Shown in pieces: positions 1 to 64,000 of a DNA stretch of 64,000 nucleotides. Origin of the DNA: Verrucomicrobiales bacterium (GTDB taxonomy: Bacteria; Verrucomicrobiota; Verrucomicrobiia; Verrucomicrobiales; DEV007); contig JAEUHH010000044.1 in NCBI GenBank assembly GCA_016795505.1, positions 1-64,000 on the forward strand, read 5' to 3'. Every line of letters begins with the position of its first letter. The first letter of the stretch is position 1. Made by a program: the position numbers and the translations under genes. The notes below the pieces were generated by a model that ran no database searches, was not told the DNA's origin, and saw nothing but the letters and a program-made list of their open reading frames with translations.

Positions 1-196
1 GGACAGCATCGGCCCGCCAAAGCTGGTCTGCGGCCCTACACGGCAAAAACTCGCAATCGCCCCGCCCGGAAAAACCACCCCAAATCACCGCCAAATCAGG
101 CCAAGGCTTGCGTCAGCGCGAACCTGTGGGACGGCTGTGAAAGTAAAAAGTAAAAAGTGAAAAGCCACCGAGACCCAAGCGCCAACTGGTCACTTA

Positions 197-946
197 CTAC
201 TCTTCACTCTTCACTCCCCCAAACCTACCCCTCCACACCCGCGGCGTCGCGCCGAAGGCGGCCCGGAACTCGCGGGTGAAGTGGGCCTGATCGCAGAAGC
301 CCTCACCCAGCGCGATTTCGGCCAGGCTTCGCTCCGTGCGCATCATCGCGGCAGCGGCGCGAGACAGCCGCAGTCGTTTCAGGAATTGCATCGGCGATGT
401 GTGCAAATGGCGGCGGAATTTCCGCTCGAACGCACTCACCGACAGCCCCGCCAGCCGGGCCAGTTCCGCGTTGCTCCACGCCAGTGCCGGATTCTTTTGC
501 AGCGCCGCCAAGGCCGGTGCCAGATCGGGAAGGGGAAAGTCTGGCGCGCTGACACCGGGTAACACGCGGGTGAAGCCCGCCGTCCCCGCGATCCGTCCAC
601 GCCGGTCCCGCACCGGCAGTTTCGTGGTGCGGAACCAGAGCGTCACCAAATCATATCGCCCCACCAGTTCGACCCGGTCGATGACCCGCTCGCCCTGGAG
701 CACGCGCGCATCATCGCGCCGATAGTGCTCCGCCAGGTACGGGGGAGCCAGATCCAGATCCGTGAGCCCCACCACGGCTTCGGCACTCGGGAGCGAATAG
801 TTCACCTGAAACGCCCGGTTGATCAGCAAATACCGCCCCTCCCGGTCCTTGAGCCAGAACTGGGTATCGTCGAGAAAATCGAACAGCGTCGCGATTTCCT
901 CATGTCTCAAATCCGCCAGGGCAGCGGCGGGGTCGAAAGGTTTCAT
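197..946 (-). CDS. PAS-domain AraC-family transcriptional regulator
   Basis: A 249-residue regulator. The first half is a PAS-like sensor: it opens with FDFLDDTQFWLKDREGRYL and continues to about residue 125, in the usual PAS style of linking a small ligand or redox signal to output. The C-terminal ~95 residues form the double helix-turn-helix of the AraC/XylS family; the second motif contains GFCDQAHFTREFRAAFG, typical of this family. The start at MKPFDP is preferred because the 27 residues an earlier start would add are low in structure and reach back to the repeat at 1030. It is divergent from recQ. The ligand is unknown and no obvious target operon lies next to it. The stop codon sits in a short direct repeat, GTGAAGA twice. 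Confidence 0.85.
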   Translation of the reverse strand: MKPFDPAAALADLRHEEIATLFDFLDDTQFWLKDREGRYLLINRAFQVNYSLPSAEAVVGLTDLDLAPPYLAEHYRRDDARVLQGERVIDRVELVGRYDLVTLWFRTTKLPVRDRRGRIAGTAGFTRVLPGVSAPDFPLPDLAPALAALQKNPALAWSNAELARLAGLSVSAFERKFRRHLHTSPMQFLKRLRLSRAAAAMMRTERSLAEIALGEGFCDQAHFTREFRAAFGATPRVWRGRFGGVKSEE

Positions 947-1029
947 CGTCCCAAACCATCGGGCTCCCCGCGTCCCCGCGCCAATGGGATTCCCCGCCAG
1001 CCCCTCGCGCATGTCGGGCGGCCTCAATT

Positions 1030-1077
1030 CCGATCAAACCCGGTTGCATCGGCGATGATACCCTGTTTCATCGGAAA
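1030..1077. repeat. 22-bp-period palindromic repeat, two units (locus 1 of 8)
   Basis: Two tandem units in the divergent gap between the AraC-type regulator and recQ. Each unit has the form CGAT-N3-ACCC(T/G)GTT-N2-ATCGG, with complementary ends and a directional core. The second unit ends 14 bases before the recQ start codon. Seven further loci of the same family are in this window. Confidence 0.85.
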
Positions 1078-1091
1078 CCGCCCCGCTCCCC

Positions 1092-3017
1092 ATGTCACTC
1101 GATCTGCTCCAGTCCGTCTTCGGTCACGACGCCTTCCGCCCTGGCCAGCGGGAGGCAATCGACAGCCTGCTCGCGGGCCGACCGGCGTTGGCGGTGTTTC
1201 CCACGGGAGGCGGAAAGAGTTTGTGCTACCAACTGCCGGCTCTGTGCCTGGAGGGTCTGACGCTGGTGATCTCGCCGCTGATCGCGCTGATGAAAGACCA
1301 GGTCGAGGCCCTGCAAGCCCGCGGCGTGGCGGCGGCGCGGCTCGACTCGACCCTGGGGGCGGAGGAGGCGCGGGCCATCTACGACCGGATGCAGTCGGGC
1401 GATCTGCGGCTGCTCTACGTGGCGCCGGAGCGGCTGGCCAACGAAGGCTTTCTCCAAAAGCTGCGCCGCACCCGACTCGCGATGATTGCGATCGACGAGG
1501 CGCACTGCATCTCGGAATGGGGGCACAATTTCCGCCCCGATTACCTGAAACTGGCCCGGCTCTGCCGTGATCTGGGCGTGACGAGGGTGCTGGCACTGAC
1601 CGCGACGGCAACGCCGCAGGTATCGGCCGATATCCGCGCAGAATTCGGCATCGCCCCGGCCGATCACATCCAGACGGGCTTTCGCCGGCCGAATCTGAGC
1701 TTCCGCGTCACGCCCTGCCCCGCGGGTGAACGCGCCGGCTTGCTCGCCGCCCGCCTGCGGGAGCCGGGCCGGCTGCCGGCGGTGGTCTACGTGACCCTGC
1801 AACAGACCGCCGAGGCGGTGGCAGGCCTACTGACGCGGCAGGGTCTGACGGCCAAGGCTTACCACGCCGGTCTCGACGACGACTGGCGGGCGGAGGTGCA
1901 GGACGGCTTCATGCGCCGCCAGATCGACATCGTGGTGGCGACGATCGCGTTCGGCATGGGCATCGACAAGGCCGACATCCGCTCGGTTTACCATTACAAC
2001 CTGCCGAAATCGATCGAGAACTACGTGCAGGAAAGCGGGCGCGCGGGCCGCGACGGTGCCCCGGCGGTGTGCGAGATCCTGGCCTGTGCGGACGACCGCA
2101 TCGTGCTGGAAAATTTCGTCCACGGGGACACGCCGTCGCCGCAGGCGCTGCGCTCGTTGGTGGAGCATCTGCTGCTGCAGGGCGAGAGCTTCAGCATCTC
2201 GCGCTACGATCTGTCGGGCACCAAGGACATTCGCCCGCTGGTCGTGGCGACGGCTCTGACCTATCTGGAGATCGAGGGCATCCTGATCCCGACGGGGCCC
2301 TACTACGCGAACTATCAATTCAAGTTTGTCCAGCCCCGCGACCGCATCCTGGCCGGTCACACGCCGGAGCGACGGGCCTTCCTGGAGCGCATCTTTGCCG
2401 AGGCCAAGCCGGGCCGGGTCTGGATGACGCTGGAGGTCGACGCGGCGGCGGAACGTCTGGGCGAGCCGGCCGACCGCATCCGCCGGGCATTGAACTATCT
2501 CGCCGACATGGGAGAATTGACGCTGCAACCCGCCGGCCTGCGGCACGGCTACCGACTGTCGCCGGACCATCCACGCGACATCAGTGCGCTGGCGGGACGG
2601 CTGGCTGAGCTTTTCGACCGGAGGGAGCGGGGCGAGATCGATCGACTCGGACAGGTGCTGGCTTACTGCGAATCGGACGATTGCCTGACGCGGTTGTTGG
2701 TCGGTCACTTTGGCGAGGCGCTGCCCGAGCCGTGCGGGATCTGTGGAAACTGCCAACAGCCGCCGCCCGCCGGCCGACGCGAACTCCCCTGCTCGCTGGT
2801 GGACGACATCACTCCCGGGCAGATCGCGACGATCCAGAGCCTGATGGCCGAGCGCCACGGCTCCCTGCGCCAGCCGCGCCAGATGGCGCGATTTCTGTGC
2901 GGCATCACCAGCCCAGCCACCTCGCGGGAGAAGCTATCGCGCCACGATGCCTTCGGGATGCTGGCGGAAGTGCCGTTTCAGACCGTCCTGGCGCAGGTGG
3001 AGTCGATGAGAATCTGA
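1092..3017 (+). CDS. recQ: ATP-dependent DNA helicase RecQ
   Basis: A 3'-5' superfamily 2 DNA helicase of 641 residues acting in recombination and stalled-fork repair. Walker A PTGGGKS is at residues 37-43, the DEAH box at 135-138, and it is followed by the aromatic-rich loop CISEWGHNFRPDY that couples ATP hydrolysis to unwinding in RecQ. Motif VI QESGRAGRDG lies near 313-322. The RecQ-C-terminal zinc site is intact, with four cysteines in CESDDC and PCGICGNC near 527-555, followed by a winged-helix region. No HRDC domain is visible after it, so the protein resembles shorter RecQ forms. The start MSLDLLQSVFG fits the family N-terminus. It stands alone; the next gene is convergent. Confidence 0.97.
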   Translation: MSLDLLQSVFGHDAFRPGQREAIDSLLAGRPALAVFPTGGGKSLCYQLPALCLEGLTLVISPLIALMKDQVEALQARGVAAARLDSTLGAEEARAIYDRMQSGDLRLLYVAPERLANEGFLQKLRRTRLAMIAIDEAHCISEWGHNFRPDYLKLARLCRDLGVTRVLALTATATPQVSADIRAEFGIAPADHIQTGFRRPNLSFRVTPCPAGERAGLLAARLREPGRLPAVVYVTLQQTAEAVAGLLTRQGLTAKAYHAGLDDDWRAEVQDGFMRRQIDIVVATIAFGMGIDKADIRSVYHYNLPKSIENYVQESGRAGRDGAPAVCEILACADDRIVLENFVHGDTPSPQALRSLVEHLLLQGESFSISRYDLSGTKDIRPLVVATALTYLEIEGILIPTGPYYANYQFKFVQPRDRILAGHTPERRAFLERIFAEAKPGRVWMTLEVDAAAERLGEPADRIRRALNYLADMGELTLQPAGLRHGYRLSPDHPRDISALAGRLAELFDRRERGEIDRLGQVLAYCESDDCLTRLLVGHFGEALPEPCGICGNCQQPPPAGRRELPCSLVDDITPGQIATIQSLMAERHGSLRQPRQMARFLCGITSPATSREKLSRHDAFGMLAEVPFQTVLAQVESMRI

Positions 3018-3038
3018 TCCGACGGTCGTCTCCTCTGA

Positions 3039-4865
3039 TCAAATCCTCCCTGCCAGCAGTTCCCGCTGAAAGATCAGCTCTTTCGGCAGGTGATCGTAGA
3101 GCCGGAGCAGGAGATCGGCGCCGGAGAGCAGTTCCTGGCGGAATTCCTCGTGATCGAGATGCATCAGATCGTCGAACTGCTCGCGGGAATAGTCGAGACC
3201 GTCGAAATTGATCTCCTCGTAGTGCGGCATCCAGCCGATCGAGGTCTCGTGCCCCTTGGCGCGGCCATCGCAGCGGTCGATGATCCACTCGAGTACCCGC
3301 ATGTTTTCGCTGAAGCCGGGCCAGAGGAACTTGCCATTACTTCCGCGGCGAAACCAATTCACGTGAAAGATCCGGGGCAGGTCGCGGATGCGCCGTCGCA
3401 TGCCCAACCAATGGGCGAAGTAGTCGCCCATGTTGTAGCCGCAGAAGGGCAGCATCGCGAAGGGATCCTGCCGCACTTTTCCCACCGTCCCGGCCGCGGC
3501 CGCGGTGGTCTCCGACCCCATGGTGGCGCCGACATAGACGCCGTGGATCCAATTGAAGGCCTGATAGACCAACGGCATGGTGGTGGCGCGGCGACCGCCG
3601 AAGATCAACGCATCGATGGGCACGCCGTCGGGATTTTCCCACTCGGGATCGATGGCCGGGCACTGCGAGGCGGGCGCGGTGAAACGGCTGTTGGGATGGG
3701 CGGCTGGCGTGCCGCTCTGGGGCGTCCAGGGATTCCCCCGCCAGTCGATCAGGCCCGCGGGCGGCTCGGGGGTCAGGCCTTCCCACCACACGTCGCCATC
3801 GGGGGTGCGGGCGACATTGGTGAAGATGGTGTTCGCCCGCATGGAGGCGATGGCGTTCGGGTTCGACTCCGGTGAGGTGCCCGGCGCGACGCCGAAATAG
3901 CCGGCCTCGGGATTGATGGCGCGCAGTTTGCCATCTCTGCCGGGCCGGAGCCAGGCGATATCGTCACCCACGGTGGTGACTTCCCACCCGGCCTCGCGAT
4001 AGACCGGCGGCGGGATGAGCATGGCGAAATTGGTCTTGCCACAGGCGCTGGGAAAAGCGGCGGCGACGTAGTGCTTCTTCCCGTCGGGTCGGCGCACGCC
4101 GGAAATGAGCATATGCTCGGCCATCCAGCCCTCCTCGCGGGCCATCACGCTGGCGATGCGCAGGGCGAGGCACTTCTTACCCAGCAGGGCATTGCCGCCG
4201 TAGCCGCTGCCGTAGGACCAGATCTCACGCTCATGGGGAAAGTGGACGATGTACTTGGTCTCGTTGCAGGGCCAGGGCACATCCGCCTCGCCGGGAGCCA
4301 GCGGCCTGCCCACCGAGTGCAGACACGGGACAAAGGCCCCATCGTCACCGAGCGCCTCCAGCACGGGCGCACCCATCCGCGTCATGATGCGCATGCTGAC
4401 GACCACATAGGGCGAGTCGGTGATCTCGACGCCCGTGATCGACATCGGCGAGCCGATCGGCCCCATGCAAAAGGGCACCACATACAAAGTCCGGCCCCGC
4501 ATGCTGCCCTCAAAAAGTCCGCGCAGCAGGGTGCGCATCTTCTTCGGTGCCATCCAGTTGTTGGTCGGCCCGGCGGCGTCCTCGCGGCGGGAGCAGATAT
4601 AGGTGCGATCTTCGACCCGGGCGACATCGCCGGGATCGGAGAGGGCGAGATAGCTGTTGGGGCGTTTCTCCGGATTCAGCGGGAGGAAGGTGCCGCCGGC
4701 CACCAGGAGGCCGCAGAGGCGTTGCCACTCGGCCTCGGAGCCATCGCACCACACCACGGAGTCGGGCTGGCAGAGATCGGCGGACTTGGCGACCCACTGG
4801 CGGAGTTTCGGATGGGCGGTCGGGGCTTGGGCGAGGGCGGCTTGGGCAATCGGTGAATCGATCAT
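3039..4865 (-). CDS. pckG: Phosphoenolpyruvate carboxykinase (GTP)
   Basis: Converts oxaloacetate plus GTP to phosphoenolpyruvate, CO2 and GDP, the first committed step of gluconeogenesis, in the cytoplasm. About 608 residues, the usual size of the GTP-dependent family. The nucleotide loop [10 protein letters not shown] near residue 273 carries the reactive cysteine characteristic of GTP-type enzymes, and the metal/kinase-2 segment [10 protein letters not shown] follows. The N-terminal substrate region includes [16 protein letters not shown] chose the ATG at 4865 (MIDSPIAQ); in-frame ATGs at 4880 and 4907 would add 5 or 14 residues. It is convergent with recQ. With malate dehydrogenase elsewhere in the window it fits ordinary C4 metabolism. 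Confidence 0.95.
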
Positions 4866-5082
4866 GGATACTTTTCTCATCGCATCAAACGGGTGCGCCT
4901 CAACCAAAAGCCGGTTTCAAGCCAAGGCCCGCCCCATTTCCGCCAAGATTGGCTCAAGCCGCCCCACAGGGATGCGGCACTCCCACGTGGTTGCCCCTCA
5001 GTCGGCCCCTTCCTGGGTTCGAGCCGAACTGAATCGCCGCCCCTCAACCCACCGAGGGACCGCATCAACCCGGAGCAGGCAA

Positions 5083-5373
5083 TCAATCCGCCTTCGAACG
5101 CTCCTTCAGCCACGCGGCGCACTCCTCTTCGTTTTCGAAGAAAAGCAGCGCCTCACTGAATGCCAGCAGGGTTTCCTCATTCAAGGCCTTCACTTGCTGC
5201 CGCAACGCGGGAGCCAATCGAGGGAACTTGCGGTCCAAAAGCCGGAGCGTCAGAGCCAGTTCTCCCTCGGTCCGGCCTTTCTCCAGACCTTTCTCCAGAC
5301 CTTTCTCGATGCCCTCTTCGAGCAGTTCCCGTCCCGCGCGCGTCTCGTGCAATGGAGTCAATTCGGCCATCAT
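5083..5373 (-). pseudogene. Orphan DUF4351 tail of an Rpn-type nuclease/transposase
   Basis: The 96 residues match the C-terminal end of Rpn (PD-(D/E)XK, recombination-promoting nuclease/putative transposase) proteins. There is a repeated charged stretch, IEKGLEKGLEKGRTEGE, then LTLRLLDRKFPRLAPALRQQ and a closing helix ending in AAWLKERS, which is the DUF4351 layout. The whole N-terminal nuclease domain, normally about 200 residues, is absent and cannot be found upstream on this strand. An ATG pair (MMAELTPLHETRAG) opens it, so it could still be translated, but I read it as a remnant. The KGLEKGLEKG stretch comes from short direct DNA repeats (ctttctccagac, three times). Confidence 0.6.
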
Positions 5374-5399
5374 TTTTCGGATCTAGCAGTTAGCAGTCG

Positions 5400-5580
5400 G
5401 CACGCGGGTGGATTCGCCGGGCTGGCGGATCAGGATGACCTGGTCGCGATGGGCACCGTGACGGCGGCACCCTTCGACACGGCCTTCCGCTTGGATGAAT
5501 GCCTCGCCCCTTGGCTGCCGGTGGACGAGTGGCGAAAGCTCGGGGCTTTCTCGAGGTATAAGGCCGACTTTTTCATCAAT
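5400..5580 (+). pseudogene. Coding-like patch of unknown origin, no clean start or stop
   Basis: Between the DUF4351 remnant and the SWIM gene, one plus-strand frame reads like a genuine globular protein: DQDDLVAMGTVTAAPFDTA, then LDECLAPWLPVDEWRKLG and FSRYKADFFIN. Its third codon positions are almost all G or C, and acidic and aromatic residues are well represented. The minus-strand frames of the same DNA are Ser/Arg/Lys-rich, as shadows are. The frame has an internal ATG at 5449 but runs on without its own stop into the antisense of the next gene, so it looks like a decayed fragment. I do not recognise the family. Confidence 0.3.
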
Positions 5581-7486
5581 CGGACTGGATTTCCATGCCG
5601 AGGCGCCACCATTTCACGGCGGGCAGCACGGCGGCTTCCTGATTGCGGATTTCCTGGAGCCAGGCGGCCATTTTGCGGTGCCCGGTGGCCTCGAGATCGG
5701 CGATGCCACGCTCCCAGCCGGGCCAATCGCGCTGGGCGAGGCGGGCGGCGCCTTGCAACAGCAACGCGGTTAGAAGCTCGGTCGCCTCGGCATAGACGCG
5801 CGGGTCGCTGGTCAGGCCGGATCGCGGGCCGGTGGCGCCAGTTTTGTGCTCGCCGATCCAGGGCAGCACGGCGCGCCGGGCGTTTTCGCCGGCAAACACG
5901 AGGGCGGTGGGACGGAAAACGATGCCGGGACTGACGTGGCCGGCCACAAAGACGGGGGCGGCGCCGCTTTGCAACTCGGCCAGCAGGGATTCGGCGCCTC
6001 CCGCGCCGCGCTCGGTCCAGGGATGAATGAGGGTGGCGCGATTGCCGGCCGGATCGACCAGGGCGGCGACGATGGCGTTGGCGCCGGGATCGAAGTGTGC
6101 TCCCTCGATCGCTTGGAGGGGGCAGACGTGAAAGTCGCTCCCGGCGCGGCGGGGGCGGAAACACGCGGGCGGCAGGAGCCGCAGGCGGGCGGCGATCTCG
6201 GCGAAATCCTCGACCAGGAGCGGGGCTTTCAACTGTTCCCAGGCGAAGTTTTGCGGGTTGACGACGGCGCGGGCGCGACCGATGACGAGGCGGCCGGCGG
6301 CGGTGCGTTTGCCGCCCTGGGTGACGAGCTGGCCGGCGGCGAGGGAGGCCAGGGAGGCGTCTTTCACGGCGGAGGTCCGGGCGAGCTGGTGGCAGGTCTT
6401 GCGCGGGGTGCCGGGCGGCTCGGCGAATTCGCGCGTCACGGTGACGGCGTGGCCGGAGTCGAGTTCCTGGAGGTAGACATGCAGGGCGGTTCCGGCGCGG
6501 CTTTCGATGACGGTCGCGCCGAGGCCGATGAAGCGCGCGGAACCGATCTCGGTGTCGCGATCGGCTTTTTGCCCGCGGATGAAGGCCTGCGGCACGGGCG
6601 CGGCGGGCGCGAGGATGGCGTCGCCGCGGAGGAGGTATTCGCCGGCGCGCAGGAGCATGGACTCGGGGGAAAAGCCGGCGTCGCGGGCGGCGTAACGATC
6701 GTAGTCCTCGGCCAGTTCCTCCAGAATCTGAGCCGGCCAGGGCAGGCTGGCGGCGGAGACGCGGCGCAGGCGGTCCCGCCAGGCGGGGGCGAGGGAGGAG
6801 AGGCCGTGGCGGAAGAGTTCGCGCACGCAATCGGCGCCCGAGTCGAGTGGCTCGGGGTCGGCGGGGGCGTCGATCTGGCCGGCGCTGACGATGCCGGATG
6901 TGTCGCCCTCGGGGAGCAGGCGAAAGGCGCGCGCGGCGAGCACGGCGTGGGGACAGGGGGCGGGATCGGAGCAACTGCAATGGGCATAGCGGAGATCGTC
7001 CGGCACGGGGAAGCGCACGGTGTGGCCGGGGCAATGAAAGCGCGCGCTCGGTTTCACGGCGACGAGGAGCTCGGCGAGGATGCCTTGATTCCACAGGGTC
7101 TCGGCGCGGTCGCGGGCGGTTTTTCCGGCCTGGGCTTCGATGAGGGCGTCGGACATGCGGGCGGGATTCCACGCTTCGGCGACGGGCGGCTCCGCGTCAC
7201 CCGCGCCCGCCCGGCGGGCCTGCCAAGCGAGCACGGTGCGCAGCAGATGGCGGCACAAATCGAGCGCGGGACAGTCGCAGCGGGCGTCCTTGAGCGTTTT
7301 TCCGCCGGGCAGCACGCAGTGGGGGCCGTCGGACCAGGCGGCGGTGATGGTGCCGTCTTCCGATTCGGTCCATGCGGCGGTGAACTCGCCGGTGTCGACC
7401 TCTTTTTGGGCGCGTTTGACGAGGCCGCGGTTGGCGAGCGCGCCGAGGTCGTCCGGGGTGAGGGCGGCGAGGTCGGGGCGTTCCAT
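5576..7486 (-). CDS. yehQ: SWIM zinc-finger protein (YehQ-like)
   Basis: A 636-residue protein, last gene of the yehILMPQ-type set. It carries two complete SWIM motifs (C-x-C-x5-C-x-H) exactly 100 residues apart: C70, C72, C78, H80 and C170, C172, C178, H180. SWIM fingers bind DNA or protein in other families. The remaining ~450 residues have no motif I can name. E. coli YehQ is of similar length and also follows a VWA gene. Six bases separate its start from the end of the VWA gene, so the two are almost certainly co-transcribed. The function of the family is not established; given its partners it may be a client adaptor or effector of the MoxR-VWA pair, which is inference. Confidence 0.8.
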   Translation of the reverse strand: MERPDLAALTPDDLGALANRGLVKRAQKEVDTGEFTAAWTESEDGTITAAWSDGPHCVLPGGKTLKDARCDCPALDLCRHLLRTVLAWQARRAGAGDAEPPVAEAWNPARMSDALIEAQAGKTARDRAETLWNQGILAELLVAVKPSARFHCPGHTVRFPVPDDLRYAHCSCSDPAPCPHAVLAARAFRLLPEGDTSGIVSAGQIDAPADPEPLDSGADCVRELFRHGLSSLAPAWRDRLRRVSAASLPWPAQILEELAEDYDRYAARDAGFSPESMLLRAGEYLLRGDAILAPAAPVPQAFIRGQKADRDTEIGSARFIGLGATVIESRAGTALHVYLQELDSGHAVTVTREFAEPPGTPRKTCHQLARTSAVKDASLASLAAGQLVTQGGKRTAAGRLVIGRARAVVNPQNFAWEQLKAPLLVEDFAEIAARLRLLPPACFRPRRAGSDFHVCPLQAIEGAHFDPGANAIVAALVDPAGNRATLIHPWTERGAGGAESLLAELQSGAAPVFVAGHVSPGIVFRPTALVFAGENARRAVLPWIGEHKTGATGPRSGLTSDPRVYAEATELLTALLLQGAARLAQRDWPGWERGIADLEATGHRKMAAWLQEIRNQEAAVLPAVKWWRLGMEIQSD

Positions 7487-7492
7487 GGTGGC

Positions 7493-8638
7493 TTAGGATT
7501 TCGCGACTTTTTCGGCCACCCATTGGGCGAGTTCGCCGGGAGTCATCGCGCCGACGTGGGCGCCGAGGGCGGCGATGTGGGCGGCGGTGGTGTGGTCGTA
7601 GTTCGGCTTGGCGTCGGAATCGAGCGCGGCGAGACCGAGCAGCAGGGTGCCCTGTTCGACCAGCCGGCGGCAGGCGGCGTAGAGGTTCTGCACCGGGGCG
7701 CCCTCGCAGAAATCCGTGACCAGCACCACGATGGCGCGCCGGGGATTGTCGATCAGCCCCTCGGCATAACACACGGCCTGTCCGATATCCGTGCCGCCGC
7801 CGAGTTGCACATTCATGATCGTCTCCACGGGATCGGCGCAGTCCGCGCTGACGTCGACGATGCTGGTGTCGAACAAAACCAGGTGGGTGCGCAGTGTTTT
7901 GATGCCGAAAAAGATCGCGGCGGTGACCGCGCTGTGGATCACGCTGTCGGCCATGCTGCCGGATTCGTCGACCAGGATGATGACCTGCCATTTCTCGCTG
8001 TGCCGGCGCACGCGGGAGAAAAAATAGGGCGTCTGAATGAAGAGGCGGGCCGATTCCGGATCGTAATGGCGCAGGTTGCGGCGGATGGTCTCGGGCGCGT
8101 CGAAATTTTTCGCGATCCGCAGGGTGCTGCGCCGCTGGCGGTCCGCCGCGCCGAGGAACACGCTGCGCACGGGCTGGGCGAGGGCCTCCATCAGCTTTTC
8201 CACCACGCGCCTGACCAATTCCCTGGCCACGGCGAGCAGCTCCTGATTCATCAGGTGCTTGGTATGGAGCACGGCCTTCAGGAGCGTCATGTTCGGCTCG
8301 GCGCGCTTCAGCAGGTCGGCGTTGGTCACCAGCTCCTGCACGGCGTAACGCTCCAGCGCGTCTTTTTCGATGCGCTCGATGGTGCGCCGGGGAAAGAGGG
8401 TGTGGACGGCGTTGATCCACTCCGGCACCGTGAGGCTGGAGGGATCGAGGGACCCCTTGCGGTCGCCGCCGCCGCCACCACCTCCGCGACGCCGGTTGCG
8501 GCCCTGGCCTTCGCGGCCGTAGAGATACTCGAGCGCGGCGTCGCGATCCGCGTCCGCGGCGCCGAGTCCGCCGCACACATCGTCCGCCTCATCGCCCAGG
8601 ATGAGACGCCAGCGGATTTTTTGTTCCTTTTCCGTCAT
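7493..8638 (-). CDS. yehP: VWA-domain protein (YehP-like)
   Basis: A 381-residue cytoplasmic protein with a C-terminal von Willebrand factor A domain. The metal-ion-dependent adhesion site is complete: D224-x-S226-x-S228 in DESGSM, T283 in GGGTDIG, and D309 in VTDFCEG. The N-terminal 200 residues include a Gly-rich linker (eight-residue RGGGGGGG) and a helical region. MoxR AAA+ proteins usually work with such VWA proteins as chaperone pairs that insert metals or remodel complexes. The start MTEKEQK is set by a four-base ATGA overlap with the stop of the preceding DUF5682 gene, which implies translational coupling. The frame stays open further upstream, but that part is antisense-like, Arg-rich and overlaps the previous gene. 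Confidence 0.88.
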   Translation of the reverse strand: MTEKEQKIRWRLILGDEADDVCGGLGAADADRDAALEYLYGREGQGRNRRRGGGGGGGDRKGSLDPSSLTVPEWINAVHTLFPRRTIERIEKDALERYAVQELVTNADLLKRAEPNMTLLKAVLHTKHLMNQELLAVARELVRRVVEKLMEALAQPVRSVFLGAADRQRRSTLRIAKNFDAPETIRRNLRHYDPESARLFIQTPYFFSRVRRHSEKWQVIILVDESGSMADSVIHSAVTAAIFFGIKTLRTHLVLFDTSIVDVSADCADPVETIMNVQLGGGTDIGQAVCYAEGLIDNPRRAIVVLVTDFCEGAPVQNLYAACRRLVEQGTLLLGLAALDSDAKPNYDHTTAAHIAALGAHVGAMTPGELAQWVAEKVAKS

Positions 8639-10884
8639 GGAGTGATTTCGAGGCGGATGCCGTATTGCTTCGCCAGATCGGCCAGGCCGTGTTCGAAGGC
8701 CATGGCGCGGGCGGCGTCGGCCGTGCTCACCGCGAGCGGGGCGGGCTCCTCCGACCCGGCGTCGAACAAGCCGCGGGCGAGATACACTTTTTCCCGCGCC
8801 GTGAAATACATGAACGCCAGCCGCAGGGAAGGCAGCGCGGCGAGAAACGCCTCGTCGTCCCAGTCGACGAGCGTGCCGTTGACGGCCCGCATCAGTTCCG
8901 CGTCGCGCTGGGCCTCCTCGCGCGCGAGGGCGAACAGGCCGGCTAAAAAATCGCCCATCTGCTCCGGGGCGGCGAACAGCCTCAAGTCCCGCCGGATGCT
9001 CTCCGGCTCGGCGCGATGCAGCGACCACAGCGCGCCCGCGCAGGCGCCGCGCTGGGCCGGGGAACGCTGGGCGTCGGCCTGCACGCGGCGCAAGGACTCC
9101 GCGAACAGGCCGCGATCCAGCCCCATCGGCCCCTCCGCCCGTTCGAAGGCGTCGCGCAGCAGGCGCACCGACTCGACCTCCGCCCGCGGGGGCAGACCGG
9201 GGCTGCCCGCCTCCAGCAGCCAGATGCCGCGATCGAACGCGTCCTTCAGCAGCGCGCCCGTCTCCGCCGATCCCCGCGCGCCCAGCGTGTCGTCCCAGGA
9301 AAAAAGGTAGAGCAGGTGGCCCATCGCCTCCGCCACGCTCGCCAGATCGCCATCCTCATGCACGATCTCCGCCACCCGCGTCCGCAGGGACACCGCCATT
9401 GGCATCACCCCGGCCAGCACCGCGTCCAGCAGCAGCAGCGCCGCCCGCCCCGCGCCGCGGTCCAGCGCGTCCGCCTCCTCCCGCAGTTTCGCCGCCACCG
9501 CCTCATCCAGCGCCGACCCGTAGCGTGACGACTCGATCGTCCGCGCGTCCTGCTCCGGCGTCCATCGCACCCGCCACGTCTCCGTCAGCGTCGTCAGATC
9601 CTCCCGCGCCGCGAAATTGACCCCCGCTACCCGCTCGTAGCCCGGTATTTCCAGCAGGCGCACCATATGGAGCAGCCGGCTGGCCTCCAGATCGCCCGGT
9701 TTCGTCAGCGCGAGGCTGATTTCTTTGGGAAATTGTTCCGGCGCCAGATTCAGCCCCGTCAGCCGGGACTCGATGTCCGCCACCAGCGGCGGGCGCGGCG
9801 AGCCGGGCGCCAGCAGGCCGCGCTCCCCGCCCCGCAGCACCGCGCGCATCGCCAGCACGAAGGGATGGGCCGCGTGCAGGTCGTCCTTCACCAGCGCCGC
9901 CACGATCGCGTCGGTCAGATCGCGCCGCCAGACCCGGGCGTGCCCGCGCAAACTGGCCAGCGCCCGCGCGCAGCTCTCCACCGCGATCAAATCCGCCGTG
10001 CTCGCCGCCTGCTTCAGCTCCCGCAGCCGGCCCGCCACCGCCATCAGCAGCGGCGCATGCACCTCCCCGCCCTCCGCCTGCCAGGCCTGATGATAAAAAC
10101 CCGGACTCGGCATCCCGGCGTCGTAGCCCGTCAGACTGTCCAGCCGCTCATAGCTGTAGGGCGTGAGCGCGATGCCCCGCTCCGCCAGATCATCGGGCCA
10201 TTCCAGGGCCGTGTCCGCGACGCCCGCCGTTTCGTCCGCCAGCATCGCCTCCAGCCCGCTCGTGTGGTAGCCGCCCGTCACCACCAGCACCCGGTCCCGA
10301 CCGTGCGCCGCCCACGCCGCGCGCACCTGCCCCGCCATGTAAGCCTCGCGCCTCAGATCGTGCCCGCTCACCGCCGTGCCGTCCATCTCCCGCAGACACC
10401 GGCAATACGACGCCACCCGCGAGATCGTTTCCCCCTCCGACTGAGCCGGATCCTGCTCCGCGATCAAATCCCACGCGTCGTCAAAATTCTCCACTCCCAG
10501 CGCCCGGCACAGCGCGTCCAGATAATCGCTCGCCCGCAGCCGCTCATCCCCGTAGCGGTGCGCGCGCGCGTCCTCCCGCGCCAGCATCGCGAAAGGCAGA
10601 TCGATGAAGCGCGCTTCCGCCCCGCACTCCCGCGCCGCCAGCAGCGCCTGCCACTCCGGCGAATACGCGCACAGCGGATAGTAGGCTCCCTGCCGCCGCC
10701 CGTCCCGCCACGCCACGTAACTGTAGATGGAAATCGGCGGGCGATGCCCGAGATACAGCTCCCCGATCCGCTCGTTGAAATCCGACGGCCCCTCGATCAA
10801 GACCGCCGCCGGCCGCTCCCGCAGGATCGCGTTCCGCACATAGCGCGCGCAGGCGGGACTGTGATGGCGGATGGGCAGGATCAT
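8635..10884 (-). CDS. yehM: DUF5682 family protein (YehM-like)
   Basis: A 749-residue protein of a family without known biochemistry. The N-terminus shows IRHHSPACARYV, LIEGPSDF, then IDLPFAML and, near residue 206, VVTGGYHTSG. Paired His and Glu motifs of this layout recall the ChaN/TraB/erythromycin-esterase group of enzymes; that kinship is my inference, not a proven match. The C-terminal 400 residues are helical and rich in Arg and Asp, without recognised motifs. No signal peptide or membrane segment is seen. The stop overlaps the VWA start (ATGA) and the AAA+ gene ends 19 bases upstream. E. coli YehM is of nearly equal length in the same gene order. Confidence 0.8.
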   Translation of the reverse strand: MILPIRHHSPACARYVRNAILRERPAAVLIEGPSDFNERIGELYLGHRPPISIYSYVAWRDGRRQGAYYPLCAYSPEWQALLAARECGAEARFIDLPFAMLAREDARAHRYGDERLRASDYLDALCRALGVENFDDAWDLIAEQDPAQSEGETISRVASYCRCLREMDGTAVSGHDLRREAYMAGQVRAAWAAHGRDRVLVVTGGYHTSGLEAMLADETAGVADTALEWPDDLAERGIALTPYSYERLDSLTGYDAGMPSPGFYHQAWQAEGGEVHAPLLMAVAGRLRELKQAASTADLIAVESCARALASLRGHARVWRRDLTDAIVAALVKDDLHAAHPFVLAMRAVLRGGERGLLAPGSPRPPLVADIESRLTGLNLAPEQFPKEISLALTKPGDLEASRLLHMVRLLEIPGYERVAGVNFAAREDLTTLTETWRVRWTPEQDARTIESSRYGSALDEAVAAKLREEADALDRGAGRAALLLLDAVLAGVMPMAVSLRTRVAEIVHEDGDLASVAEAMGHLLYLFSWDDTLGARGSAETGALLKDAFDRGIWLLEAGSPGLPPRAEVESVRLLRDAFERAEGPMGLDRGLFAESLRRVQADAQRSPAQRGACAGALWSLHRAEPESIRRDLRLFAAPEQMGDFLAGLFALAREEAQRDAELMRAVNGTLVDWDDEAFLAALPSLRLAFMYFTAREKVYLARGLFDAGSEEPAPLAVSTADAARAMAFEHGLADLAKQYGIRLEITP

Positions 10885-10903
10885 GTTGACCTTTTGGGCT
10901 CGA

Positions 10904-11998
10904 TCAATCCAGCAGCTTGCGCGCCTCGAAATACGCCTCCCAGTGCCTCCCTTTGCGTCCCTTCACCACGTGATTGAAATAATGCCGCACCTTTTTCAGA
11001 TCGTCCGCCGCATCCTTCAGCGCCGTCGCCGCCACATGCAGCGCCACATGATCCGGCGTCACCTGCCCGCCCCCGAAATAGCACGCGTGCAGCCCCGCCG
11101 CAAAACCCGTGCTCACCGCCTCCGCCGTGCTCATCGCCGTCGTTAGCGGCTCCAGCGCCTTGCCGTCCCCCGTTTTCGCCGAGCGCAATTCGCGGAACGT
11201 CGTCACCAGCAGCTCCGCCACGTCCGGCGGCAGCGTGGCCTCCACCCCCGCCCGCGCCAGCAGCCGCGCCGTCTCCCGCCGCACCAGATCCAGCTCCTCG
11301 TCCGCCCGCTCGATCGGCGGCACCGTCTCGAAATTGAAACGCCGCTTCAGCGCCGCGCTCATCTCGTTCACCCCCCGGTCGCGCGTGTTCGCCGTCGCGA
11401 TCACATTGAAGCCCTGCGCCGCGTAGAGCGCCCGCCCCTCGCCCTTCAACTCCGGCACCAGCATCACCCGGTCGCTTAGGATCGAGAGCAGCGTGTCCTG
11501 GATCTCCACCGGACAGCGCGTGATCTCCTCAAAACGCACGATCCGTCCCTCCCTCATGCCCCGGTGCAGCGGCGCCGGCACCAGCGAACGCTCCCCCGGC
11601 CCCTCCGCCAGCAGCAGCGCGTAATTCCACGAATACTTGATCGCATCCTCCGTCGTGCCCGCGCTGCCCTGGATCGTCAGCGTGCTGTCCCCCGAGATCG
11701 CCGCCGCCAGCAGTTCGCTCAGCCAGCTCTTCGCCGTGCCCGGCTCCCCGATCATCATCAGGCCGCGATTCGTCGCCAGCGCCACCACGCAGCGCTCCAG
11801 CATCGCCCGCCGGCCCACGAATTTCGCCGCGATGCCCGCCTTCTCATCCCCCATGATGAAGCGCAGCACACTTTGCGGCGACATCCGCCAGCCCGGCGGC
11901 TTCGCCTTTTTCGCGTCCGCCTGCGCCAGCTTCTCCAGCTCCTCCGCGTGGAGCGTCTCGGCCGCCGGCCTTTGTTCTGACTGTGTGTTCGTCGCCAT
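10904..11998 (-). CDS. yehL: MoxR-family AAA+ ATPase (YehL subfamily)
   Basis: A 364-residue AAA+ chaperone-type ATPase. Walker A is GEPGTAKS (84-91), Walker [10 protein letters not shown] (glutamates 157-158), sensor 1 [10 protein letters not shown] around N204, then an arginine-rich ALKRRFNFE typical of MoxR proteins. A C-terminal helical lid follows. MoxR ATPases act as hexamers on VWA partners, and the VWA gene is two genes downstream. The start at MATNTQ is preferred; an ATG at 12022 would add MIEKPIQK, but that codon lies inside the 22-bp repeat element at 12016-12062. Neither start has a clear Shine-Dalgarno sequence. Confidence 0.9.
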
Positions 11999-12015
11999 TT
12001 TTTGAATCGGTTTTT

Positions 12016-12062
12016 CGATCATACAGGGTTTGATCGCCGATCATACCCTGTCTCATCGGAAA
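12016..12062. repeat. 22-bp-period palindromic repeat, two units in opposite core orientation (locus 2 of 8)
   Basis: The first unit has core ACAGGGTT, the second its complement ACCCTGT, inside identical CGATCAT left ends and ATCG right ends. The element separates the WGR/DUF4132 gene from the AAA+ gene and contains an in-frame ATG that would lengthen the latter. Confidence 0.85.
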
Positions 12063-12074
12063 TCAAGGGTCCGC

Positions 12075-15000
12075 TTACTCCGCCTTCGACACGATGGCGT
12101 GGACCAGCCGCAGCACCTCGCTCAGGACTACCCGGTCCACGTCGCGGATCGCCAGCTTGTTTTTGTGGTTGCCCCACCAATCGGGTTTCACGTGACCCGG
12201 CACGAAATACACCGACGCGATCTGCTGCGGCTCGTCGTAATAACCGATCGAAAGCCCGGGATCGTAGGCAATGAAGGCGGTGACTTCGGCCGAGGGGAAA
12301 TACTTCGAGTGTTGCATGAAACCGCCCGCGTCCGCCGGCGTGTCCTTCACCCAGAGCGAACGCTCCAGAATGCCGTAAACGACGATGCCGGGAATCTTCG
12401 GCCCCTTGAAACGTGTGATCTCGGTTTTGTCCAAATCGGCTGGCTCGGGATGGCAAATCTCTCGGCCCAATTGCTGAAAGGGCGGGATGATCTCGTAATC
12501 GCTCAAAATTTGTCCCCATGCCGATTTGGTCTCGGCGTCGAGATGGGCGGGATGAATCACGCCGACGCCCGTCGCCGTCGCCGGCAACTCACACGCGTCG
12601 TCCCGGCAATCCGCCAGCGATTGATCCTCCGTGACGCGGAAGGTGCCGAGCAGCGCGCCCTTCTCGTCATAGGCGCCGAACACGAGCTGGCGCGCGAGAT
12701 TGATCATCAGCGGGTGTTTCACCACGAGTTGGTCGAATTCCTCCGCCGTCCAGCGCCGCCCCGTGATCATCGCCTCCTCCAGGCGGCTGGCCTGGACTTT
12801 CAGCGCCTCCTTGAGCGTCTTTTTCAGCAGCTTCCACTCCGCCACCGCCGCCTCCGCCTTGTCCGCGTCGTCGCTCTTGTTCGGAGCCGACAGGTCGGAT
12901 TTCACCTTGCCCGTGGCGTCGCGCACCAGCGGCTTCATTTCCGGTCCCAGCACGAAGGAAAACTGCCGCGGGCCGAAATCGAAAACCCGCCCGCCTTTTT
13001 CATCCAGCCCGCAATCCGGCACGATGCGGTCCGCCAGTTGTTCGCGGGTAAACCCGCGCGCCTCGGCGATGCCCTCCATCATCGTCTTCGCCTTTTCCTT
13101 CAAGCCCTGGAACTTCAATTTCTGGGCGATGCCGTTGAGCGCCATCAGTGCCGTGTCCGAGCCGACGGCGCGCAGCACCTCCAGGCCGTAGACGGCGCGC
13201 TGGTGCTGGCTCTCGCCCGGCCAGTCGCGGATCAGCGGGGTGAGCTTGAGCACGCAGCCATCGGCGCCGAGATGGCCGATCGCGCCGAGCGCCCATTTTT
13301 CCTTCGAGGGCGCGCCCATGCCCAGCCATTGCTCGAAGAGGCTCCACGCAAAGGCGTCCAGGCTCATGGGATCGGCATGGCGCTTCAGGATCGGCAGCGC
13401 GCCCTCCGCCGCCGCCGCGCCGGCCAGCGGCGTGTCCTTGACCGCGCTCAGCACGCGCTCCACATCCGCCGCCGGCAGTTTTTTTCCAGCCAGCTTGATG
13501 GGGGGAAGCCGCACCACCTGGAGCCAGGCGGGCGCCTTGAGCGGCTTGAGCGCGGACAGCGCCGCCGCGAGTTCAGCGGGCAATTCATCGCGAGCGGCAT
13601 CGGCGAGCGATTCCTCCGCGTGATCGATGATCTCGCGACGGAGCCAGGCGGCCGCGTGTTCCGGCAAATGCGCGAGCGCCGCCTCCAGCACCGCGGTCTG
13701 GCCCGAGCGGCGCAGGGTGTGGAGATGCTCGCGGGCGGCCTCGGCGGATTTTCCGCTCGCCATCGCCACCGGCGTCAGGCCCACGGCGGTGTGGAGCGGG
13801 TATTGGGCGAACCATTCGGCGGCCACGTAGGGCGCCTTGGAGCGGAGCTGCACCTCCAGCATCGCGGCGGCGGTCTCGGGAGCCTCGACTTTGGCCAAAA
13901 CGCGGGCGAGTTTGGCGGTGTCGTCCTTGGGCGTGTTATCGACCAGGGCGTTCACGATCCAGTCAAGCTCACGCCATTCCGTCGCCGCCAGCCAGATCAG
14001 GGCGTAGGCGATGGCGGCATCGGTCGAGTAGCCATTCGGCGGGGGAATGGCGACCTTCAGGCGGCGCGCCTCGCGGACGAAGGACGCCTCGTCCGCCAAA
14101 CCGGCGAGAGTGAACAGATTCAGGCAGATCGTTTGTTGATTACCCGAGACTCCCGGCGGGATCGAGGCGATCGCGCGATCCAGTTCCGCCCCGCCCCGGA
14201 CCGGAGCCAGGTAGGACAACGCGAGCTGAGCCGCGTCGCTGTGGAGATCCGTCTCCCGGTTGAAACGGGCCGCCATGACTTCCCGGAACCGCGCGCGCTC
14301 CTCCGCGGATGTGTAATTCAGGATCAGGGCGTGGAATTGCGGGGCCGCCGAGAATTCCAGATCGCGGCGGAAGCTTCGCCCGCCCGCGCTCGAGCGCAGA
14401 TCCGCATCGATCAGCCGTTCCGCGAGATCGGTGGAAGAAAAGAACGGCTGCAAAGCCGGCAGCCAGTCCGAGTGATGCGCCGCGACACTGATCGCGTCCG
14501 ACACGATCTCGTCTTCGCCGGGGTTGTCCGGTGGCGCGGCGTTGGCGGTGTTGGCGCGCAGGAGTATTTCCCACTTGGCGGGCGAATCGACTCTCCGGTT
14601 TTCCCAATCTCCAAGCCAATTCTTTCTCGACTTGTCCACACTGGCATGTCTGGCGCACAACCAAAACCACGCCTCCTCCCGGGTGAGCCGGGGCGGCAGC
14701 GTGACCGCGTGCGTGTATACATAACCATAGCTGGTGCACCACTTGACGGCGGCCTTTACGCACGCCTCGTAATCGAATGGTCTCGGCGTGGGCGCCGGCT
14801 GTGGCTGCCACAGCCAGCTGATCCGGTTCCGGACCGCGGGATCGATGTGGACGCGCCGCTCCAGCGTCAGCGCCGCCGCGGGGACCGCCGGTTTTTCCGG
14901 TGCCGCCGGGCTGGCGTCTGGCTCGTTCCCGGGCGCGAGGGCCGGTTTTTCCTCCGCCGCCTTTTTCACCGGCGCGGGCCGGGGTGTGACGGTGACCGGT

Positions 15001-15227
15001 CCCGCTCCCGAAGCGGCCACCTCCGCGTAGCCCTTGCGCGTCTTTTCGCCGATCAGCTTGTCGTGCTCCTTTTTGGCGGCCTCGGCGCTGGCGAAGCTTT
15101 TTTCCTGCGCCTGCCCGGCAGTGCCCACCCGGCCGAAATGGACGATGAAACTCGTGTCCTTCAGTTCGATCGACCAGAATTTGTTCGAACTGCCTTCGGT
15201 GAACTGAAATTCGCGGCGCTGACTCAT
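12075..15227 (-). CDS. yehI: WGR and DUF4132 domain protein (YehI/MolR-like)
   Basis: A 1050-residue protein, first gene of the set in transcription order. Residues ~5-70 form a WGR domain: REFQFTEGSSNKFWSIEL, then HFGRVGTAGQ and KLIGEKTRKGY, where the WGR triad reads FGR. WGR domains bind nucleic acid ends in PARPs. A Pro/Ala/Lys linker (~70-120) follows, then a long HEAT-like helical middle. The DUF4132 region fills roughly the last 300 residues and includes FGPRQFSFVLGP. E. coli YehI (also called MolR) has the same two domains and lies upstream of yehL. Thirteen bases separate the stop of the upstream repeat element from this gene's own stop, so the AAA+ gene is downstream of a gap of 76 bases containing the repeat. 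Role unknown. Confidence 0.88.
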   Translation of the reverse strand: MSQRREFQFTEGSSNKFWSIELKDTSFIVHFGRVGTAGQAQEKSFASAEAAKKEHDKLIGEKTRKGYAEVAASGAGPVTVTPRPAPVKKAAEEKPALAPGNEPDASPAAPEKPAVPAAALTLERRVHIDPAVRNRISWLWQPQPAPTPRPFDYEACVKAAVKWCTSYGYVYTHAVTLPPRLTREEAWFWLCARHASVDKSRKNWLGDWENRRVDSPAKWEILLRANTANAAPPDNPGEDEIVSDAISVAAHHSDWLPALQPFFSSTDLAERLIDADLRSSAGGRSFRRDLEFSAAPQFHALILNYTSAEERARFREVMAARFNRETDLHSDAAQLALSYLAPVRGGAELDRAIASIPPGVSGNQQTICLNLFTLAGLADEASFVREARRLKVAIPPPNGYSTDAAIAYALIWLAATEWRELDWIVNALVDNTPKDDTAKLARVLAKVEAPETAAAMLEVQLRSKAPYVAAEWFAQYPLHTAVGLTPVAMASGKSAEAAREHLHTLRRSGQTAVLEAALAHLPEHAAAWLRREIIDHAEESLADAARDELPAELAAALSALKPLKAPAWLQVVRLPPIKLAGKKLPAADVERVLSAVKDTPLAGAAAAEGALPILKRHADPMSLDAFAWSLFEQWLGMGAPSKEKWALGAIGHLGADGCVLKLTPLIRDWPGESQHQRAVYGLEVLRAVGSDTALMALNGIAQKLKFQGLKEKAKTMMEGIAEARGFTREQLADRIVPDCGLDEKGGRVFDFGPRQFSFVLGPEMKPLVRDATGKVKSDLSAPNKSDDADKAEAAVAEWKLLKKTLKEALKVQASRLEEAMITGRRWTAEEFDQLVVKHPLMINLARQLVFGAYDEKGALLGTFRVTEDQSLADCRDDACELPATATGVGVIHPAHLDAETKSAWGQILSDYEIIPPFQQLGREICHPEPADLDKTEITRFKGPKIPGIVVYGILERSLWVKDTPADAGGFMQHSKYFPSAEVTAFIAYDPGLSIGYYDEPQQIASVYFVPGHVKPDWWGNHKNKLAIRDVDRVVLSEVLRLVHAIVSKAE

Positions 15228-15341
15228 GGTGGAAAGGCGAAATCATGCCCGGCTCCACCGGAAATGGCAAGACGGATTGTCCCGCGGGTTTCCCCACCTC
15301 TCCGAACCTCTCCCGGTGTCATTTACTTTTGAGTTAACGGG

Positions 15342-15386
15342 CCGATCCAACCCTGTTCCACCGGCGATCCGACCCTTTTGGATCGG
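15342..15386. repeat. 22-bp-period palindromic repeat, two units (locus 3 of 8)
   Basis: CCGATCCAACCCTGTTCCAC then CGATCCGACCCTTTTGGATC: two head-to-tail units with the ACCCTGTT-type core; the second core has decayed to ACCCTTTT. Confidence 0.8.
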
Positions 15387-15485
15387 TGCCGCCACTCTCG
15401 TCGGAGTTCCGGGAAACGGCACCACTGTTCACGGGGAGCGCGCCACGGTGCGGGGGAACAGCGGCACCAGCGGACTGGCCACGCG

Positions 15486-15525
15486 GAGGCGCGGAGGTTA
15501 AAATGTATATAAATCTCTGCGCCTC
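15486..15525. repeat. Inverted repeat of the CTCTGCGCCTC type
   Basis: Arms GAGGCGCGGAG (15486-15496) and CTCTGCGCCTC (15515-15525) pair with one G-T mismatch around an AT-rich loop that includes TATATAAAT. A further CTCTGCGG follows at once. Short CTCTGCG(CCT) words recur as intergenic repeats in many bacterial genomes; here there is a single copy. Confidence 0.5.
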
Positions 15526-15745
15526 ATCGTCTCTGCGGCACACCCAAATGGGCAAGCTGTCCCCCCACTAACCCGGCTCTAAGGGCGGAGAGAGAACAGA
15601 GGGATTGAAAAAGCGAATTCCCAGTTCTTCGATTTGAAGCGTTGCAGCAACAGGTTTAGGAAGAAATCGACCAGCATTTCACGGTCGTCAAGCCGCAGCC
15701 CGCTGTCATTCTCCCCTCTTGGCGGACAGGGACAAAGCGCCTATC

Positions 15746-17170
15746 ATGCCCCGTTTTCGACCGTGGCGCGGACTCTCTTTTCCGATGAAACCCTGTTGCT
15801 TCTCCGGACCAACCCTGTTGCTGCTCACCGCCGCCCTGTTGCCCGCGGCGGAACCCTGCCGGCTCCGCGTCGTCGATGCGGAAAGCGGTTGGCCGGTGCC
15901 GCTGGTGGAGTTGCGGACGACCCACCAAGTCTCTTTTTTCACCGACAATGCCGGCGCGGTGGCTTTCGATCTGCCCGAGTTGATGGGCACGGAGACCTGG
16001 CTGACCGTGGAGGCGGACGGCTATGAGCGCAAAGCCGACGGCTTCGGCTTCCGCGGCTTTCGCTTCACCCCGCAGCCGGGCGGCGACCACGAGATCGCGG
16101 TCGAGCGGACCATCGTCGCGAAACGCCTCGGCCGACTGACCGGTGGCGGGATTTTCGCCGAAAGCCAGAAGCTCGGCGAGCACGCCGACTGGCGGGAGAG
16201 TGGCATCCTCGGCTCCGACAGTGTGCAGGTGGCCGTGCATCGTGGCAGGCGCTTCTGGGCCTGGGGAGACACCCTGGTGCCACGCTATCCACTGGGCTTG
16301 TTTCACATGGCCAGTGCGACGACGGCTCTGAAGCCGCTGTCGTCCTTCGCCCCCCCGCTGAAGCTGCCCTTCGACTACTTCCGCGATGACGACGGTCGTG
16401 TCCGGGTGGTGGCGAATGTCTTTCCGGACGATCCCGGTCCGACCTGGATCAGCGGCTACGTGAGCCTGCCCGACGCGACCGGTTCGGAGCGGCTGGTCGG
16501 CTGCTACTCGAAGATCGAGCCGCCCATGAAGGCCTACCGCGTCGGCCTGTGCGAATGGAACGACGGAGAAAGCCGCTTCGAGTCCATCGAAGTCCTGTGG
16601 GACAAGAAAACGGACGGCGGCACTGAGCCCAAGTTGCAGCCGGTGGGGCACCCGGCATTCTGGACCGCCCCGGAGGGAAAACGCTGGCTGCTCCTGGGCG
16701 ATCCGTTTCCCAGCATCCGCCTGCCCGCGACCTACGAAGGCTGGCGCGACCGCCGCACCTGGGAGTCCATCGATCCCCCGCGCTCCCTGACCGGCGCCGA
16801 CGGTCGCAAGATCAAGCCGCACCGGGGCTCGATCGCCTGGAATGCCTACCGCCAGCGCTGGGTCACTGTCTTCGGCGAGATCGGGGGAGATCCCTCGCCT
16901 CTCGGAGAGTTGTGGTATGCCGAAGCGGACTCGCCGCTGGGCCCGTGGGGCCGGGCGGTGAAGGTGCTGAGCCACCGTCGGCTCACCTTTTACAACCCGC
17001 GGCTGCATCCCGACCTGACTCCGGCGGGCTCGCCCATCCTGCTGTTCGAGGGCACCTACACGCACAGTTTTTCCAAGGAGACCCGCCAGACACCCCGCCA
17101 CGACTACAACCAGATCCTCTATCGGCTCGATCTGGACGACCCGGCCCTGGCACCGGCACGGGAACGCTGA
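15746..17170 (+). CDS. Secreted protein of unknown function, DUF4185-like propeller
   Basis: About 474 residues. An N-terminal signal peptide (TLLLLTAALLPAAEP) is followed by a carboxypeptidase-regulatory-like beta-sandwich (CRLRVVDAESGWPVPLVELR, residues ~35-110) and a repetitive domain with WAWGDTLVPR, GRVRVVANVFPD, TYEGWRDRRTWESI and LGELWYAEADSPLGPWG. The pattern of Asp/Trp-rich blades suggests a five-bladed propeller like DUF4185 or GH43-type proteins; this is an inference from layout. Start choice is open: ATG 15746 gives an Arg-rich n-region (MPRFRPWR), while ATG 15785 is created by the 22-bp repeat that overlaps the signal peptide. It is followed after 54 bases by another secreted propeller protein in the same direction. 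Confidence 0.6.
   Translation: MPRFRPWRGLSFPMKPCCFSGPTLLLLTAALLPAAEPCRLRVVDAESGWPVPLVELRTTHQVSFFTDNAGAVAFDLPELMGTETWLTVEADGYERKADGFGFRGFRFTPQPGGDHEIAVERTIVAKRLGRLTGGGIFAESQKLGEHADWRESGILGSDSVQVAVHRGRRFWAWGDTLVPRYPLGLFHMASATTALKPLSSFAPPLKLPFDYFRDDDGRVRVVANVFPDDPGPTWISGYVSLPDATGSERLVGCYSKIEPPMKAYRVGLCEWNDGESRFESIEVLWDKKTDGGTEPKLQPVGHPAFWTAPEGKRWLLLGDPFPSIRLPATYEGWRDRRTWESIDPPRSLTGADGRKIKPHRGSIAWNAYRQRWVTVFGEIGGDPSPLGELWYAEADSPLGPWGRAVKVLSHRRLTFYNPRLHPDLTPAGSPILLFEGTYTHSFSKETRQTPRHDYNQILYRLDLDDPALAPARER
15782..15826. repeat. 22-bp-type repeat inside the 5' end of a coding region (locus 4 of 8)
   Basis: CCGATGAAACCCTGTTGC followed by ACCAACCCTGTTGCTGCTC: two cores at about the usual period. The CGATG of the first unit supplies an ATG, and the two AACCCTGTTG words encode part of the signal peptide of the secreted protein. 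The right ends are less conserved than in intergenic copies, as expected if they have been adapted to code. Confidence 0.65.
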
Positions 17171-17224
17171 CGCGGCGCCGATTTGGCTCGTCAAGAGTCG
17201 GGGATTTCGCTATGACCCGACGGC

Positions 17225-19831
17225 ATGCGCCGATCGCTTCTTTTGATTCCCCTCGCCGCGGGCCTGTTTTCCCTGTTGATCGAACCCGCTCCCTCGCAGA
17301 CCTCCGCTCCGGCTGCGGCGGAGCCGCAGAAGTCCCCTACCCCATCGCCGGGCAAAGCCAAGGCCAAAACCAAGGCCAAAAAGAAAGGCGGCCAGGCCGG
17401 AACTCCCCCGGCCCCGCCGGCATCGCTGGTTGGCGAGGTGCTGAAGCTGCGGCACGACAGCAACCAACTCGACTTTCCCGTCGCCACCGCAGGTGCGGAT
17501 GGCACGCTGTGGTTCGCCTATGTCCAGCATGATGGTTCGGCCGACACGGTCTGGCTGGGTCGGAAAACCGACGCCGGTCTTGTGCCGGTCGCGGCTCTCT
17601 CCGAGCCCGGCATCGTTCACCAGCCCGCCCTCGCGATCGATGGAGCGGGACAGGTCTGGTGCGTCTGGGGCCAGGTCGGGCCGGATGACATCATGCAACT
17701 CCTCGCGCGCTCCTTTTCCGATGGGCAACCGGGAGAGCGCATCACCCTGGCGGCATCCGCGGGCAGCGACAGCTTTGCCGACGCCCGGACCGATGCCTCC
17801 GGGCGGGTCTGGGTGGCGTGGCAATCGCTGCGCGCCGGCGAAGGCGATGTCTTTTGTCGTTTTCTCGACCCGGAAACCAGCCAATGGTGCCGGGAAATCG
17901 CCGTGGCCACGGACCAGGGCGGCGATTGGGAGCCGCGGCTGGCTTTCGATGGGACCGACGGGGCCTGGGTGGTGTATGACAGCTCGCGGGGCAACGAGTT
18001 CAATCTCTATCTCGCTCGGATCAGCCTCGACGGCGAGGTGAAGACCCGTCCGATCGGCCATTCCCCGCGCTTCGAGGGCCGCGCAAGCATCGCCGCCTCG
18101 CGGGACGGGAAATCGCTCTGGATCGCCAGCGAGCGCGGCCGGGTGCGCTGGGGACTCGACGTGCGGGGACATGAGAATGACAAGGGCATCAACGCCCAGA
18201 AAAAGATCCTCTTCGGCCGCTACGACATCGTGGCGGAGACCTTCACCGAGATCCCGATGGGCCCGGCCGGCGAGGCGGGCAATCCGGTGAATCTGCCTGT
18301 CGTCGGAGTGGATGCTCAGGACCGGCCCTGGGTGGCCTACCGCTATTACCTCGGCCCCCGATGGGAGATCGCCGTGACGCGCCTCGATCCCAAAGCCGGC
18401 ACCTGGAGCGCCCGCGCCGGACTGCCGACCAGCGCCCAAGGGCAGGACCGGCACGCTGGCTTTGTCCTCGATCGTGAGGGCGCCCTGTGGGTGAACTGGC
18501 CCAGCGACGAGCGTGAAACCAAAGCCTGCGGCATCGCCGGCGTCTATCTGGCCCGGCTCGACACCGACAAGTCGCTGCCCGTGGCCAATCCCCCGGTCAC
18601 GAATGCCGATGACCCACTCGCGGAGCCCTTTTCCCCCTCCCAATCCACCCCGGAGCGCCCCGCCTACGAGCGGCATGTCTGGGATCACGACGGAACGAAA
18701 TACACCCTCGTCTGGGGCGATGTCCACCGGCACACCGACGTGTCGAACTGCCGCACCGGCTTCGACGGCTGCATAAACGATCATTTTCGTTATGCCTACG
18801 ACATCGCGAAGCTCGACTTCATGGGCACCTCCGACCACACCGACATCATCAAAGTCTACCACCCCTACGAGTGGTGGCACAATCAGCGGATGCACGACGC
18901 CTTCCACGCCCCGGAGCAATTCGTCTCCCTCTACGTTTACGAGCGCGAGCAGCGCTGGCCCTGGGGTCACCGGAATGTCGTCTTCGCCGAGCGGGGCGGC
19001 CCCATCGTTTACATCGCCCGGTCAAACTATCGCAACTCGCCCTGGCAGGCCACCTGGCCGGTCAAAGCCGGGCTCGGCGAGATCCAGCCGACGGAACTCT
19101 GGGAACTCCTCCGCGCCTCAGGCAAAAAGGTGGCCATCGTCAGCCACACCGGCGCCACCGGCATGGGCACCGACTGGTCCAAGTACGAGGGCCGCATCGA
19201 TTATGCCTTGGAGAACTCCGTGGAGATCTTCCAGGGCGCCCGCGTCAGCTACGAGGGCCTCGGCACCCCCCAGCCCACCGTCGGCCTGCGCCCGGGAGAA
19301 AATTATACTTCCAATAGCGGCGCCGTCGATCCCCCGCCACCTGCCGTCATCGAGGATTTCGGCCAGCACAACGCCGGCGTTTACCGCAACGCTCTGGAAC
19401 TCGGCCTGAAACTCGGCATTTTCGCGAGCAGCGACCACATTTCCCAACATTGCAGCTATGGCGGCGTTTACGTGAAGGAATTCACCCGCGAAGGCATCGT
19501 CGAAGCCCTCCAAGCCCGCCGCAGCATCGGCGCGACCGACAAAATCTATGTGGAATTCTCCTGCAACGGCCAGCCCCTCGGCTCCCAATTCGAGACCCGG
19601 GGCAAACCGGTCCTTTCCGTGAAAGTCGATGGCACCGCCAAGCTGAAGCGCGTCACCATTTGCCGCAACGAATCCGACCACCACGTTTTCACCCCCGGAG
19701 AATCGACCTTCGAAGCCGACTGGACCGACGAGGCGCCCCTGCCGGGTGAAAACCGCTACTACCTCCGCGTCGAGCAGGAGGACGGCAACATGGCCTGGGC
19801 CTCTCCGATCTGGGTGACGGTGAAGCCGTGA
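17225..19831 (+). CDS. Secreted DUF3604 protein with N-terminal beta-propeller
   Basis: An 868-residue exported protein. A signal peptide (MRRSLLLIPLAAGLFSLLIE) precedes a Lys/Ala/Pro-rich linker (KAKAKTKAKKKG). Residues ~70-460 repeat blade-like elements (DGTLWFAYVQHDG, SGRVWVAWQS, GAWVVYDSSRGNEF), i.e. a sialidase/propeller fold. The C-terminal ~380 residues are DUF3604, a PHP-like metallohydrolase: WGDVHRHTDVS, MGTSDHTDI, VSHTGATGMG and FASSDHISQH give His/Asp metal ligands. DUF3604 proteins are common in Verrucomicrobiota and Planctomycetota, and substrates are mostly unknown; phosphoester or sulfated-glycan breakdown is a guess. No obvious promoter separates it from the gene 54 bases upstream, so the two may form one unit. 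Confidence 0.8.
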   Translation: MRRSLLLIPLAAGLFSLLIEPAPSQTSAPAAAEPQKSPTPSPGKAKAKTKAKKKGGQAGTPPAPPASLVGEVLKLRHDSNQLDFPVATAGADGTLWFAYVQHDGSADTVWLGRKTDAGLVPVAALSEPGIVHQPALAIDGAGQVWCVWGQVGPDDIMQLLARSFSDGQPGERITLAASAGSDSFADARTDASGRVWVAWQSLRAGEGDVFCRFLDPETSQWCREIAVATDQGGDWEPRLAFDGTDGAWVVYDSSRGNEFNLYLARISLDGEVKTRPIGHSPRFEGRASIAASRDGKSLWIASERGRVRWGLDVRGHENDKGINAQKKILFGRYDIVAETFTEIPMGPAGEAGNPVNLPVVGVDAQDRPWVAYRYYLGPRWEIAVTRLDPKAGTWSARAGLPTSAQGQDRHAGFVLDREGALWVNWPSDERETKACGIAGVYLARLDTDKSLPVANPPVTNADDPLAEPFSPSQSTPERPAYERHVWDHDGTKYTLVWGDVHRHTDVSNCRTGFDGCINDHFRYAYDIAKLDFMGTSDHTDIIKVYHPYEWWHNQRMHDAFHAPEQFVSLYVYEREQRWPWGHRNVVFAERGGPIVYIARSNYRNSPWQATWPVKAGLGEIQPTELWELLRASGKKVAIVSHTGATGMGTDWSKYEGRIDYALENSVEIFQGARVSYEGLGTPQPTVGLRPGENYTSNSGAVDPPPPAVIEDFGQHNAGVYRNALELGLKLGIFASSDHISQHCSYGGVYVKEFTREGIVEALQARRSIGATDKIYVEFSCNGQPLGSQFETRGKPVLSVKVDGTAKLKRVTICRNESDHHVFTPGESTFEADWTDEAPLPGENRYYLRVEQEDGNMAWASPIWVTVKP

Positions 19832-19943
19832 AAAGAGGAGTCCATGATGACCCAGCCAGATGATTCACCGGAAAACTTCCCTTGCGCCCCCGATGAAAGC
19901 CGGCATATTCCCCTTCTCGCCCCTGCAAAGAGGGCGCACCAGA

Positions 19944-20020
<77 letters not shown>

Positions 20021-20028
20021 AAATAAAG

Positions 20029-20062
20029 CCCTGTAACTGATGAGGTTACAGGGTTTTTCTTT
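20029..20062 (+). terminator. Rho-independent terminator after tRNA-fMet
   Basis: A perfect 9-bp stem, CCCTGTAAC (20029-20037) with GTTACAGGG (20045-20053), a 7-base loop, then TTTTTCTTT. It ends the tRNA transcript nine bases after the CCA. The following 250 bases up to the bicupin gene hold nothing I can identify. Confidence 0.9.
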
Positions 20063-20313
20063 GGATGCTATGGCCTGGGTGAGCGGCTGGAAAATGCGCC
20101 TAAAATGCCCATTGTGACCGTTTCCATAGCGGGAAGGGTTGCCGGAAGATCCGACCAGGACACCCAGAGGTGTGGAAAATGCGCTCCCCCCCCTGTCTTC
20201 ACCATGGACGCCGAATACGTCACCGCGGTGGCAGGCACGCACCTGTCGCGACAAAAGCGCTTCCCTTGCCCGCCCAACAAAGCCTATGCTTCGCCGAAGC
20301 CCACTCCAACCTC

Positions 20314-21255
20314 ATGAACGCCACCATCACCCCCGACACCGCCACGACCTGCAATCACGATTGGGAAAAGCACGGCTTGTTCTTCGAGTATGGCAGCGCG
20401 GCGAATCCGCGCATGCCCCGGATCGCAATTGATGTGTTTCCGCCCGCACTGCATCACATCCCCGAGACGCGGATCATCCCGCTGGAACTGTCGCAGCAGC
20501 TCGAAACGAGCTATCCGGTCACCGGTCCCAGCCTGTTGGCGAATTTTATCCACATCGCCGCCGGTGAGGAACTCCCCACCGCCTGTCACGCCAGCAGCCA
20601 GGTCTTTTATGTCATCCGCGGCGCGGGATTCAGTGTGATCGACGGCCAGAAGTTGAGCTGGAAGACGGGTGATCTCTTTGCACTGCCCGTCACCGGCGAG
20701 ATTCGGCATCGCGCCAGCGAGGACAGCGCCTTCTATTGGGTGCATGACCAGCCGCTGTTGGATTTCCTTGGTGCCAAGCCCAGCAGCCCGAGATTTCGCC
20801 CGCTTTATTTCTCGCGTGAGCTGCTTACCAGCGAATTGGAGAAAGTGCGGAAGGAAAACGAAGGCAAAGACAAGAACCGCAATGGCATCCTGCTGGCGAA
20901 CCCCGACTGCCCGCAGACGAAGACGCTCACCCACTCGATGTGGTCGCTCTACAATTTGCTGCCCGCGCGGAGCAAGCAAAAGGCGCACCGGCACAACTCC
21001 ATCGCCCTCGATTTCGCCGTGAAGGCCACGGAAGGCGTTTACACCATGATCGGCCGCGATCTCGACAGCGATGGCAACATCATCAACCCCGTCCGCGCGA
21101 ACTGGGTGGCCGGCGGAGCCTTTGTGACGCCCCCCGGCTGGTGGCACTCCCATCACAACGACAGTGACGAGGACGCCATCGTCCTGCCCGTGCAGGACGC
21201 CGGTCTGCACACCTACCTGCAAACGCTCGACATTCAGTTTGCTCACGGGTATTGA
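20314..21255 (+). CDS. Bicupin protein, gentisate-1,2-dioxygenase-like
   Basis: A 313-residue cytoplasmic protein with two cupin (double-stranded beta-helix) domains. The first has ACHASSQVFYVIRGAGFSVI and TGDLFALPVTGEI near residues 85-130; the second has KAHRHNSIALDFAVKATEG and GAFVTPPGWWHSHHND near 225-285. The second keeps a metal-binding HRH plus a distal His pair. Gentisate dioxygenase-type bicupins open aromatic rings with Fe(II); a substrate cannot be assigned from sequence alone and no aromatic-degradation genes are nearby. The start MNATITPDTA is chosen because the upstream extension is Arg/His-rich and lacks family character. There is no clear Shine-Dalgarno sequence. Confidence 0.7.
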   Translation: MNATITPDTATTCNHDWEKHGLFFEYGSAANPRMPRIAIDVFPPALHHIPETRIIPLELSQQLETSYPVTGPSLLANFIHIAAGEELPTACHASSQVFYVIRGAGFSVIDGQKLSWKTGDLFALPVTGEIRHRASEDSAFYWVHDQPLLDFLGAKPSSPRFRPLYFSRELLTSELEKVRKENEGKDKNRNGILLANPDCPQTKTLTHSMWSLYNLLPARSKQKAHRHNSIALDFAVKATEGVYTMIGRDLDSDGNIINPVRANWVAGGAFVTPPGWWHSHHNDSDEDAIVLPVQDAGLHTYLQTLDIQFAHGY

Positions 21256-21501
21256 GCCGAGCTTGGTGAAGGCAAAGCCAGCGAAGGCATCCCGAGGGCA
21301 GCTGTTTCCGCAGCCATTCCGGGCTTCTTCGTGCCGGGCGGGCCGCCGGACGGGAAAAATCGCCCCAGCTTCCGCCCCGCCGCCCCCGGCGCTTGCAAGG
21401 CCCGCAGATGATGCCACACTCCGAGGGCGTGCCCGGCTCCCGGCCGGTTCCGCCCCACGATTTTCCCGACACCCATTTCACCCCACCCACGGCCGCATCC
21501 C

Positions 21502-22686
21502 TTGAACAAAGCACCTGCGATCCTCGCCCTCGAAGACGGCACCGTATTCCACGGTACCGGCTTCGGCGCCTCGACCACCCTCTCCGGCGAGATCTGTTTC
21601 AACACCTCCATGACCGGCTACCAGGAGGTGCTCACCGACCCCAGCTACCGCGGCCAGATCGTGACGATGACCTACCCGCTCATCGGGAACTACGGGGTCA
21701 ATCCCGCCGACTCCGAGAGCGCCGCCGTTCACGTGCGTGGCTTTGTCATCGAGGAACTCTGCGCCCAGCCCAGCAACTGGCGCTCCCGCGAAAGCCTCGA
21801 CGACTACCTGCGCCGCCAGGGCATCCCCGGCATCGAAGGCGTCGACACCCGCGCCCTCACCAAGCGCCTCCGCGTCGCCGGAGCCATGCGCGCCGCCCTC
21901 TGCACCGATGGCTCCCTCGATGCCGCCGGTGCCATCGCCCGCGCCCGCGACACCGCGCCCATGGAGGGCTCGGACTTCGTCAGGGAAGTCACCACCCCCG
22001 ATGGCTACCGCTGGGATCCCGAGGACACCGAGAGCCGCCTCTGGACCATCCCGAATCTGTCCGAAAGTGCCCCCAGCGTCACCGGTCCCGACGGTCAGAC
22101 CCTGCGCCCACTGCCCGCGCCGCGCTACCACATCGTCGCCTACGACTTCGGCATCAAACGCAACATCCTGCGCAGCCTGCGGCAGCAGGGCTTCACCGTC
22201 GATGTCGTCAATGCCCGCACCCCGGCCTCCGACGTGTTGGCGCGGAATCCCGACGGCGTTTTCCTCTCCAATGGCCCCGGCGATCCGGCTGCGCTCGACT
22301 ACGTCCACGCCGAGATCCGCCAGATCATCGGGAAAAAGCCCGTTTTCGCCATCTGTTTGGGCCACCAGATCCTCGGCCACGCCTTTGGCGGAAAGACCTT
22401 CAAACTCAAATTCGGCCACCGCGGCGGCAACCAGCCGGTCAAGGACCTGCGCAACGGCAAAGTCGCCATCACCTCGCAGAACCACGGCTTTGCCGTCGAT
22501 CCCGACTCCCTGCCGTCGAACGTCGAGGTCACCCACATCAACCTCAACGACGGCACCGTCGAGGGCCTCAGCCACCGCGACCACCCCGTTTTTTGCGTCC
22601 AATACCACCCCGAAGCTGCCCCCGGACCGCACGATGCCGGCTATTTCTTCGAGGAATTCGCCAAAATGATTGATTCCACCCGCTGA
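21502..22686 (+). CDS. carA: Carbamoyl-phosphate synthase small subunit
   Basis: The glutaminase subunit that hydrolyses glutamine and feeds ammonia to CarB for carbamoyl phosphate, used in pyrimidine and arginine synthesis. 394 residues. The N-terminal CPSase_S domain begins [20 protein letters not shown], and the C-terminal class I glutamine amidotransferase has the nucleophile Cys in [15 protein letters not shown] and the His-Glu pair in [13 protein letters not shown]. The start is a TTG: no ATG or GTG fits, because the conserved domain begins at the fourth codon. carB is not adjacent, unlike in many bacteria. An FHA protein gene follows after 23 bases. Confidence 0.95.
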
Positions 22687-22709
22687 ATCACCTTAAACTC
22701 CGGGCTGCC

Positions 22710-23255
22710 ATGCCGAAACTCACGATTCACCTTCCCGACCAGGAGCCCCTCAAAGTAGGCTTCGAGGACCAGATCGAGGTCGCCATCGGTCGCGCCGCCG
22801 ACAATGACATCGTCGTGCCCCACGACTCCATGTCCGGCCACCACGCCCAGTTCAAGCTCGCCGGCGACCAGTATCTCCTGGTGGATCTCGACTCGACCAA
22901 CGGCACCTTCCTCGATGGCGCGCCCGTCTCCCAGACCGCCCTCTACAATGGCGCCCGCATCACCTTCGGCCGCGTCGAGGCCGACTATGAGTGCGAAGAA
23001 ACCGCTGGCGTCGAGGAGGAGGAAGTCGCCGGCGACGACTTCGGCAGCAGCAGCGGCAGCGGCTACGAGACCAGCATCCACGCCGCCATCGCCGCCCAGT
23101 CTCTCCGACCCGCGAATTTCAAGAACCTCTCCCCCGTCGAGCGCGTCGAGAAAAAGGACGGCTTTGCCAAAGTCGCGATGCTCATCGGCATCGTCGGCAT
23201 CCTCGCCGCGGCGGGTCTGGCCGGTCTGGCTTACCTGATGAAGCTGCCCTCCTGA
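22710..23255 (+). CDS. FHA-domain protein with C-terminal membrane anchor
   Basis: 181 residues. The N-terminal forkhead-associated domain binds phosphothreonine peptides: GRAADNDIVV (27-36), SGHHAQF (42-48) and DSTNGTFLDG (61-70) are all conserved. An acidic and Ser/Gly-rich linker (~95-115) leads to a single C-terminal transmembrane helix, AMLIGIVGILAAAGLAGLAY. This makes it a tail-anchored, cytoplasm-facing phosphopeptide reader. No Ser/Thr kinase gene is close by. It sits between carA and purA on the same strand and probably shares their transcript. Confidence 0.85.
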   Translation: MPKLTIHLPDQEPLKVGFEDQIEVAIGRAADNDIVVPHDSMSGHHAQFKLAGDQYLLVDLDSTNGTFLDGAPVSQTALYNGARITFGRVEADYECEETAGVEEEEVAGDDFGSSSGSGYETSIHAAIAAQSLRPANFKNLSPVERVEKKDGFAKVAMLIGIVGILAAAGLAGLAYLMKLPS

Positions 23256-23415
23256 GACCGAGACCGCAGGCGCCCGCGGCGACCCGGCAGCGAGCCCCTT
23301 TCCCCGCACCGCCGCGTCGGGGGGAGGAATATTTGCCTTGCCTTCGCTGCCCTGCCTTTCCCCGAGTCCTCCGATTCCCCATTTTCTGCAAAACCATCAC
23401 TCACCTGCCCAAAAA

Positions 23416-24687
23416 ATGCCCAATATCGTGGTCACCGGCGCCCAATGGGGCGATGAAGGAAAAGGCAAGATCGTCGACTGGCTCACCGAGAGCACCGACG
23501 TCGTCGTCCGCCCCCAGGGCGGCAACAATGCCGGCCATACCGTGATCAGCGGAGGCGAAAAGTACATCCTCCACCTCATCCCCAGCGGCATCCTCTGGCC
23601 GGGCAAGCGCTGCGTCATCGGCAACGGCGTCGTGATGGACCCCGTCGCCCTGCTCAAGGAAATCGATGGCCTCGCCGAGAAAGGCATCGCCGTCACCCCC
23701 GAGAATCTCAAGATCTCCGACCGCGCCCACCTCGTGCTGCCCTACCACCGCGAGATGGACGCCCTGCGCGAGGCGAAACTCGGCGATGGCAAAATCGGCA
23801 CCACCAAGCGCGGCATCGGCCCCACCTACGCCGAGAAGATCGAACGCACCGGTCTGCGCGTCCACGATCTCTACGATCCCATCCGCTTCGCCGAGCGCGT
23901 CAGCGCCAAGGTTGCCGAGTGCAACGTGCTGCTCGCCGCCATCGGCGAGGCCCCGCTCGATGCCGAGACCATCGGCCGTGAAGTCCTCGCCGCCGGTGAG
24001 CGCCTGCGCCCCCATGTCTGCAACACCGTCAAAGTGCTGCACGACGCCATCGCCGCCGGCTCCAGTCTGTTGTTCGAAGGCGCCCAGGGCACCTATCTCG
24101 ACGTCGATTTCGGCACCTATCCCTTCGTCACCTCGTCGAACACCACCTCCGGCGGCGCCTGCACCGGCTCCGGCGTCCCGCCGCAACGCATCGATCAGGT
24201 CATCGGCGTGGCCAAAGCCTACACCACCCGGGTCGGCTCCGGTCCCTTCCCCACCGAGGACGACACCTGGAGCGACACCCTGCACGGCATGGGCCGCGAG
24301 TTCGGCGCCACCACCGGCCGCAAGCGCCGCTGCGGCTGGCTCGACCACGTGCTGCTCCGCTATGCCACGATGGTCAATGGCATCGACGCCCTCGCCGTCA
24401 CCAACCTCGACGGCCTCGACGCCCTCGCCGAGATCCCCGTCTGCACCCATTACCTCATCGATGGCGAGCGCCACGACCTGCCGCCCGCGGCCATCGGCGA
24501 TTTCGAGAAGATCCAGCCCGTTTACGAGACCCTGCCCGGCTGGCAGACCCCCATCGATGGAGCGAAATCCCTCGCCGACCTGCCAAAAAACGCCCGCGCC
24601 TATCTCGACCATCTGTCCGCCGCTCTGGGCGTGCCCATCACCCTCGTCGGCGTGGGCCCCGACCGCGAGCAGACTCTGGTGGCGTGA
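23416..24687 (+). CDS. purA: Adenylosuccinate synthetase
   Basis: Joins IMP and aspartate with GTP to give adenylosuccinate, the first step from IMP to AMP. 423 residues, normal length. The P-loop-like GAQWGDEGKGKIVDWL opens the protein with its catalytic Asp and the conserved GGNNAGHTV follows. RGIGPTYAEKIERTGLRV, FEGAQGTYLDVDFGTYPF and TTGRKRRCGWLD (IMP and GTP sites) are present. The start is MPNIVVTG, one residue before conserved sequence; an upstream extension is possible in frame but not family-like. A weak stem with a T run follows the stop. Confidence 0.97.
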   Translation: MPNIVVTGAQWGDEGKGKIVDWLTESTDVVVRPQGGNNAGHTVISGGEKYILHLIPSGILWPGKRCVIGNGVVMDPVALLKEIDGLAEKGIAVTPENLKISDRAHLVLPYHREMDALREAKLGDGKIGTTKRGIGPTYAEKIERTGLRVHDLYDPIRFAERVSAKVAECNVLLAAIGEAPLDAETIGREVLAAGERLRPHVCNTVKVLHDAIAAGSSLLFEGAQGTYLDVDFGTYPFVTSSNTTSGGACTGSGVPPQRIDQVIGVAKAYTTRVGSGPFPTEDDTWSDTLHGMGREFGATTGRKRRCGWLDHVLLRYATMVNGIDALAVTNLDGLDALAEIPVCTHYLIDGERHDLPPAAIGDFEKIQPVYETLPGWQTPIDGAKSLADLPKNARAYLDHLSAALGVPITLVGVGPDREQTLVA

Positions 24688-24691
24688 ACCG

Positions 24692-24716
24692 GCCGCTCCG
24701 CCGGGCGCGGCTTTTT
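24692..24716 (+). terminator. Probable terminator after purA
   Basis: GCCGC (24692-24696) pairs with GCGGC (24707-24711) and is followed by TTTTT. A short stem with a 10-base loop, placed five bases after the purA stop and directly before a repeat locus. Confidence 0.5.
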
Positions 24717-24717
24717 C

Positions 24718-24785
24718 GATCAGACCCTGTTGCCTCTCCGATGATACCCTGTTGACTCGGAGACCCAACCCTGTTCCTCTGTCGG
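24718..24785. repeat. 22-bp-period repeat, three units (locus 5 of 8)
   Basis: Three successive units, cores GACCCTGTTG, TACCCTGTTG and AACCCTGTTC, between purA and uppS. The middle unit is most complete (CGATGATACCCTGTTGACTC); the third has a one-base length change and a decayed left end. Confidence 0.85.
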
Positions 24786-24807
24786 TCCGCCCGTCCGCCC
24801 GTCCCCC

Positions 24808-25533
24808 ATGGCCGCCACGAATCCCGTCGATCCCGCCTGCGTCCCCCGGCACATCGCCATCATCATGGATGGCAATGGCCGCTGGGCCGAGGAGCGCGGT
24901 CTGCCCCGCCGGGAGGGACACCGGGCCGGCGCTGATTCCGTGCGCGCCTGTGTCGAAGCCTGCGGCGATCTCGGCGTCGAGTTCCTGACCCTCTACGCCT
25001 TTTCCTCGGAGAACTGGAAGCGCCCCAAGACCGAGGTCGATGCCCTGATGCGCCTGCTGGAGGCCTTTCTGAAGGACAAAACCAAGGAAATGCAGCAGCA
25101 AAACGTCCGGCTCCAGGCCATCGGACGCCTCGACCTGCTGCCCGAGCGCTGCCAGAAGCAGTTGCACCGATCGATCGAACAAACGGCGGAAAATACGGGA
25201 TTAACTCTCGTTTTGGCACTGAGTTATGGCTCTCGCGAGGAAATCGTCGACGGCGTGAAAAGCGTGGTCCGGGCCGTGCGCGAGGGCCACATCGACGAGG
25301 CGATGATCACGCCCGATCTTTTCGGCAAGCACCTCTACACTCGTTACTATCCCGACCCGGACCTGCTCATCCGGACCTCCGGCGAGATGCGGATTTCGAA
25401 TTTCCTTCTCTGGCAGATCAGCTACGCCGAGATGTACATCACCCGGACCCTGTGGCCGGACTTCCGCCAGGACGATCTGAAGGCCGCGGTGGCCGACTAC
25501 GCGCGCCGCAATCGCCGATTCGGCGGGCTGTGA
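24808..25533 (+). CDS. uppS: Isoprenyl (undecaprenyl) diphosphate synthase
   Basis: A cis-prenyltransferase that extends farnesyl diphosphate with isopentenyl units to make the C55 lipid carrier for peptidoglycan and surface sugars. 241 residues. All family motifs are present: IIMDGNGRWAEERGL (catalytic Asp), FSSENWKRP, LALSYGSREEI and the C-terminal LLIRTSGEMRISNFLLWQ with the substrate-binding RTSGE and RISNF. The start MAATNPVDPA precedes VPRHIAIIMDG. A terminator overlaps the stop codon. Confidence 0.96.
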   Translation: MAATNPVDPACVPRHIAIIMDGNGRWAEERGLPRREGHRAGADSVRACVEACGDLGVEFLTLYAFSSENWKRPKTEVDALMRLLEAFLKDKTKEMQQQNVRLQAIGRLDLLPERCQKQLHRSIEQTAENTGLTLVLALSYGSREEIVDGVKSVVRAVREGHIDEAMITPDLFGKHLYTRYYPDPDLLIRTSGEMRISNFLLWQISYAEMYITRTLWPDFRQDDLKAAVADYARRNRRFGGL

Positions 25534-25560
25534 GCCGCCCCCGCCCCGACGCGGCTTTTT
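25533..25560 (+). terminator. Probable terminator after uppS
   Basis: AGCCGC (25533-25538) pairs with GCGGCT (25551-25556) around a C-rich 12-base loop, followed by a T run. It begins within the uppS stop codon. Confidence 0.6.
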
Positions 25561-25673
25561 GAGTGGCAGCCACTTGGCTTTCCCAGCCTCCCAGCCGCCC
25601 GGGCAGCGGGAAAGTTTCGCTTCGCAATCCGCGTTCGCGCCAGTATTGTCCCGCTTTTCCGTCTCCTCTGCCC

Positions 25674-27101
<1,428 letters not shown>

Positions 27102-27143
27102 GAGACAGCCGACCGGAATCAGGCATAGTGAAAATCCCTTTTC

Positions 27144-29555
27144 ATGACGCCCGAGGAAAGAGCTGAAGTCATCGCCTGGATCCAGTCGGAACATGCCCAG
27201 CGCCGGGCATTGAACATCCATGCCGTCAAACGGCGCCGCCCCGACCTGCTGGCGAAAGTCTACGAAGTCCGGCCCTACTGGGGCTGGCGACAGGCGCTCG
27301 AGGACGCCGGCGTGCCCTACTCAGAGATCAAGGTCGAGCTGCTCAAGAAGGTGCGCTGCGCGATCTGCGGCTTCGAGGGAGCCGAGCTGGCCTCGCACCT
27401 CAACAGCCGGCACGGCCTGACCGGGGCGCAATATCACGAGCAGTATCCCGGCGCCGAGGTGTCCGCCGAGCGCCAACGGGCCAAACGACGGAGAAAGGGC
27501 CGCCTGTCCCTGTCCCACTGGGAGCCCCTCTACTCCGACGAATACATCATGGATCGGGTCTGGCAGCACCATCTCCGCGGCCACCCGCTCAATACCACCT
27601 GGGTTTACCGGAACGATCTCAACCTGTGGCAGCACATCCACCGTCAGGGTCGGAATTGGGAGGCTTTCGTCACCGACCTGGGCATTCCCTACCCCAAGGC
27701 CTGCGCCGTGGCCGTCCACGCCCCCGAGCCGGACGAGACGCTGGCCCGGCTCCGATCCTTGAGCGCCGAGCTGGGCCAGGCTCCCACCTACGCCTGGTTG
27801 GAGAAAAACGAGCCGAACCTCGCCTACGCGGTCCGCAAACACTTCGGCCGCATCCGGGCCGCCCTGCAACAAGCCGGACTCGTCGCACCCAAGCGAAAGA
27901 AGGCCCCCCGACGGGCCATGGGCGAGGACGAGGCCCTGGAGCGGATTCGCGTCCTGATGCAGGAGGGCGTGGTCATCACCCCGGAGGTCATCCGCGTCCG
28001 CGAGTCGCGCCTCCACGGGGCGATTTCCCGACTGCTGGGCGGCTATCCCGCCGTGCGGCGTCGGGTCGGCGCGCACGATCCCGCCCGCCCTCAACTGCCG
28101 CGATTGTCGCCCGAGGAAGTGAAGACCCGCATCCGGGAGCGCGCCGCTGCCGGCCTCGGCCTGCGCCATCAGGATATCAGGAAGGGTCCACACCGCGACA
28201 CGGGTCTCATCGAATCGATCATCACCCACTACGGCACGCTGGCTAAGGCCGTGACCGCCGCCGGCCTGCCGGTGGAGAAAAGCAGCCAGCGCCGCAAGCG
28301 AGAGCGCCGCGAGTGGGTCATCGAGACCATTCGCCGACGCCATTCAGAAAAGCTGCCCCTGCACCATCAAACACTCGCCACCGAGGAGGGCGGCCCGGAG
28401 TTGATGAAACAAGGTCACATCGCCTTCAACTCGTGGCGGAAGGCCCTCGCCGCCGCCGGCGTCGAAGCCGAATCGCCTACGGCCGAAAAGGACCGCGCCC
28501 GGGAAGAGGAGAAAATCCGGCGCGCTGCCGAGAGAAAGCGCGCCGCCGCCGCCCGAGAGCAGGCCAAAGCCAGGAAGAAGGCTGCCCTCGCCAAAAAGCG
28601 GGCCGCCCAGGCCCTGAAGCGGGCTCAGGCCAAAGAACAAGCCGCCAAAGCCAGGGCCGAAGCCAAAGAACAAGCCGCCAAAGCCAGGGCCGAAGCCAAA
28701 GAACAAGCCGCCAAAGCCAGAGCCGAAGCCAAGGAACAGGCCGCCAAGGCCAGGGCCGAAGCCAGAGAACAGGCCGCCAAGGCCAAGGCCGAAGCCAAAG
28801 CGCTCACGAAAAAATCCGCCGCCCCAAAGGCCCGCCGTTCCTCGGAGAAAAAGACGCCCCAACAGCGCCCGCCGGCCGCTCCGAAAGTCTCCGCCCCCAA
28901 GCCGCCGGAGATCATCCACCCGCCGGAGACCGTGCTGGCTTGGCTCAAAAAGCGCCGTTCCCAGGGGCAGCCCCTCATCCGGAAGGCCCTGTGGGCTGGC
29001 TCCGCCGCCGATCGCGACTGGGTGCGGGCCGCCGAACGCGCCTTTGGATCGTGGCGACTGGCCCTGCGCGCCGCCGGCATCGACGGCCAAGGTGTTCTGC
29101 CCTCGCGGGAGAAAATCATCGCCGAGATGCGGCGGCTGGCGAAAATCGACAGCGAATTACTCTCCGTGTCCGGCCTGCTCAGCGGCGACCTCAACCGGCG
29201 TCGGCTGCACCGGGCCATCATGAAAGAATTCGGCTCGCTGCAAACCGCCTGGGTCGAGGCCGGCCTCGTCAGTGAGTCGCCGCTGCCTTCGATCATTCGC
29301 GGACGCGGACGACCGCCCGGCAGCAAAAACAAGCCGAAATCCCGGTCCCGAGACGACGAACCCGACTTCGACGACGCCCACCTCGATGTCATCGCGCGCA
29401 TCCGGGCCCGGGCCGCGTCCGGGGCACCAATGCGCTATCAGGCGATGGTATCGGGGCCCATCGCGCGCCGCGACCCAGACCTCTACCGCGCCGCCACCCG
29501 GCTTTTCGGCGGCTGGAAACAGGCCCTGCGAGCCGCCGGCGTGCCCGTCCGGTGA
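27144..29555 (+). CDS. Modular DNA-binding protein: Ros/MucR finger, HNH-associated-type repeats, H1-like segment, AT-hook
   Basis: 803 residues, strongly basic. A Ros/MucR zinc finger is exact: C72-x2-C75-x9-H85-x4-H90, with the family's HGLTGAQYHEQYP tail. Around it are about nine helical units of 50-65 residues that end in a shared pattern, for example FGSWRLALRAAGI, FNSWRKALAAAGV, FGGWKQALRAAGV and WGWRQALEDAGV. They resemble the HNH/homing-endonuclease-associated repeat (a small DNA-binding fold), yet no nuclease domain is present. Residues ~470-550 form a Lys/Ala-rich segment with five 11-residue repeats, like histone H1 tails. Near 718-732 RGRGRPPGSKNKPK is an AT-hook. I infer a multivalent chromosome-binding or architectural protein. 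I do not recognise a named family for the whole. Confidence 0.7.
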   Translation: MTPEERAEVIAWIQSEHAQRRALNIHAVKRRRPDLLAKVYEVRPYWGWRQALEDAGVPYSEIKVELLKKVRCAICGFEGAELASHLNSRHGLTGAQYHEQYPGAEVSAERQRAKRRRKGRLSLSHWEPLYSDEYIMDRVWQHHLRGHPLNTTWVYRNDLNLWQHIHRQGRNWEAFVTDLGIPYPKACAVAVHAPEPDETLARLRSLSAELGQAPTYAWLEKNEPNLAYAVRKHFGRIRAALQQAGLVAPKRKKAPRRAMGEDEALERIRVLMQEGVVITPEVIRVRESRLHGAISRLLGGYPAVRRRVGAHDPARPQLPRLSPEEVKTRIRERAAAGLGLRHQDIRKGPHRDTGLIESIITHYGTLAKAVTAAGLPVEKSSQRRKRERREWVIETIRRRHSEKLPLHHQTLATEEGGPELMKQGHIAFNSWRKALAAAGVEAESPTAEKDRAREEEKIRRAAERKRAAAAREQAKARKKAALAKKRAAQALKRAQAKEQAAKARAEAKEQAAKARAEAKEQAAKARAEAKEQAAKARAEAREQAAKAKAEAKALTKKSAAPKARRSSEKKTPQQRPPAAPKVSAPKPPEIIHPPETVLAWLKKRRSQGQPLIRKALWAGSAADRDWVRAAERAFGSWRLALRAAGIDGQGVLPSREKIIAEMRRLAKIDSELLSVSGLLSGDLNRRRLHRAIMKEFGSLQTAWVEAGLVSESPLPSIIRGRGRPPGSKNKPKSRSRDDEPDFDDAHLDVIARIRARAASGAPMRYQAMVSGPIARRDPDLYRAATRLFGGWKQALRAAGVPVR
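28629..28793 (+). repeat. Five tandem 33-bp repeats within a coding region
   Basis: Five in-frame copies, each encoding KEQAAKARAEA or a close variant, at 28629, 28662, 28695, 28728 and 28761. The first copies differ by one or two bases and the last is the most diverged. In-frame expansion explains the H1-like Lys/Ala segment of the host protein. Confidence 0.9.
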
Positions 29556-29592
29556 GGCACGGCCTCGAACGATCGCTCCCGGTTTTCCCGAT

Positions 29593-30561
29593 TTATCGTA
29601 TCCACGGCACCCAGTCGGCCCGCAGTAAGGCCAGCAGAGCCGTCACCACGGCCACAGCCAGCAGCGTGGAGTAAAACACCACCGCCGCGGCGAACCGGCT
29701 GTCGCCTTTGAACTCATGGGTCACCAGCGCCGCATTCACCGCCGTCGGCGAGGCCGCGCCGAGGATCAGCACCGCGGCAAATTCTCCCCGGAATCCGAAC
29801 AGCCACACCAGCCCGAGCGCCACCAGCGGCCCTCCGATCAGCCGGATGCCCAGCGCCCAGGCCAGCCGCGAACCCACCCGCGGCGGGCGGGTCTGCGACA
29901 GTTGCACCCCGAGCGTGATCAGGGCAAAGCCCACCAGCGCATCCGCCAGATAGCCGAGCGGTTTCCACAGCCAGACCACCTCCTGCACCGGCAGTTCCAG
30001 CCGCCGCACCGTCACCGCCGCCAGGATGGCGTATATCGACGGCTGACGCAGAATCGGCAGCAGACGACGCCAGGCCGGCTTCTTCTCCCGGGCGCCATTC
30101 TCCCCCGAGTCCAGATGATCCGCCTGCAGACTCGCCAGCAGGATGCCGAGGGTGAACATCGAGACATTCATCGTCGCCAGCACGAAGACCTGCACCACCG
30201 GTCCCGTCTGTGGATAGGCCAGCGCCATCAGCGGGATGCCCCAGTTGCCCGAGTTGTAAAACATCGTGCCCAACTGCATCGCGATCCGCTCCTGCGGCGA
30301 CCGCGCCACCGCCCAACTCGCCAGGCCCATCGCCACCAGCACGCAGAGGGTGAAGCCGATCACCTGCAAGCCCACCCCGTCGCTCAGCTCCGAGGTCGTG
30401 AGCCGGACAAAGATGAAAGCCGGGACAAACAGGTAAAGATTCAGCTTCACCAGCGTCTCGATGCTGAGCCGGAATTTCCGGTCCATCCCCCACCCCACTC
30501 CCATCACCAGCAGCAGCGGCAGGCAGATGTCGCGCAGGATTCCGACGAGCATGGCAGTCAT
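29593..30561 (-). CDS. AEC-family (auxin efflux carrier-like) transporter
   Basis: A 322-residue inner-membrane permease with about ten hydrophobic helices. The conserved first-half segment GTMFYNSGNWGIPLMALAY and the second-half AASPTAVNAALVTHEF are AEC hallmarks (the N-containing unwound helices). Bacterial AEC proteins export or import organic acids such as malate; the substrate here cannot be read. A hydrophilic loop near 150-170 separates the two five-helix halves. It is convergent with the modular DNA-binding gene and lies 27 bases downstream of the TauE/SafE gene on the same strand, so the two transporters are probably co-expressed. Confidence 0.88.
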   Translation of the reverse strand: MTAMLVGILRDICLPLLLVMGVGWGMDRKFRLSIETLVKLNLYLFVPAFIFVRLTTSELSDGVGLQVIGFTLCVLVAMGLASWAVARSPQERIAMQLGTMFYNSGNWGIPLMALAYPQTGPVVQVFVLATMNVSMFTLGILLASLQADHLDSGENGAREKKPAWRRLLPILRQPSIYAILAAVTVRRLELPVQEVVWLWKPLGYLADALVGFALITLGVQLSQTRPPRVGSRLAWALGIRLIGGPLVALGLVWLFGFRGEFAAVLILGAASPTAVNAALVTHEFKGDSRFAAAVVFYSTLLAVAVVTALLALLRADWVPWIR

Positions 30562-30588
30562 GGCGTGACGAAAGAGGTGGGAAAAAAA

Positions 30589-31347
30589 TCAGGCCAGCAA
30601 CAGCCGCAGCCCGGCGACCAGCGAAAAGCCGTAGAGTAGCCACTCGAACACTCGCTGCGGCACGATCCGGATGAGCCGCCGCCCCAGCAGGATGCCCGCC
30701 GCGATGCCCGGCAACAGGATGGCGTCGAGGGTGAGCGACCGGGCATTGATCAGCGCCAGATCGACCAGCAGCGGCACCTTGATCACATTGACCAGCAGGA
30801 AAAACCGCGCCCCCACCCCGAGGAATTCCTCCTTCGCCATCCGGTGCACCAGCGCGTAGATCGAGTAGACCGGCCCCGCCGCATTGGCCAGCATCGTCGC
30901 CACCCCGATGGTCCCGCCGCTGAGCCATCGGAAAAAGCGCGAGTCCGGCAGATGCTCCAGAAAGGACCGCCGGTACTCCCGCATCAGTTGCAGCCCCAGC
31001 ATCGCGAGGATGATGCAGCCGATGGTGCGGCGCGCCATCTGGTCGTCCAGTCGTCCCAACCAGAAAAAGCCCAGCAGCACCCCCAGCAGCGTCGGCACCA
31101 GCAGCGGCCAGACCTGGCGCCAGCTCGCGTGACGGCGGAACAGCGGATACACCGCCAGATCACACACGATCAGGAGCGGCAGGATGATGCCGACCGACTC
31201 CTTCGCCCCGAACAACTCGGCCACGATGAGCACATTCACGATCGCCAGCCCGGGAAAGCCCGTTTTCGCCACCCCGAGGCAGAAGGCTCCCAGCATCGCG
31301 ATCGCGATGGCTTGCGGAGAAAATTCGATGGCCGCCAGAAACGTCAT
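30589..31347 (-). CDS. TauE/SafE-family sulfite/anion exporter
   Basis: An inner-membrane protein of about 252 residues with roughly eight helices. The opening helix AIAIAMLGAFCLGVAKTGFPG and the second-half repeat ANAAGPVYSIYALV are typical of the TauE/SafE (DUF81) family, which exports sulfite, sulfoacetate or related anions. I placed the start at MTFLAAIEFSP. The frame is open for 57 more codons to 31518, but that part would encode a Gly-rich loop and then the 22-bp repeat, so it is unlikely to be translated. An intermediate ATG at 31425 is possible. Confidence 0.85.
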   Translation of the reverse strand: MTFLAAIEFSPQAIAIAMLGAFCLGVAKTGFPGLAIVNVLIVAELFGAKESVGIILPLLIVCDLAVYPLFRRHASWRQVWPLLVPTLLGVLLGFFWLGRLDDQMARRTIGCIILAMLGLQLMREYRRSFLEHLPDSRFFRWLSGGTIGVATMLANAAGPVYSIYALVHRMAKEEFLGVGARFFLLVNVIKVPLLVDLALINARSLTLDAILLPGIAAGILLGRRLIRIVPQRVFEWLLYGFSLVAGLRLLLA

Positions 31348-31454
31348 GCATTCACACGCCCGACCCGCCAGGGCCCGGGGACGCACCAGCAACCCGATAT
31401 TTCCCCCCAGCGCAATGAAAAACATGCCCCCGCCGCCGCCAATTTCGGCACCTT

Positions 31455-31522
31455 CCGATGAGACCCTGTCTGATCGCCGATCAAAGAGGGTCTCATCGCC
31501 GATGCAACCCTGTTGCATCGGA
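31455..31522. repeat. 22-bp-period repeat, three units, mixed core orientation (locus 6 of 8)
   Basis: Cores in order: GACCCTGTC, AAGAGGGTC (inverted) and AACCCTGTTG, each between CGAT and ATCG ends. It fills the divergent gap between the TauE/SafE gene and the LysM lipoprotein gene. The third unit is the closest to a full palindrome (GATGCAACCCTGTTGCATC). Confidence 0.88.
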
Positions 31523-31642
31523 AAACCACCGCCCCGATCGGCCCGGAAAGCCCACCCAACTCCCGCCCGGCCTCTCGGGGAAATTTCCCAACGCCGGGAA
31601 ATTCAGCTTTTCCCGATGATTTGTCCGTGCTACAAGACGGCC

Positions 31643-32245
31643 ATGCGAAACGGAACACAAACACCCCTACTTCCTCTCACCGGCGCCTTTCTCCTGGCGC
31701 TGACGGCTGCCGGCTGCGGCAATCGCAAGGCTCCCCCGCCGATCGAGCCGGCTCCCTCGCCGGTCACCCCGGCGGCCACGGCTCCGGCGACCTCCGCCGC
31801 GGCGCCCAGTCAGCCGGAACCCTTCTCGCTGAAGCCGGGCGAGCAACTGGTCCCCCACAAGGTGGCCAAGGGAGAAAGCCTCTGGGTGCTCGCCCAGAAA
31901 TACAACACCCGCGTCTCCCGGATCAAGGCCGCCAACGGCATGACCTCTGACATGATCACCGAGGGCAAAACCCTGCAGATCCCGACCACCGGCGGTGGCG
32001 CCGGTGATCCCGTGGCCGCCCCGGCTCCCGCGGCTCCTGCTCCGGCGGCCGTGACGCCGATTCCGGCTCCGACGGCTCCGGCTCCGAATCTGTTCCAGCC
32101 CGCTCCCGCCCCGGCTCCGGCCGCGCCTGCTCCCGCAGCACCAGCCCAGGGCGCGGCGCCGTCGCTGAATTTCGGCAATCCGGCTCCAGCCGCTCCCGCC
32201 CCGGCGGCTCCGGCTGGCGGCGGTATCAAGATTCAGGACAACTGA
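31643..32245 (+). CDS. LysM-domain lipoprotein
   Basis: 200 residues. The lipoprotein signal peptide ends TAAG-C25, so the mature protein should be lipid-anchored. A single LysM domain (about 67-113: HKVAKGESLWVLAQKYN ... ITEGKTLQIP) binds peptidoglycan or chitin-like glycans. Both flanks are Pro/Ala-rich (repeated PAPAAPAPAA), forming flexible stalks that could span the periplasm. The start MRNGTQ is taken because it gives a proper n-region. There is no catalytic domain, so it is probably a wall-tethering protein. A strong terminator follows, making it a monocistronic gene. Confidence 0.85.
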   Translation: MRNGTQTPLLPLTGAFLLALTAAGCGNRKAPPPIEPAPSPVTPAATAPATSAAAPSQPEPFSLKPGEQLVPHKVAKGESLWVLAQKYNTRVSRIKAANGMTSDMITEGKTLQIPTTGGGAGDPVAAPAPAAPAPAAVTPIPAPTAPAPNLFQPAPAPAPAAPAPAAPAQGAAPSLNFGNPAPAAPAPAAPAGGGIKIQDN

Positions 32246-32278
32246 TCGGGCGATCGGCCCCTTCCTTTTGGGTTCAAA

Positions 32279-32307
32279 GCCGGCGGAGCGATCCGCCGGC
32301 TTTTTTT
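32279..32307 (+). terminator. Strong rho-independent terminator after the LysM gene
   Basis: A perfect 9-bp stem, GCCGGCGGA (32279-32287) with TCCGCCGGC (32292-32300), a GCGA tetraloop and seven T residues. Confidence 0.95.
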
Positions 32308-32395
32308 GCGTCCATTTCACCGCAACAGTGGAATTTAGGCTTGCGGAATCGATTGAATCTGAGCAGCATCGGTTGACCGATGGCCCGACTCCACC

Positions 32396-33325
32396 ATGCT
32401 GACGCCTGAGCAGACTCATCTGCTGGGGTGGTTCCGCGAACACGCCGCCAGCCAGCGTGCGGCCGGCTTTCCGGGTCGGGCGCTGCGGGTGGTGACGGGA
32501 GCGCTGGGCCTGGCCCGCCGCCATCTGTCGCGGGACGCCAGTGCGGAGGAGCGGCTGATCCTGTTTTCCCTGCTCGCCGACGCGGGCCGCCTGCTGCTGG
32601 AGTGCGGCCATGCCCATCAGGCGGAGCCGGATCTGCGGCTCGCCCTGGACCTCGCCGCCGACGAGACGCTGGCGGTGCCACCGGCCGCGTGGGCGGACCT
32701 GCGGCAGTATCTGGGTGCCGCGCTCGACGCCCAGGGTCGCGAGGAGGAGGCGGCAGAGCAGTTTGTCCTCGCCCTCGACCTGCTGGAGACGCTCGATCCG
32801 CCGCCGCTGGCCAGCATCGCGGGCGTGGCAAACAATCTGGGCATGATCCGCCGCGGCCAGGGTCGTTTCGAGGAGGCGGCGGCGCTCTACCGTCGCGCCC
32901 AGGAGATCTACGAGGCGATGGGCCCGCCTCACGCCCTCGATCTGGCGACGATCTGCAACAATCAGGGCTCGCTCTTCTGGGCGTGGAGCCAGCCGGATCT
33001 GGCGCGGGACTTTCACCTCGTGGCGCTGAAATTGCGCCGCGACGCGCTGCCGCGGACGCATCCCGACATCGCCCAGAGTGCTTCGAATCTGGCGGCGGTC
33101 TATCACGATACCGGCGATTTCGACCGCGCGGGCCGGAATTACCTGCGGGCGCTGGAGATCCTGGCCCATCACCTGCCGGAACAGCAGGAAACCTATGAGA
33201 TCGTGGCGCAAAACTACGCCGATCTGCTGGAACAGTCAGGCCGGGCAGGCCGGGCCGATCGCCTGCGCCACCGCACCCGGCAGAAGCTCCTCAAAGCCCG
33301 CGAACGGGCGGCGGATCGGCTCTGA
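32396..33325 (+). CDS. Tetratricopeptide-repeat protein
   Basis: 309 residues made almost wholly of TPR helices. Repeats are clear at AWADLRQYLGAALDAQGREE, IAGVANNLGMIRRGQGRFEE, LATICNNQGSLFWAWSQPDL and IAQSASNLAAVYHDTGDFDR, the long-period (about 42-residue) form seen in kinesin-light-chain-like TPRs. No signal peptide or membrane helix is visible, so it is probably cytoplasmic and a protein-binding scaffold. Partners are not evident; it is convergent with the pyrophosphatase gene, with eight bases between the stops. Confidence 0.85.
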   Translation: MLTPEQTHLLGWFREHAASQRAAGFPGRALRVVTGALGLARRHLSRDASAEERLILFSLLADAGRLLLECGHAHQAEPDLRLALDLAADETLAVPPAAWADLRQYLGAALDAQGREEEAAEQFVLALDLLETLDPPPLASIAGVANNLGMIRRGQGRFEEAAALYRRAQEIYEAMGPPHALDLATICNNQGSLFWAWSQPDLARDFHLVALKLRRDALPRTHPDIAQSASNLAAVYHDTGDFDRAGRNYLRALEILAHHLPEQQETYEIVAQNYADLLEQSGRAGRADRLRHRTRQKLLKARERAADRL

Positions 33326-33333
33326 CCGGGGAA

Positions 33334-33945
33334 TCAGGCGCCGAATTCCTCCGAATAATCGTCGATGGCGGCCCGGATCACCTTTTCGGCATGCTCGCGT
33401 CCGTAAGCCGGCCCGATGGACACGTCGGACTCGCGACCCGGAATGAGCTTGTAGGTCTGGAAGTAGTGGCGCAGGCGCTCCACCAGCACGGGCGGCAGTT
33501 CGGAAATGTCGTGGGTATCCCGCCAGACGGTGTCATTGAGCAGGACGGCGATCATTTTGTCATCGGCCTCCCCCCCGTCGAGCATGGGCAGACCACCGAC
33601 GACGCGGGCGGCCACGATGATCTCGCCACGGGAGATGGGACGCTCGGACAACACGCAGATGTCGAGCGGGTCTCCGTCGCCGCCCTTGGGGGCCTGCATC
33701 AGTTTGCCCACCCGATCGCCGCAATAGGTCCGCGGGATGAACCCGTAGAGGGAGGGCGGCTGCGACGAGGTGCGCTGGGGACGATCGACGCGGATGTAGC
33801 CGGTCTCCTTGTCGATCTCGTATTTCACGAGGTCGAACGGGGTCAGCTCAATGTAGGCGTGGACCTCCGACGGAGGATTGGGGCCGATGCCGAGGCCGTG
33901 CCACGGATGGGGACGCCAGCGATAAAAGGGGGACGGGAAGGTCAT
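33334..33945 (-). CDS. ppa: Inorganic pyrophosphatase (family I)
   Basis: Hydrolyses pyrophosphate released in biosynthesis, a cytoplasmic Mg-dependent enzyme. 203 residues from the ATG at 33945. The family I metal motif [10 protein letters not shown] is present, as are the active-site [16 protein letters not shown] and [10 protein letters not shown] stretches. The N-terminal [12 protein letters not shown] extension is longer than in E. coli Ppa. A GTG three codons upstream is the alternative start. The gene stands alone; the next minus-strand gene upstream is the first pseudopilin of the pilus locus, 140 bases away, and that gap shows nothing notable. Confidence 0.95.
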
Positions 33946-34085
33946 GCGGGACACGCCGGGAAAGCCACGGCTCGGACTGGAAATACTAAACTTCAGTTAA
34001 TCAATTTCGTCCAACGGCACTTGGCTTTCCCGACCGATTTTTTTCGTCCGGGTCCCTCGCGATCGATCGGCAGAGGCGGGATCGG

Positions 34086-34502
34086 TCAGTATCGGCCCAC
34101 GTCCCAGAGTCCGTCGGTGCTGGAGCCGGAGGGATCGTAGGCCGATCCGCCACTGCTCGCCACTGGGGGGATGACGTTGATATTGATCGTGAGGGCACTG
34201 CCGTTGATGGCCTCAATCGTGGGAATCGCGGTGGCTCCCCCGGTGAGATACGGCACCAGGTCCGCCGATGTCACGTCGGCGATGCGCCGGGTCGGGTTGT
34301 CGGCGAGGTAGCTTTTCTGCGCGACATAGACGTTGCGCAGTTCGATCGAGGCATTGCGGGCCTTCTTCCAATCGCCGACACCGGAGGCGGTGTAGACGAC
34401 GACGGCGGCGAGCGACATCATCAGGGCGAGCGTGAGGCTCATCTCGATGATGGTCATGCCGCGCCGGGTGCGGGTCGGATGTTGGTAGTGTCTGGAGTTC
34501 AT
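34086..34502 (-). CDS. Type IV pseudopilin
   Basis: 138 residues with a class III leader: a basic n-region ending RTRRG, predicted prepilin-peptidase cleavage G15/M16, then MTIIEMSLTLALMMSLAAVVVY with Glu at +5. The helix is followed by a WKKARNASIELRNVYVAQKSYL segment like that of the major pilins, and by a short C-terminal domain ending WDVGRY. It is the last gene of the pilus run in transcription order and probably a minor pilin. Its leader is A/C-rich (CGAAACACACGAAC) with no Shine-Dalgarno sequence. Confidence 0.85.
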   Translation of the reverse strand: MNSRHYQHPTRTRRGMTIIEMSLTLALMMSLAAVVVYTASGVGDWKKARNASIELRNVYVAQKSYLADNPTRRIADVTSADLVPYLTGGATAIPTIEAINGSALTININVIPPVASSGGSAYDPSGSSTDGLWDVGRY

Positions 34503-34586
34503 GTTCGTGTGTTTCGGGTGTTGGGAAAAAAACGGGAGATCGGCAGCCGTGATGCGGACTTGACCAGACGAGCCGGTCTGAGCGGA

Positions 34587-35048
34587 TCACTTCACGCGGT
34601 CGATCTCGTAATTTTTGTGGAAGACCTTGGCGTCCTCCTCCTTCTCGGCGATGACTTCCTCGGTCTTCTCCTCATCCATGAGCGCGGCCCAGATCTTTTG
34701 GGGAGCTCCGGAGATGGCGAAAACGAAGCCCATGAACCCGAACAGCACCCACACCATCGTAAAGGTGAAGCTCTTGTGGGGATTGTTGAGGTATTTCGTG
34801 TACCACGCCTCCAGATCATCGACCCGTGAGGTGTAGGTGATGTTCTGCATCTCGAGGGCCTCCACCAGGTCCTTCAAGATCGCCTCGGACCGGGTGGTGA
34901 GCTTGTAGAGGTAGCGTCCCCCGCTTTCTTCGGGGGCTTCCTCGACCAGGAGGCCGAGAGGCAGGCGGTCGGGCAGGGTGTTGCAGTACACCCGGTTGAT
35001 GTAGACGAATCGGCGGCGAAGCCAGAGGTCCAGTTGGGTTTGTTGCAT
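34587..35048 (-). CDS. Single-helix membrane protein of the pilus locus, unknown
   Basis: 153 residues from MQQTQLDLWLRRR. A soluble N-terminal part (about 1-95: FVYINRVYCNTLPDRLPLGL ... EALEMQNITYTSRVDDL) precedes one transmembrane helix, FTMVWVLFGFMGFVFAISG, and a highly charged C-terminal tail rich in Glu and Lys. The family is not known to me. It sits between the PilC-type platform gene and a pseudopilin, so a role in assembling or regulating the pilus machine is likely by position only. A longer start at 35099 would overlap the PilC gene by four bases, so it cannot be excluded. Confidence 0.7.
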   Translation of the reverse strand: MQQTQLDLWLRRRFVYINRVYCNTLPDRLPLGLLVEEAPEESGGRYLYKLTTRSEAILKDLVEALEMQNITYTSRVDDLEAWYTKYLNNPHKSFTFTMVWVLFGFMGFVFAISGAPQKIWAALMDEEKTEEVIAEKEEDAKVFHKNYEIDRVK

Positions 35049-35095
35049 GTTCTTGGTTGGTTTGGAGTCGTTGCCGGGGCTTCTTTTTGCAGGCG

Positions 35096-36280
35096 TCACA
35101 TGCCGCTGTTCATCATCTTCGGTCCCATCAGGAAGATGGGCAGGAAGGCGCCGATGAAGACGATGGAGATGAGCACCGAAGCCAGTGCGAGGGAGAGGAA
35201 ATTGATGGCGGCGGTGAATTCGGCGATGAGCTGGTTGACCTCCTCCTCATACATGTTGGTGAGCAGATCCAACTGCATTTCCAGCGATGAGGATCGTTCG
35301 CCGATGGAGACCATGTGGCACACCTGGGCGTCGCAGGAGGTGAATTTCTTCAAGGCCTCGGAGAAGGGCAGGCCGGAATTCTTGTAGCGCAGCCCCGCCT
35401 CGATCAGCTCCTGACACAACTGGGTGCCCTTCAGGGACTGGGCGGCGATCTCGATGGACCGGGCCAGGGTGATCCCGTTGGAGTGGAGCATGTTCAGGGT
35501 GCCGAGGAACATCATCTGCCGCATGCCCATGACGAGCTTGCGAAGCAGCCGCCATTTGGCCATGGCCATGTTCAGGACGAAGCTGCGGGCCTTCTCCACG
35601 AACATGAACAGGGCTCCGGTGCCGAGCATGCCGAAAATGATGATGGGCCAGATCTTTTTGACGACGTGGCTGATTTTGAAGAGCTGCTTGGAGAACGGGT
35701 CCGGCTCCTGCTTCACGTCGTTCAGCAAGCCCTCGACCTGCGGCACGATCTTCAGCTGGGCGACGATGAAAAGGCCGATCAGGGCGCTGATGATGATGCC
35801 CGGCAGGATGGTGGCCTTCCGCATCTTGGAGCGGAACTCATTCTCCTTGGTCAGCCGGTGCGAGATGGACTCGAAGGCCTTGTGGATCTGACCGGAGTCG
35901 GTGCCGGCCCGGACCAGGCTGATGAATTTGTCGTCGAACTTGTTGGTCTTTTCGAAAGCGACGTAGGTGGGCGCGCCGGCGTCGATCTGGGCCTTGATCT
36001 CATTCAGAGTTTTGCGGACCTCGGCGTTGGGATGACCGTGGGCGTAATACTTGAGGGCATCGGAAGTATTGATCTGGGCTCGGAGCATGGAGGACATGCC
36101 GCGGCAGAGCTTGATCAGTTCCTTGCGCGGGAACCGGCTTTTCGATTTGATGCTGGAAAAGAGACCGGCCTGTCGTTTTTCCTCGCGGGCGCGGTCCAGT
36201 TTGGCCGCCCGTGCGAGTTTCGCGGCTTGGGCGGCGCCCATTTTGGCCTGTCCGGCCTGACCTTGTTCGATGGCGTTCAT
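35096..36280 (-). CDS. PilC/GspF-type platform protein
   Basis: The inner-membrane core of type IV pilus and type II secretion systems, which couples the cytoplasmic ATPases to pilin extraction. 394 residues with the duplicated T2SF domain: first half RFPRKELIKLCRGMSSMLRAQ, second half RQMMFLGTLNMLHSNGITLA. Three membrane stretches are visible: ILPGIIISALIGLFIVAQ (~163), IIIFGMLGTGALFMFV (~220) and LASVLISIVFIGAFLPIFLM (~370). The N-terminal Ala/Lys-rich ~40 residues are extra. It follows the PilB ATPase by 28 bases. Confidence 0.92.
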   Translation of the reverse strand: MNAIEQGQAGQAKMGAAQAAKLARAAKLDRAREEKRQAGLFSSIKSKSRFPRKELIKLCRGMSSMLRAQINTSDALKYYAHGHPNAEVRKTLNEIKAQIDAGAPTYVAFEKTNKFDDKFISLVRAGTDSGQIHKAFESISHRLTKENEFRSKMRKATILPGIIISALIGLFIVAQLKIVPQVEGLLNDVKQEPDPFSKQLFKISHVVKKIWPIIIFGMLGTGALFMFVEKARSFVLNMAMAKWRLLRKLVMGMRQMMFLGTLNMLHSNGITLARSIEIAAQSLKGTQLCQELIEAGLRYKNSGLPFSEALKKFTSCDAQVCHMVSIGERSSSLEMQLDLLTNMYEEEVNQLIAEFTAAINFLSLALASVLISIVFIGAFLPIFLMGPKMMNSGM

Positions 36281-36308
36281 GGGAGGGGGAATCTGTCGGT
36301 TGAAAGGA

Positions 36309-37997
36309 TCAATCGGTGCTCATGTCGATCACCTTGCGCAGGGCTTCGAAGTCGGTCTTGCCGTCGCGGACCATCTTCAGGCCACTGTTCTTGAGCGACG
36401 GCAGGACGCCCTGTTTGCGGACGGCCAACTCGAGTTCGTAGGGGCTGAGCGTGCCTTTCGACAAGGCGTCGGACCATTCGGCGGTGACGGGAATGATCTC
36501 GAGGATGGCAGTACGGCCCGAGTAGCCACGATGCTGACACTCCGGGCAGCCTTCCGGGCTCTTCTCGAAAAACTCGATGTTCAACCACTCGTCGCCGAGA
36601 TTGAACTTCTTCTGCTCGTGGGGCGTCACACCGGGACGGCGCACCTTGCAATAGGGGCACAGCATCTTGACCAATCGTTGGGCGCAGGCGGCCTTCAGCG
36701 TCTGGGCGATCTTCCATCGCTCGATGCCGAGCTGCTCGAAACGCTCGATGATCTGCGAGGCGCGCGGACAGTGAATGGTGGTGAGCACCTTGTGGCCCGT
36801 GATGGCGGCCTCGATGGCTAGTTCGGCAGAGTCAAAGTCGCGCACCTCCCCCATCAGGATGATGTCCGGGTCGCTTCGCATGAAGCTCGTGATCATCGGC
36901 TTGAACTCGGCGCTGCTTTTCAGGTCGCAGTGAATGACGCCCTGGATTTCATCCTCCACGGGGTTTTCGAGGGTCAGGATGTTGTCCTCGGGGCGGTTGA
37001 GTTCACGAAGAATGGCATTCAGCGTCGTCGATTTGCCCGATCCGGTGGGTCCCGACATGACGATGATCCCGGCGGGAATGGCCATCACCTTTTCCAACTC
37101 AAACAGGGTGCCGGAATCGAAAGCCAGCGAGCCCATGCCGAGCTTGGCCTCGAAGTGGCTTTTGTCGAGGATACGCATCGTCACGTGGTAACCGCGGTAG
37201 GTGCGGTGACGCTCGTAGCGGATGTCGATGCTGCGCCGCATGTAGGAGACAGTGAAGCGGCCGGAAATGCCGGGGCGCTTTTGCCGCTCCTCGGGCGCGA
37301 GGCCCATCAGGTTGAGCATGAAGGCGTCGAGCCGGTCGCGAAGTTTCATCGGGATCTCATGCTTTTCCCGCATGTCGCCATCGATCCGGTAGCTGTAGTG
37401 GATGCGCTCCTTCTCGCACTTGATGTGCACGTCGGAGGCATGGCCCTTGATGGCCTCGCTCATCATCTGGGCGACGAATTGGGTGAGCGGCTCCTCGTAG
37501 GTCGTGGTGACATTGAAGTCGGCGATGTCATCCGACTCTTCGTCAACTTCGATCGACTCCAGCTCCGACTTGGTCGGTCCAGAGACCTTGGAGACGCTCT
37601 CGATGACCTTGGTGATCTCGGAGACCGGGGCGAGGAACTTGACGATCTCGAGATCGGGATACTTCTGGGCGCAGATGTCCTCGGCGATCGGGTCCCAGGG
37701 ATTGGCGATGGCGATGAAGAGCTGGGTGTCGTCGCGGCGGAGCGGGACGAACATCCCGCGATTCATGATGCCGGGGTCGTTCTGCTCCAGCAAGGGACGC
37801 TCGACAAAATCGCGGATCTTCAAAAAGACCGGGATCGAATTGAGGTTGCCGATCGCGGCGAGGATACGGGCGGCGGAGCATTTCCGCACCACGTCCTCCT
37901 TGGGACGATCCCGCAGAGCCGGATCGTACTCCGCCAGCTTGTTGACGATCGAGTTGACGATCGTCTCATTCAGGTCGATGCCGATGTTCAGGTTCAT
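36309..37997 (-). CDS. PilB/GspE-type assembly ATPase
   Basis: A hexameric secretion ATPase powering pilin polymerisation. 562 residues: a GspEII/MshEN-like N-terminal region, then the RecA-like core with Walker A SGPTGSGKSTT near 313-321, the Asp box EDNILTLENPVE, Walker B PDIILMGEVRD and the His box TTIHCPRA. The C-terminal zinc site has CPYC and CPEC about 40 residues apart, which is typical of PilB/GspE but not PilT. The start overlaps the stop of the upstream unknown gene by ATGA. Confidence 0.93.
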   Translation of the reverse strand: MNLNIGIDLNETIVNSIVNKLAEYDPALRDRPKEDVVRKCSAARILAAIGNLNSIPVFLKIRDFVERPLLEQNDPGIMNRGMFVPLRRDDTQLFIAIANPWDPIAEDICAQKYPDLEIVKFLAPVSEITKVIESVSKVSGPTKSELESIEVDEESDDIADFNVTTTYEEPLTQFVAQMMSEAIKGHASDVHIKCEKERIHYSYRIDGDMREKHEIPMKLRDRLDAFMLNLMGLAPEERQKRPGISGRFTVSYMRRSIDIRYERHRTYRGYHVTMRILDKSHFEAKLGMGSLAFDSGTLFELEKVMAIPAGIIVMSGPTGSGKSTTLNAILRELNRPEDNILTLENPVEDEIQGVIHCDLKSSAEFKPMITSFMRSDPDIILMGEVRDFDSAELAIEAAITGHKVLTTIHCPRASQIIERFEQLGIERWKIAQTLKAACAQRLVKMLCPYCKVRRPGVTPHEQKKFNLGDEWLNIEFFEKSPEGCPECQHRGYSGRTAILEIIPVTAEWSDALSKGTLSPYELELAVRKQGVLPSLKNSGLKMVRDGKTDFEALRKVIDMSTD

Positions 37998-38713
37998 GCG
38001 CCGAAGTGTTTTTCACAAAGCCAGGTCCAGGCGTTGGAACTCGTGGTCATCACGAAGACAAAGGGACGGATGCCGGCGTCCTTCTCGATCTGCTTGCTGA
38101 TCAGCAGACCGGCGGCGGCGGCCGTCACGGGATTCACCGAGGCGACGGTGATGAAATCCTTCTCATGCCGCTGGATGATCGGACACATCAGTGTGCTGCA
38201 GATCTCGAAAACCCGCGGCAGCGACTGGTAGAGTTCGATGGGCATCTCGGTGAGCTGGGCAAAGCCGCAATGGCTGATCCGGCCGCTGATTGCGGTGGTC
38301 ATGACCCGGGTCAGGTTGCGGATCTCGCGGACCGCCTTTTCATCCTTCGATTCCAGCTTGATCCAGACGAGAAAGGCCAGGATGTCCAGGATGCTGGCGC
38401 GGTCCGGCAGGTCATTGATGTAGTAGCCAAATGACTGGAGGATGCCACCGGCCTCGGCCTCATTCAGGTACTCCGCCCGGACCAGGTGCCGCATCGACAC
38501 TTCACCGCACCGGTAGGCTTGGGCGCGGAGTCGCTGGGCAAAGCTGGCCTCAGCGATCTCGTGCCCGCCCTGGTGGGCGGAGGGGCCGGCGGAGTTCTGC
38601 TCGGTGGCATCGAGAACGACTTCACCGTAGATCGAACCCCGGTTCGGAGGCGTGGCCGCCCCCTCCCGGTCCACCCCTTGCTGGCCCAGGCCTATGAGTA
38701 CTCGTCGTGACAT
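37994..38713 (-). CDS. Unknown protein coupled to the PilB-type ATPase
   Basis: 239 residues with no family I recognise. It starts MSRRVLIGLGQQGVDREG; the middle is helical (SFAQRLRAQAYRCGEVSMRH, AVREIRNLTRVMTTAISGRI) and the C-terminus is hydrophobic (VNPVTAAAAGLLISKQIE, FVFVMTTSSNAWTWLCEKHF). No signal peptide or clear transmembrane helix. Its stop overlaps the ATPase start (ATGA) and it begins 18 bases after the secretin gene, so it is embedded in the pilus operon and is probably a cytoplasmic partner or regulator of the ATPase. That role is inferred from position. Confidence 0.7.
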   Translation of the reverse strand: MSRRVLIGLGQQGVDREGAATPPNRGSIYGEVVLDATEQNSAGPSAHQGGHEIAEASFAQRLRAQAYRCGEVSMRHLVRAEYLNEAEAGGILQSFGYYINDLPDRASILDILAFLVWIKLESKDEKAVREIRNLTRVMTTAISGRISHCGFAQLTEMPIELYQSLPRVFEICSTLMCPIIQRHEKDFITVASVNPVTAAAAGLLISKQIEKDAGIRPFVFVMTTSSNAWTWLCEKHFGA

Positions 38714-38731
38714 GATTGCGGCGTCCTTTCT

Positions 38732-41227
38732 TCAGGGCTGGCGTTTCTTGAACAAATTGCCGAGCAATCCCTTTCGTTGCGGCGCAGCTGCGGGAGCGGG
38801 CGCCGGCTCCGAGACCACTTCGACCATGGTCCCACCGTCGCGGATGCCCGGCTCATCCCGCACATCCCACTCGGGGAGATTCACCGGATGGTCGGGGTCC
38901 AAGGGATTCGAGGGCGGCGCCTGGGGATAGGCATTGACCGCGTTACCGAGGGTCCAGCCCAGATTGGACTCGTAGTTGCTGCCTGGATTGCGCCGATCCG
39001 GCCATTTGTGATCGTTGGGCAGCACGTGGTTCTGGTGCAGTTCCCGGTTCACCCGGTCGACTTCGTGGATCTTCACCGGCTCGTAGAGCTTGGGCGTGAC
39101 GACGAAGACGAGACTGGTGTGCTCCTTGATCATGTCCGAGGACTTGAAGAAGAAATTAACGCCCGGCACATCTCCCAAGACTGGAACCTTCTTGATGTCC
39201 TCGCTCTCTTGTTCCTCGTAGAAGCCCCCGATGAGCAGGGAATAGCCATTGGGCACCCGGGCGATCGTGTCCACGGTCGATTCATTGACCCGGGGATAGA
39301 GGTTGCCCGAGCGGCCTTCGATGAACTCAACGATCTGAGCCGAACGGGGACGCAGATTCATGCGGATCGTGTTGTCCGGCAGGATGGTCGGGGTCACCGC
39401 GACTGACACGCCGATTTCCCGGGATGCGGTGGGATCGTCCGTCGCGGACGGGTCGTTGATGTCCACCTGGTAGCGAACTTCTTCAGACACGTTCTGTCCG
39501 GCATCGGTCTCGCTGATGGTGGTCGTGATGATCGGCACGCGATCAATGATGGAGATGATGCCGGCTTCGTTGTCCTCGGTGATCAGGGTGGGGCTGGACT
39601 CCTGCTGGGCGAGACCGCCGCTGTTGAGTGCTCGAAGGGTCGCCTGAAGCTGCAAGGGATTCAGCACGAGATGGGATTCGGTCGAGTTGATCGTCCGCTC
39701 GGTGGTATCGACCCGCTCGGCCAGGTTGGTGCCGGTGACGTCACCCAAAGTCAACGTCTCATCCGGAGTGCCGCGGTCCGTGATCGTGAATCCAGTGCTG
39801 GCGGTGTCTGTGAGGGTGGTGGTGATGACCTGCTCGACCAGATCCGAATCGGGCAGATTGAACAAGGCATTCAGCGCCTCCGTCGCCTCGATGGTCATGC
39901 CATCGCCCAGCACGGACTCCCAGTCGACCCCGATCCGGTTGCGGGAACCGCTCTTCACCCGCAGAATTCGTGTTTCGATGGCAATCTGCTGCTTCGGACG
40001 GTCGAGTTCGGCGAGGATCTCCTTGATGCTTTCCAGCTTTTGCTCGTTGTCGATGAAGATCAGCGTGTTCGTTTTCGCCTCGTAGTCCACCGAGCCCGAT
40101 CCGGCGGTCAGCAGCGGTTGGAGGATGGACTTGATCTGATCGATGTCCGAAGGCCGCAGATACTTCAGCTCATAGTAGAAGGGCTTGGTTGGCAGTTGGG
40201 CCAATTGGGCCGAGGTCATGGCGTAAACGGTGTTCCCCTTCTCATGGACCGTGATGCCATACATCAAGCCCAGTTCCTTCATCTGTTCGATCGGATTGCC
40301 ATCGCCGAGGTGACCGGTAACGGCGTAGTTGGCCGCCTCCAGATCCGCGTTGTGGAAATACTGCTTGTTGCCGAGACGGGCCAGATACTGGAACACATCA
40401 TTCAGCTTGGCGCCGCGCAGCCAGAAGCCATTCCCCTCTTCGCCCATGGTCGGCCCGGCTTCTTCGGCGGATTCCTCGCCGCTGGCTCCGCCTACGGCCT
40501 TGGACACTTGATTGACGAGCTTTTCCGCGAGACCTCCCGGGGCCGTCTCTTCCTGATTGCCCGTGCCGGGGAACGGAATCGCGGGGGCGGGTATCCCCCC
40601 CTCTTCTCCGGGCGTGACGCCCGCCACTGTGTCGCCAGTTGCCGGCAGAGTTGGCTTCAGCTCGGCATCATCCAGGGCCGCGGCGACCGCGCCATCCTTG
40701 ATCGGCTCCTGGCCAGGCTCGGATGCCACCAACCCGGAATCGACTCCGTCAGTAGCCGGGGCCGCCTCCTCGGTCTTGCCCTCCATCGGCGCATCTGTAT
40801 CATCGGCGGCAGGCACTTCGGTTTCGGCCAGCTTGATCTCATTGGCCGAATCGGTCGGCGCGACCTGACCGGGCTCGGGCAGATCGACGACGGCACCCGA
40901 CTCCTCCTCGACGGTATTCATGGCTTGCGGATGGAGCGCACCCGACACGATCTGGGGCTCCAAGCTGGCACCAAATCCACCCGCCGAGGGATCGGCGGCC
41001 GGAGCAGCTGGCAGTGGAGTGCCCACGCTGTCCTGATAGAGCTCCATCCCCTCAGGTCGATCCCCCAAAAGGACCCAATTCGAGGGCGCCGGCGGGCGTC
41101 CCACTTCAGAACTCACTTCCGCCGTGGACGGAAGACCATCTTGAGTGGAGACCTTCTCTGGGAGGTCCACTTGCAAAAATGAGACCACCCCAGCGGTCAT
41201 CATGGTCGCGATTGCTTGGATTTTCAT
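38732..41227 (-). CDS. Secretin (PilQ/GspD-type outer-membrane channel)
   Basis: 831 residues. The C-terminal secretin domain is clear: VPIITTTISETDAGQNVSEE, GVSVAVTPTILPDNTIRMNL, and VPNGYSLLIGGFYEEQ with VPVLGDVPGVNFFFKSSD. N-domains precede it (PFYYELKYLRPSDIDQIKSI, FIDNEQKLESIKEILAELDR). Residues ~30-250 are a long acidic Pro/Glu/Ala-rich stretch with no fold, unusual for a secretin. About 90 residues follow the secretin domain, ending in a basic LLGNLFKKRQP. The N-terminal signal sequence is weak (IQAIATMMTAGVVSFLQV). It opens the secretin-PilB-PilC transcript behind a promoter candidate at 41277. Confidence 0.92.
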   Translation of the reverse strand: MKIQAIATMMTAGVVSFLQVDLPEKVSTQDGLPSTAEVSSEVGRPPAPSNWVLLGDRPEGMELYQDSVGTPLPAAPAADPSAGGFGASLEPQIVSGALHPQAMNTVEEESGAVVDLPEPGQVAPTDSANEIKLAETEVPAADDTDAPMEGKTEEAAPATDGVDSGLVASEPGQEPIKDGAVAAALDDAELKPTLPATGDTVAGVTPGEEGGIPAPAIPFPGTGNQEETAPGGLAEKLVNQVSKAVGGASGEESAEEAGPTMGEEGNGFWLRGAKLNDVFQYLARLGNKQYFHNADLEAANYAVTGHLGDGNPIEQMKELGLMYGITVHEKGNTVYAMTSAQLAQLPTKPFYYELKYLRPSDIDQIKSILQPLLTAGSGSVDYEAKTNTLIFIDNEQKLESIKEILAELDRPKQQIAIETRILRVKSGSRNRIGVDWESVLGDGMTIEATEALNALFNLPDSDLVEQVITTTLTDTASTGFTITDRGTPDETLTLGDVTGTNLAERVDTTERTINSTESHLVLNPLQLQATLRALNSGGLAQQESSPTLITEDNEAGIISIIDRVPIITTTISETDAGQNVSEEVRYQVDINDPSATDDPTASREIGVSVAVTPTILPDNTIRMNLRPRSAQIVEFIEGRSGNLYPRVNESTVDTIARVPNGYSLLIGGFYEEQESEDIKKVPVLGDVPGVNFFFKSSDMIKEHTSLVFVVTPKLYEPVKIHEVDRVNRELHQNHVLPNDHKWPDRRNPGSNYESNLGWTLGNAVNAYPQAPPSNPLDPDHPVNLPEWDVRDEPGIRDGGTMVEVVSEPAPAPAAAPQRKGLLGNLFKKRQP

Positions 41228-41276
41228 TTGTGAGCGAGAGGTTAGGGTTTCCTAAATTGAATTTTTGTGTTTTCAA

Positions 41277-41305
41277 TAAATACCATAAAACAAAAGGCTG
41301 TTCAA
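41277..41305 (-). promoter_or_regulatory. Candidate sigma-70-type promoter for the secretin operon
   Basis: On the minus strand TTGAAC (41305-41300) and TATTTA (41282-41277) are separated by 17 bases. They lie in an AT-rich island (41245-41340) that stands out from G+C-rich surroundings, and would give a leader of about 45 bases before the secretin ATG. Confidence 0.5.
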
Positions 41306-41337
41306 CCCCTTTGTATTAAAAATCTTAAATTTACCGA

Positions 41338-42003
41338 TTACTCGACAGTCACCGAGCGACTGCTCATCGGCACGATCGTGCTCTCCTGACGGGCGAGATC
41401 TTCCTCGGTTACCGTGGGCTGCTTCCGGGACATTCCGGCCGGCAGATCGTTGGAAAAGCCAATGGCCACAGCGGCCTCCTCCTGGGTTTCCTTGTCCCGG
41501 AGTTTCAGTTCCGCACTGGTGATGGCGAGAATCTCCAGACTGAAGACCGTCTCCTTGTATTCGATCACGATCTCATCCCCCACCCTCAGGTCCTGCGCCC
41601 CGACCATGACGGTCTTCTTGTGGGGAAACACGCCCGTGATGTGGAGCTTGGTCAACGCCTCCTGCAGGGTCGTTCTCATCATTTCCTCCTGCTCCTGCGG
41701 ATCGCCAGTGTCTTCGGTCGCCGCCATCTCCGGCAACTCGTTCTCCGGATCCATCGCCATTCCGAACGGATCTTCGGCCTGATCGCGGTCCTCGAGCTTC
41801 TTCATCAGGCCCTGGGACATGCTGAGGAAATTGAAGTTTTTGATTTGTTCGGCCAGTTTCGTCAGGCCCTCGATGCGGCGGTCCTGCATTTCCAGGGCCA
41901 TCTGCAGTTCTTCCTCCTGGCCCAGAGCGGGCGCGGCGATCCAGATCACTGGCAACAGCCAGATCAGGCATTTCACTCGGATGAGCGGGTGTCTCGTTTT
42001 CAT
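41338..42003 (-). CDS. Exported PilP-like protein of the pilus locus
   Basis: 221 residues with a signal peptide (CLIWLLPVIWIAAPALGQ). An acidic, helical region (~30-110, LEMQDRRIEGLTKLAEQIKN) is followed by a small beta-rich domain, LHITGVFPHKKTVMVGAQD then LRVGDEIVIEYKETVFSLEI, similar in layout to the HR/PDZ-like domain of PilP or GspC that touches the secretin. The order PilM/N-, PilO-, PilP-, secretin-like is the standard pilMNOPQ order, which supports the call more than sequence does. The ATG at 42003 gives the better signal peptide. Confidence 0.65.
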   Translation of the reverse strand: MKTRHPLIRVKCLIWLLPVIWIAAPALGQEEELQMALEMQDRRIEGLTKLAEQIKNFNFLSMSQGLMKKLEDRDQAEDPFGMAMDPENELPEMAATEDTGDPQEQEEMMRTTLQEALTKLHITGVFPHKKTVMVGAQDLRVGDEIVIEYKETVFSLEILAITSAELKLRDKETQEEAAVAIGFSNDLPAGMSRKQPTVTEEDLARQESTIVPMSSRSVTVE

Positions 42004-42061
42004 GTTTCGGGTCGGGGTTAGCGTTTCGGTCTCTCTCAAATCCGGTCAAAGCCCCGGCTTT

Positions 42062-42637
42062 TCAGGGGGCTTCGCTTTTCTCGTAGTCCTGCCAGGCGAG
42101 GTAGGTCACATCGAAGCGCAGACGGCCCTTCGACTTGGGACCGGGATCCGTGACCGGCTTGACCTGCAGGGCTTCCACGACGAGCTGCGGCATCCGCACC
42201 TCCAGTTCGGTCAGGACGGTCTGCATCGGACCGAAGCCTCCCTCGAACGACAGGTTGAATCGCGTGTGCGGATTGGTCGTCCGCGAAGCCAGCGCACTGC
42301 CCGTACCGGGACGGCTGAACTCGGTGCGGACCAGTTGCTCCTCGCTGAACTGCGAGGTGATCTCGTTCAGGTTCTGCGTCAGGCTCTGGACGAATTCCTT
42401 CCGGAGTTGCTCGTCCCAGTAGGCCATCTGCTCGGCGCGGCCTTCAATCGCCAGTTCCTCCTCGACGTTGGCCGCCTTGCCGGCAGATTCCTGGTAGGTG
42501 GCGTAAAGAGCCTCCTTGGCCTCGCGCTTCGCATGCAGTTTACCGCGTCCAAAGAGGAGCAGACCGCCGACGATGGCCAGGCCAATGAAGGGCAGTAGCC
42601 CGCCGAAGAAAACGATGCTGGTTCTGTATCGGTTCAT
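42062..42637 (-). CDS. PilO-like inner-membrane alignment protein
   Basis: 191 residues: a short cytoplasmic start, one transmembrane helix (IVFFGGLLPFIGLAIVGGLLLF), a coiled coil (REAKEALYATYQESAGKAAN ... EEELAIEGRAEQMAYWDEQL) and a C-terminal ferredoxin-like part, TRFNLSFEGGFGPMQTVLTE. This is the bitopic layout of PilO/GspM. Position between the PilM/N-like and PilP-like genes agrees. Fifteen bases separate it from the upstream gene. Confidence 0.7.
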   Translation of the reverse strand: MNRYRTSIVFFGGLLPFIGLAIVGGLLLFGRGKLHAKREAKEALYATYQESAGKAANVEEELAIEGRAEQMAYWDEQLRKEFVQSLTQNLNEITSQFSEEQLVRTEFSRPGTGSALASRTTNPHTRFNLSFEGGFGPMQTVLTELEVRMPQLVVEALQVKPVTDPGPKSKGRLRFDVTYLAWQDYEKSEAP

Positions 42638-42652
42638 GGAGGATATCAGGGA

Positions 42653-44650
42653 TCAGGGTTTGATTTCAGTGGCGGCAACCGCGCCAGTCGCCGCAGCGGC
42701 CGGGTCCGGAGTCGCCGCAGGCGGCGCGACGGTCAGGGCCATCGGGTCCTTGTCGGTAAACGTTTGCGTGATCGTGATTTCGAACGAGTTGCGGTAGTGC
42801 CGTGCCACCGACAACGGGAAGCGTTTGTTCGGAGGCATCTGGCCCTGCCGCTGCTGCATCGTCACGTCGAGAGTGCGCTCGGTCTCCTTCCCTTCCATGA
42901 GTGAGAGGACCTTGAACTCGTCGGCGATGCGGGTGAACTGCTCCGTCAGGAAGTTCTTGCTGCTCAATTTGGCGAGCGTGGCGGCCCCTTCCGTCTTGGA
43001 AAAGCCCTTGATGGTCCACGTGCGGATGAATCCGATCTTGGAGGGCTTTTGATCGCCGGTCGCGCCTGCGTTGACCGTCCCCTCGACCTTGTAGGTGCTT
43101 TCGGAGACAATCAGCCCGCTGTCCGGCTTGAACAATTGAAGCAGCACCTCCAGCGCCAGCCAGCCCTCGGACCGGCGGGCCATGAGGTTCTCCCAGTATT
43201 CGAATCGCTTGCGATCGCGCTCCAGTTTGGTCAGCTCCACCGAAGCCACGCCCGCCTCTTGATCGGGCAGTTTCCAGGCCTCCGTCGTCGCCGCCCGGAG
43301 GTATTCAAATCCCGTCCAGACCGCCAGACCGAGGCACAGGGCCGCCGCCAGCATCTTGGCATGGCCGAAGAAGCGAAGCATCCGCAGATCCTGGAGGGGC
43401 GGATACATCTCCTTCTCCTCTTCGGAAATGCCGAAGAAATTCTGCCCCGACCAGCCATTGGCCAACTCCCGAAACGTCGTCGCCCCACGTACCGGCGAGG
43501 CCTCGTCGATGCGCTTCAGCAGCCCCGCGTCGCCCACGGCCATCTCCGCCCGGGCGGCAGACAACGATGTCAGCGCATCGATCTCCAGCGGCAGTACCAG
43601 ACCGATGTTCATCGGCTCCCGGTCCGAAAAGAAAGCCGACAGCTCAGCCGCCAGATTGTCCTGATTGACCTGGCTCATCGCCGCGATGGTCACGGTCGGA
43701 TTCGGCAGGCCGACGGAGGCCGCCGTGTTGGCAAGGATCTCCCCGAGCGATGCCGGGAAATCCTGCCCCATGCGGTGCTGCAGCGCCCGGATCAGGATCA
43801 GTTCGCCCTCCGGATTGATCACTGCAAGCGTGCTGAACCGGCGGTATTGGAAAACCAGAATGTCCCCGGTCTCCCGCGACGCCTCCCCGTCCAGCAACGC
43901 CGGGGCGATCCGCAGCGCCTCCAGCGGAGCCGAGTAAGCCGCCGTGATGATGGGGATGTTGTGGGACTGCGAGTAGCGGTCCAGTTCAAAGAAAAGTGAT
44001 TGATAGCGGCGGGTGACCTGGATGGCGATCGACCGGCGCTCGCCTTCCTCCACGCCCCAGTAGGGCAGCAGGCGCCAGGAATTCTTCACCGTATCAGCAG
44101 TCTGGTCACCGAGAGCCTCATGCGGATCGGTGGTGAGCAATTCCCTCACCCCGGCGAAATCGATATCAGAGGAAAATTCGGGCGCCAGATCCGAGATCCC
44201 AAACTCGTCGGCGATGTGAAGCACCACCCCGAGGGATTTCACCTTGCCGCCAATTTCCTTGCCCTGGATCAGGCCGCTCAGCGTCTGGTGCAGGCGACGC
44301 AGGCCGTCCTCGTCAAAGTTGGCAAAAATGGCCTCCAACTGGGCCTCATTGAGCGAGTCGTGCAACTGGTGTACGACTTCTTTCGAGATGGGGCGCTGCG
44401 ACGCGACCGACGCGCCGGTGTCGCGGGGCATGACCGGCTCCGGTCCCGGCAACCACTGGCCCGAGCGACGGTCGTAGATGGCGCTGATCACGTCCATGCC
44501 ATCGACCCAGATGTGCCACTGGCGGTCGAGTTCCGTCGCCTCCTTGTACCAGTCCGGATTGCTCGCGCGATTGGTGTGGCGGTTGATCGTCTTCGCCTGG
44601 CGGAAGAGCTGCCAGTCGTTGAGAACCGAAGGATGTTTGACCGAAATCAT
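42653..44650 (-). CDS. PilM/PilN-like (GspL-like) membrane protein
   Basis: 665 residues. The cytoplasmic part (~1-435) contains an ATPase-superfamily-like stretch (FSTLAVINPEGELILIRALQ; VGLPNPTVTIAAMSQVNQ) of the actin-like PilM/GspL kind. One transmembrane helix lies near 442-461 (ALCLGLAVWTGFEYL). The periplasmic part has a coiled coil (SVELTKLERDRKRFEYWENL) and a PilN/GspL-like domain ending in an Ala/Pro tail. So what are two proteins (PilM and PilN) in Pseudomonas appear joined here, as in GspL. Residues ~85-165 add an extra helical region with FANFDEDGLRRLHQTL. It starts a new transcript behind a strong terminator. Confidence 0.65.
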   Translation of the reverse strand: MISVKHPSVLNDWQLFRQAKTINRHTNRASNPDWYKEATELDRQWHIWVDGMDVISAIYDRRSGQWLPGPEPVMPRDTGASVASQRPISKEVVHQLHDSLNEAQLEAIFANFDEDGLRRLHQTLSGLIQGKEIGGKVKSLGVVLHIADEFGISDLAPEFSSDIDFAGVRELLTTDPHEALGDQTADTVKNSWRLLPYWGVEEGERRSIAIQVTRRYQSLFFELDRYSQSHNIPIITAAYSAPLEALRIAPALLDGEASRETGDILVFQYRRFSTLAVINPEGELILIRALQHRMGQDFPASLGEILANTAASVGLPNPTVTIAAMSQVNQDNLAAELSAFFSDREPMNIGLVLPLEIDALTSLSAARAEMAVGDAGLLKRIDEASPVRGATTFRELANGWSGQNFFGISEEEKEMYPPLQDLRMLRFFGHAKMLAAALCLGLAVWTGFEYLRAATTEAWKLPDQEAGVASVELTKLERDRKRFEYWENLMARRSEGWLALEVLLQLFKPDSGLIVSESTYKVEGTVNAGATGDQKPSKIGFIRTWTIKGFSKTEGAATLAKLSSKNFLTEQFTRIADEFKVLSLMEGKETERTLDVTMQQRQGQMPPNKRFPLSVARHYRNSFEITITQTFTDKDPMALTVAPPAATPDPAAAATGAVAATEIKP

Positions 44651-44721
44651 GACGGGAAAGTCTGTTGAAAGGGTTGGCTAGTTCGGTAGAAGAGGCTCCG
44701 GGCGCACCCGTGAAGCGGACA

Positions 44722-44752
44722 AAAAAAGGGAGACCGATATCGAGGCCTCCCT
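44722..44752 (-). terminator. Strong terminator after the pilin genes
   Basis: On the minus strand GGGAGGCC (44752-44745) pairs with GGTCTCCC (44736-44729) with one G-T pair, loop TCGATATC, then seven T residues. It separates pilin expression from the pilM/N-like gene. Confidence 0.92.
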
Positions 44753-44867
44753 GCTGGTTTTAGAGGAGGCGCCGCCCCACCCCGGCCAACGGGGACAAGG
44801 GTGAAGCGGCGATCTGATGGAAAATACTGGATTCCTGTTCCTCAGGCAGAAGTCCAGCCGGTTGGGA

Positions 44868-45251
44868 TTACCAACCCGCGATGCTGGACGGGACGTGGTC
44901 GGCGACCGAGCAGGACAGATACGCCGTGCTCGCGGCCGGGACCGCGGTGCCCCAGGTGTAGGTGCCGCTGGCCGGGCAGGTCGGCTCGGTTTCGATCATC
45001 TTGCCGGAACCGGTGACGTCACCCTTGACCAGAGCGTCGCCGATGTTCTTTTCGTACAGGTTCTGGTAGGAACGAACCGCCTTCTGCACGGTGGCGATGT
45101 TCAGGATGCACTTGGCGCGGTCGGAGCCCTTCTTGTAGGCGGCCACACCGATGAAGAGCACGCTGATCAGGCCGAGAAGAACGGCGATCACGAGGGTGAC
45201 TTCGATGAGGGTCAGACCAGCCTGACCTTTTTTGTTCAATTTCAGTTTCAT
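44868..45251 (-). CDS. Major type IV pilin, copy 1
   Basis: 127 residues. Short class IVa leader MKLKLNKKGQAG, cleavage after G12, mature N-terminus LTLIEVTLVIAVLLGLISVL with Glu at +5 and a 25-residue hydrophobic helix. The globular part is small and has three cysteines (KCILNI, PTCPASG, LSCSVAD). It differs from the copy at 45378 by a single residue, GDV versus GDI, and by nine bases in 384. Its leader carries a hairpin (45285) and an A/C-rich unstructured stretch instead of a Shine-Dalgarno site. The strong terminator downstream suggests high expression. Confidence 0.92.
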   Translation of the reverse strand: MKLKLNKKGQAGLTLIEVTLVIAVLLGLISVLFIGVAAYKKGSDRAKCILNIATVQKAVRSYQNLYEKNIGDALVKGDVTGSGKMIETEPTCPASGTYTWGTAVPAASTAYLSCSVADHVPSSIAGW

Positions 45252-45284
45252 TGCTTTTTGGTGTTGTTTGTTGTCTTGGTAGTT

Positions 45285-45318
45285 CCCCCCTCCGGGACGG
45301 AATGTCCCGGAGGGAGGG
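45285..45318 (-). promoter_or_regulatory. GC-rich hairpin in the leader of pilin copy 1
   Basis: CCCTCCGGGAC (45288-45298) and GTCCCGGAGGG (45304-45314) pair perfectly over 11 bp around a 5-base loop, 37 bases before the pilin ATG on the minus strand. No T run follows, so it is more likely an mRNA stabiliser or processing site between the two pilin messages than a full terminator. Confidence 0.7.
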
Positions 45319-45377
45319 AAAGGTGTGGAATCAGGTTTGGGCTCCAGAGGAGGCAGGTGCCTCCACCGGATCAGTCA

Positions 45378-45761
45378 TCACCAACCGGCGATGCTGGACG
45401 GGACGTGGTCGGCGACCGAGCAGGACAGATACGCCGTGCTCGCGGCCGGGACCGCGGTGCCCCAGGTGTAGGTGCCGCTGGCCGGGCAGGTCGGCTCCGT
45501 TTCGATCATCTTGCCGGAACCGGTGATGTCACCCTTGACCAGAGCGTCTCCGATGTTCTTTTCGTAGAGGTTCTGGTAGGAACGAACCGCCTTCTGCACG
45601 GTGGCGATGTTCAGGATGCACTTGGCACGGTCGGAGCCCTTCTTGTAGGCGGCCACACCGATGAAGAGCACGCTGATCAGGCCGAGAAGAACGGCGATCA
45701 CGAGGGTGACTTCGATGAGGGTCAGACCAGCCTGACCTTTTTTGTTCAGCTTCAGTTTCAT
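45378..45761 (-). CDS. Major type IV pilin, copy 2
   Basis: Tandem duplicate of copy 1: same leader, same +5 Glu, same three cysteines, 126 of 127 residues identical. The near identity stops exactly at the gene borders; intergenic sequence differs between copies. That points to gene conversion or to selection on a recent duplication. The message starts downstream of PilT, with a hairpin (45802) and a leader of CAACAACAAAACAACAA, with no Shine-Dalgarno site. A frame open further upstream overlaps PilT and is not a real extension. Confidence 0.92.
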   Translation of the reverse strand: MKLKLNKKGQAGLTLIEVTLVIAVLLGLISVLFIGVAAYKKGSDRAKCILNIATVQKAVRSYQNLYEKNIGDALVKGDITGSGKMIETEPTCPASGTYTWGTAVPAASTAYLSCSVADHVPSSIAGW

Positions 45762-45801
45762 TGCTTTGGGTATGGTATTGTTGTTTTGTTGTTGTCTTGG
45801 T

Positions 45802-45817
45802 GCGGGTTTTCTCCCGC
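45802..45817 (-). promoter_or_regulatory. Hairpin in the leader of pilin copy 2
   Basis: GCGGG and CCCGC pair around AGAAAA (minus strand), 41 bases before the pilin ATG and 10 bases after the PilT stop. Its position mirrors the larger hairpin before copy 1. No T run follows. Confidence 0.5.
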
Positions 45818-45826
45818 GTCTTATGT

Positions 45827-47041
45827 TCAGACGGCCGCCCTCTGCGGGATGAACAGCCGGGCATCGGCGTCGTCCTCGTTCATGCGGTTCATCTGAAAAG
45901 CTTCGAAATCGATCATGCCGCGGCGCATCAGGTTCTCCAGGTTGCTGTCCCATGCCACGTTGCCGCTGTGGCGGATGGCGTCCTCGAGCGACTTGGCCGC
46001 GCCGTCATAGGCCGCGATGGCCGACCGGACCGAGGAGTCGTTGTTCTGGAGAAACTCGTAGTTCAGCACACGGCCCTTCTGCGTCGGAATCAGGCCCTGC
46101 GAGAGGATGAAGCACATGATCTCCGCCAAGCGTCCCAGCAGCGCCTTGTGCTGCTCGTGCGGGAACATCTCCAGGATACGGCTCATGGTCTTCACCGCGC
46201 CGTTGGTGTGGAGGGTCGAGATGACGAAGTGACCGGTCTGGGCCGCCTCGATGGCCGTGTCCATCGTCTCGCGGTCGCGGATTTCCCCGATCAGGATCAG
46301 GTGCGGTGCCTTGCGGAGGGCGTCCTTCAGGCCCTGCCGGTAGGTCTTCACGTGTTTGCCCACTTCCTGCTGGGTGACAAAGCCGGGTGACGGGATGCGG
46401 CGCGTCGTGTCCTTCGGGTCCGCCATGTCGTGCGGGTAGCGATACTCGATCGGGTCCTCCACCGTCACGATGTGCTTCGGATAGCTGCGGCGCAGCCAGT
46501 CGATCAGGGCGGCCAGGGTGGTCGACTTACCGGAGCCAGTCTGCCCGGTCACGAAAGCCAGCCCCTGGCGGCGTTTCACGAAATTTTTCATCGCCCGCGT
46601 CGTGTCCTGCGACAGACCGAGCACTTCCAGTTCGGCGATGTCGTCACTCAGAATACGGGCAGTGATCCCGATCCCCGAGGCGCTGAGGTGGACCTGCACA
46701 CGCATGCGGCCGCTGATCTGGCCATTCGACATCGGGAAACCTTCGCAGGAAAAGTCCACCACCTTGAATTCCGCGAGCCGCTCGTGCAGCGGCATCTGCT
46801 CCTGCAACTTCGCCTCCACCGACTGGGCGGCGTCGCTCTCCTGCCGCGAGTAGAGCAGCTCGGCGACGTTCATCACCACCTGATTCGGCAGCTCACCCAG
46901 CGTGTAGATGATCTGCAGGCCCTGCTTGGTGTGCACATAGACCATCCGGTTGCTGCGAACCTGGATGTCCGAGATGGAGTTCCCGCCCGCTTGGGCGAAA
47001 ACCTCATTCAACACCTGTTGTCCGTATGCAAACTCGTTCAT
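45827..47041 (-). CDS. pilT: PilT-type retraction ATPase
   Basis: 404 residues of the PilT/PilU branch: no tetracysteine zinc site. Walker A GQTGSGKST near 166-174, Asp box HIVTVEDPIEYRY, Walker B HLILIGEIRDRET, His box AAQTGHFVISTLHTNGAVKT, which is diagnostic of PilT. The N-terminal PAS-like domain (SDIQVRSNRMVYVHTKQGLQ) is normal. An insertion near 210-230 (HDMADPKDTTRRIPSPGFV) and a longer C-terminus distinguish it from E. coli-type PilT. It depolymerises the pilus for twitching or DNA uptake. Its upstream region is an AT-rich island. Confidence 0.93.
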   Translation of the reverse strand: MNEFAYGQQVLNEVFAQAGGNSISDIQVRSNRMVYVHTKQGLQIIYTLGELPNQVVMNVAELLYSRQESDAAQSVEAKLQEQMPLHERLAEFKVVDFSCEGFPMSNGQISGRMRVQVHLSASGIGITARILSDDIAELEVLGLSQDTTRAMKNFVKRRQGLAFVTGQTGSGKSTTLAALIDWLRRSYPKHIVTVEDPIEYRYPHDMADPKDTTRRIPSPGFVTQQEVGKHVKTYRQGLKDALRKAPHLILIGEIRDRETMDTAIEAAQTGHFVISTLHTNGAVKTMSRILEMFPHEQHKALLGRLAEIMCFILSQGLIPTQKGRVLNYEFLQNNDSSVRSAIAAYDGAAKSLEDAIRHSGNVAWDSNLENLMRRGMIDFEAFQMNRMNEDDADARLFIPQRAAV

Positions 47042-47203
47042 CGTGGGGAATTACCTGAAAAGTTTAATGGGTATTACAGCTTTTGTAAATATGAAAATTA
47101 TAAAAACTGCAAAAATTTTTTCGTCCTGCTTTTTATCAAGGGATCTGGGCGGTCTTAAGTGCCTGAAATTTAGCGTTTCTGACCTAAAACCGCCCCACTC
47201 CGC
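47042..47203 (-). promoter_or_regulatory. AT-rich start region of pilT
   Basis: An A+T-rich stretch between pilT and the His-rich protein gene. Reading the minus strand, TTTTTATAATTTTCATA (47106-47090) is identical to 53009-53025 in the divergent region of the locus, and TTGCAG lies just upstream of it. The word TTTTGTAAAT at 47081 recurs near 49862. A promoter or regulator site is likely but exact boxes are uncertain. Confidence 0.5.
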
Positions 47204-48214
47204 TCAGCCGTTGCTTTCCGACTTCTCGTTGGAGGCCGACACCGGGGCTTCCGGACCAGCCGGAGCCACCGCCGGCGTTTCCGCGTCGCGTCCCTGGGCC
47301 CGGGCCAGCATGGCGGTGAATTGCTCGCCCGCCATCCGGGCAAAACGCTCCCGCTCCCGCATCGATTCACGACGCTCCTCGGAGATGGTTTCCCAGCGAC
47401 CCGCGACTTTCGCCTCTTCACGCAGGACATTGAACCGGTGCAGGGTGTAATCCATCCGTTGGCTGAATTCCTCCAGCATGGCCACGGGCGGCTCCTGTCC
47501 CTTCTTGCGGAGATCCTCCTGCTCCATGAAGAACAGGTTCATGATCGCCATCGCCGCCGTCAGCCAGGGCTGCGGATCGGTCGACTCCTTCATGGCTTCC
47601 GCGATCGTCATCCGCGAGATGGTCCGCGCATGCTCACGCTTCGCCGGCGTGCCGCCGAACTCATGGATGGTGAGGAAGAGGAAGTAGCCATTGTAAACGC
47701 CGTAGTCGGTCGGATCCATCTTGTAGCTCCGCAGCAGCATCTTCTCGATATCCGCGGCGACGGCCTGCTGATGGGCCCTGGTCACGGCAAAGGGACTGTT
47801 GCGGTTGTAGCGGGCGATCCCGAGGTCGTGTATCCACTCGCGGGCTTCCGCCACCCAACCGGGCGCGGCTGCGGCGGGCTTCGCCGCATCGGCCGAGTGG
47901 TCGGCATGATCACCGTGATCGTGGTCCGCATGGTCTCCATGGTCCCCACCGGCGGCAGGCGCCTCGGCGTGGCCGTGCTCCTCCTCGTGATGATCGTGGT
48001 CCAGGGGATTCACCTGCTCGATCCCCAGGTGCCACACCACGTCGATGGTGTTCTGGGACAGGCGGGCCAGGGTCTTGCCATAGCCGCTCTGCTGGATCGC
48101 GAACGGGTTTTGGTGATATTTCAGGCCGTTCTCGGTGCGTTTCAGACCAGCGAACCCGAGGCCGGCGAGCACGAGGCCACCGGCGAAGAAGGCGATGATG
48201 ATACGGGGATTCAT
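47204..48214 (-). CDS. Membrane-anchored His-rich protein of the pilus ABC unit
   Basis: 336 residues. One N-terminal membrane helix (RIIIAFFAGGLVLAGLGFAG) places the rest in the periplasm. Residues ~72-106 are packed with His and Asp (HDHHEEEHGHAEA, GDHGDHADHDHGDHADHS), a likely metal-binding stretch. The body is helical (VTRAHQQAVAADIEKMLLRS, YGYFLFLTIHEFGG-like segment, EEFSQRMDYTLHRFNVLREE). The start overlaps the permease stop by ATGA. In Myxococcus xanthus, pilG-pilH-pilI encodes an ABC transporter plus partner needed for pilus assembly; this could be the PilG-like partner, which I infer from context only. Confidence 0.65.
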   Translation of the reverse strand: MNPRIIIAFFAGGLVLAGLGFAGLKRTENGLKYHQNPFAIQQSGYGKTLARLSQNTIDVVWHLGIEQVNPLDHDHHEEEHGHAEAPAAGGDHGDHADHDHGDHADHSADAAKPAAAAPGWVAEAREWIHDLGIARYNRNSPFAVTRAHQQAVAADIEKMLLRSYKMDPTDYGVYNGYFLFLTIHEFGGTPAKREHARTISRMTIAEAMKESTDPQPWLTAAMAIMNLFFMEQEDLRKKGQEPPVAMLEEFSQRMDYTLHRFNVLREEAKVAGRWETISEERRESMRERERFARMAGEQFTAMLARAQGRDAETPAVAPAGPEAPVSASNEKSESNG

Positions 48215-48972
48215 TTCTTTTCGCGGTAGAGGACACAGGCGATGCCGGTGAGCACCAGGCCGAGACCGGCCAGATACAGCACACTGTTGGTGAAGCTGGC
48301 CGCATCGAGCGCACCGAGCTTGAAGACGAGCCGGTTGGTCAGGTCAGCCAGGTGGAAGTGCGGCGAGATCAGGTAGAGGAAGTCCAAGAACGGCTGCCCC
48401 GACTGCGACAGGAAGAAGTCGAGATACCCGATGCCGAACAGCCCGTAAATGGCCAGAGCGCCGGTGATCACGTAGGCGGCCGTGGCATTGAGCCGGGTGC
48501 CCAGCGCGATCGACACCAAAGCCAGCGGTCCCACCACCAGCAGGTGCAGCAGCGCGTACTGGAAATTGGCCGCCACCCACATCTTCGCCTCGTCAGGATT
48601 CGACGGCATGGCAAAGAGCAGGCAGATCGCCACCACACCGAGGATGAAGCCGACAAAGGGCGTCAGACAGCTCAGCCAGATCTGGGTGAGCTGGGACAGC
48701 CGGCCCATGCCCAGCGTCTTGAGATACTCCAGCACGCCGCGCGAGGCCCAGCGATCGCCGAACGAGGCGCCCTGGTAGAAAAGCCAGCCCAAGGCCAGCA
48801 GCCAGAGCATGCCCCACGCGGTCTGGGCGCGGGCAGGCTCGATGAGTTGCGGCTTCTCCTCCCACGGAGTGATCAGCGGGAGCAGCAACGGCAGCACGAG
48901 GAACAACACCGCAAAGATCGCGAAGGTCTTCCGCGTCACGATGGTCGTCAGGGTGAGTTTGTACAAGTTCAT
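48211..48972 (-). CDS. ABC-2-type transporter permease
   Basis: 253 residues with six hydrophobic helices, the ABC-2/NosY layout: TFAIFAVLFLVLPLLLPLI, TAWGMLWLLALGWLFYQG, LTPFVGFILGVVAICLLF, LLHLLVVGPLALVSIALG, ATAAYVITGALAIYGLF and a last helix near the C-terminus. Such permeases pair with a separate ATPase, here 134 bases upstream. A repeat element lies between the two genes, but direction and function suggest one transporter. Substrate unknown. Gene order ATPase-permease-anchored protein beside pilus genes recalls Myxococcus pilHI with pilG. Confidence 0.82.
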   Translation of the reverse strand: MNLYKLTLTTIVTRKTFAIFAVLFLVLPLLLPLITPWEEKPQLIEPARAQTAWGMLWLLALGWLFYQGASFGDRWASRGVLEYLKTLGMGRLSQLTQIWLSCLTPFVGFILGVVAICLLFAMPSNPDEAKMWVAANFQYALLHLLVVGPLALVSIALGTRLNATAAYVITGALAIYGLFGIGYLDFFLSQSGQPFLDFLYLISPHFHLADLTNRLVFKLGALDAASFTNSVLYLAGLGLVLTGIACVLYREKK

Positions 48973-49014
48973 TTTGAGTTCTAAGGGTTCAGTTTTCCGT
49001 TTTCAGAAGTCTGC

Positions 49015-49063
49015 TTTTCGATGAAACAGGGTTGGATCGGAGATCTAACAGGGTTGGATCGGA
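49015..49063. repeat. 22-bp-period repeat, two units, core AACAGGGTTG (locus 7 of 8)
   Basis: TCGATGAAACAGGGTTGGAT and GATCTAACAGGGTTGGATC: both cores in the complementary orientation on this strand, with a 22-base period. It lies between the ABC ATPase and permease genes of the pilus locus. Confidence 0.88.
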
Positions 49064-49105
49064 ATCTGGCTCCCGAATCCTGCGCCTGGTTTCCCCTCCC
49101 CCGGA

Positions 49106-49780
49106 TCAGTTCAGCGATTTGCGGGTTTCGAACCAGTCGAGGGCGCCCTCGACTTCGAGTTGACGGATGGTGCCGTCGTTGATCACCACGGCGCTCTCGG
49201 CGCGCAGGGTCGGCTCGTCGGGATGCACGCAGACGAGGCGCACCACGCCGTCGCTGTTCTCGCGCCAGATGGCGTCCACTTCGTCGCGGACGTGGAAGTC
49301 GAGTCCGGAAAAGGGCTCATCGAGCAGCATCACCTGGCTCTTGCCGTCGCAGGCCTTGGTCTCGGCGAGGATCAGCGTCACCTTCTGGCGATTGCCCTTG
49401 GAGAGCTTGCCGTAGGGCTTCTTCACATCGAGTTCGAGCCGCTCGGCGTAGCCCAGCGCCCGCTCCAACAGGCCGTTGGTGAAGAAGGCCTTGAAGATCT
49501 GCTTCGAGGTCAGTTCGGGATCGAAGCGGAGTTCTTCATCGATATACTGAATCTGACCCGCGACGGAGAACTGTCCATCGATGGCGGGAATGAGACCGGC
49601 GAGCGTTTTCAGCAGGGTCGTCTTCCCCCGGCCATTGCGGGCCAGGAGTAGGTGACGTCCGCTGTCGAGGACGATGTCGCCCTCGGCTTTGGCCAGTTTC
49701 AGATCGGACGATTGGCCGCCCAAGCGCCGCTTGGGATAGCCGATGGTCATGTCTTGTCGGATTTCGATTTTTGGGTTCAT
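49106..49780 (-). CDS. ABC transporter ATP-binding protein with unusual motifs
   Basis: 224 residues. Walker A reads ARNGRGKT (47-54), where the first Gly of GxxGxGKT is Ala; the signature is LSKGNRQ (126-132) in place of LSGGQ. Walker B and catalytic Glu (MLLDEP, D154/E155) and the D-loop SGLD are intact, so ATP hydrolysis is still plausible. The switch His is in CVHPDEP. It would pair with the permease downstream. Upstream lies an AT-rich island that likely holds its promoter. Confidence 0.85.
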   Translation of the reverse strand: MNPKIEIRQDMTIGYPKRRLGGQSSDLKLAKAEGDIVLDSGRHLLLARNGRGKTTLLKTLAGLIPAIDGQFSVAGQIQYIDEELRFDPELTSKQIFKAFFTNGLLERALGYAERLELDVKKPYGKLSKGNRQKVTLILAETKACDGKSQVMLLDEPFSGLDFHVRDEVDAIWRENSDGVVRLVCVHPDEPTLRAESAVVINDGTIRQLEVEGALDWFETRKSLN

Positions 49781-49886
49781 GGCTGCATTAAGACGGGATT
49801 CTCTGCAATTATTGTAAATATTACAGAAATCGGACTATTTAGCAACCATAAAATTTATAATTTTTGTAAATTTTTAGATTTTCCGG
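49781..49886 (-). promoter_or_regulatory. AT-rich start region of the ABC ATPase gene
   Basis: An AT island with ATTGTAAATATTACAG (49811) and TTTTTGTAAATTTTTAG (49861), which share TTGTAAAT with the pilT start region, and ATAATTTTTG (49857), one or two changes from the ATAATTTTCA word found elsewhere in the locus. Probable promoter or operator region; boxes not resolved. Confidence 0.45.
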
Positions 49887-51887
49887 TCAATTCGCCTGCC
49901 CTTGGTGGATTTCCTCGAGGGTGACCAGCCAGTTCATCAAGTAGATGGGCGGCAGTTGGGCGGGGCTTTTCAGCATCCGGAGATTGGCCTGGATCTTTTC
50001 GGCGTGGACGGTCTCGTCTCCCCCGCTCACGAGGTCGAGCGGCCGGAAGGCGTCGGTATCGGAGACTTTCAGGCTGTTGACCTGGCCGTTGAAATTGATG
50101 GGGTGATTGAAGGTCACGCTGTCGCCGAAACGCTTCTCGGGAGCGAAGAGGGAAATCGGCGGGTAATAGAGTTCCCCAGCCGGCAGTCCGGCTCCGGTCG
50201 GTGCGGTGATCGGGACATTGTTCAGCGTCTCGCTGACGTAGGTGCGTAGATTGGTGACGAGGGAGAATCCGTTGGTGAAAGCGCTCAAGTCGGCACCCGA
50301 CCGCAGGGAGACTGCCAGATCGGCCGGCACGCTGGGGATATTCGGGGCTTTGACGGTCGATCGCGTGGTATCGGGATAGATGTAGAGCGAGTTGTTGACA
50401 GTCGGAGCCGCAGCGCCACTGATGCTCGCCAGCAAGGCGGGGATTCTGTCCAAATGGACGACGAAGACCCGCTTTCCATTGTCGAGAACGGCGGTCTGGA
50501 AGGGAAATGTGGCTCCGCCCGTCTCATTGATCGTCGGCCAGTTGTTGCCCCGGGTATAGGTGACAAAGACACGGGAGCCGCTGGTATTGATGTAGTAGAA
50601 GCGAAATTCGGTGGGGATCTGGTCATTGATCGACTGCATGGTGCGGAACATGACCCGCATCTTGGCCTGGTTGCCCCCGTTGGTGTAGTTGTGCCAGCCG
50701 GTGTTGGACAGGCGGCCGCTGGATGTGCCGTCGTTGATGAGACTCAGAAAGCTGGCGCCCGTATTCAGGGGGATGAAGGCGACCTTGCCGACATTCCCTG
50801 CCACCGACGCCTGGTGGAAATTCGAGGCCGCCTGGGCCTCGCGGGATTCGCGCACGCCGAGGGCATCGAAATCATTCCCCAGCGCAGCGCCATCGACACT
50901 GGTCGATCCAGAGAATGCCAGCGACCGACGGGCGGAGAAGAGGCCATTGCTGACCGAAACCGTGCCCTCGGTCTGCAAACGATCCGCAAAAATGCCGCCA
51001 GACAGTGTGGCGGCGGACCAATCGGACCCATCCTCATGCTTGCCCACGTGCATAAGTCCGGCCGACGACATGGGGAGTTGGGACGGGACCTCGTAGATGG
51101 AAAGCAGGTATTTTTTCAACACCGTAGGCACGCCGGCGGAGCTGTTGGCACCACCGAAGCGGATGGAGAAAGTCCACCAATTTCGTTTGGCCACGAAGGC
51201 ATCGCCCGGCCGGGCGTAGCCAAAGCGGACATTCGGGTAGGAATAGAGATTGAACTGGGAATAGGCGGTCGGTGAGAGCTGGATGCCCTTGGTCCAGCCA
51301 TCCGCGTGAATCTTTGACCGGGAGATGATCGGGTACTGCCGATCGCGGGAATAGACGGTGCCCGAGGTGGAATAGAGCGGAGCCGGCAGCTTTGACGCGT
51401 CGGAGCCGACCAGCAGCGCGGTCTCCCGGGTGTCGCCGGGATTGACCAGAGAACCTGTGCCGGTGAGCGGCGCGACGAAGGTCGAAACGGCTCCCAGGGT
51501 GCCGTCGCCGGTGTTGCCGGAGATCACCGGATTACTGCCGGTGCCGAGTTGCCCAATCAGGTTCGCATCGACGGCGGTCTCGGCATTGGCGAGCTGGATG
51601 GCTTCGTTGAAGATAGTCTCCCAGGTAAAGTTGGAAGGTGTCACGTTCGACCCGTCCTGCATCGCCCCAATGGCCTTGTTCGGCACGATGTGGAGCAGGG
51701 CGCGCAGCAGGGCGTCTTCTTTCTGGGTGTAGTCGATCTTGACCTGGGACTTGCCCTGGTTTTCCAGCGAGCGGATGTGCTGCTGAAAGGCAAAAGCCAG
51801 GCCGGACACGAGGACCATGGCGATACTGAACACCATGGAGTTCGCCACGAAGGCGCGGGATTTCGTTGAGGAGGATGGGGTTTTCAT
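49887..51887 (-). CDS. Large pilus-locus surface protein, possible minor-pilin or tip component
   Basis: 666 residues. A basic N-terminus (KTPSSSTKSRAFVANS) leads into one hydrophobic helix, MVFSIAMVLVSGLAFAFQQH, as in PilX/GspK-type proteins but without a normal Gly-x4-Glu cleavage site. The large exported part is rich in Gly, Ser, Thr and Asn and beta-prone (FSIRFGGANSSAGV, FRFYYINTSGSRVFVTYTRG). The last ~60 residues contain a helical PILMNWLVTLEEIHQG-like end. Start overlaps the upstream pseudopilin stop by ATGA. Verrucomicrobial genomes carry cassettes of such proteins with several pseudopilins; function is unknown, a tip or adhesin role is inferred. Confidence 0.6.
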   Translation of the reverse strand: MKTPSSSTKSRAFVANSMVFSIAMVLVSGLAFAFQQHIRSLENQGKSQVKIDYTQKEDALLRALLHIVPNKAIGAMQDGSNVTPSNFTWETIFNEAIQLANAETAVDANLIGQLGTGSNPVISGNTGDGTLGAVSTFVAPLTGTGSLVNPGDTRETALLVGSDASKLPAPLYSTSGTVYSRDRQYPIISRSKIHADGWTKGIQLSPTAYSQFNLYSYPNVRFGYARPGDAFVAKRNWWTFSIRFGGANSSAGVPTVLKKYLLSIYEVPSQLPMSSAGLMHVGKHEDGSDWSAATLSGGIFADRLQTEGTVSVSNGLFSARRSLAFSGSTSVDGAALGNDFDALGVRESREAQAASNFHQASVAGNVGKVAFIPLNTGASFLSLINDGTSSGRLSNTGWHNYTNGGNQAKMRVMFRTMQSINDQIPTEFRFYYINTSGSRVFVTYTRGNNWPTINETGGATFPFQTAVLDNGKRVFVVHLDRIPALLASISGAAAPTVNNSLYIYPDTTRSTVKAPNIPSVPADLAVSLRSGADLSAFTNGFSLVTNLRTYVSETLNNVPITAPTGAGLPAGELYYPPISLFAPEKRFGDSVTFNHPINFNGQVNSLKVSDTDAFRPLDLVSGGDETVHAEKIQANLRMLKSPAQLPPIYLMNWLVTLEEIHQGQAN

Positions 51888-52423
51888 TCTGAGCTACCGA
51901 CATAGGTGATCTGATCCTGATCGGGGCCGGTGACCCGGATCAGCAGGACTCCGGAACTGTTGGAGAATTGAACGGCGGACGGGCGCGACGATATGGTCCA
52001 GTCGGGCGAGCCCCCCCACCCCAGCGCGGTGCGATTGTATAGATTCAGCCCGATGCGGGCGCCGCTGGGCTCGTAGACGACGACGGCTTCGGCGAACGTG
52101 CCGTCGGGGTTGCGGAATCTCAGTCCCACAGCGGTGCCCCCGGTGGTCACTGCACCGCTACCGGAAAAGGCGGATGCTTTGTCCGGGTAGATGCGATAGG
52201 AATCGGCCCGCTGGAGCAGGCGGCTGAGCAGGATATTGATGGAGGGCGCCTCGTCGCGGAGGAAGCTGTAGGAATTGAGGGTGTTCATCAACTGGACGTG
52301 CTGCCCGGTCATGGCCACCGTGGTGCCGGCGACGCCCAGCAGGAGCATCATGCCCATGGCGGCTTCGGTGAGCGAGAAGCCGCGCCGCGATTGCTTCTTT
52401 CGGGAGGATGCGTTCGTTTTCAT
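51884..52423 (-). CDS. Type IV pseudopilin (minor)
   Basis: 179 residues. Leader KTNASSRKKQSRRG, cleavage G15/F16, then FSLTEAAMGMMLLLGVAGTT with Glu at +5: a canonical prepilin N-terminus. The exported part has RFRNPDGTFAEAVVVYEPSG and ends in ITYVGSSE. Both ends overlap the neighbouring genes by ATGA, so it is the middle member of a three-gene coupled unit. Confidence 0.87.
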   Translation of the reverse strand: MKTNASSRKKQSRRGFSLTEAAMGMMLLLGVAGTTVAMTGQHVQLMNTLNSYSFLRDEAPSINILLSRLLQRADSYRIYPDKASAFSGSGAVTTGGTAVGLRFRNPDGTFAEAVVVYEPSGARIGLNLYNRTALGWGGSPDWTISSRPSAVQFSNSSGVLLIRVTGPDQDQITYVGSSE

Positions 52424-52905
52424 CGGACACGGACCGTGGTGCGGGTTTTCACGTAGGTTTGGCTGCGCACGGTGTAGACGAGCATGCTCTGGAGCTTCCA
52501 GGCCTCCATCGAGGCGGGATTCGTGACTGCGGTGCCGCTGCCTCCCGCCGAGGGCAGATTGTTGGGGTCGGGGCGCTTGGTCCGTTTCAACGTGGCCGTG
52601 ATCGGAGCGCCACCGGGTAGCCGCCCGACCGTCACCGTGACGGTGGAAACCGTCGGGTGGGTGGGAAACAGGCTGGTGGCAGATTTGAGATCGTCGATCG
52701 GCATCCGGTTGGCGATGGCGGACTCCTGCGTCATGAACGCATCGGTCATCGCCTGGACGATGGTCCACCGTTGCCCCGACGTGATCGAGATGGCGGACTT
52801 CAGGAAGTAGATCGCGAGGATCATGAGGACTCCATAGGCGGCGGCAGCCTCCACTACAAAGGAGGCCCGGCGGCGGGGAGTGAGGGGTCTGGGGCGTGTT
52901 TTCAT
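52420..52905 (-). CDS. Prepilin-like protein with A/S cleavage site
   Basis: 161 residues from MKTRPRPLTPRRRA. The hydrophobic helix SFVVEAAAAYGVLMILAIYF is preceded by a basic stretch and has Glu at +5 if cleaved after Ala14 instead of Gly, which is tolerated in some pseudopilins and TadE/flp-like proteins. The exported part contains TVTVTVGRLPGGAPITATLK. First gene of the coupled minor-pilin unit, read from the AT-rich divergent region. Confidence 0.7.
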   Translation of the reverse strand: MKTRPRPLTPRRRASFVVEAAAAYGVLMILAIYFLKSAISITSGQRWTIVQAMTDAFMTQESAIANRMPIDDLKSATSLFPTHPTVSTVTVTVGRLPGGAPITATLKRTKRPDPNNLPSAGGSGTAVTNPASMEAWKLQSMLVYTVRSQTYVKTRTTVRVR

Positions 52906-53312
52906 GGCCGCTGGTCGTGGGAATCCGGCGCGGGACCGATTCGAAGGTTCCCAACGCCTGAATCCCTCCAGCGACAATTATGGCGGGCGGATTGATAAAA
53001 ACAAGAACTTTTTATAATTTTCATAATTTGAGAATTGCCTTTTACTCAGAACACCGGCTTCCGCCTTTCCGGGTTTCCCCCACCCTCAAAAAAACCCGAG
53101 CCAGAAATCATGAAAATTATTGACAAAAATCATAATTTTCATAATTTTCCTTTGATGACTTCGGTCTCTGGAAGGTCCCCTGCCTCCGGGAGGAGGAATT
53201 TTTCCAGCCCGACCTCGGGTCATCAATCGAAACACACCGACCCCTCGACCCCGACGCTCCCTACTGCCGGAGCCGGAACGAGATCAACGATAACACGAAA
53301 CCAGACACGACC
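52906..53312. promoter_or_regulatory. Divergent AT-rich control region of the pilus locus
   Basis: About 400 bases between the minor-pilin unit and the secreted-protein operon. The word ATAATTTTCATAATTT occurs twice (53014-53029 and 53132-53147); TGAAAATTAT (53111-53120) with ATAATTTTCA (53132-53141) forms a perfect 10-bp inverted repeat. TTGACA at 53120-53125 followed 17 bases later by AATTTT is a possible plus-strand promoter. The 17-mer TTTTTATAATTTTCATA is shared with the pilT start region. These features suggest a common regulator or AT-tract-binding protein. Confidence 0.55.
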
Positions 53313-54059
53313 ATGAGATCCTCCATCAACGCTGCTGTCGCAGCCCTGCTGCTCGCCGCTGGACTGTCCCTGCCCCATCGGGCGACGGCCCAATCCCAAG
53401 ATCCGGCCATTCCGACCGGCACCCTGTCCGCCTATCCCTCCGTGGTGCAGACAGGCACCTTCCCCACCCTCAGTTGGGGAATCACCTATCCCTCGATCGT
53501 CACCGACATCGTCACCGTGACGCCTCCCGGCACCGTCACGCCGAAGCGGACACTCGACATGGACGTGCGCGTCATCGGCGCCTCGGTCAAACGCGTCTGG
53601 CTGAATAGCTGGGGCCAGGTCGTCGACTGGGAATGGGTGCAGACCCAGGCCAGCATCAGCGTGAACAACAGCAGCTACAGCCAGATCTGGTTCAACACGC
53701 AGAACAACGTGAACCCGAACACGATCGTTCATACACGGCGCGTCTATAACAATCAACCCATCCGATTTGCGGGCCGCTACGTGCTCTCCAACGGCAGTTG
53801 GTCGACCCAGTATACCTCTACCAGCAGCACCGGCAACGTCCGCGCCCTCAAGCACGGCGACACACCGCCGACCACCACGCCGCTCTACCAGCAGCCCACT
53901 CTGGAGAGCTTCCTGCTCCCCTATCTGGACAGCCAGGGCAAAATCAAAATCGGCCCCAAGGACATCATCTATCTCTTTGAGCTGACCCACACCGACCCCA
54001 ACCACGGTGGCTATGACCTTCAGGACCTCGTACTGCTTTGCACCTTCCGCGAAGTTTGA
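53313..54059 (+). CDS. Secreted protein of unknown function, first of three
   Basis: 248 residues. Signal peptide INAAVAALLLAAGLSLPHRA with likely cleavage after ATA. The mature part starts with a Pro/Thr/Val-rich beta segment (TLSWGITYPSIVTDIVTVTP) and has aromatic, Asn-rich strands (QIWFNTQNNVNPNTIVHTRR, GRYVLSNGSWSTQYTST) and a C-terminal IIYLFELTHTDPNHGGYDLQ. Not a family I know. Position opposite the minor pilins suggests an exported or surface partner of the pilus. Four bases separate it from the next gene. Confidence 0.7.
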   Translation: MRSSINAAVAALLLAAGLSLPHRATAQSQDPAIPTGTLSAYPSVVQTGTFPTLSWGITYPSIVTDIVTVTPPGTVTPKRTLDMDVRVIGASVKRVWLNSWGQVVDWEWVQTQASISVNNSSYSQIWFNTQNNVNPNTIVHTRRVYNNQPIRFAGRYVLSNGSWSTQYTSTSSTGNVRALKHGDTPPTTTPLYQQPTLESFLLPYLDSQGKIKIGPKDIIYLFELTHTDPNHGGYDLQDLVLLCTFREV

Positions 54060-54063
54060 TCCC

Positions 54064-54750
54064 ATGAAATCCACCCCTTCTCACATCCGCACGGCTGCGG
54101 TCATCTGCGGCGCGTTGCTGCTGGCGCCGGCCGGATTCGCCGGCCCGGTGCCTCCGAACATCCCCCATCCGGAAGCCTTCAAGACGCCGGGCGAGTTCGC
54201 CGACGCCCTCCGCCGCCAGGTGGACCGCCAGGCGGAGGAACTGAGGAAAAAGAGCAATCCCGATGGCAGTGTCCGCGAGGCCCCCAAGCATGGCGACCTC
54301 GAACAGGCTTACAAGGATGCGCTCCGCAACAATCCCATGAAACGCCTGCCGGCGGATCCCGACAACAAACAGGATCCCGCCCGGATCGCGCCGCCCAGCG
54401 ACTTGATTGCGAGTTCGGACATCCTCTGTCATCGCGGAAAGGCCACGCTGGTTCCCAAGCGAGCCATCCTGGTCGCTCCCGAAGGTCTGGCAAACCGCAT
54501 GAAACTGGACAAAGGCGCCCAGATTCTGAATTGGGCCGATTTCTTCAAAGCCAACCGTGACTGGATCCGCACCGTCGAAGTCACCCGCCCCCAGGCGGAA
54601 GGTGTGGAACCTCTCCCGGAAACCACTTCTGAAATGGTCAAGACGGCCAAGACGCTCGTCGTCGCCACCTTCCAAGGCGGCCCGATCTCGGTGCTGCCCC
54701 TGAAGGTGGCCGCTGCCACCCCCGAGACCCCCACCCCCGACACCCCATGA
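54064..54750 (+). CDS. Secreted protein of unknown function, second of three
   Basis: 228 residues with a signal peptide ending PAGFA. The mature protein is charged and helical (EFADALRRQVDRQAEELRKK, GDLEQAYKDALRNNPMKRLP), then a small domain with CHRGKATLVPKRAILVAPEG and LNWADFFKANRDWIRTVEVT. One cysteine only. It reads like a periplasmic accessory protein; no family assigned. The stop overlaps the next start (ATGA), so translation is coupled. Confidence 0.7.
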   Translation: MKSTPSHIRTAAVICGALLLAPAGFAGPVPPNIPHPEAFKTPGEFADALRRQVDRQAEELRKKSNPDGSVREAPKHGDLEQAYKDALRNNPMKRLPADPDNKQDPARIAPPSDLIASSDILCHRGKATLVPKRAILVAPEGLANRMKLDKGAQILNWADFFKANRDWIRTVEVTRPQAEGVEPLPETTSEMVKTAKTLVVATFQGGPISVLPLKVAAATPETPTPDTP

Positions 54751-55790
54751 AAACACTTCGCATTGTCCTCCTGACGCTCATCCTGACTGCGGGCTTGCAT
54801 CTGCCCGCACATGCCCAAAGCACCGGTTTCACCAACTTCATCCGACAGGTCCAGTTCCCCACCGGCGTGGTGTGGGACTCCACCGTCACCGCGACCGGTT
54901 CCCAAACCTCCGCACTCCCCATCGACCCGGGCGGAGCCCGGTTCGAACTGTGGACGGTCAAGTCCAGTCCACTGACGAACTACCTGCTCGACACCAAATA
55001 CGTCGGTTCCTACATCCCGCGTGCCTGGATCTTCATCGTCACGGAAGACAATTATCAAACAATTCCCCGCACCCGGGCGGATCGACCATTCTGGGTCTAT
55101 CATTATGTAAACGGTCTGTCCACGGACCCGACCGCACCGGAACCGGCCAAGGCGGTCAGATATCTGCGCCACGTACAATCCTACGGGGCTGGCGGCGACG
55201 GGATCGGCATTGACCGCTCCCAAGCGACGCTCCACACGCAGAGCCTGATCTCCAACTCGACCGGCGGGGCGTGGGAATATGACGTTCTCACTTTCTCCAC
55301 CAATGCCATCCCCGGCGCCAACCGGGCCAAAGTCCGCGGAGAGGAGCGTTTCTCCATCTTCTCCCAAGCCGATTATCAGGCACCTTCGTCCCAGTTGGCT
55401 TCCCAGTATGTGCAGATCTGGCCAGTGGCGGATGGCTCCATCACGGGCATCACCAACGGCGCCCTAATCCGGGCCGCCATGCCACAGATCACTCTCACGC
55501 TGAACGACCTCTACCCTGACTCCCGCGTCTTCGCGAAGGCCTACCCCGGCGCGTCCAACTTGAATGCTCAAGGTGCCATCGTGCCGGGCTCGGCCCTCAT
55601 CATCTATGAGTCGACACCCCAGAACCGGGTGTTGACCCTGAATAACTGGGATTCGATCCTGACCGCGGATGGTCAGTGGACGCTGGACCTGATGACAACC
55701 ACGCCTTTCGGCACGGAGAGGCTCGCGACCGTGAGCTTTACCCTCGAACGAACCATCAAGATCAACGGTTCGGTCACGACGGTGGAATGA
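54747..55790 (+). CDS. Secreted protein of unknown function, third of three
   Basis: 347 residues, signal peptide IVLLTLILTAGLHLPAHA. The mature protein is beta-rich with many aromatic and Thr/Ser residues (FELWTVKSSPLTNYLLDTKY, AWIFIVTEDNYQTIPRTRAD, PFWVYHYVNGLSTDP) and ends in TVSFTLERTIKINGSVTTVE. The opening QSTGFTNFIRQVQFPTGVVW is distantly like the first gene of the operon in style, so they may be related surface proteins. Unknown family. A hairpin follows 20 bases after the stop. Confidence 0.7.
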   Translation: MKTLRIVLLTLILTAGLHLPAHAQSTGFTNFIRQVQFPTGVVWDSTVTATGSQTSALPIDPGGARFELWTVKSSPLTNYLLDTKYVGSYIPRAWIFIVTEDNYQTIPRTRADRPFWVYHYVNGLSTDPTAPEPAKAVRYLRHVQSYGAGGDGIGIDRSQATLHTQSLISNSTGGAWEYDVLTFSTNAIPGANRAKVRGEERFSIFSQADYQAPSSQLASQYVQIWPVADGSITGITNGALIRAAMPQITLTLNDLYPDSRVFAKAYPGASNLNAQGAIVPGSALIIYESTPQNRVLTLNNWDSILTADGQWTLDLMTTTPFGTERLATVSFTLERTIKINGSVTTVE

Positions 55791-55809
55791 TGAATTGCCC
55801 TGGTTGGAA

Positions 55810-55839
55810 CCCGGGAGGGGCCCTCTTGTCCCTCCCGGG
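55810..55839 (+). terminator. Stem-loop at the end of the secreted-protein operon
   Basis: CCCGGGAGGG (55810-55819) and CCCTCCCGGG (55830-55839) pair perfectly over 10 bp. No T run follows, so it may act with Rho or as a 3' stabiliser. Confidence 0.55.
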
Positions 55840-55920
55840 CAACCCGGCCGCGATCACGCCCCGCGGGCGGTGGGCAAAAGGCGTTCCATCCCCCGGCGCG
55901 GATGGATTACGCTGGCAGGC

Positions 55921-57153
55921 ATGAAACCCATCGCCTGTTCTCTAATGTGCTTCGCCGTCATCTCCCCGGCGCTTCTTCGCGCCCAGACCGACGCGCCACC
56001 GCTCCCCGCCGCGATCGTCGAAGCCTCTGCCCACCCGACGCTGCAGGCCGCCATCGACGCGCTGCCCGCCGGTGGCGGTCTGGTGCGGCTCCCGGCCGGG
56101 ACGTTCGACATCACCACGCCGCTCCTCGTCACCACGCCTGAGACCCGGCTGGAGGGCGCCGGCGCCTCGACCCATATCCGCAATCTCAACGAAGCCGGCG
56201 AGCCCGCTCTCATCATCCGCCCCAAGAACCGGGCCGAAGATCCCAAGGCCCGGCTCTGGCGGGTCCAACTCGGCAATTTTCGACTCTCGGGCAATGAGAA
56301 AAGCGGCGATGGGGTCCGCGCCGAGGGCATTCAGGAGATTTTCATCCACGGCCTCTCGGTGGACCATCACGGCGGCCACGGCATTGCGATGATCGAATGC
56401 TACGAGGACCCGCGCGTCGCCGATTCCATCCTGACCTACAACAAGCAGGCCGGTCTCTACATCGAAGCCGGGCACGACATCGTGGTCAACGGCAACCACT
56501 TCGAGGAAAACCAGGACGCCGTCCGGTGCATCGACTCGTTCAACCTCTGCATGAACGGAAACAACCTCGACGACCACCTGCGCCACGGCGTGGTCATCGA
56601 AAACACCTACGGCTCCGTCCTTTCGGGCAACATGATCGAGGAATGCAACGGCACCGCCGTCATCCTGGACCGGGACTGCTATGGCATCACCCTGAGCGCC
56701 AATGTCATCGCCCACCACCTGGAAGGCGGCATCGACCTGCGCGATGCGCACGGCTGCGCGGTTTCGGCCAACACCTTCACCCTGGTGCATCGCTACGGCG
56801 TCCGCATCGGCCCCGCCAGCGGACGGATCAACATCGCCGGCAACAGCTTTTCCAACAGCCACATCGGCGAGGAGCGCCGCCTGCGCAAGGATCAGGACCC
56901 CAATCCCATGTCCATCGACATGGGCACCGGGGTCGTGATCGAGGACGCCCGCCACGTCAACATCTCCGGCAACAGTTTCACCGGCATCCAGGCCGAAGCC
57001 GTGCTCGCCTCGGGCGCGGCCAAAGCCATCCTCATTGACGGCAATCTCGTCACCGACAGCCATCGCGGCGTCGCAGCCGGCACGGCGGACAAGCCGGCTT
57101 TCCGGATTCCCGACGATCCGCTGAACCGCATCGGCGACAACTTGGTTGATTGA
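55921..57153 (+). CDS. Secreted right-handed beta-helix protein
   Basis: 410 residues. Signal peptide ACSLMCFAVISPALLRA. Residues ~40-95 show the pectate-lyase-3-like start of beta-helix proteins (LQAAIDALPAGGGLVRLPAG), and the rest repeats coils of about 22 residues with N-x-I/F/V ladders (IVVNGNHFEENQDAVRCIDS, GITLSANVIAHHLEGGIDL, HVNISGNSFTGIQAEAVLAS). Such proteins are polysaccharide lyases, hydrolases or epimerases (NosD/PbH1-type); catalytic residues cannot be assigned by eye. It is 130 bases from the pilus-linked operon and probably separate from it. Confidence 0.82.
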   Translation: MKPIACSLMCFAVISPALLRAQTDAPPLPAAIVEASAHPTLQAAIDALPAGGGLVRLPAGTFDITTPLLVTTPETRLEGAGASTHIRNLNEAGEPALIIRPKNRAEDPKARLWRVQLGNFRLSGNEKSGDGVRAEGIQEIFIHGLSVDHHGGHGIAMIECYEDPRVADSILTYNKQAGLYIEAGHDIVVNGNHFEENQDAVRCIDSFNLCMNGNNLDDHLRHGVVIENTYGSVLSGNMIEECNGTAVILDRDCYGITLSANVIAHHLEGGIDLRDAHGCAVSANTFTLVHRYGVRIGPASGRINIAGNSFSNSHIGEERRLRKDQDPNPMSIDMGTGVVIEDARHVNISGNSFTGIQAEAVLASGAAKAILIDGNLVTDSHRGVAAGTADKPAFRIPDDPLNRIGDNLVD

Positions 57154-57234
57154 CCGCCCTCCCTCGGCCATTGGTGGGGCCCGTGGTCCGGCGTACCCGA
57201 ATCGCCCGTCCGCTGCTCCGTCACACCCCACTCC

Positions 57235-58260
57235 ATGGCCCCTCCCCGCATCGCCATCGCCGCCCGCGGCTCCGCCCAGGATGGGCTGGGCCATTTCATG
57301 CGCGCCCGGTCGCTGGCAGAGGCCTTTCACCGCATCGGTGTGGCGCCGCGGGTCTATCTGCTCGGTGAACCCAGCGGACCGGCCCTGTTTCGGCACGGCG
57401 GTCTCGATTTCACGGTCTGCGACAGCGATGACGCCCTCGCCGGGGAGATCGCTGCCGCCGAGGCCGGGATCGTCGTCTATGACATGCTCCGGCTCGATGT
57501 CGATGCCTTTGCCGCCATTCGCGATCGGGGCCCGCTCACCGTGTCGCTCTCACCGGTTTTCGACCGTCTCGACGGGGTGGACTTGCTGTTTCACCGCACC
57601 CGTCACGAGGATCCCGCTTGGGTCGGAGCATCCCCCTTTCCCCGCATCATCAAAGGTCTCGACTACACCATCGTCAGCGACCGCTGCCGCCGCATCCCGC
57701 GCCGGCTCTACCGCGCCCACCTCGCCCAGACGCCGCTGAGCGTCGCCATCTCGATGGGCGGAGCCGACGCACCCAACCGCACTCTCGACATCCTCAACGC
57801 GCTCAAGGAAGCCGCCTGCTCCCTGCTGATCTACGTCGCCCTCGGCGAGGCCTACACCCACTCCTACGAAGCCTTGGTGAAAGCCGTCAGCGGCACCAAA
57901 CACGAAGTCATTCTGGTCAAATCGAACGAGTCGATGTGGAGGGTGCTCCAGAACAGCAGCCTCGTCATCTGCTCGGCCGGGATGACCACCTACGAGGCTG
58001 CCTATGTCGGCATGCCGTCCATCAATCTGCCGCTCCATCCCGATCGCAATTACCTCATCCAGGAACTGGCCGACGCGGGTGCCTGCCGGGTGTTTTCCGG
58101 CGATCCAGCGGGCTATCGGCAGATGCGCGACCTCATCGAACACTGGGAGCAACACCGCGACGAAATGCTCACCATGCACGACACTGCCACCCGGCTGGTC
58201 CGGCCCCATGGCGCCCATCGCGTCGCCCGGGCCATCCTGAAGGCCGCCAAAAGCCGCTGA
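57235..58260 (+). CDS. PseG-like GT-B-fold sugar-nucleotide hydrolase or glycosyltransferase
   Basis: 341 residues with the PseG/MurG-like layout. The N-terminal loop GLGHFMRARSLAEAF binds the sugar donor, the second domain begins VAISMGGADAPN, and the UDP-binding region is VICSAGMTTYEAAYVGMPSI. PseG removes UDP in pseudaminic acid synthesis, a nine-carbon sugar used to glycosylate pili and flagella. No other pseudaminic acid genes are here, so the exact substrate is uncertain. Proximity to the pilus locus may be meaningful (pilin glycosylation) but is only suggestive. It ends 10 bases from the convergent pgl gene. Confidence 0.7.
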   Translation: MAPPRIAIAARGSAQDGLGHFMRARSLAEAFHRIGVAPRVYLLGEPSGPALFRHGGLDFTVCDSDDALAGEIAAAEAGIVVYDMLRLDVDAFAAIRDRGPLTVSLSPVFDRLDGVDLLFHRTRHEDPAWVGASPFPRIIKGLDYTIVSDRCRRIPRRLYRAHLAQTPLSVAISMGGADAPNRTLDILNALKEAACSLLIYVALGEAYTHSYEALVKAVSGTKHEVILVKSNESMWRVLQNSSLVICSAGMTTYEAAYVGMPSINLPLHPDRNYLIQELADAGACRVFSGDPAGYRQMRDLIEHWEQHRDEMLTMHDTATRLVRPHGAHRVARAILKAAKSR

Positions 58261-58270
58261 ATCCGCGTCT

Positions 58271-58948
58271 TCAGCCCAGCAGCCACGTTACCGAAGCCGC
58301 CTTGATGCCCTCCGCCGGATAGGGACTGCCACCAGCCCTCACCGCCTCGACGATGGGGCGTTTGGCCGATCCCATCACCAAAAAGACGACCTCTTTGGCT
58401 GCATTGAGGATCGGATAGGTCAGGGTGAGCCGCCAGCGATCGGCCTGCGGCACGAAATTTGCCACCGCCCAGCGCTCTGTCTCGCCGAGCGCCTCGGTGC
58501 CGGGAAACAACGACGCGGTGTGGCCGTCCTCTCCCATCCCGAGCAACACCAGATCGTGCCGAAAGACCGGCTCACCGGCCAGTTGGGCCAGCTTTCGCAG
58601 TTGCCCTTCGTAGCGATCGGCCGCCTCGGCCGGGGCCATCTCGCCCGCCATCCGCATCACGCTGCCGCGCGGCACGCCGGCCGGCTCGAGCAGGGACTCT
58701 TTGACCATCCGGTAATTGCTCTCCGGATCATCGGGTGGCACGCAGCGTTCATCGCCAAAGGTCAGCAGCACCCGCTCCCAGTCGATGTCGCCACGCTGTG
58801 CCAGCGCCGCATAGATGGCCCGCGGGGTCGATCCACCGCACAGACTGAGCCGGAAAGCCGACCGGCCATCCGCCTGCTTCGCCACGATGCGGGACGCGAT
58901 GAAAGCCACCGCCTCGCCCACGAAATCGCTCGTCTCGATCGTGTCCAC
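58271..58948 (-). CDS. pgl: 6-phosphogluconolactonase
   Basis: Hydrolyses 6-phosphogluconolactone in the oxidative pentose phosphate pathway. 225 residues, the DevB/NagB-fold type. Family motifs: LSLCGGSTPRAIY, TFGDERCVPPDDPESNYRMV and LLGMGEDGHTASLFPGT, all intact. No zwf or gnd is adjacent. It is the last gene on the minus strand of the block malQ-mdh-fabG-pgl; gaps of about 30-70 bases make a shared transcript possible. Confidence 0.94.
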   Translation of the reverse strand: MDTIETSDFVGEAVAFIASRIVAKQADGRSAFRLSLCGGSTPRAIYAALAQRGDIDWERVLLTFGDERCVPPDDPESNYRMVKESLLEPAGVPRGSVMRMAGEMAPAEAADRYEGQLRKLAQLAGEPVFRHDLVLLGMGEDGHTASLFPGTEALGETERWAVANFVPQADRWRLTLTYPILNAAKEVVFLVMGSAKRPIVEAVRAGGSPYPAEGIKAASVTWLLG

Positions 58949-59017
58949 CTTGTTTGGAAAATTCAGTTGTGGGTTGAAAGCCGAGCGCCTGACAGCAGCC
59001 TCCCTCCCCTGCCCGAC

Positions 59018-59767
59018 TCACATCACCATGCCGCCATCCACCGTCAGCACCTGACCGGTGATGTAGCGCGCGCCCCTGCCGGCGAGGAAGATCGCGGCAC
59101 TCGCGATGTCTTCGACCGTGCCGAGTTCGCCGAGCGGGATGTTCTTCAGGATCTGGGCGGTCTGGTCTTCGGTCAATTCCCCCGTCATGTCGGTGGTGAT
59201 GAAGCCCGGCGCGATCGCATTCACGCAGACCTGGCGGCCGGCGAATTCCTTGGCCAGCGCCTTGGTGAAGCCGATCAGTCCGGCTTTGCTCGCCGCGTAG
59301 TTGGCCTGCCCGGCATTGCCCATCAGGCCGATGACGGAGCTGATGTTGATGATGCGCGCATCGGGCTGTTTCAGCAGGCTGCGCTGAAAGGCTTTCACCG
59401 CATTGAAGGCGCCCTTGAGGTTCGTATCGAGCACGGTATCCCAATCGTCCTCGCTCATTCGCAGAGCCAGTCCGTCGCGGGTGACGCCGGCATTGTTGAC
59501 CAGGATCGACACCGCTCCGAGATCCTCCTGGATCTGCTTCCCGGCCGCCACCACGGCTTCGGTGTCGGCGATGTCGACGGCATAGCCGCGGGCCTCACCC
59601 TTTCCGAGCGCACTCAATTCCGCCGCGGTCGCCTGGGCATTCGCCTCCGTGCGACTGATCACCGCGACCCTGGCCCCCGCCTCGACAAAGCGCCGGGCAA
59701 TGGCCTTGCCAATGCCACGACCGGCTCCGGTGACGACGACGACTCTGTCTTGGAAGGATTCACTCAT
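59018..59767 (-). CDS. fabG: 3-oxoacyl-ACP reductase
   Basis: A short-chain dehydrogenase/reductase that reduces 3-oxoacyl-ACP with NADPH in fatty acid elongation. 249 residues. Cofactor motif TGAGRGIGKA (13-22), NNAGVTRDGL, the catalytic Ser in NISSVIGLMGN and the YAASKAG triad, followed by NAIAPGFITTDMT, all characteristic of FabG. It stands apart from other fab genes, so a role in another pathway using the same fold cannot be excluded, although the match to FabG is close. Confidence 0.92.
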   Translation of the reverse strand: MSESFQDRVVVVTGAGRGIGKAIARRFVEAGARVAVISRTEANAQATAAELSALGKGEARGYAVDIADTEAVVAAGKQIQEDLGAVSILVNNAGVTRDGLALRMSEDDWDTVLDTNLKGAFNAVKAFQRSLLKQPDARIINISSVIGLMGNAGQANYAASKAGLIGFTKALAKEFAGRQVCVNAIAPGFITTDMTGELTEDQTAQILKNIPLGELGTVEDIASAAIFLAGRGARYITGQVLTVDGGMVM

Positions 59768-59796
59768 GAGGGATCTGGTTCAATCTGGCTGAATTC

Positions 59797-60786
59797 TTAC
59801 AGGAGCCCCAACTCCTTCACCGCGTCGCGCTCCTCGCGCAATTCATTCACGGTGATGTCGATCTTGCCCCGGCTGAAATCATCGACCGGCACGCCCTCGA
59901 CAATGCGCCAGCCGCCCTGGCCGTCGCTCACGATCGGGAACGACGCGATCAAGCCGGCATCGATGCCGTAGCTGCCGTCGGAGCACACGCACACGCTGTT
60001 CCAGTCGCCCGCCGGGGTCGGAGTCACCAGGCTGGCGACCGTGTCCACCACCGCATTGGCCGCCGACGCCGCCGAGGAGGCCCCACGGGCTTCGATGATG
60101 GCCGCGCCGCGCTTTTGCACCGTGGAAATGAAGGAGCCACGCAGCCATTCGTGATCGCTGATCGCTTCCGCCGCCGGCACGCCGCCGATCTTCGCATTGG
60201 TGAAATCGGGATACTGGGTGGCGCTGTGGTTGCCCCAGATGGCCATGTTGGTCACCTCGGTGACGTGGACGCCGGCTTTCCGGGCCAGTTGGGACTTGGC
60301 GCGGTTTTCATCCAGCCGGGTCATCGCGAACCAGCGGTCGCGCGGCACATCGGCTCCGGCATTCATCGCGATCAGGCAATTCGTGTTGCAGGGATTGCCG
60401 ACCACCAGGGTGCGCACATCACTGGCGGCGTTGTTGGCGATCGCCTGTCCCTGGCCGGTGAAGATCTTGCCATTGATGCCGAGCAGGTCGCCCCGCTCCA
60501 TGCCCGCCTTGCGGGGCACGCTACCCACGAGCAGCGCCCAGTTCACGCCGGAAAAGCCGACATTCAGATCCGCGGTGGCCTCGATGCCGTGCAGCAGGGG
60601 GAAAGCGCAGTCGTCCAGTTCCATCACCACGCCCTCCAGAGCCTTCAGCGCCGGCTCGATCTCGATGAGCCGGAGTTTCACCGGCTGTTTCGGACCGAAC
60701 ATCGCGCCACTGGCGATGCGAAACAGGAGGGAGTAACCGATCTGACCGGCCGCGCCGGTCACTGCCACGTGGATGGGAGCGCTCAT
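59797..60786 (-). CDS. mdh: Malate dehydrogenase
   Basis: Interconverts malate and oxaloacetate with NAD in the TCA cycle. 329 residues of the cytosolic-type (MDH type 2) group. NAD loop [18 protein letters not shown], substrate Arg loop [16 protein letters not shown], proton-relay segment [14 protein letters not shown] and catalytic His in [11 protein letters not shown] are intact. The start is [11 protein letters not shown]. It follows malQ by 42 bases. Confidence 0.96.
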
Positions 60787-60828
60787 TGAGATGTAGGGAT
60801 GTCTGGAATCAGGGAAAAATCAGGGCCG

Positions 60829-62583
60829 TCACTCTGCCGCCCGGCCCGTTTCGATCAAGAGCTTTTTCACCCGTCCGACCATTCCCGTCCAGTGAGGATT
60901 CCGTTCCCATTCCATCACCGTCTGGGCGAGGCGGTAGGACCAGTTCGATCCGTCCAGCACTCCCGGCACATTGATGCGGTCCTTCGTCCCCAGCAGATCG
61001 GCAATCATCACGCCCGCATGGCTTGACGGCGTGGCAAACAAAGCCCGCAGCAGCGCCTCGCGCACCTCGTCGGTGTAGGCCGGCGCCAGCCCGTCGACCG
61101 GCTCGATCCCGGCAAAGCGGCTCAGGCTGTCGAGAAACTGCCGCGCCTCCCAGTGCTCATGCGTCTCGCGCTGGCTTTCGTCGAGACAGACCCGCCGCTG
61201 CTGCTCCCACTGGGCGCGGATCGGATAATGGTCGTGGGTCGCGTAGGTGGCAAAAGCCAGGGCCGGGTAGCGATCCGGCGGCACCACCTCGCCGTTTTCG
61301 AACTCCCACTGCGGCACTTTCATCCCCGCGATGCCGAGGCTGTCCAAGCTCGGACGCACGTAGTCCGGCACCAGCCCCAAGTCCTCGGCGATGATTTCGG
61401 TCTCTCCGGCCGCGTCCTGGATCAGCCGCAGGTATTTCTCCCCATCGGCCCGGTTGGCCGCCTTGTGCTCGTCCGTGTCGTCCGGCCGCGGGCGGAAACC
61501 CGGTCGCCGTCCCCCGCAGCGCGCCGCCGCCTCCTCGTCGGTGAGCGGAAAAAACTCGTCGTTGCGCACCGGATTCCACGGAAAGCCGTAGATGCGGTAA
61601 AAACCGAGCGCATGATCGATGCGGAACATCGAAAAGATCTCCGCCACCTTCCCCACCCGCTGCCGCCACCAGTCGTAGCCGCGATCCTCCAGCACATCCC
61701 AGCGGTAGAGCGGGATGCCCCAGTTCTGGCCCCACTTCTGGACGAAGGGATCGTCCTTGAACAGCTTTTCCGGCGGCGCGCCCCCGTACCACTCGAGGTC
61801 GAAAATCTCCGGATTGGCAAAGACATCCACGCTGCACGCGCTGACGCCGAAGGGGATGTCCCCCATCAACTTCACGCCCTTCTCATCGGCGTGCGCCCGC
61901 ACCGCGCGCCACTGGCGGTGGGCGGTCCACTGCACCCAGGCATAGTGCAGCAGTTGCCGCTCGGTCTTCACCGGCTCGGCATCGAGCAACCCATCGACGT
62001 AAGCCCGCGCGTTGGCGATGGTGCCATAGGTCTCGGGCCACTGCTGCCAGACATGATTGCCGCCTTCCAACTCCATCAGCAGGCGGAACAGGCAGTAATC
62101 GCCCAGCCAGCCCGCCTCCGCCTCGCAAAAACGGTGAAAGGCCTCGTCCTCCTCGGTGCCCTGCCCGTAGGTCTTTTCCAAAAAGACGGCGAAAGCCCGC
62201 CACAGCAGGTCCAGTTTCAGCGCGCGCACTTTTTCATACTCGACCCGGTCGCCGCGGCGCAGGCTGTCGATGCGGTGGTCGGTGAGCAGCTTCCAGTAGT
62301 CGGCCTGCGGCAGGCCGGGCAGGCCCTCGGGCGAACAATCCAGGGTCATCGGCTCCAGCGCGACGGAGCTGATCGCATTGTAGGGCGAGTTGTCCGGCCC
62401 CGTTTCGTTGATGGGCAGCAGTTGGACAAAGCCATAGCCGGCTCCCGCCGCCCAGTCGATGAACTGCCGCAGCCCCGCCACATCGCCGATGCCGAGGTCG
62501 GTCTCCGTCCGGATGGAAAACACCGGAATCAACAGACCGGCGGATCGGGCGGACGACGGACGGGCGTTGGCGGAGTCGGGCAT
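60829..62583 (-). CDS. malQ: 4-alpha-glucanotransferase (amylomaltase)
   Basis: Transfers alpha-1,4-glucan segments in glycogen and maltodextrin metabolism; GH77, cytoplasmic. 584 residues. The GH77 residues are present: nucleophile Asp in FRIDHALGFYRIYGFPW, acid/base Glu in IIAEDLGLVPDYV and transition-state Asp in YATHDHYPI. The N-terminus (RSAGLLIPVFSIRTETDLG) and LLPINETGPDNSPYNAISS fit the family. First gene of the minus-strand block, downstream of hipA and a repeat locus. Confidence 0.94.
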   Translation of the reverse strand: MPDSANARPSSARSAGLLIPVFSIRTETDLGIGDVAGLRQFIDWAAGAGYGFVQLLPINETGPDNSPYNAISSVALEPMTLDCSPEGLPGLPQADYWKLLTDHRIDSLRRGDRVEYEKVRALKLDLLWRAFAVFLEKTYGQGTEEDEAFHRFCEAEAGWLGDYCLFRLLMELEGGNHVWQQWPETYGTIANARAYVDGLLDAEPVKTERQLLHYAWVQWTAHRQWRAVRAHADEKGVKLMGDIPFGVSACSVDVFANPEIFDLEWYGGAPPEKLFKDDPFVQKWGQNWGIPLYRWDVLEDRGYDWWRQRVGKVAEIFSMFRIDHALGFYRIYGFPWNPVRNDEFFPLTDEEAAARCGGRRPGFRPRPDDTDEHKAANRADGEKYLRLIQDAAGETEIIAEDLGLVPDYVRPSLDSLGIAGMKVPQWEFENGEVVPPDRYPALAFATYATHDHYPIRAQWEQQRRVCLDESQRETHEHWEARQFLDSLSRFAGIEPVDGLAPAYTDEVREALLRALFATPSSHAGVMIADLLGTKDRINVPGVLDGSNWSYRLAQTVMEWERNPHWTGMVGRVKKLLIETGRAAE

Positions 62584-62698
62584 GGAATCGGAGGGGAGGC
62601 AATCTGACAGGTCGGGGCTGCCACGGCGCAGCTAGCATGCCAGTTTTGGCCCGGCTGACAAGTCAGCGTTTTGGCCCGGGTGCCACGGCGAGGCCTTT

Positions 62699-62764
62699 CC
62701 GATCAGACAGGGTCTCATCTCCGATGCAACCGGGTCTGATCGCCGATGCAACCGGGTCTGATCA
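62699..62764. repeat. 22-bp-period repeat, three units (locus 8 of 8)
   Basis: The most regular copy: CCGAT starts at 62699, 62721 and 62743, an exact 22-base period. Cores are GACAGGGTC then CAACCGGGTC twice; the last two units are identical for 21 of 22 bases. The final TGATCA overlaps the TGA stop codon of the HipA gene, so the repeat provides that stop. Confidence 0.92.
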
Positions 62765-64000
62765 GCTCTTGGGCAGGTCGAGCCGCAGGGTCTGCTGGAT
62801 GGCTTCGCGCTGACTCTCGGGGACGCCGGCGGCCGTGGCGATCTCCCGCCAGCGGCTCACGGCGGAACGCACCTCCTCGAGGATGGCATCGGCCCGGCCG
62901 CGTTTCATCCCGACGGTCCGGGCACAGGCCTCGAGATCGGCCCGGGTGAAGCCGTCGCGCTTGCCCTGCACGGTCATCTGGTGACTGGCGGTCCAGCGAC
63001 CGTCGGGCTGGTAGCTGTAGATCACGTCGAAAGCCGGCGCCAGGGACCAGCGGCCGGCTTTGTCCATCAGGAAGGCGATGTTTTTGACGTGATCGTCCTG
63101 ATTCCGCGCCACGACGTTGAACACGAGGCGGCGGAACTGTTCTTCCACGGCATCCAGCCCGAGGCCGAGCTGACGGATCACGGCCATGGCCTGCTCGTAG
63201 GAGTAAGCACCGGCGAGATTGAAATCGTAGTGAGCCAGCGCGCCGAGGGACTGCAGGTGCAGTTTGCCTCCGCCGGGCGGTCGATCGAATCGCCGGGTCA
63301 TGAAGTGGCGGCGGCCGTTTTCCTCGAACAGCCGGCACTCGCTCATGGTGACGCCGGCGGCCACAGCCAGGCGGTGGTAGGCATATTCGATGACGCCATA
63401 GCCCTGGGGATCGGCCAGGGTCTCGCGGTCGCGGTTCGCGGCCACGCCGTCGAATTTGAGCAGCCAGTGTTCGAAGCCGGGATCGGCGGGCACCTGGCCG
63501 GAGCGCACTTCGTTGGTGTGGCGATTCCAGGCGATCACCGCTTTGGCCCGGGCGCCGCCGGCGGAGGTGCCGACGCGCAGGATGTCGCGGAGGGCGCTCT
63601 CTTTGTCGGCATCGTCGCCAAACAGGCCGCGCACCTCGCCGCGCTGGCTCAGGATGCGGGCGGCCAGCTCGGCGAGCGCTCCGACTTCGACCGGACTGGC
63701 GGCGGGGGCTCGTGGACCGGTCGCGGGGACGAACTCCAGCGCCCCCATGCCGCGCCGACCGGTGTAGCAGAGCCGCTCGACGGCATTGAAGGAGCCCGCC
63801 GGGCGGCCGCGGGTCGCCAGCCAGGCATCGATCAGGGCATTGCCGAACTTGTCGGGCAGGCAATCGGCCAGCAGGCCGGGCAGCCCGTGAAAAGTGTCCC
63901 GGGCGAGTCCGGGAAAGGCATAGACGCGACCCGCGGCGAGCGGCATGGTGAGCGGGGCGACGGCGATCCCGCTGCGGGCAAAGGCGGCGTCGTATTCGAA
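62762..64000 (-). CDS. HipA-family serine/threonine kinase, 5' end beyond window
   Basis: At least 412 residues are visible; the frame runs off the window end, and FEYDAAFARSGIAVAPLTMP before the first in-window ATG at 63946 is normal HipA sequence, so the true start lies outside. The kinase core includes VGTSAGGARAKAVIAWN (Gly-rich loop), FMTRRFDRPPGGGKLHLQSL and the catalytic VVARNQDDHVKNIAFLMD followed by WSLAPAFDVIYSY (metal-binding Asp). HipA kinases phosphorylate aminoacyl-tRNA synthetases and cause persistence; they usually have a HipB antitoxin upstream, which would be outside the window. The stop codon is part of a 22-bp repeat. Confidence 0.88.
   Translation of the reverse strand, partial: FEYDAAFARSGIAVAPLTMPLAAGRVYAFPGLARDTFHGLPGLLADCLPDKFGNALIDAWLATRGRPAGSFNAVERLCYTGRRGMGALEFVPATGPRAPAASPVEVGALAELAARILSQRGEVRGLFGDDADKESALRDILRVGTSAGGARAKAVIAWNRHTNEVRSGQVPADPGFEHWLLKFDGVAANRDRETLADPQGYGVIEYAYHRLAVAAGVTMSECRLFEENGRRHFMTRRFDRPPGGGKLHLQSLGALAHYDFNLAGAYSYEQAMAVIRQLGLGLDAVEEQFRRLVFNVVARNQDDHVKNIAFLMDKAGRWSLAPAFDVIYSYQPDGRWTASHQMTVQGKRDGFTRADLEACARTVGMKRGRADAILEEVRSAVSRWREIATAAGVPESQREAIQQTLRLDLPKS

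Follow-up and report, generated by a model that had tools for sequence, protein, structure and literature searches.

The window, i.e., the whole 64,000-nucleotide stretch of DNA from a Verrucomicrobiales bacterium that we analyzed, encodes an 803-residue protein which is probably (at a rough probability of 0.6) a nuclease-free, multivalent regulator or local architectural protein that binds double-stranded DNA and is built from homing-endonuclease targeting modules. We infer DNA binding from family precedent and from the charge of the protein, and its multivalency, specificity, regulatory role and descent from homing-endonuclease modules are likewise putative. Judged by comparison with its orthologues, the conserved design appears to be a modular core plus a variable array. 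The features of the gene are:

27144..29555, + strand: open reading frame of 803 aa with an ATG start, pI 10.65, net charge +68
27150..27314, + strand: R1, the first HNH_repeat-like unit (residues 3-57), 64% identical to orthologues
27348..27467, + strand: Ros-type zinc finger (residues 69-108), C72-x2-C75-x9-H85-x4-H90
27528..27698, + strand: R2 (residues 129-185), weak by profile, 61% identical to orthologues
27717..27887, + strand: R3 (residues 192-248), the best PF18780 match of the genome (34 bits)
27912..28079, + strand: R4 (residues 257-312), degenerate, recognized by its four-helix pattern and from orthologues
28101..28274, + strand: R5 (residues 320-377)
28290..28472, + strand: R6 (residues 383-443)
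28479..28808, + strand: charged Lys/Ala/Glu segment (residues 446-555), a single long helix predicted at moderate confidence
28629..28800, + strand: 33-bp tandem repeat, 5.2 copies with 93% matches, coding for KEQAAKARAEA
28920..29087, + strand: R7 (residues 593-648)
29094..29273, + strand: R8 (residues 651-710), weaker (18.8 bits) and of low model confidence
29298..29333, + strand: AT-hook RGRGRPPGSKNK (residues 719-730), a GRP core with basic flanks
29379..29552, + strand: R9 (residues 746-803), C-terminal

The GC3 of the open reading frame (0.81) is of the coding type and resembles that of neighbouring genes, and the paralogue check found one copy only of the protein in the source genome. 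An earlier note on this DNA had described about nine repeats of the kind associated with HNH nucleases. Pfam does detect this similarity, as HNH_repeat (PF18780) matches the protein in four stretches, with a score of 76.8 bits (cut-off 26) and an E value of 1.6e-21, and it is the sole Pfam family at E ≤ 10. The count of nine is also fair, since seven units are clear by profile and two (R2 and R4) are weak. In our unit profile R1, R3, R5, R6, R7 and R9 score 45-65 bits, R8 18.8 and R2 6.1, while R4 is missed in the window protein and its orthologue counterpart reaches 8-16 bits. This profile was built from the same protein family, which makes the scores partly circular; the independent evidence is therefore the Pfam match together with matches in remoter proteins (L111, L114, L115 and L116). 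The units are divergent, the others being 21-29% identical to R6, and their spacing is uneven.

AlphaFold2 gives a similar four-helix pattern for all nine units, with R8 at low confidence. The full model, in which this unit recurs next to one long helix at residues 446-555, has a pLDDT of 71 and a pTM of 0.30, and a separate model of the R5-R6 pair (41 alignment rows) reaches a pLDDT of 94.2 and a pTM of 0.66; the helices of its first unit are some 13, 6, 11 and 7 residues long. Neither model matched a PDB structure at E ≤ 0.001; the top matches of R5-R6 were TetR-family regulators at E ≥ 1.7. Against BFVD, the full model gave a single match, to a 466-residue uncharacterized siphovirus protein (E 4.3e-5, TM-score 0.14-0.21). 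The modelled unit fold is thus confidently predicted, and without a convincing solved relative, so that helix-turn-helix, the fold named in the earlier note, is a candidate description of the unit.

Between R1 and R2 lies the zinc finger, for which the proposed Ros type appears to hold. Its spacing is identical to that of the Ros ligands C79, C82, H92 and H97 (PMC9779718), and its four zinc ligands are invariant across nine aligned relatives. The window protein scores 22.3 bits with PF05443 (ROS_MUCR), which is below the cut-off of 25.4, but the orthologue L066 exceeds it with 26.5 bits. In the full model the finger has short strands and then two helices; Foldseek matched the full model to Ros (2jsp) with a probability of 0.80 but an E value of 3.5. 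The spacing and the helix pattern are common to the window protein and the Ros/MucR regulators such as Ros of A. tumefaciens. The Ros/MucR family is mostly described from alpha-proteobacteria, and its proteins oligomerize and bind AT-rich DNA. Its members are defined by an N-terminal oligomerization domain and a C-terminal finger within about 140 residues (PMC9779718; PMC11662661). The window protein has another layout, as its 803 residues make it five to six times longer and its finger is internal, with R1 ahead of it and eight units after it. The MucR-type N-terminal oligomerization domain was not seen in the window protein, where R1 occupies that place.

To find relatives, residues 1-429 were searched against 75 genomes of the same family, including the source genome. 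Matches were found in eight of these, i.e., in seven of the 74 others: five orthologues (42-44% identity over residues 1-440), one divergent relative (29%) and one partial. Three congeners, which are 86-90% complete, lack the gene. A wider contig search added the Opitutales relative L066, and samples of the phylum and class added four more (G381, G351, G281 and G656). The relatives come from Verrucomicrobiales, Akkermansiaceae and Opitutales assemblies. A second genus and further families of the phylum thus also have orthologues, and in several genomes the open reading frame is full-length. At E ≤ 1e-8 the core was present in only four of 384 class genomes, the source genome included, which marks it as rare and patchy, and its absence from most relatives implies a function that is not essential to the group. 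One short family member of 314 residues (L113:5691-8698) has genes in its vicinity that by eye resemble RadC and ImmA/IrrE, and it may be part of a genomic island. A PF18780-like stretch was also seen after the helicase in a 1272-residue fusion of HIT, PLD, ResIII helicase and S24-peptidase parts (L052:1783-5598); frames like this one occur in other genomes of the order, whose other families also contain similar helicases.

Conservation is concentrated at the N-terminal end. The core, consisting of R1, the finger, a conserved HWEP motif before R2, and R2 itself, holds 25 residues that are invariant across nine relatives, the zinc ligands included. R1 and R2 are the best conserved units across the orthologues: the window protein is 64% identical to the five close orthologues in R1, 48% in the finger and 61% in R2, and 30-40% in R3-R6. 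For the two closest pairs dN/dS is about 0.09-0.12 in the core and 0.16-0.26 overall, values that are rough as dS is near or above 1 (between two orthologues, the N-terminal core has a dN of 0.096 and a dS of 1.10). By these estimates the R1-finger-R2 core is the best conserved part of the protein and is under purifying selection. The net charge is +2 for R1 and 0 for R2, i.e., near neutral, and much of the charge of the protein therefore lies in linkers that are not conserved.

The Lys/Ala segment and the AT-hook had been counted as parts of the same design. Five 11-residue repeats are indeed encoded by the 33-bp tandem repeat, but their proposed mimicry of histone H1 is not upheld. Residues 444-556 contain 36 Lys or Arg, 17 acidic residues (16 Glu and one Asp) and a single Pro, whereas an H1 tail is rich in Lys, Ala and Pro, poor in acidic residues and disordered. 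We rejected the likeness to H1 on this composition and on the predicted helix of 110 residues; on the model, the segment is better described as a charged helix of the TolA type. TolA was also the top NCBIfam match, although the NCBIfam matches are low-complexity cross-matches far under their cut-offs. The AT-hook is present as described, once, as RGRGRPPGSKNK. Neither element was found in any orthologue (the AT-hook being searched by the same pattern), which removes both from the design that the family shares.

Our preferred reading takes these parts together. The core of R1, the finger, the HWEP motif and R2 would make specific DNA contacts, and R3-R9 (R4 and R8 being degenerate), set on basic linkers, would lengthen the footprint or connect several DNA stretches. 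Such joined or extended binding may give the protein a role as a transcriptional regulator or a local architectural one. The target-finding modules of homing endonucleases would then have been reused without the cutter. Points that count against this reading are the near-neutral charge of R1 and R2, the lack of a significant match between the modelled unit and any known DNA-binding fold, the absence of a conserved neighbour gene and the absence of the gene from most relatives. In line with the earlier note, no catalytic domain was recognized: no nuclease domain exceeded its cut-off in the window protein (Pfam and NCBIfam, listed to E 10), and no nuclease family appeared in the relatives scanned with Pfam at E ≤ 0.01.

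PF18780 is known from homing endonucleases. In our literature search PF18780 itself was never the subject of a study, its accession appearing in one paper, in a table of modelled repeats. The precedents we found are individual proteins. The one from Halobacterium hubeiense (WP_143416477.1), annotated as an HNH endonuclease, resembles the window array in its five N-terminal PF18780 stretches, and differs by a C-terminal HNH match (20.6 bits, just below the cut-off of 21.4) which the window protein does not have. A protein of Bacillus phage Goe9 (QMV48357.1), annotated as 'putative DNA binding protein', combines a Ros-type finger (28.3 bits, over the cut-off) with the homing-endonuclease-associated NUMOD3 in place of PF18780, and its C-terminal part is different and without a Pfam match. 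The gene for this phage protein (L168:1483-2352) immediately precedes that for the terminase large subunit. PF18780 is also combined with HTH_3, in a Brevibacillus protein whose annotation is transcriptional regulator. PF18780 and the Ros finger thus recur in nuclease-type and regulator proteins elsewhere, which makes both of them probable DNA-targeting parts.

The combination of modules looks new, as had been proposed, but nuclease-free PF18780 arrays as such are already public. On the B. subtilis plasmid pNIB353_1, a protein of 986 residues (WP_104843671.1, L171:1109-4069) consists almost wholly of 17 PF18780 stretches; it has no convincing catalytic match, its other Pfam matches being weak cross-matches. 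Two further nuclease-free PF18780 proteins (L115 and L116, 285-304 aa) come from other Verrucomicrobiota. Unlike the window protein, none of these that was scanned carries a Ros finger, and no AT-hook was noted in them. The B. subtilis units are also highly alike and tightly spaced, whereas those of the window are divergent. Among 14 aligned B. subtilis units, variability peaks at columns 22, 28 and 32 of 45, and columns 28 and 32 probably sit at the start of helix 3. This is consistent with, though no proof of, a wider reading in which PF18780 serves generally as a modular repeat for reading DNA and its nuclease-free arrays are natural long-footprint readers, independent of TALEs, that are used as regulators. 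Variable residues near the start of helix 3 would then let each four-helix unit contact a few base pairs, and the Ros finger would anchor the array. We regard this extension as unlikely. TALE repeats are near-identical units of a fixed 33-35 residues, with one or two hypervariable residues that read the DNA. The likeness of the window protein to TAL effectors and TALE-like proteins is limited to the idea of a DNA-reading repeat array, as its units are about 55 residues long, form four helices, and have no known code; divergent and unevenly spaced as they are, they do not make a TALE-like array.

Among the other explanations, the gene could be the remnant of a selfish homing endonuclease, now decaying after the loss of its HNH domain, as PF18780 and fingers of the Ros type are each present in proteins that resemble homing endonucleases, the distribution is patchy, and the gene stands at a break in synteny with its congeners. 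We consider such decay improbable, as it is disfavoured by the core dN/dS of about 0.1 and by full-length frames in several genomes, with dN/dS low throughout and lowest in the N-terminal core. Since no scanned relative has a nuclease domain, the loss would have to be ancient, with selection for something else afterwards. The same patchy presence, together with the RadC-like and ImmA/IrrE-like genes near the relative L113, would fit a role in targeting, as one subunit of a defence system or mobile element whose nuclease or other effector acts in trans. This too is doubtful, because the neighbours of the orthologues differ and look like housekeeping genes, and the immediate ones in the window are uppS, the NtrC-type regulator and two transporters. 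An H1- or H-NS-like protein for non-specific, chromatin-like compaction would account for the very basic composition, the AT-hook and the Ros finger, and Ros/MucR proteins do work as H-NS-like silencers (PMC11662661). We nevertheless find it an unlikely account, given that the Lys/Ala segment is Glu-rich, predicted to be helical and, like the AT-hook, was not found in orthologues, that the MucR oligomerization domain was not seen, and that conservation resides in the modular core and not in the basic tails. The many units could still cause H-NS-like bridging to some degree.

The gene for the NtrC-type regulator ends 42 bp upstream of the open reading frame on the same strand. Congeners retain both dxr-uppS-ntrC and the pair of transporter genes, but on different contigs, so that the gene marks the synteny break. 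That the gene was recently and cleanly inserted between ntrC and its transporter neighbour is not demonstrable, as the congener flanks lie on separate contigs and are bordered by other genes. We also rejected a mobile-element origin of the window copy: with residues 1-429 as query, there was no relative on a viral contig and no plasmid match, and matches to phages were limited to the finger. The distant orthologues share no common neighbour genes, and nothing in their surroundings pointed to a regulated target.

The earlier note had raised a possible link to tandem 22-bp repeats in the same genome. These repeats exist, and in the window they are found at:

1031-1074, 12021-12053, 15344-15380, 24717-24780, 49024-49067 and 62698-62763: dispersed 22-bp motif

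The consensus is approximately CGATCAGACCC(T/G)GTTGCATCGG; copies often follow one another with a period of exactly 22 bp, and most of them appear to be intergenic. With a pattern that specifies 13 bases and allows up to two mismatches, the window has 14 matches against 1.7 expected. The pattern was scanned over the 75 family genomes, and samples of 18-218 kb per genome were taken as well. The source genome holds 856 strict matches (reversed control 0) and the congeners without the gene 11-36, a contrast that is biased as the pattern was derived from the source genome. An array that reads these repeats, and possibly organizes the chromosome, would fit both their abundance and their 22-bp period. 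It is nonetheless very unlikely, as each of the three congeners without the gene also has copies of a looser core, ACCC(T/G)(G/C)T(T/C), paired at a distance of exactly 22 bp, the dxr-uppS gap included. Other spacings of 18-26 bp gave no pairs except one of 18 bp in G061. The orthologue genomes, by comparison, have few or no 22-bp pairs in their samples (G028 0 in 128 kb, G061 0 in 118 kb, G085 1 in 116 kb, and G068 4 in 194 kb when its contig C14 is left out). The motif does not follow the gene in its distribution, and the proposed link is disfavoured. Contig C14 of G068 (113 kb, L136-L138) carries the repeats at the density of the source genome, with no strict matches in 194 kb elsewhere in that assembly; mis-binning of this contig from a near relative of the source organism is a possible explanation.

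The family provides a conserved context, free of a nuclease, for testing what the PF18780 module does by itself, and it links PF18780 with a finger of the Ros type beyond the alpha-proteobacteria. If the units do read DNA in a modular way, they would add one more repeat architecture to those that recognize sequences in nature. Otherwise, the proteins would still make up a defined, putative orphan regulator family.
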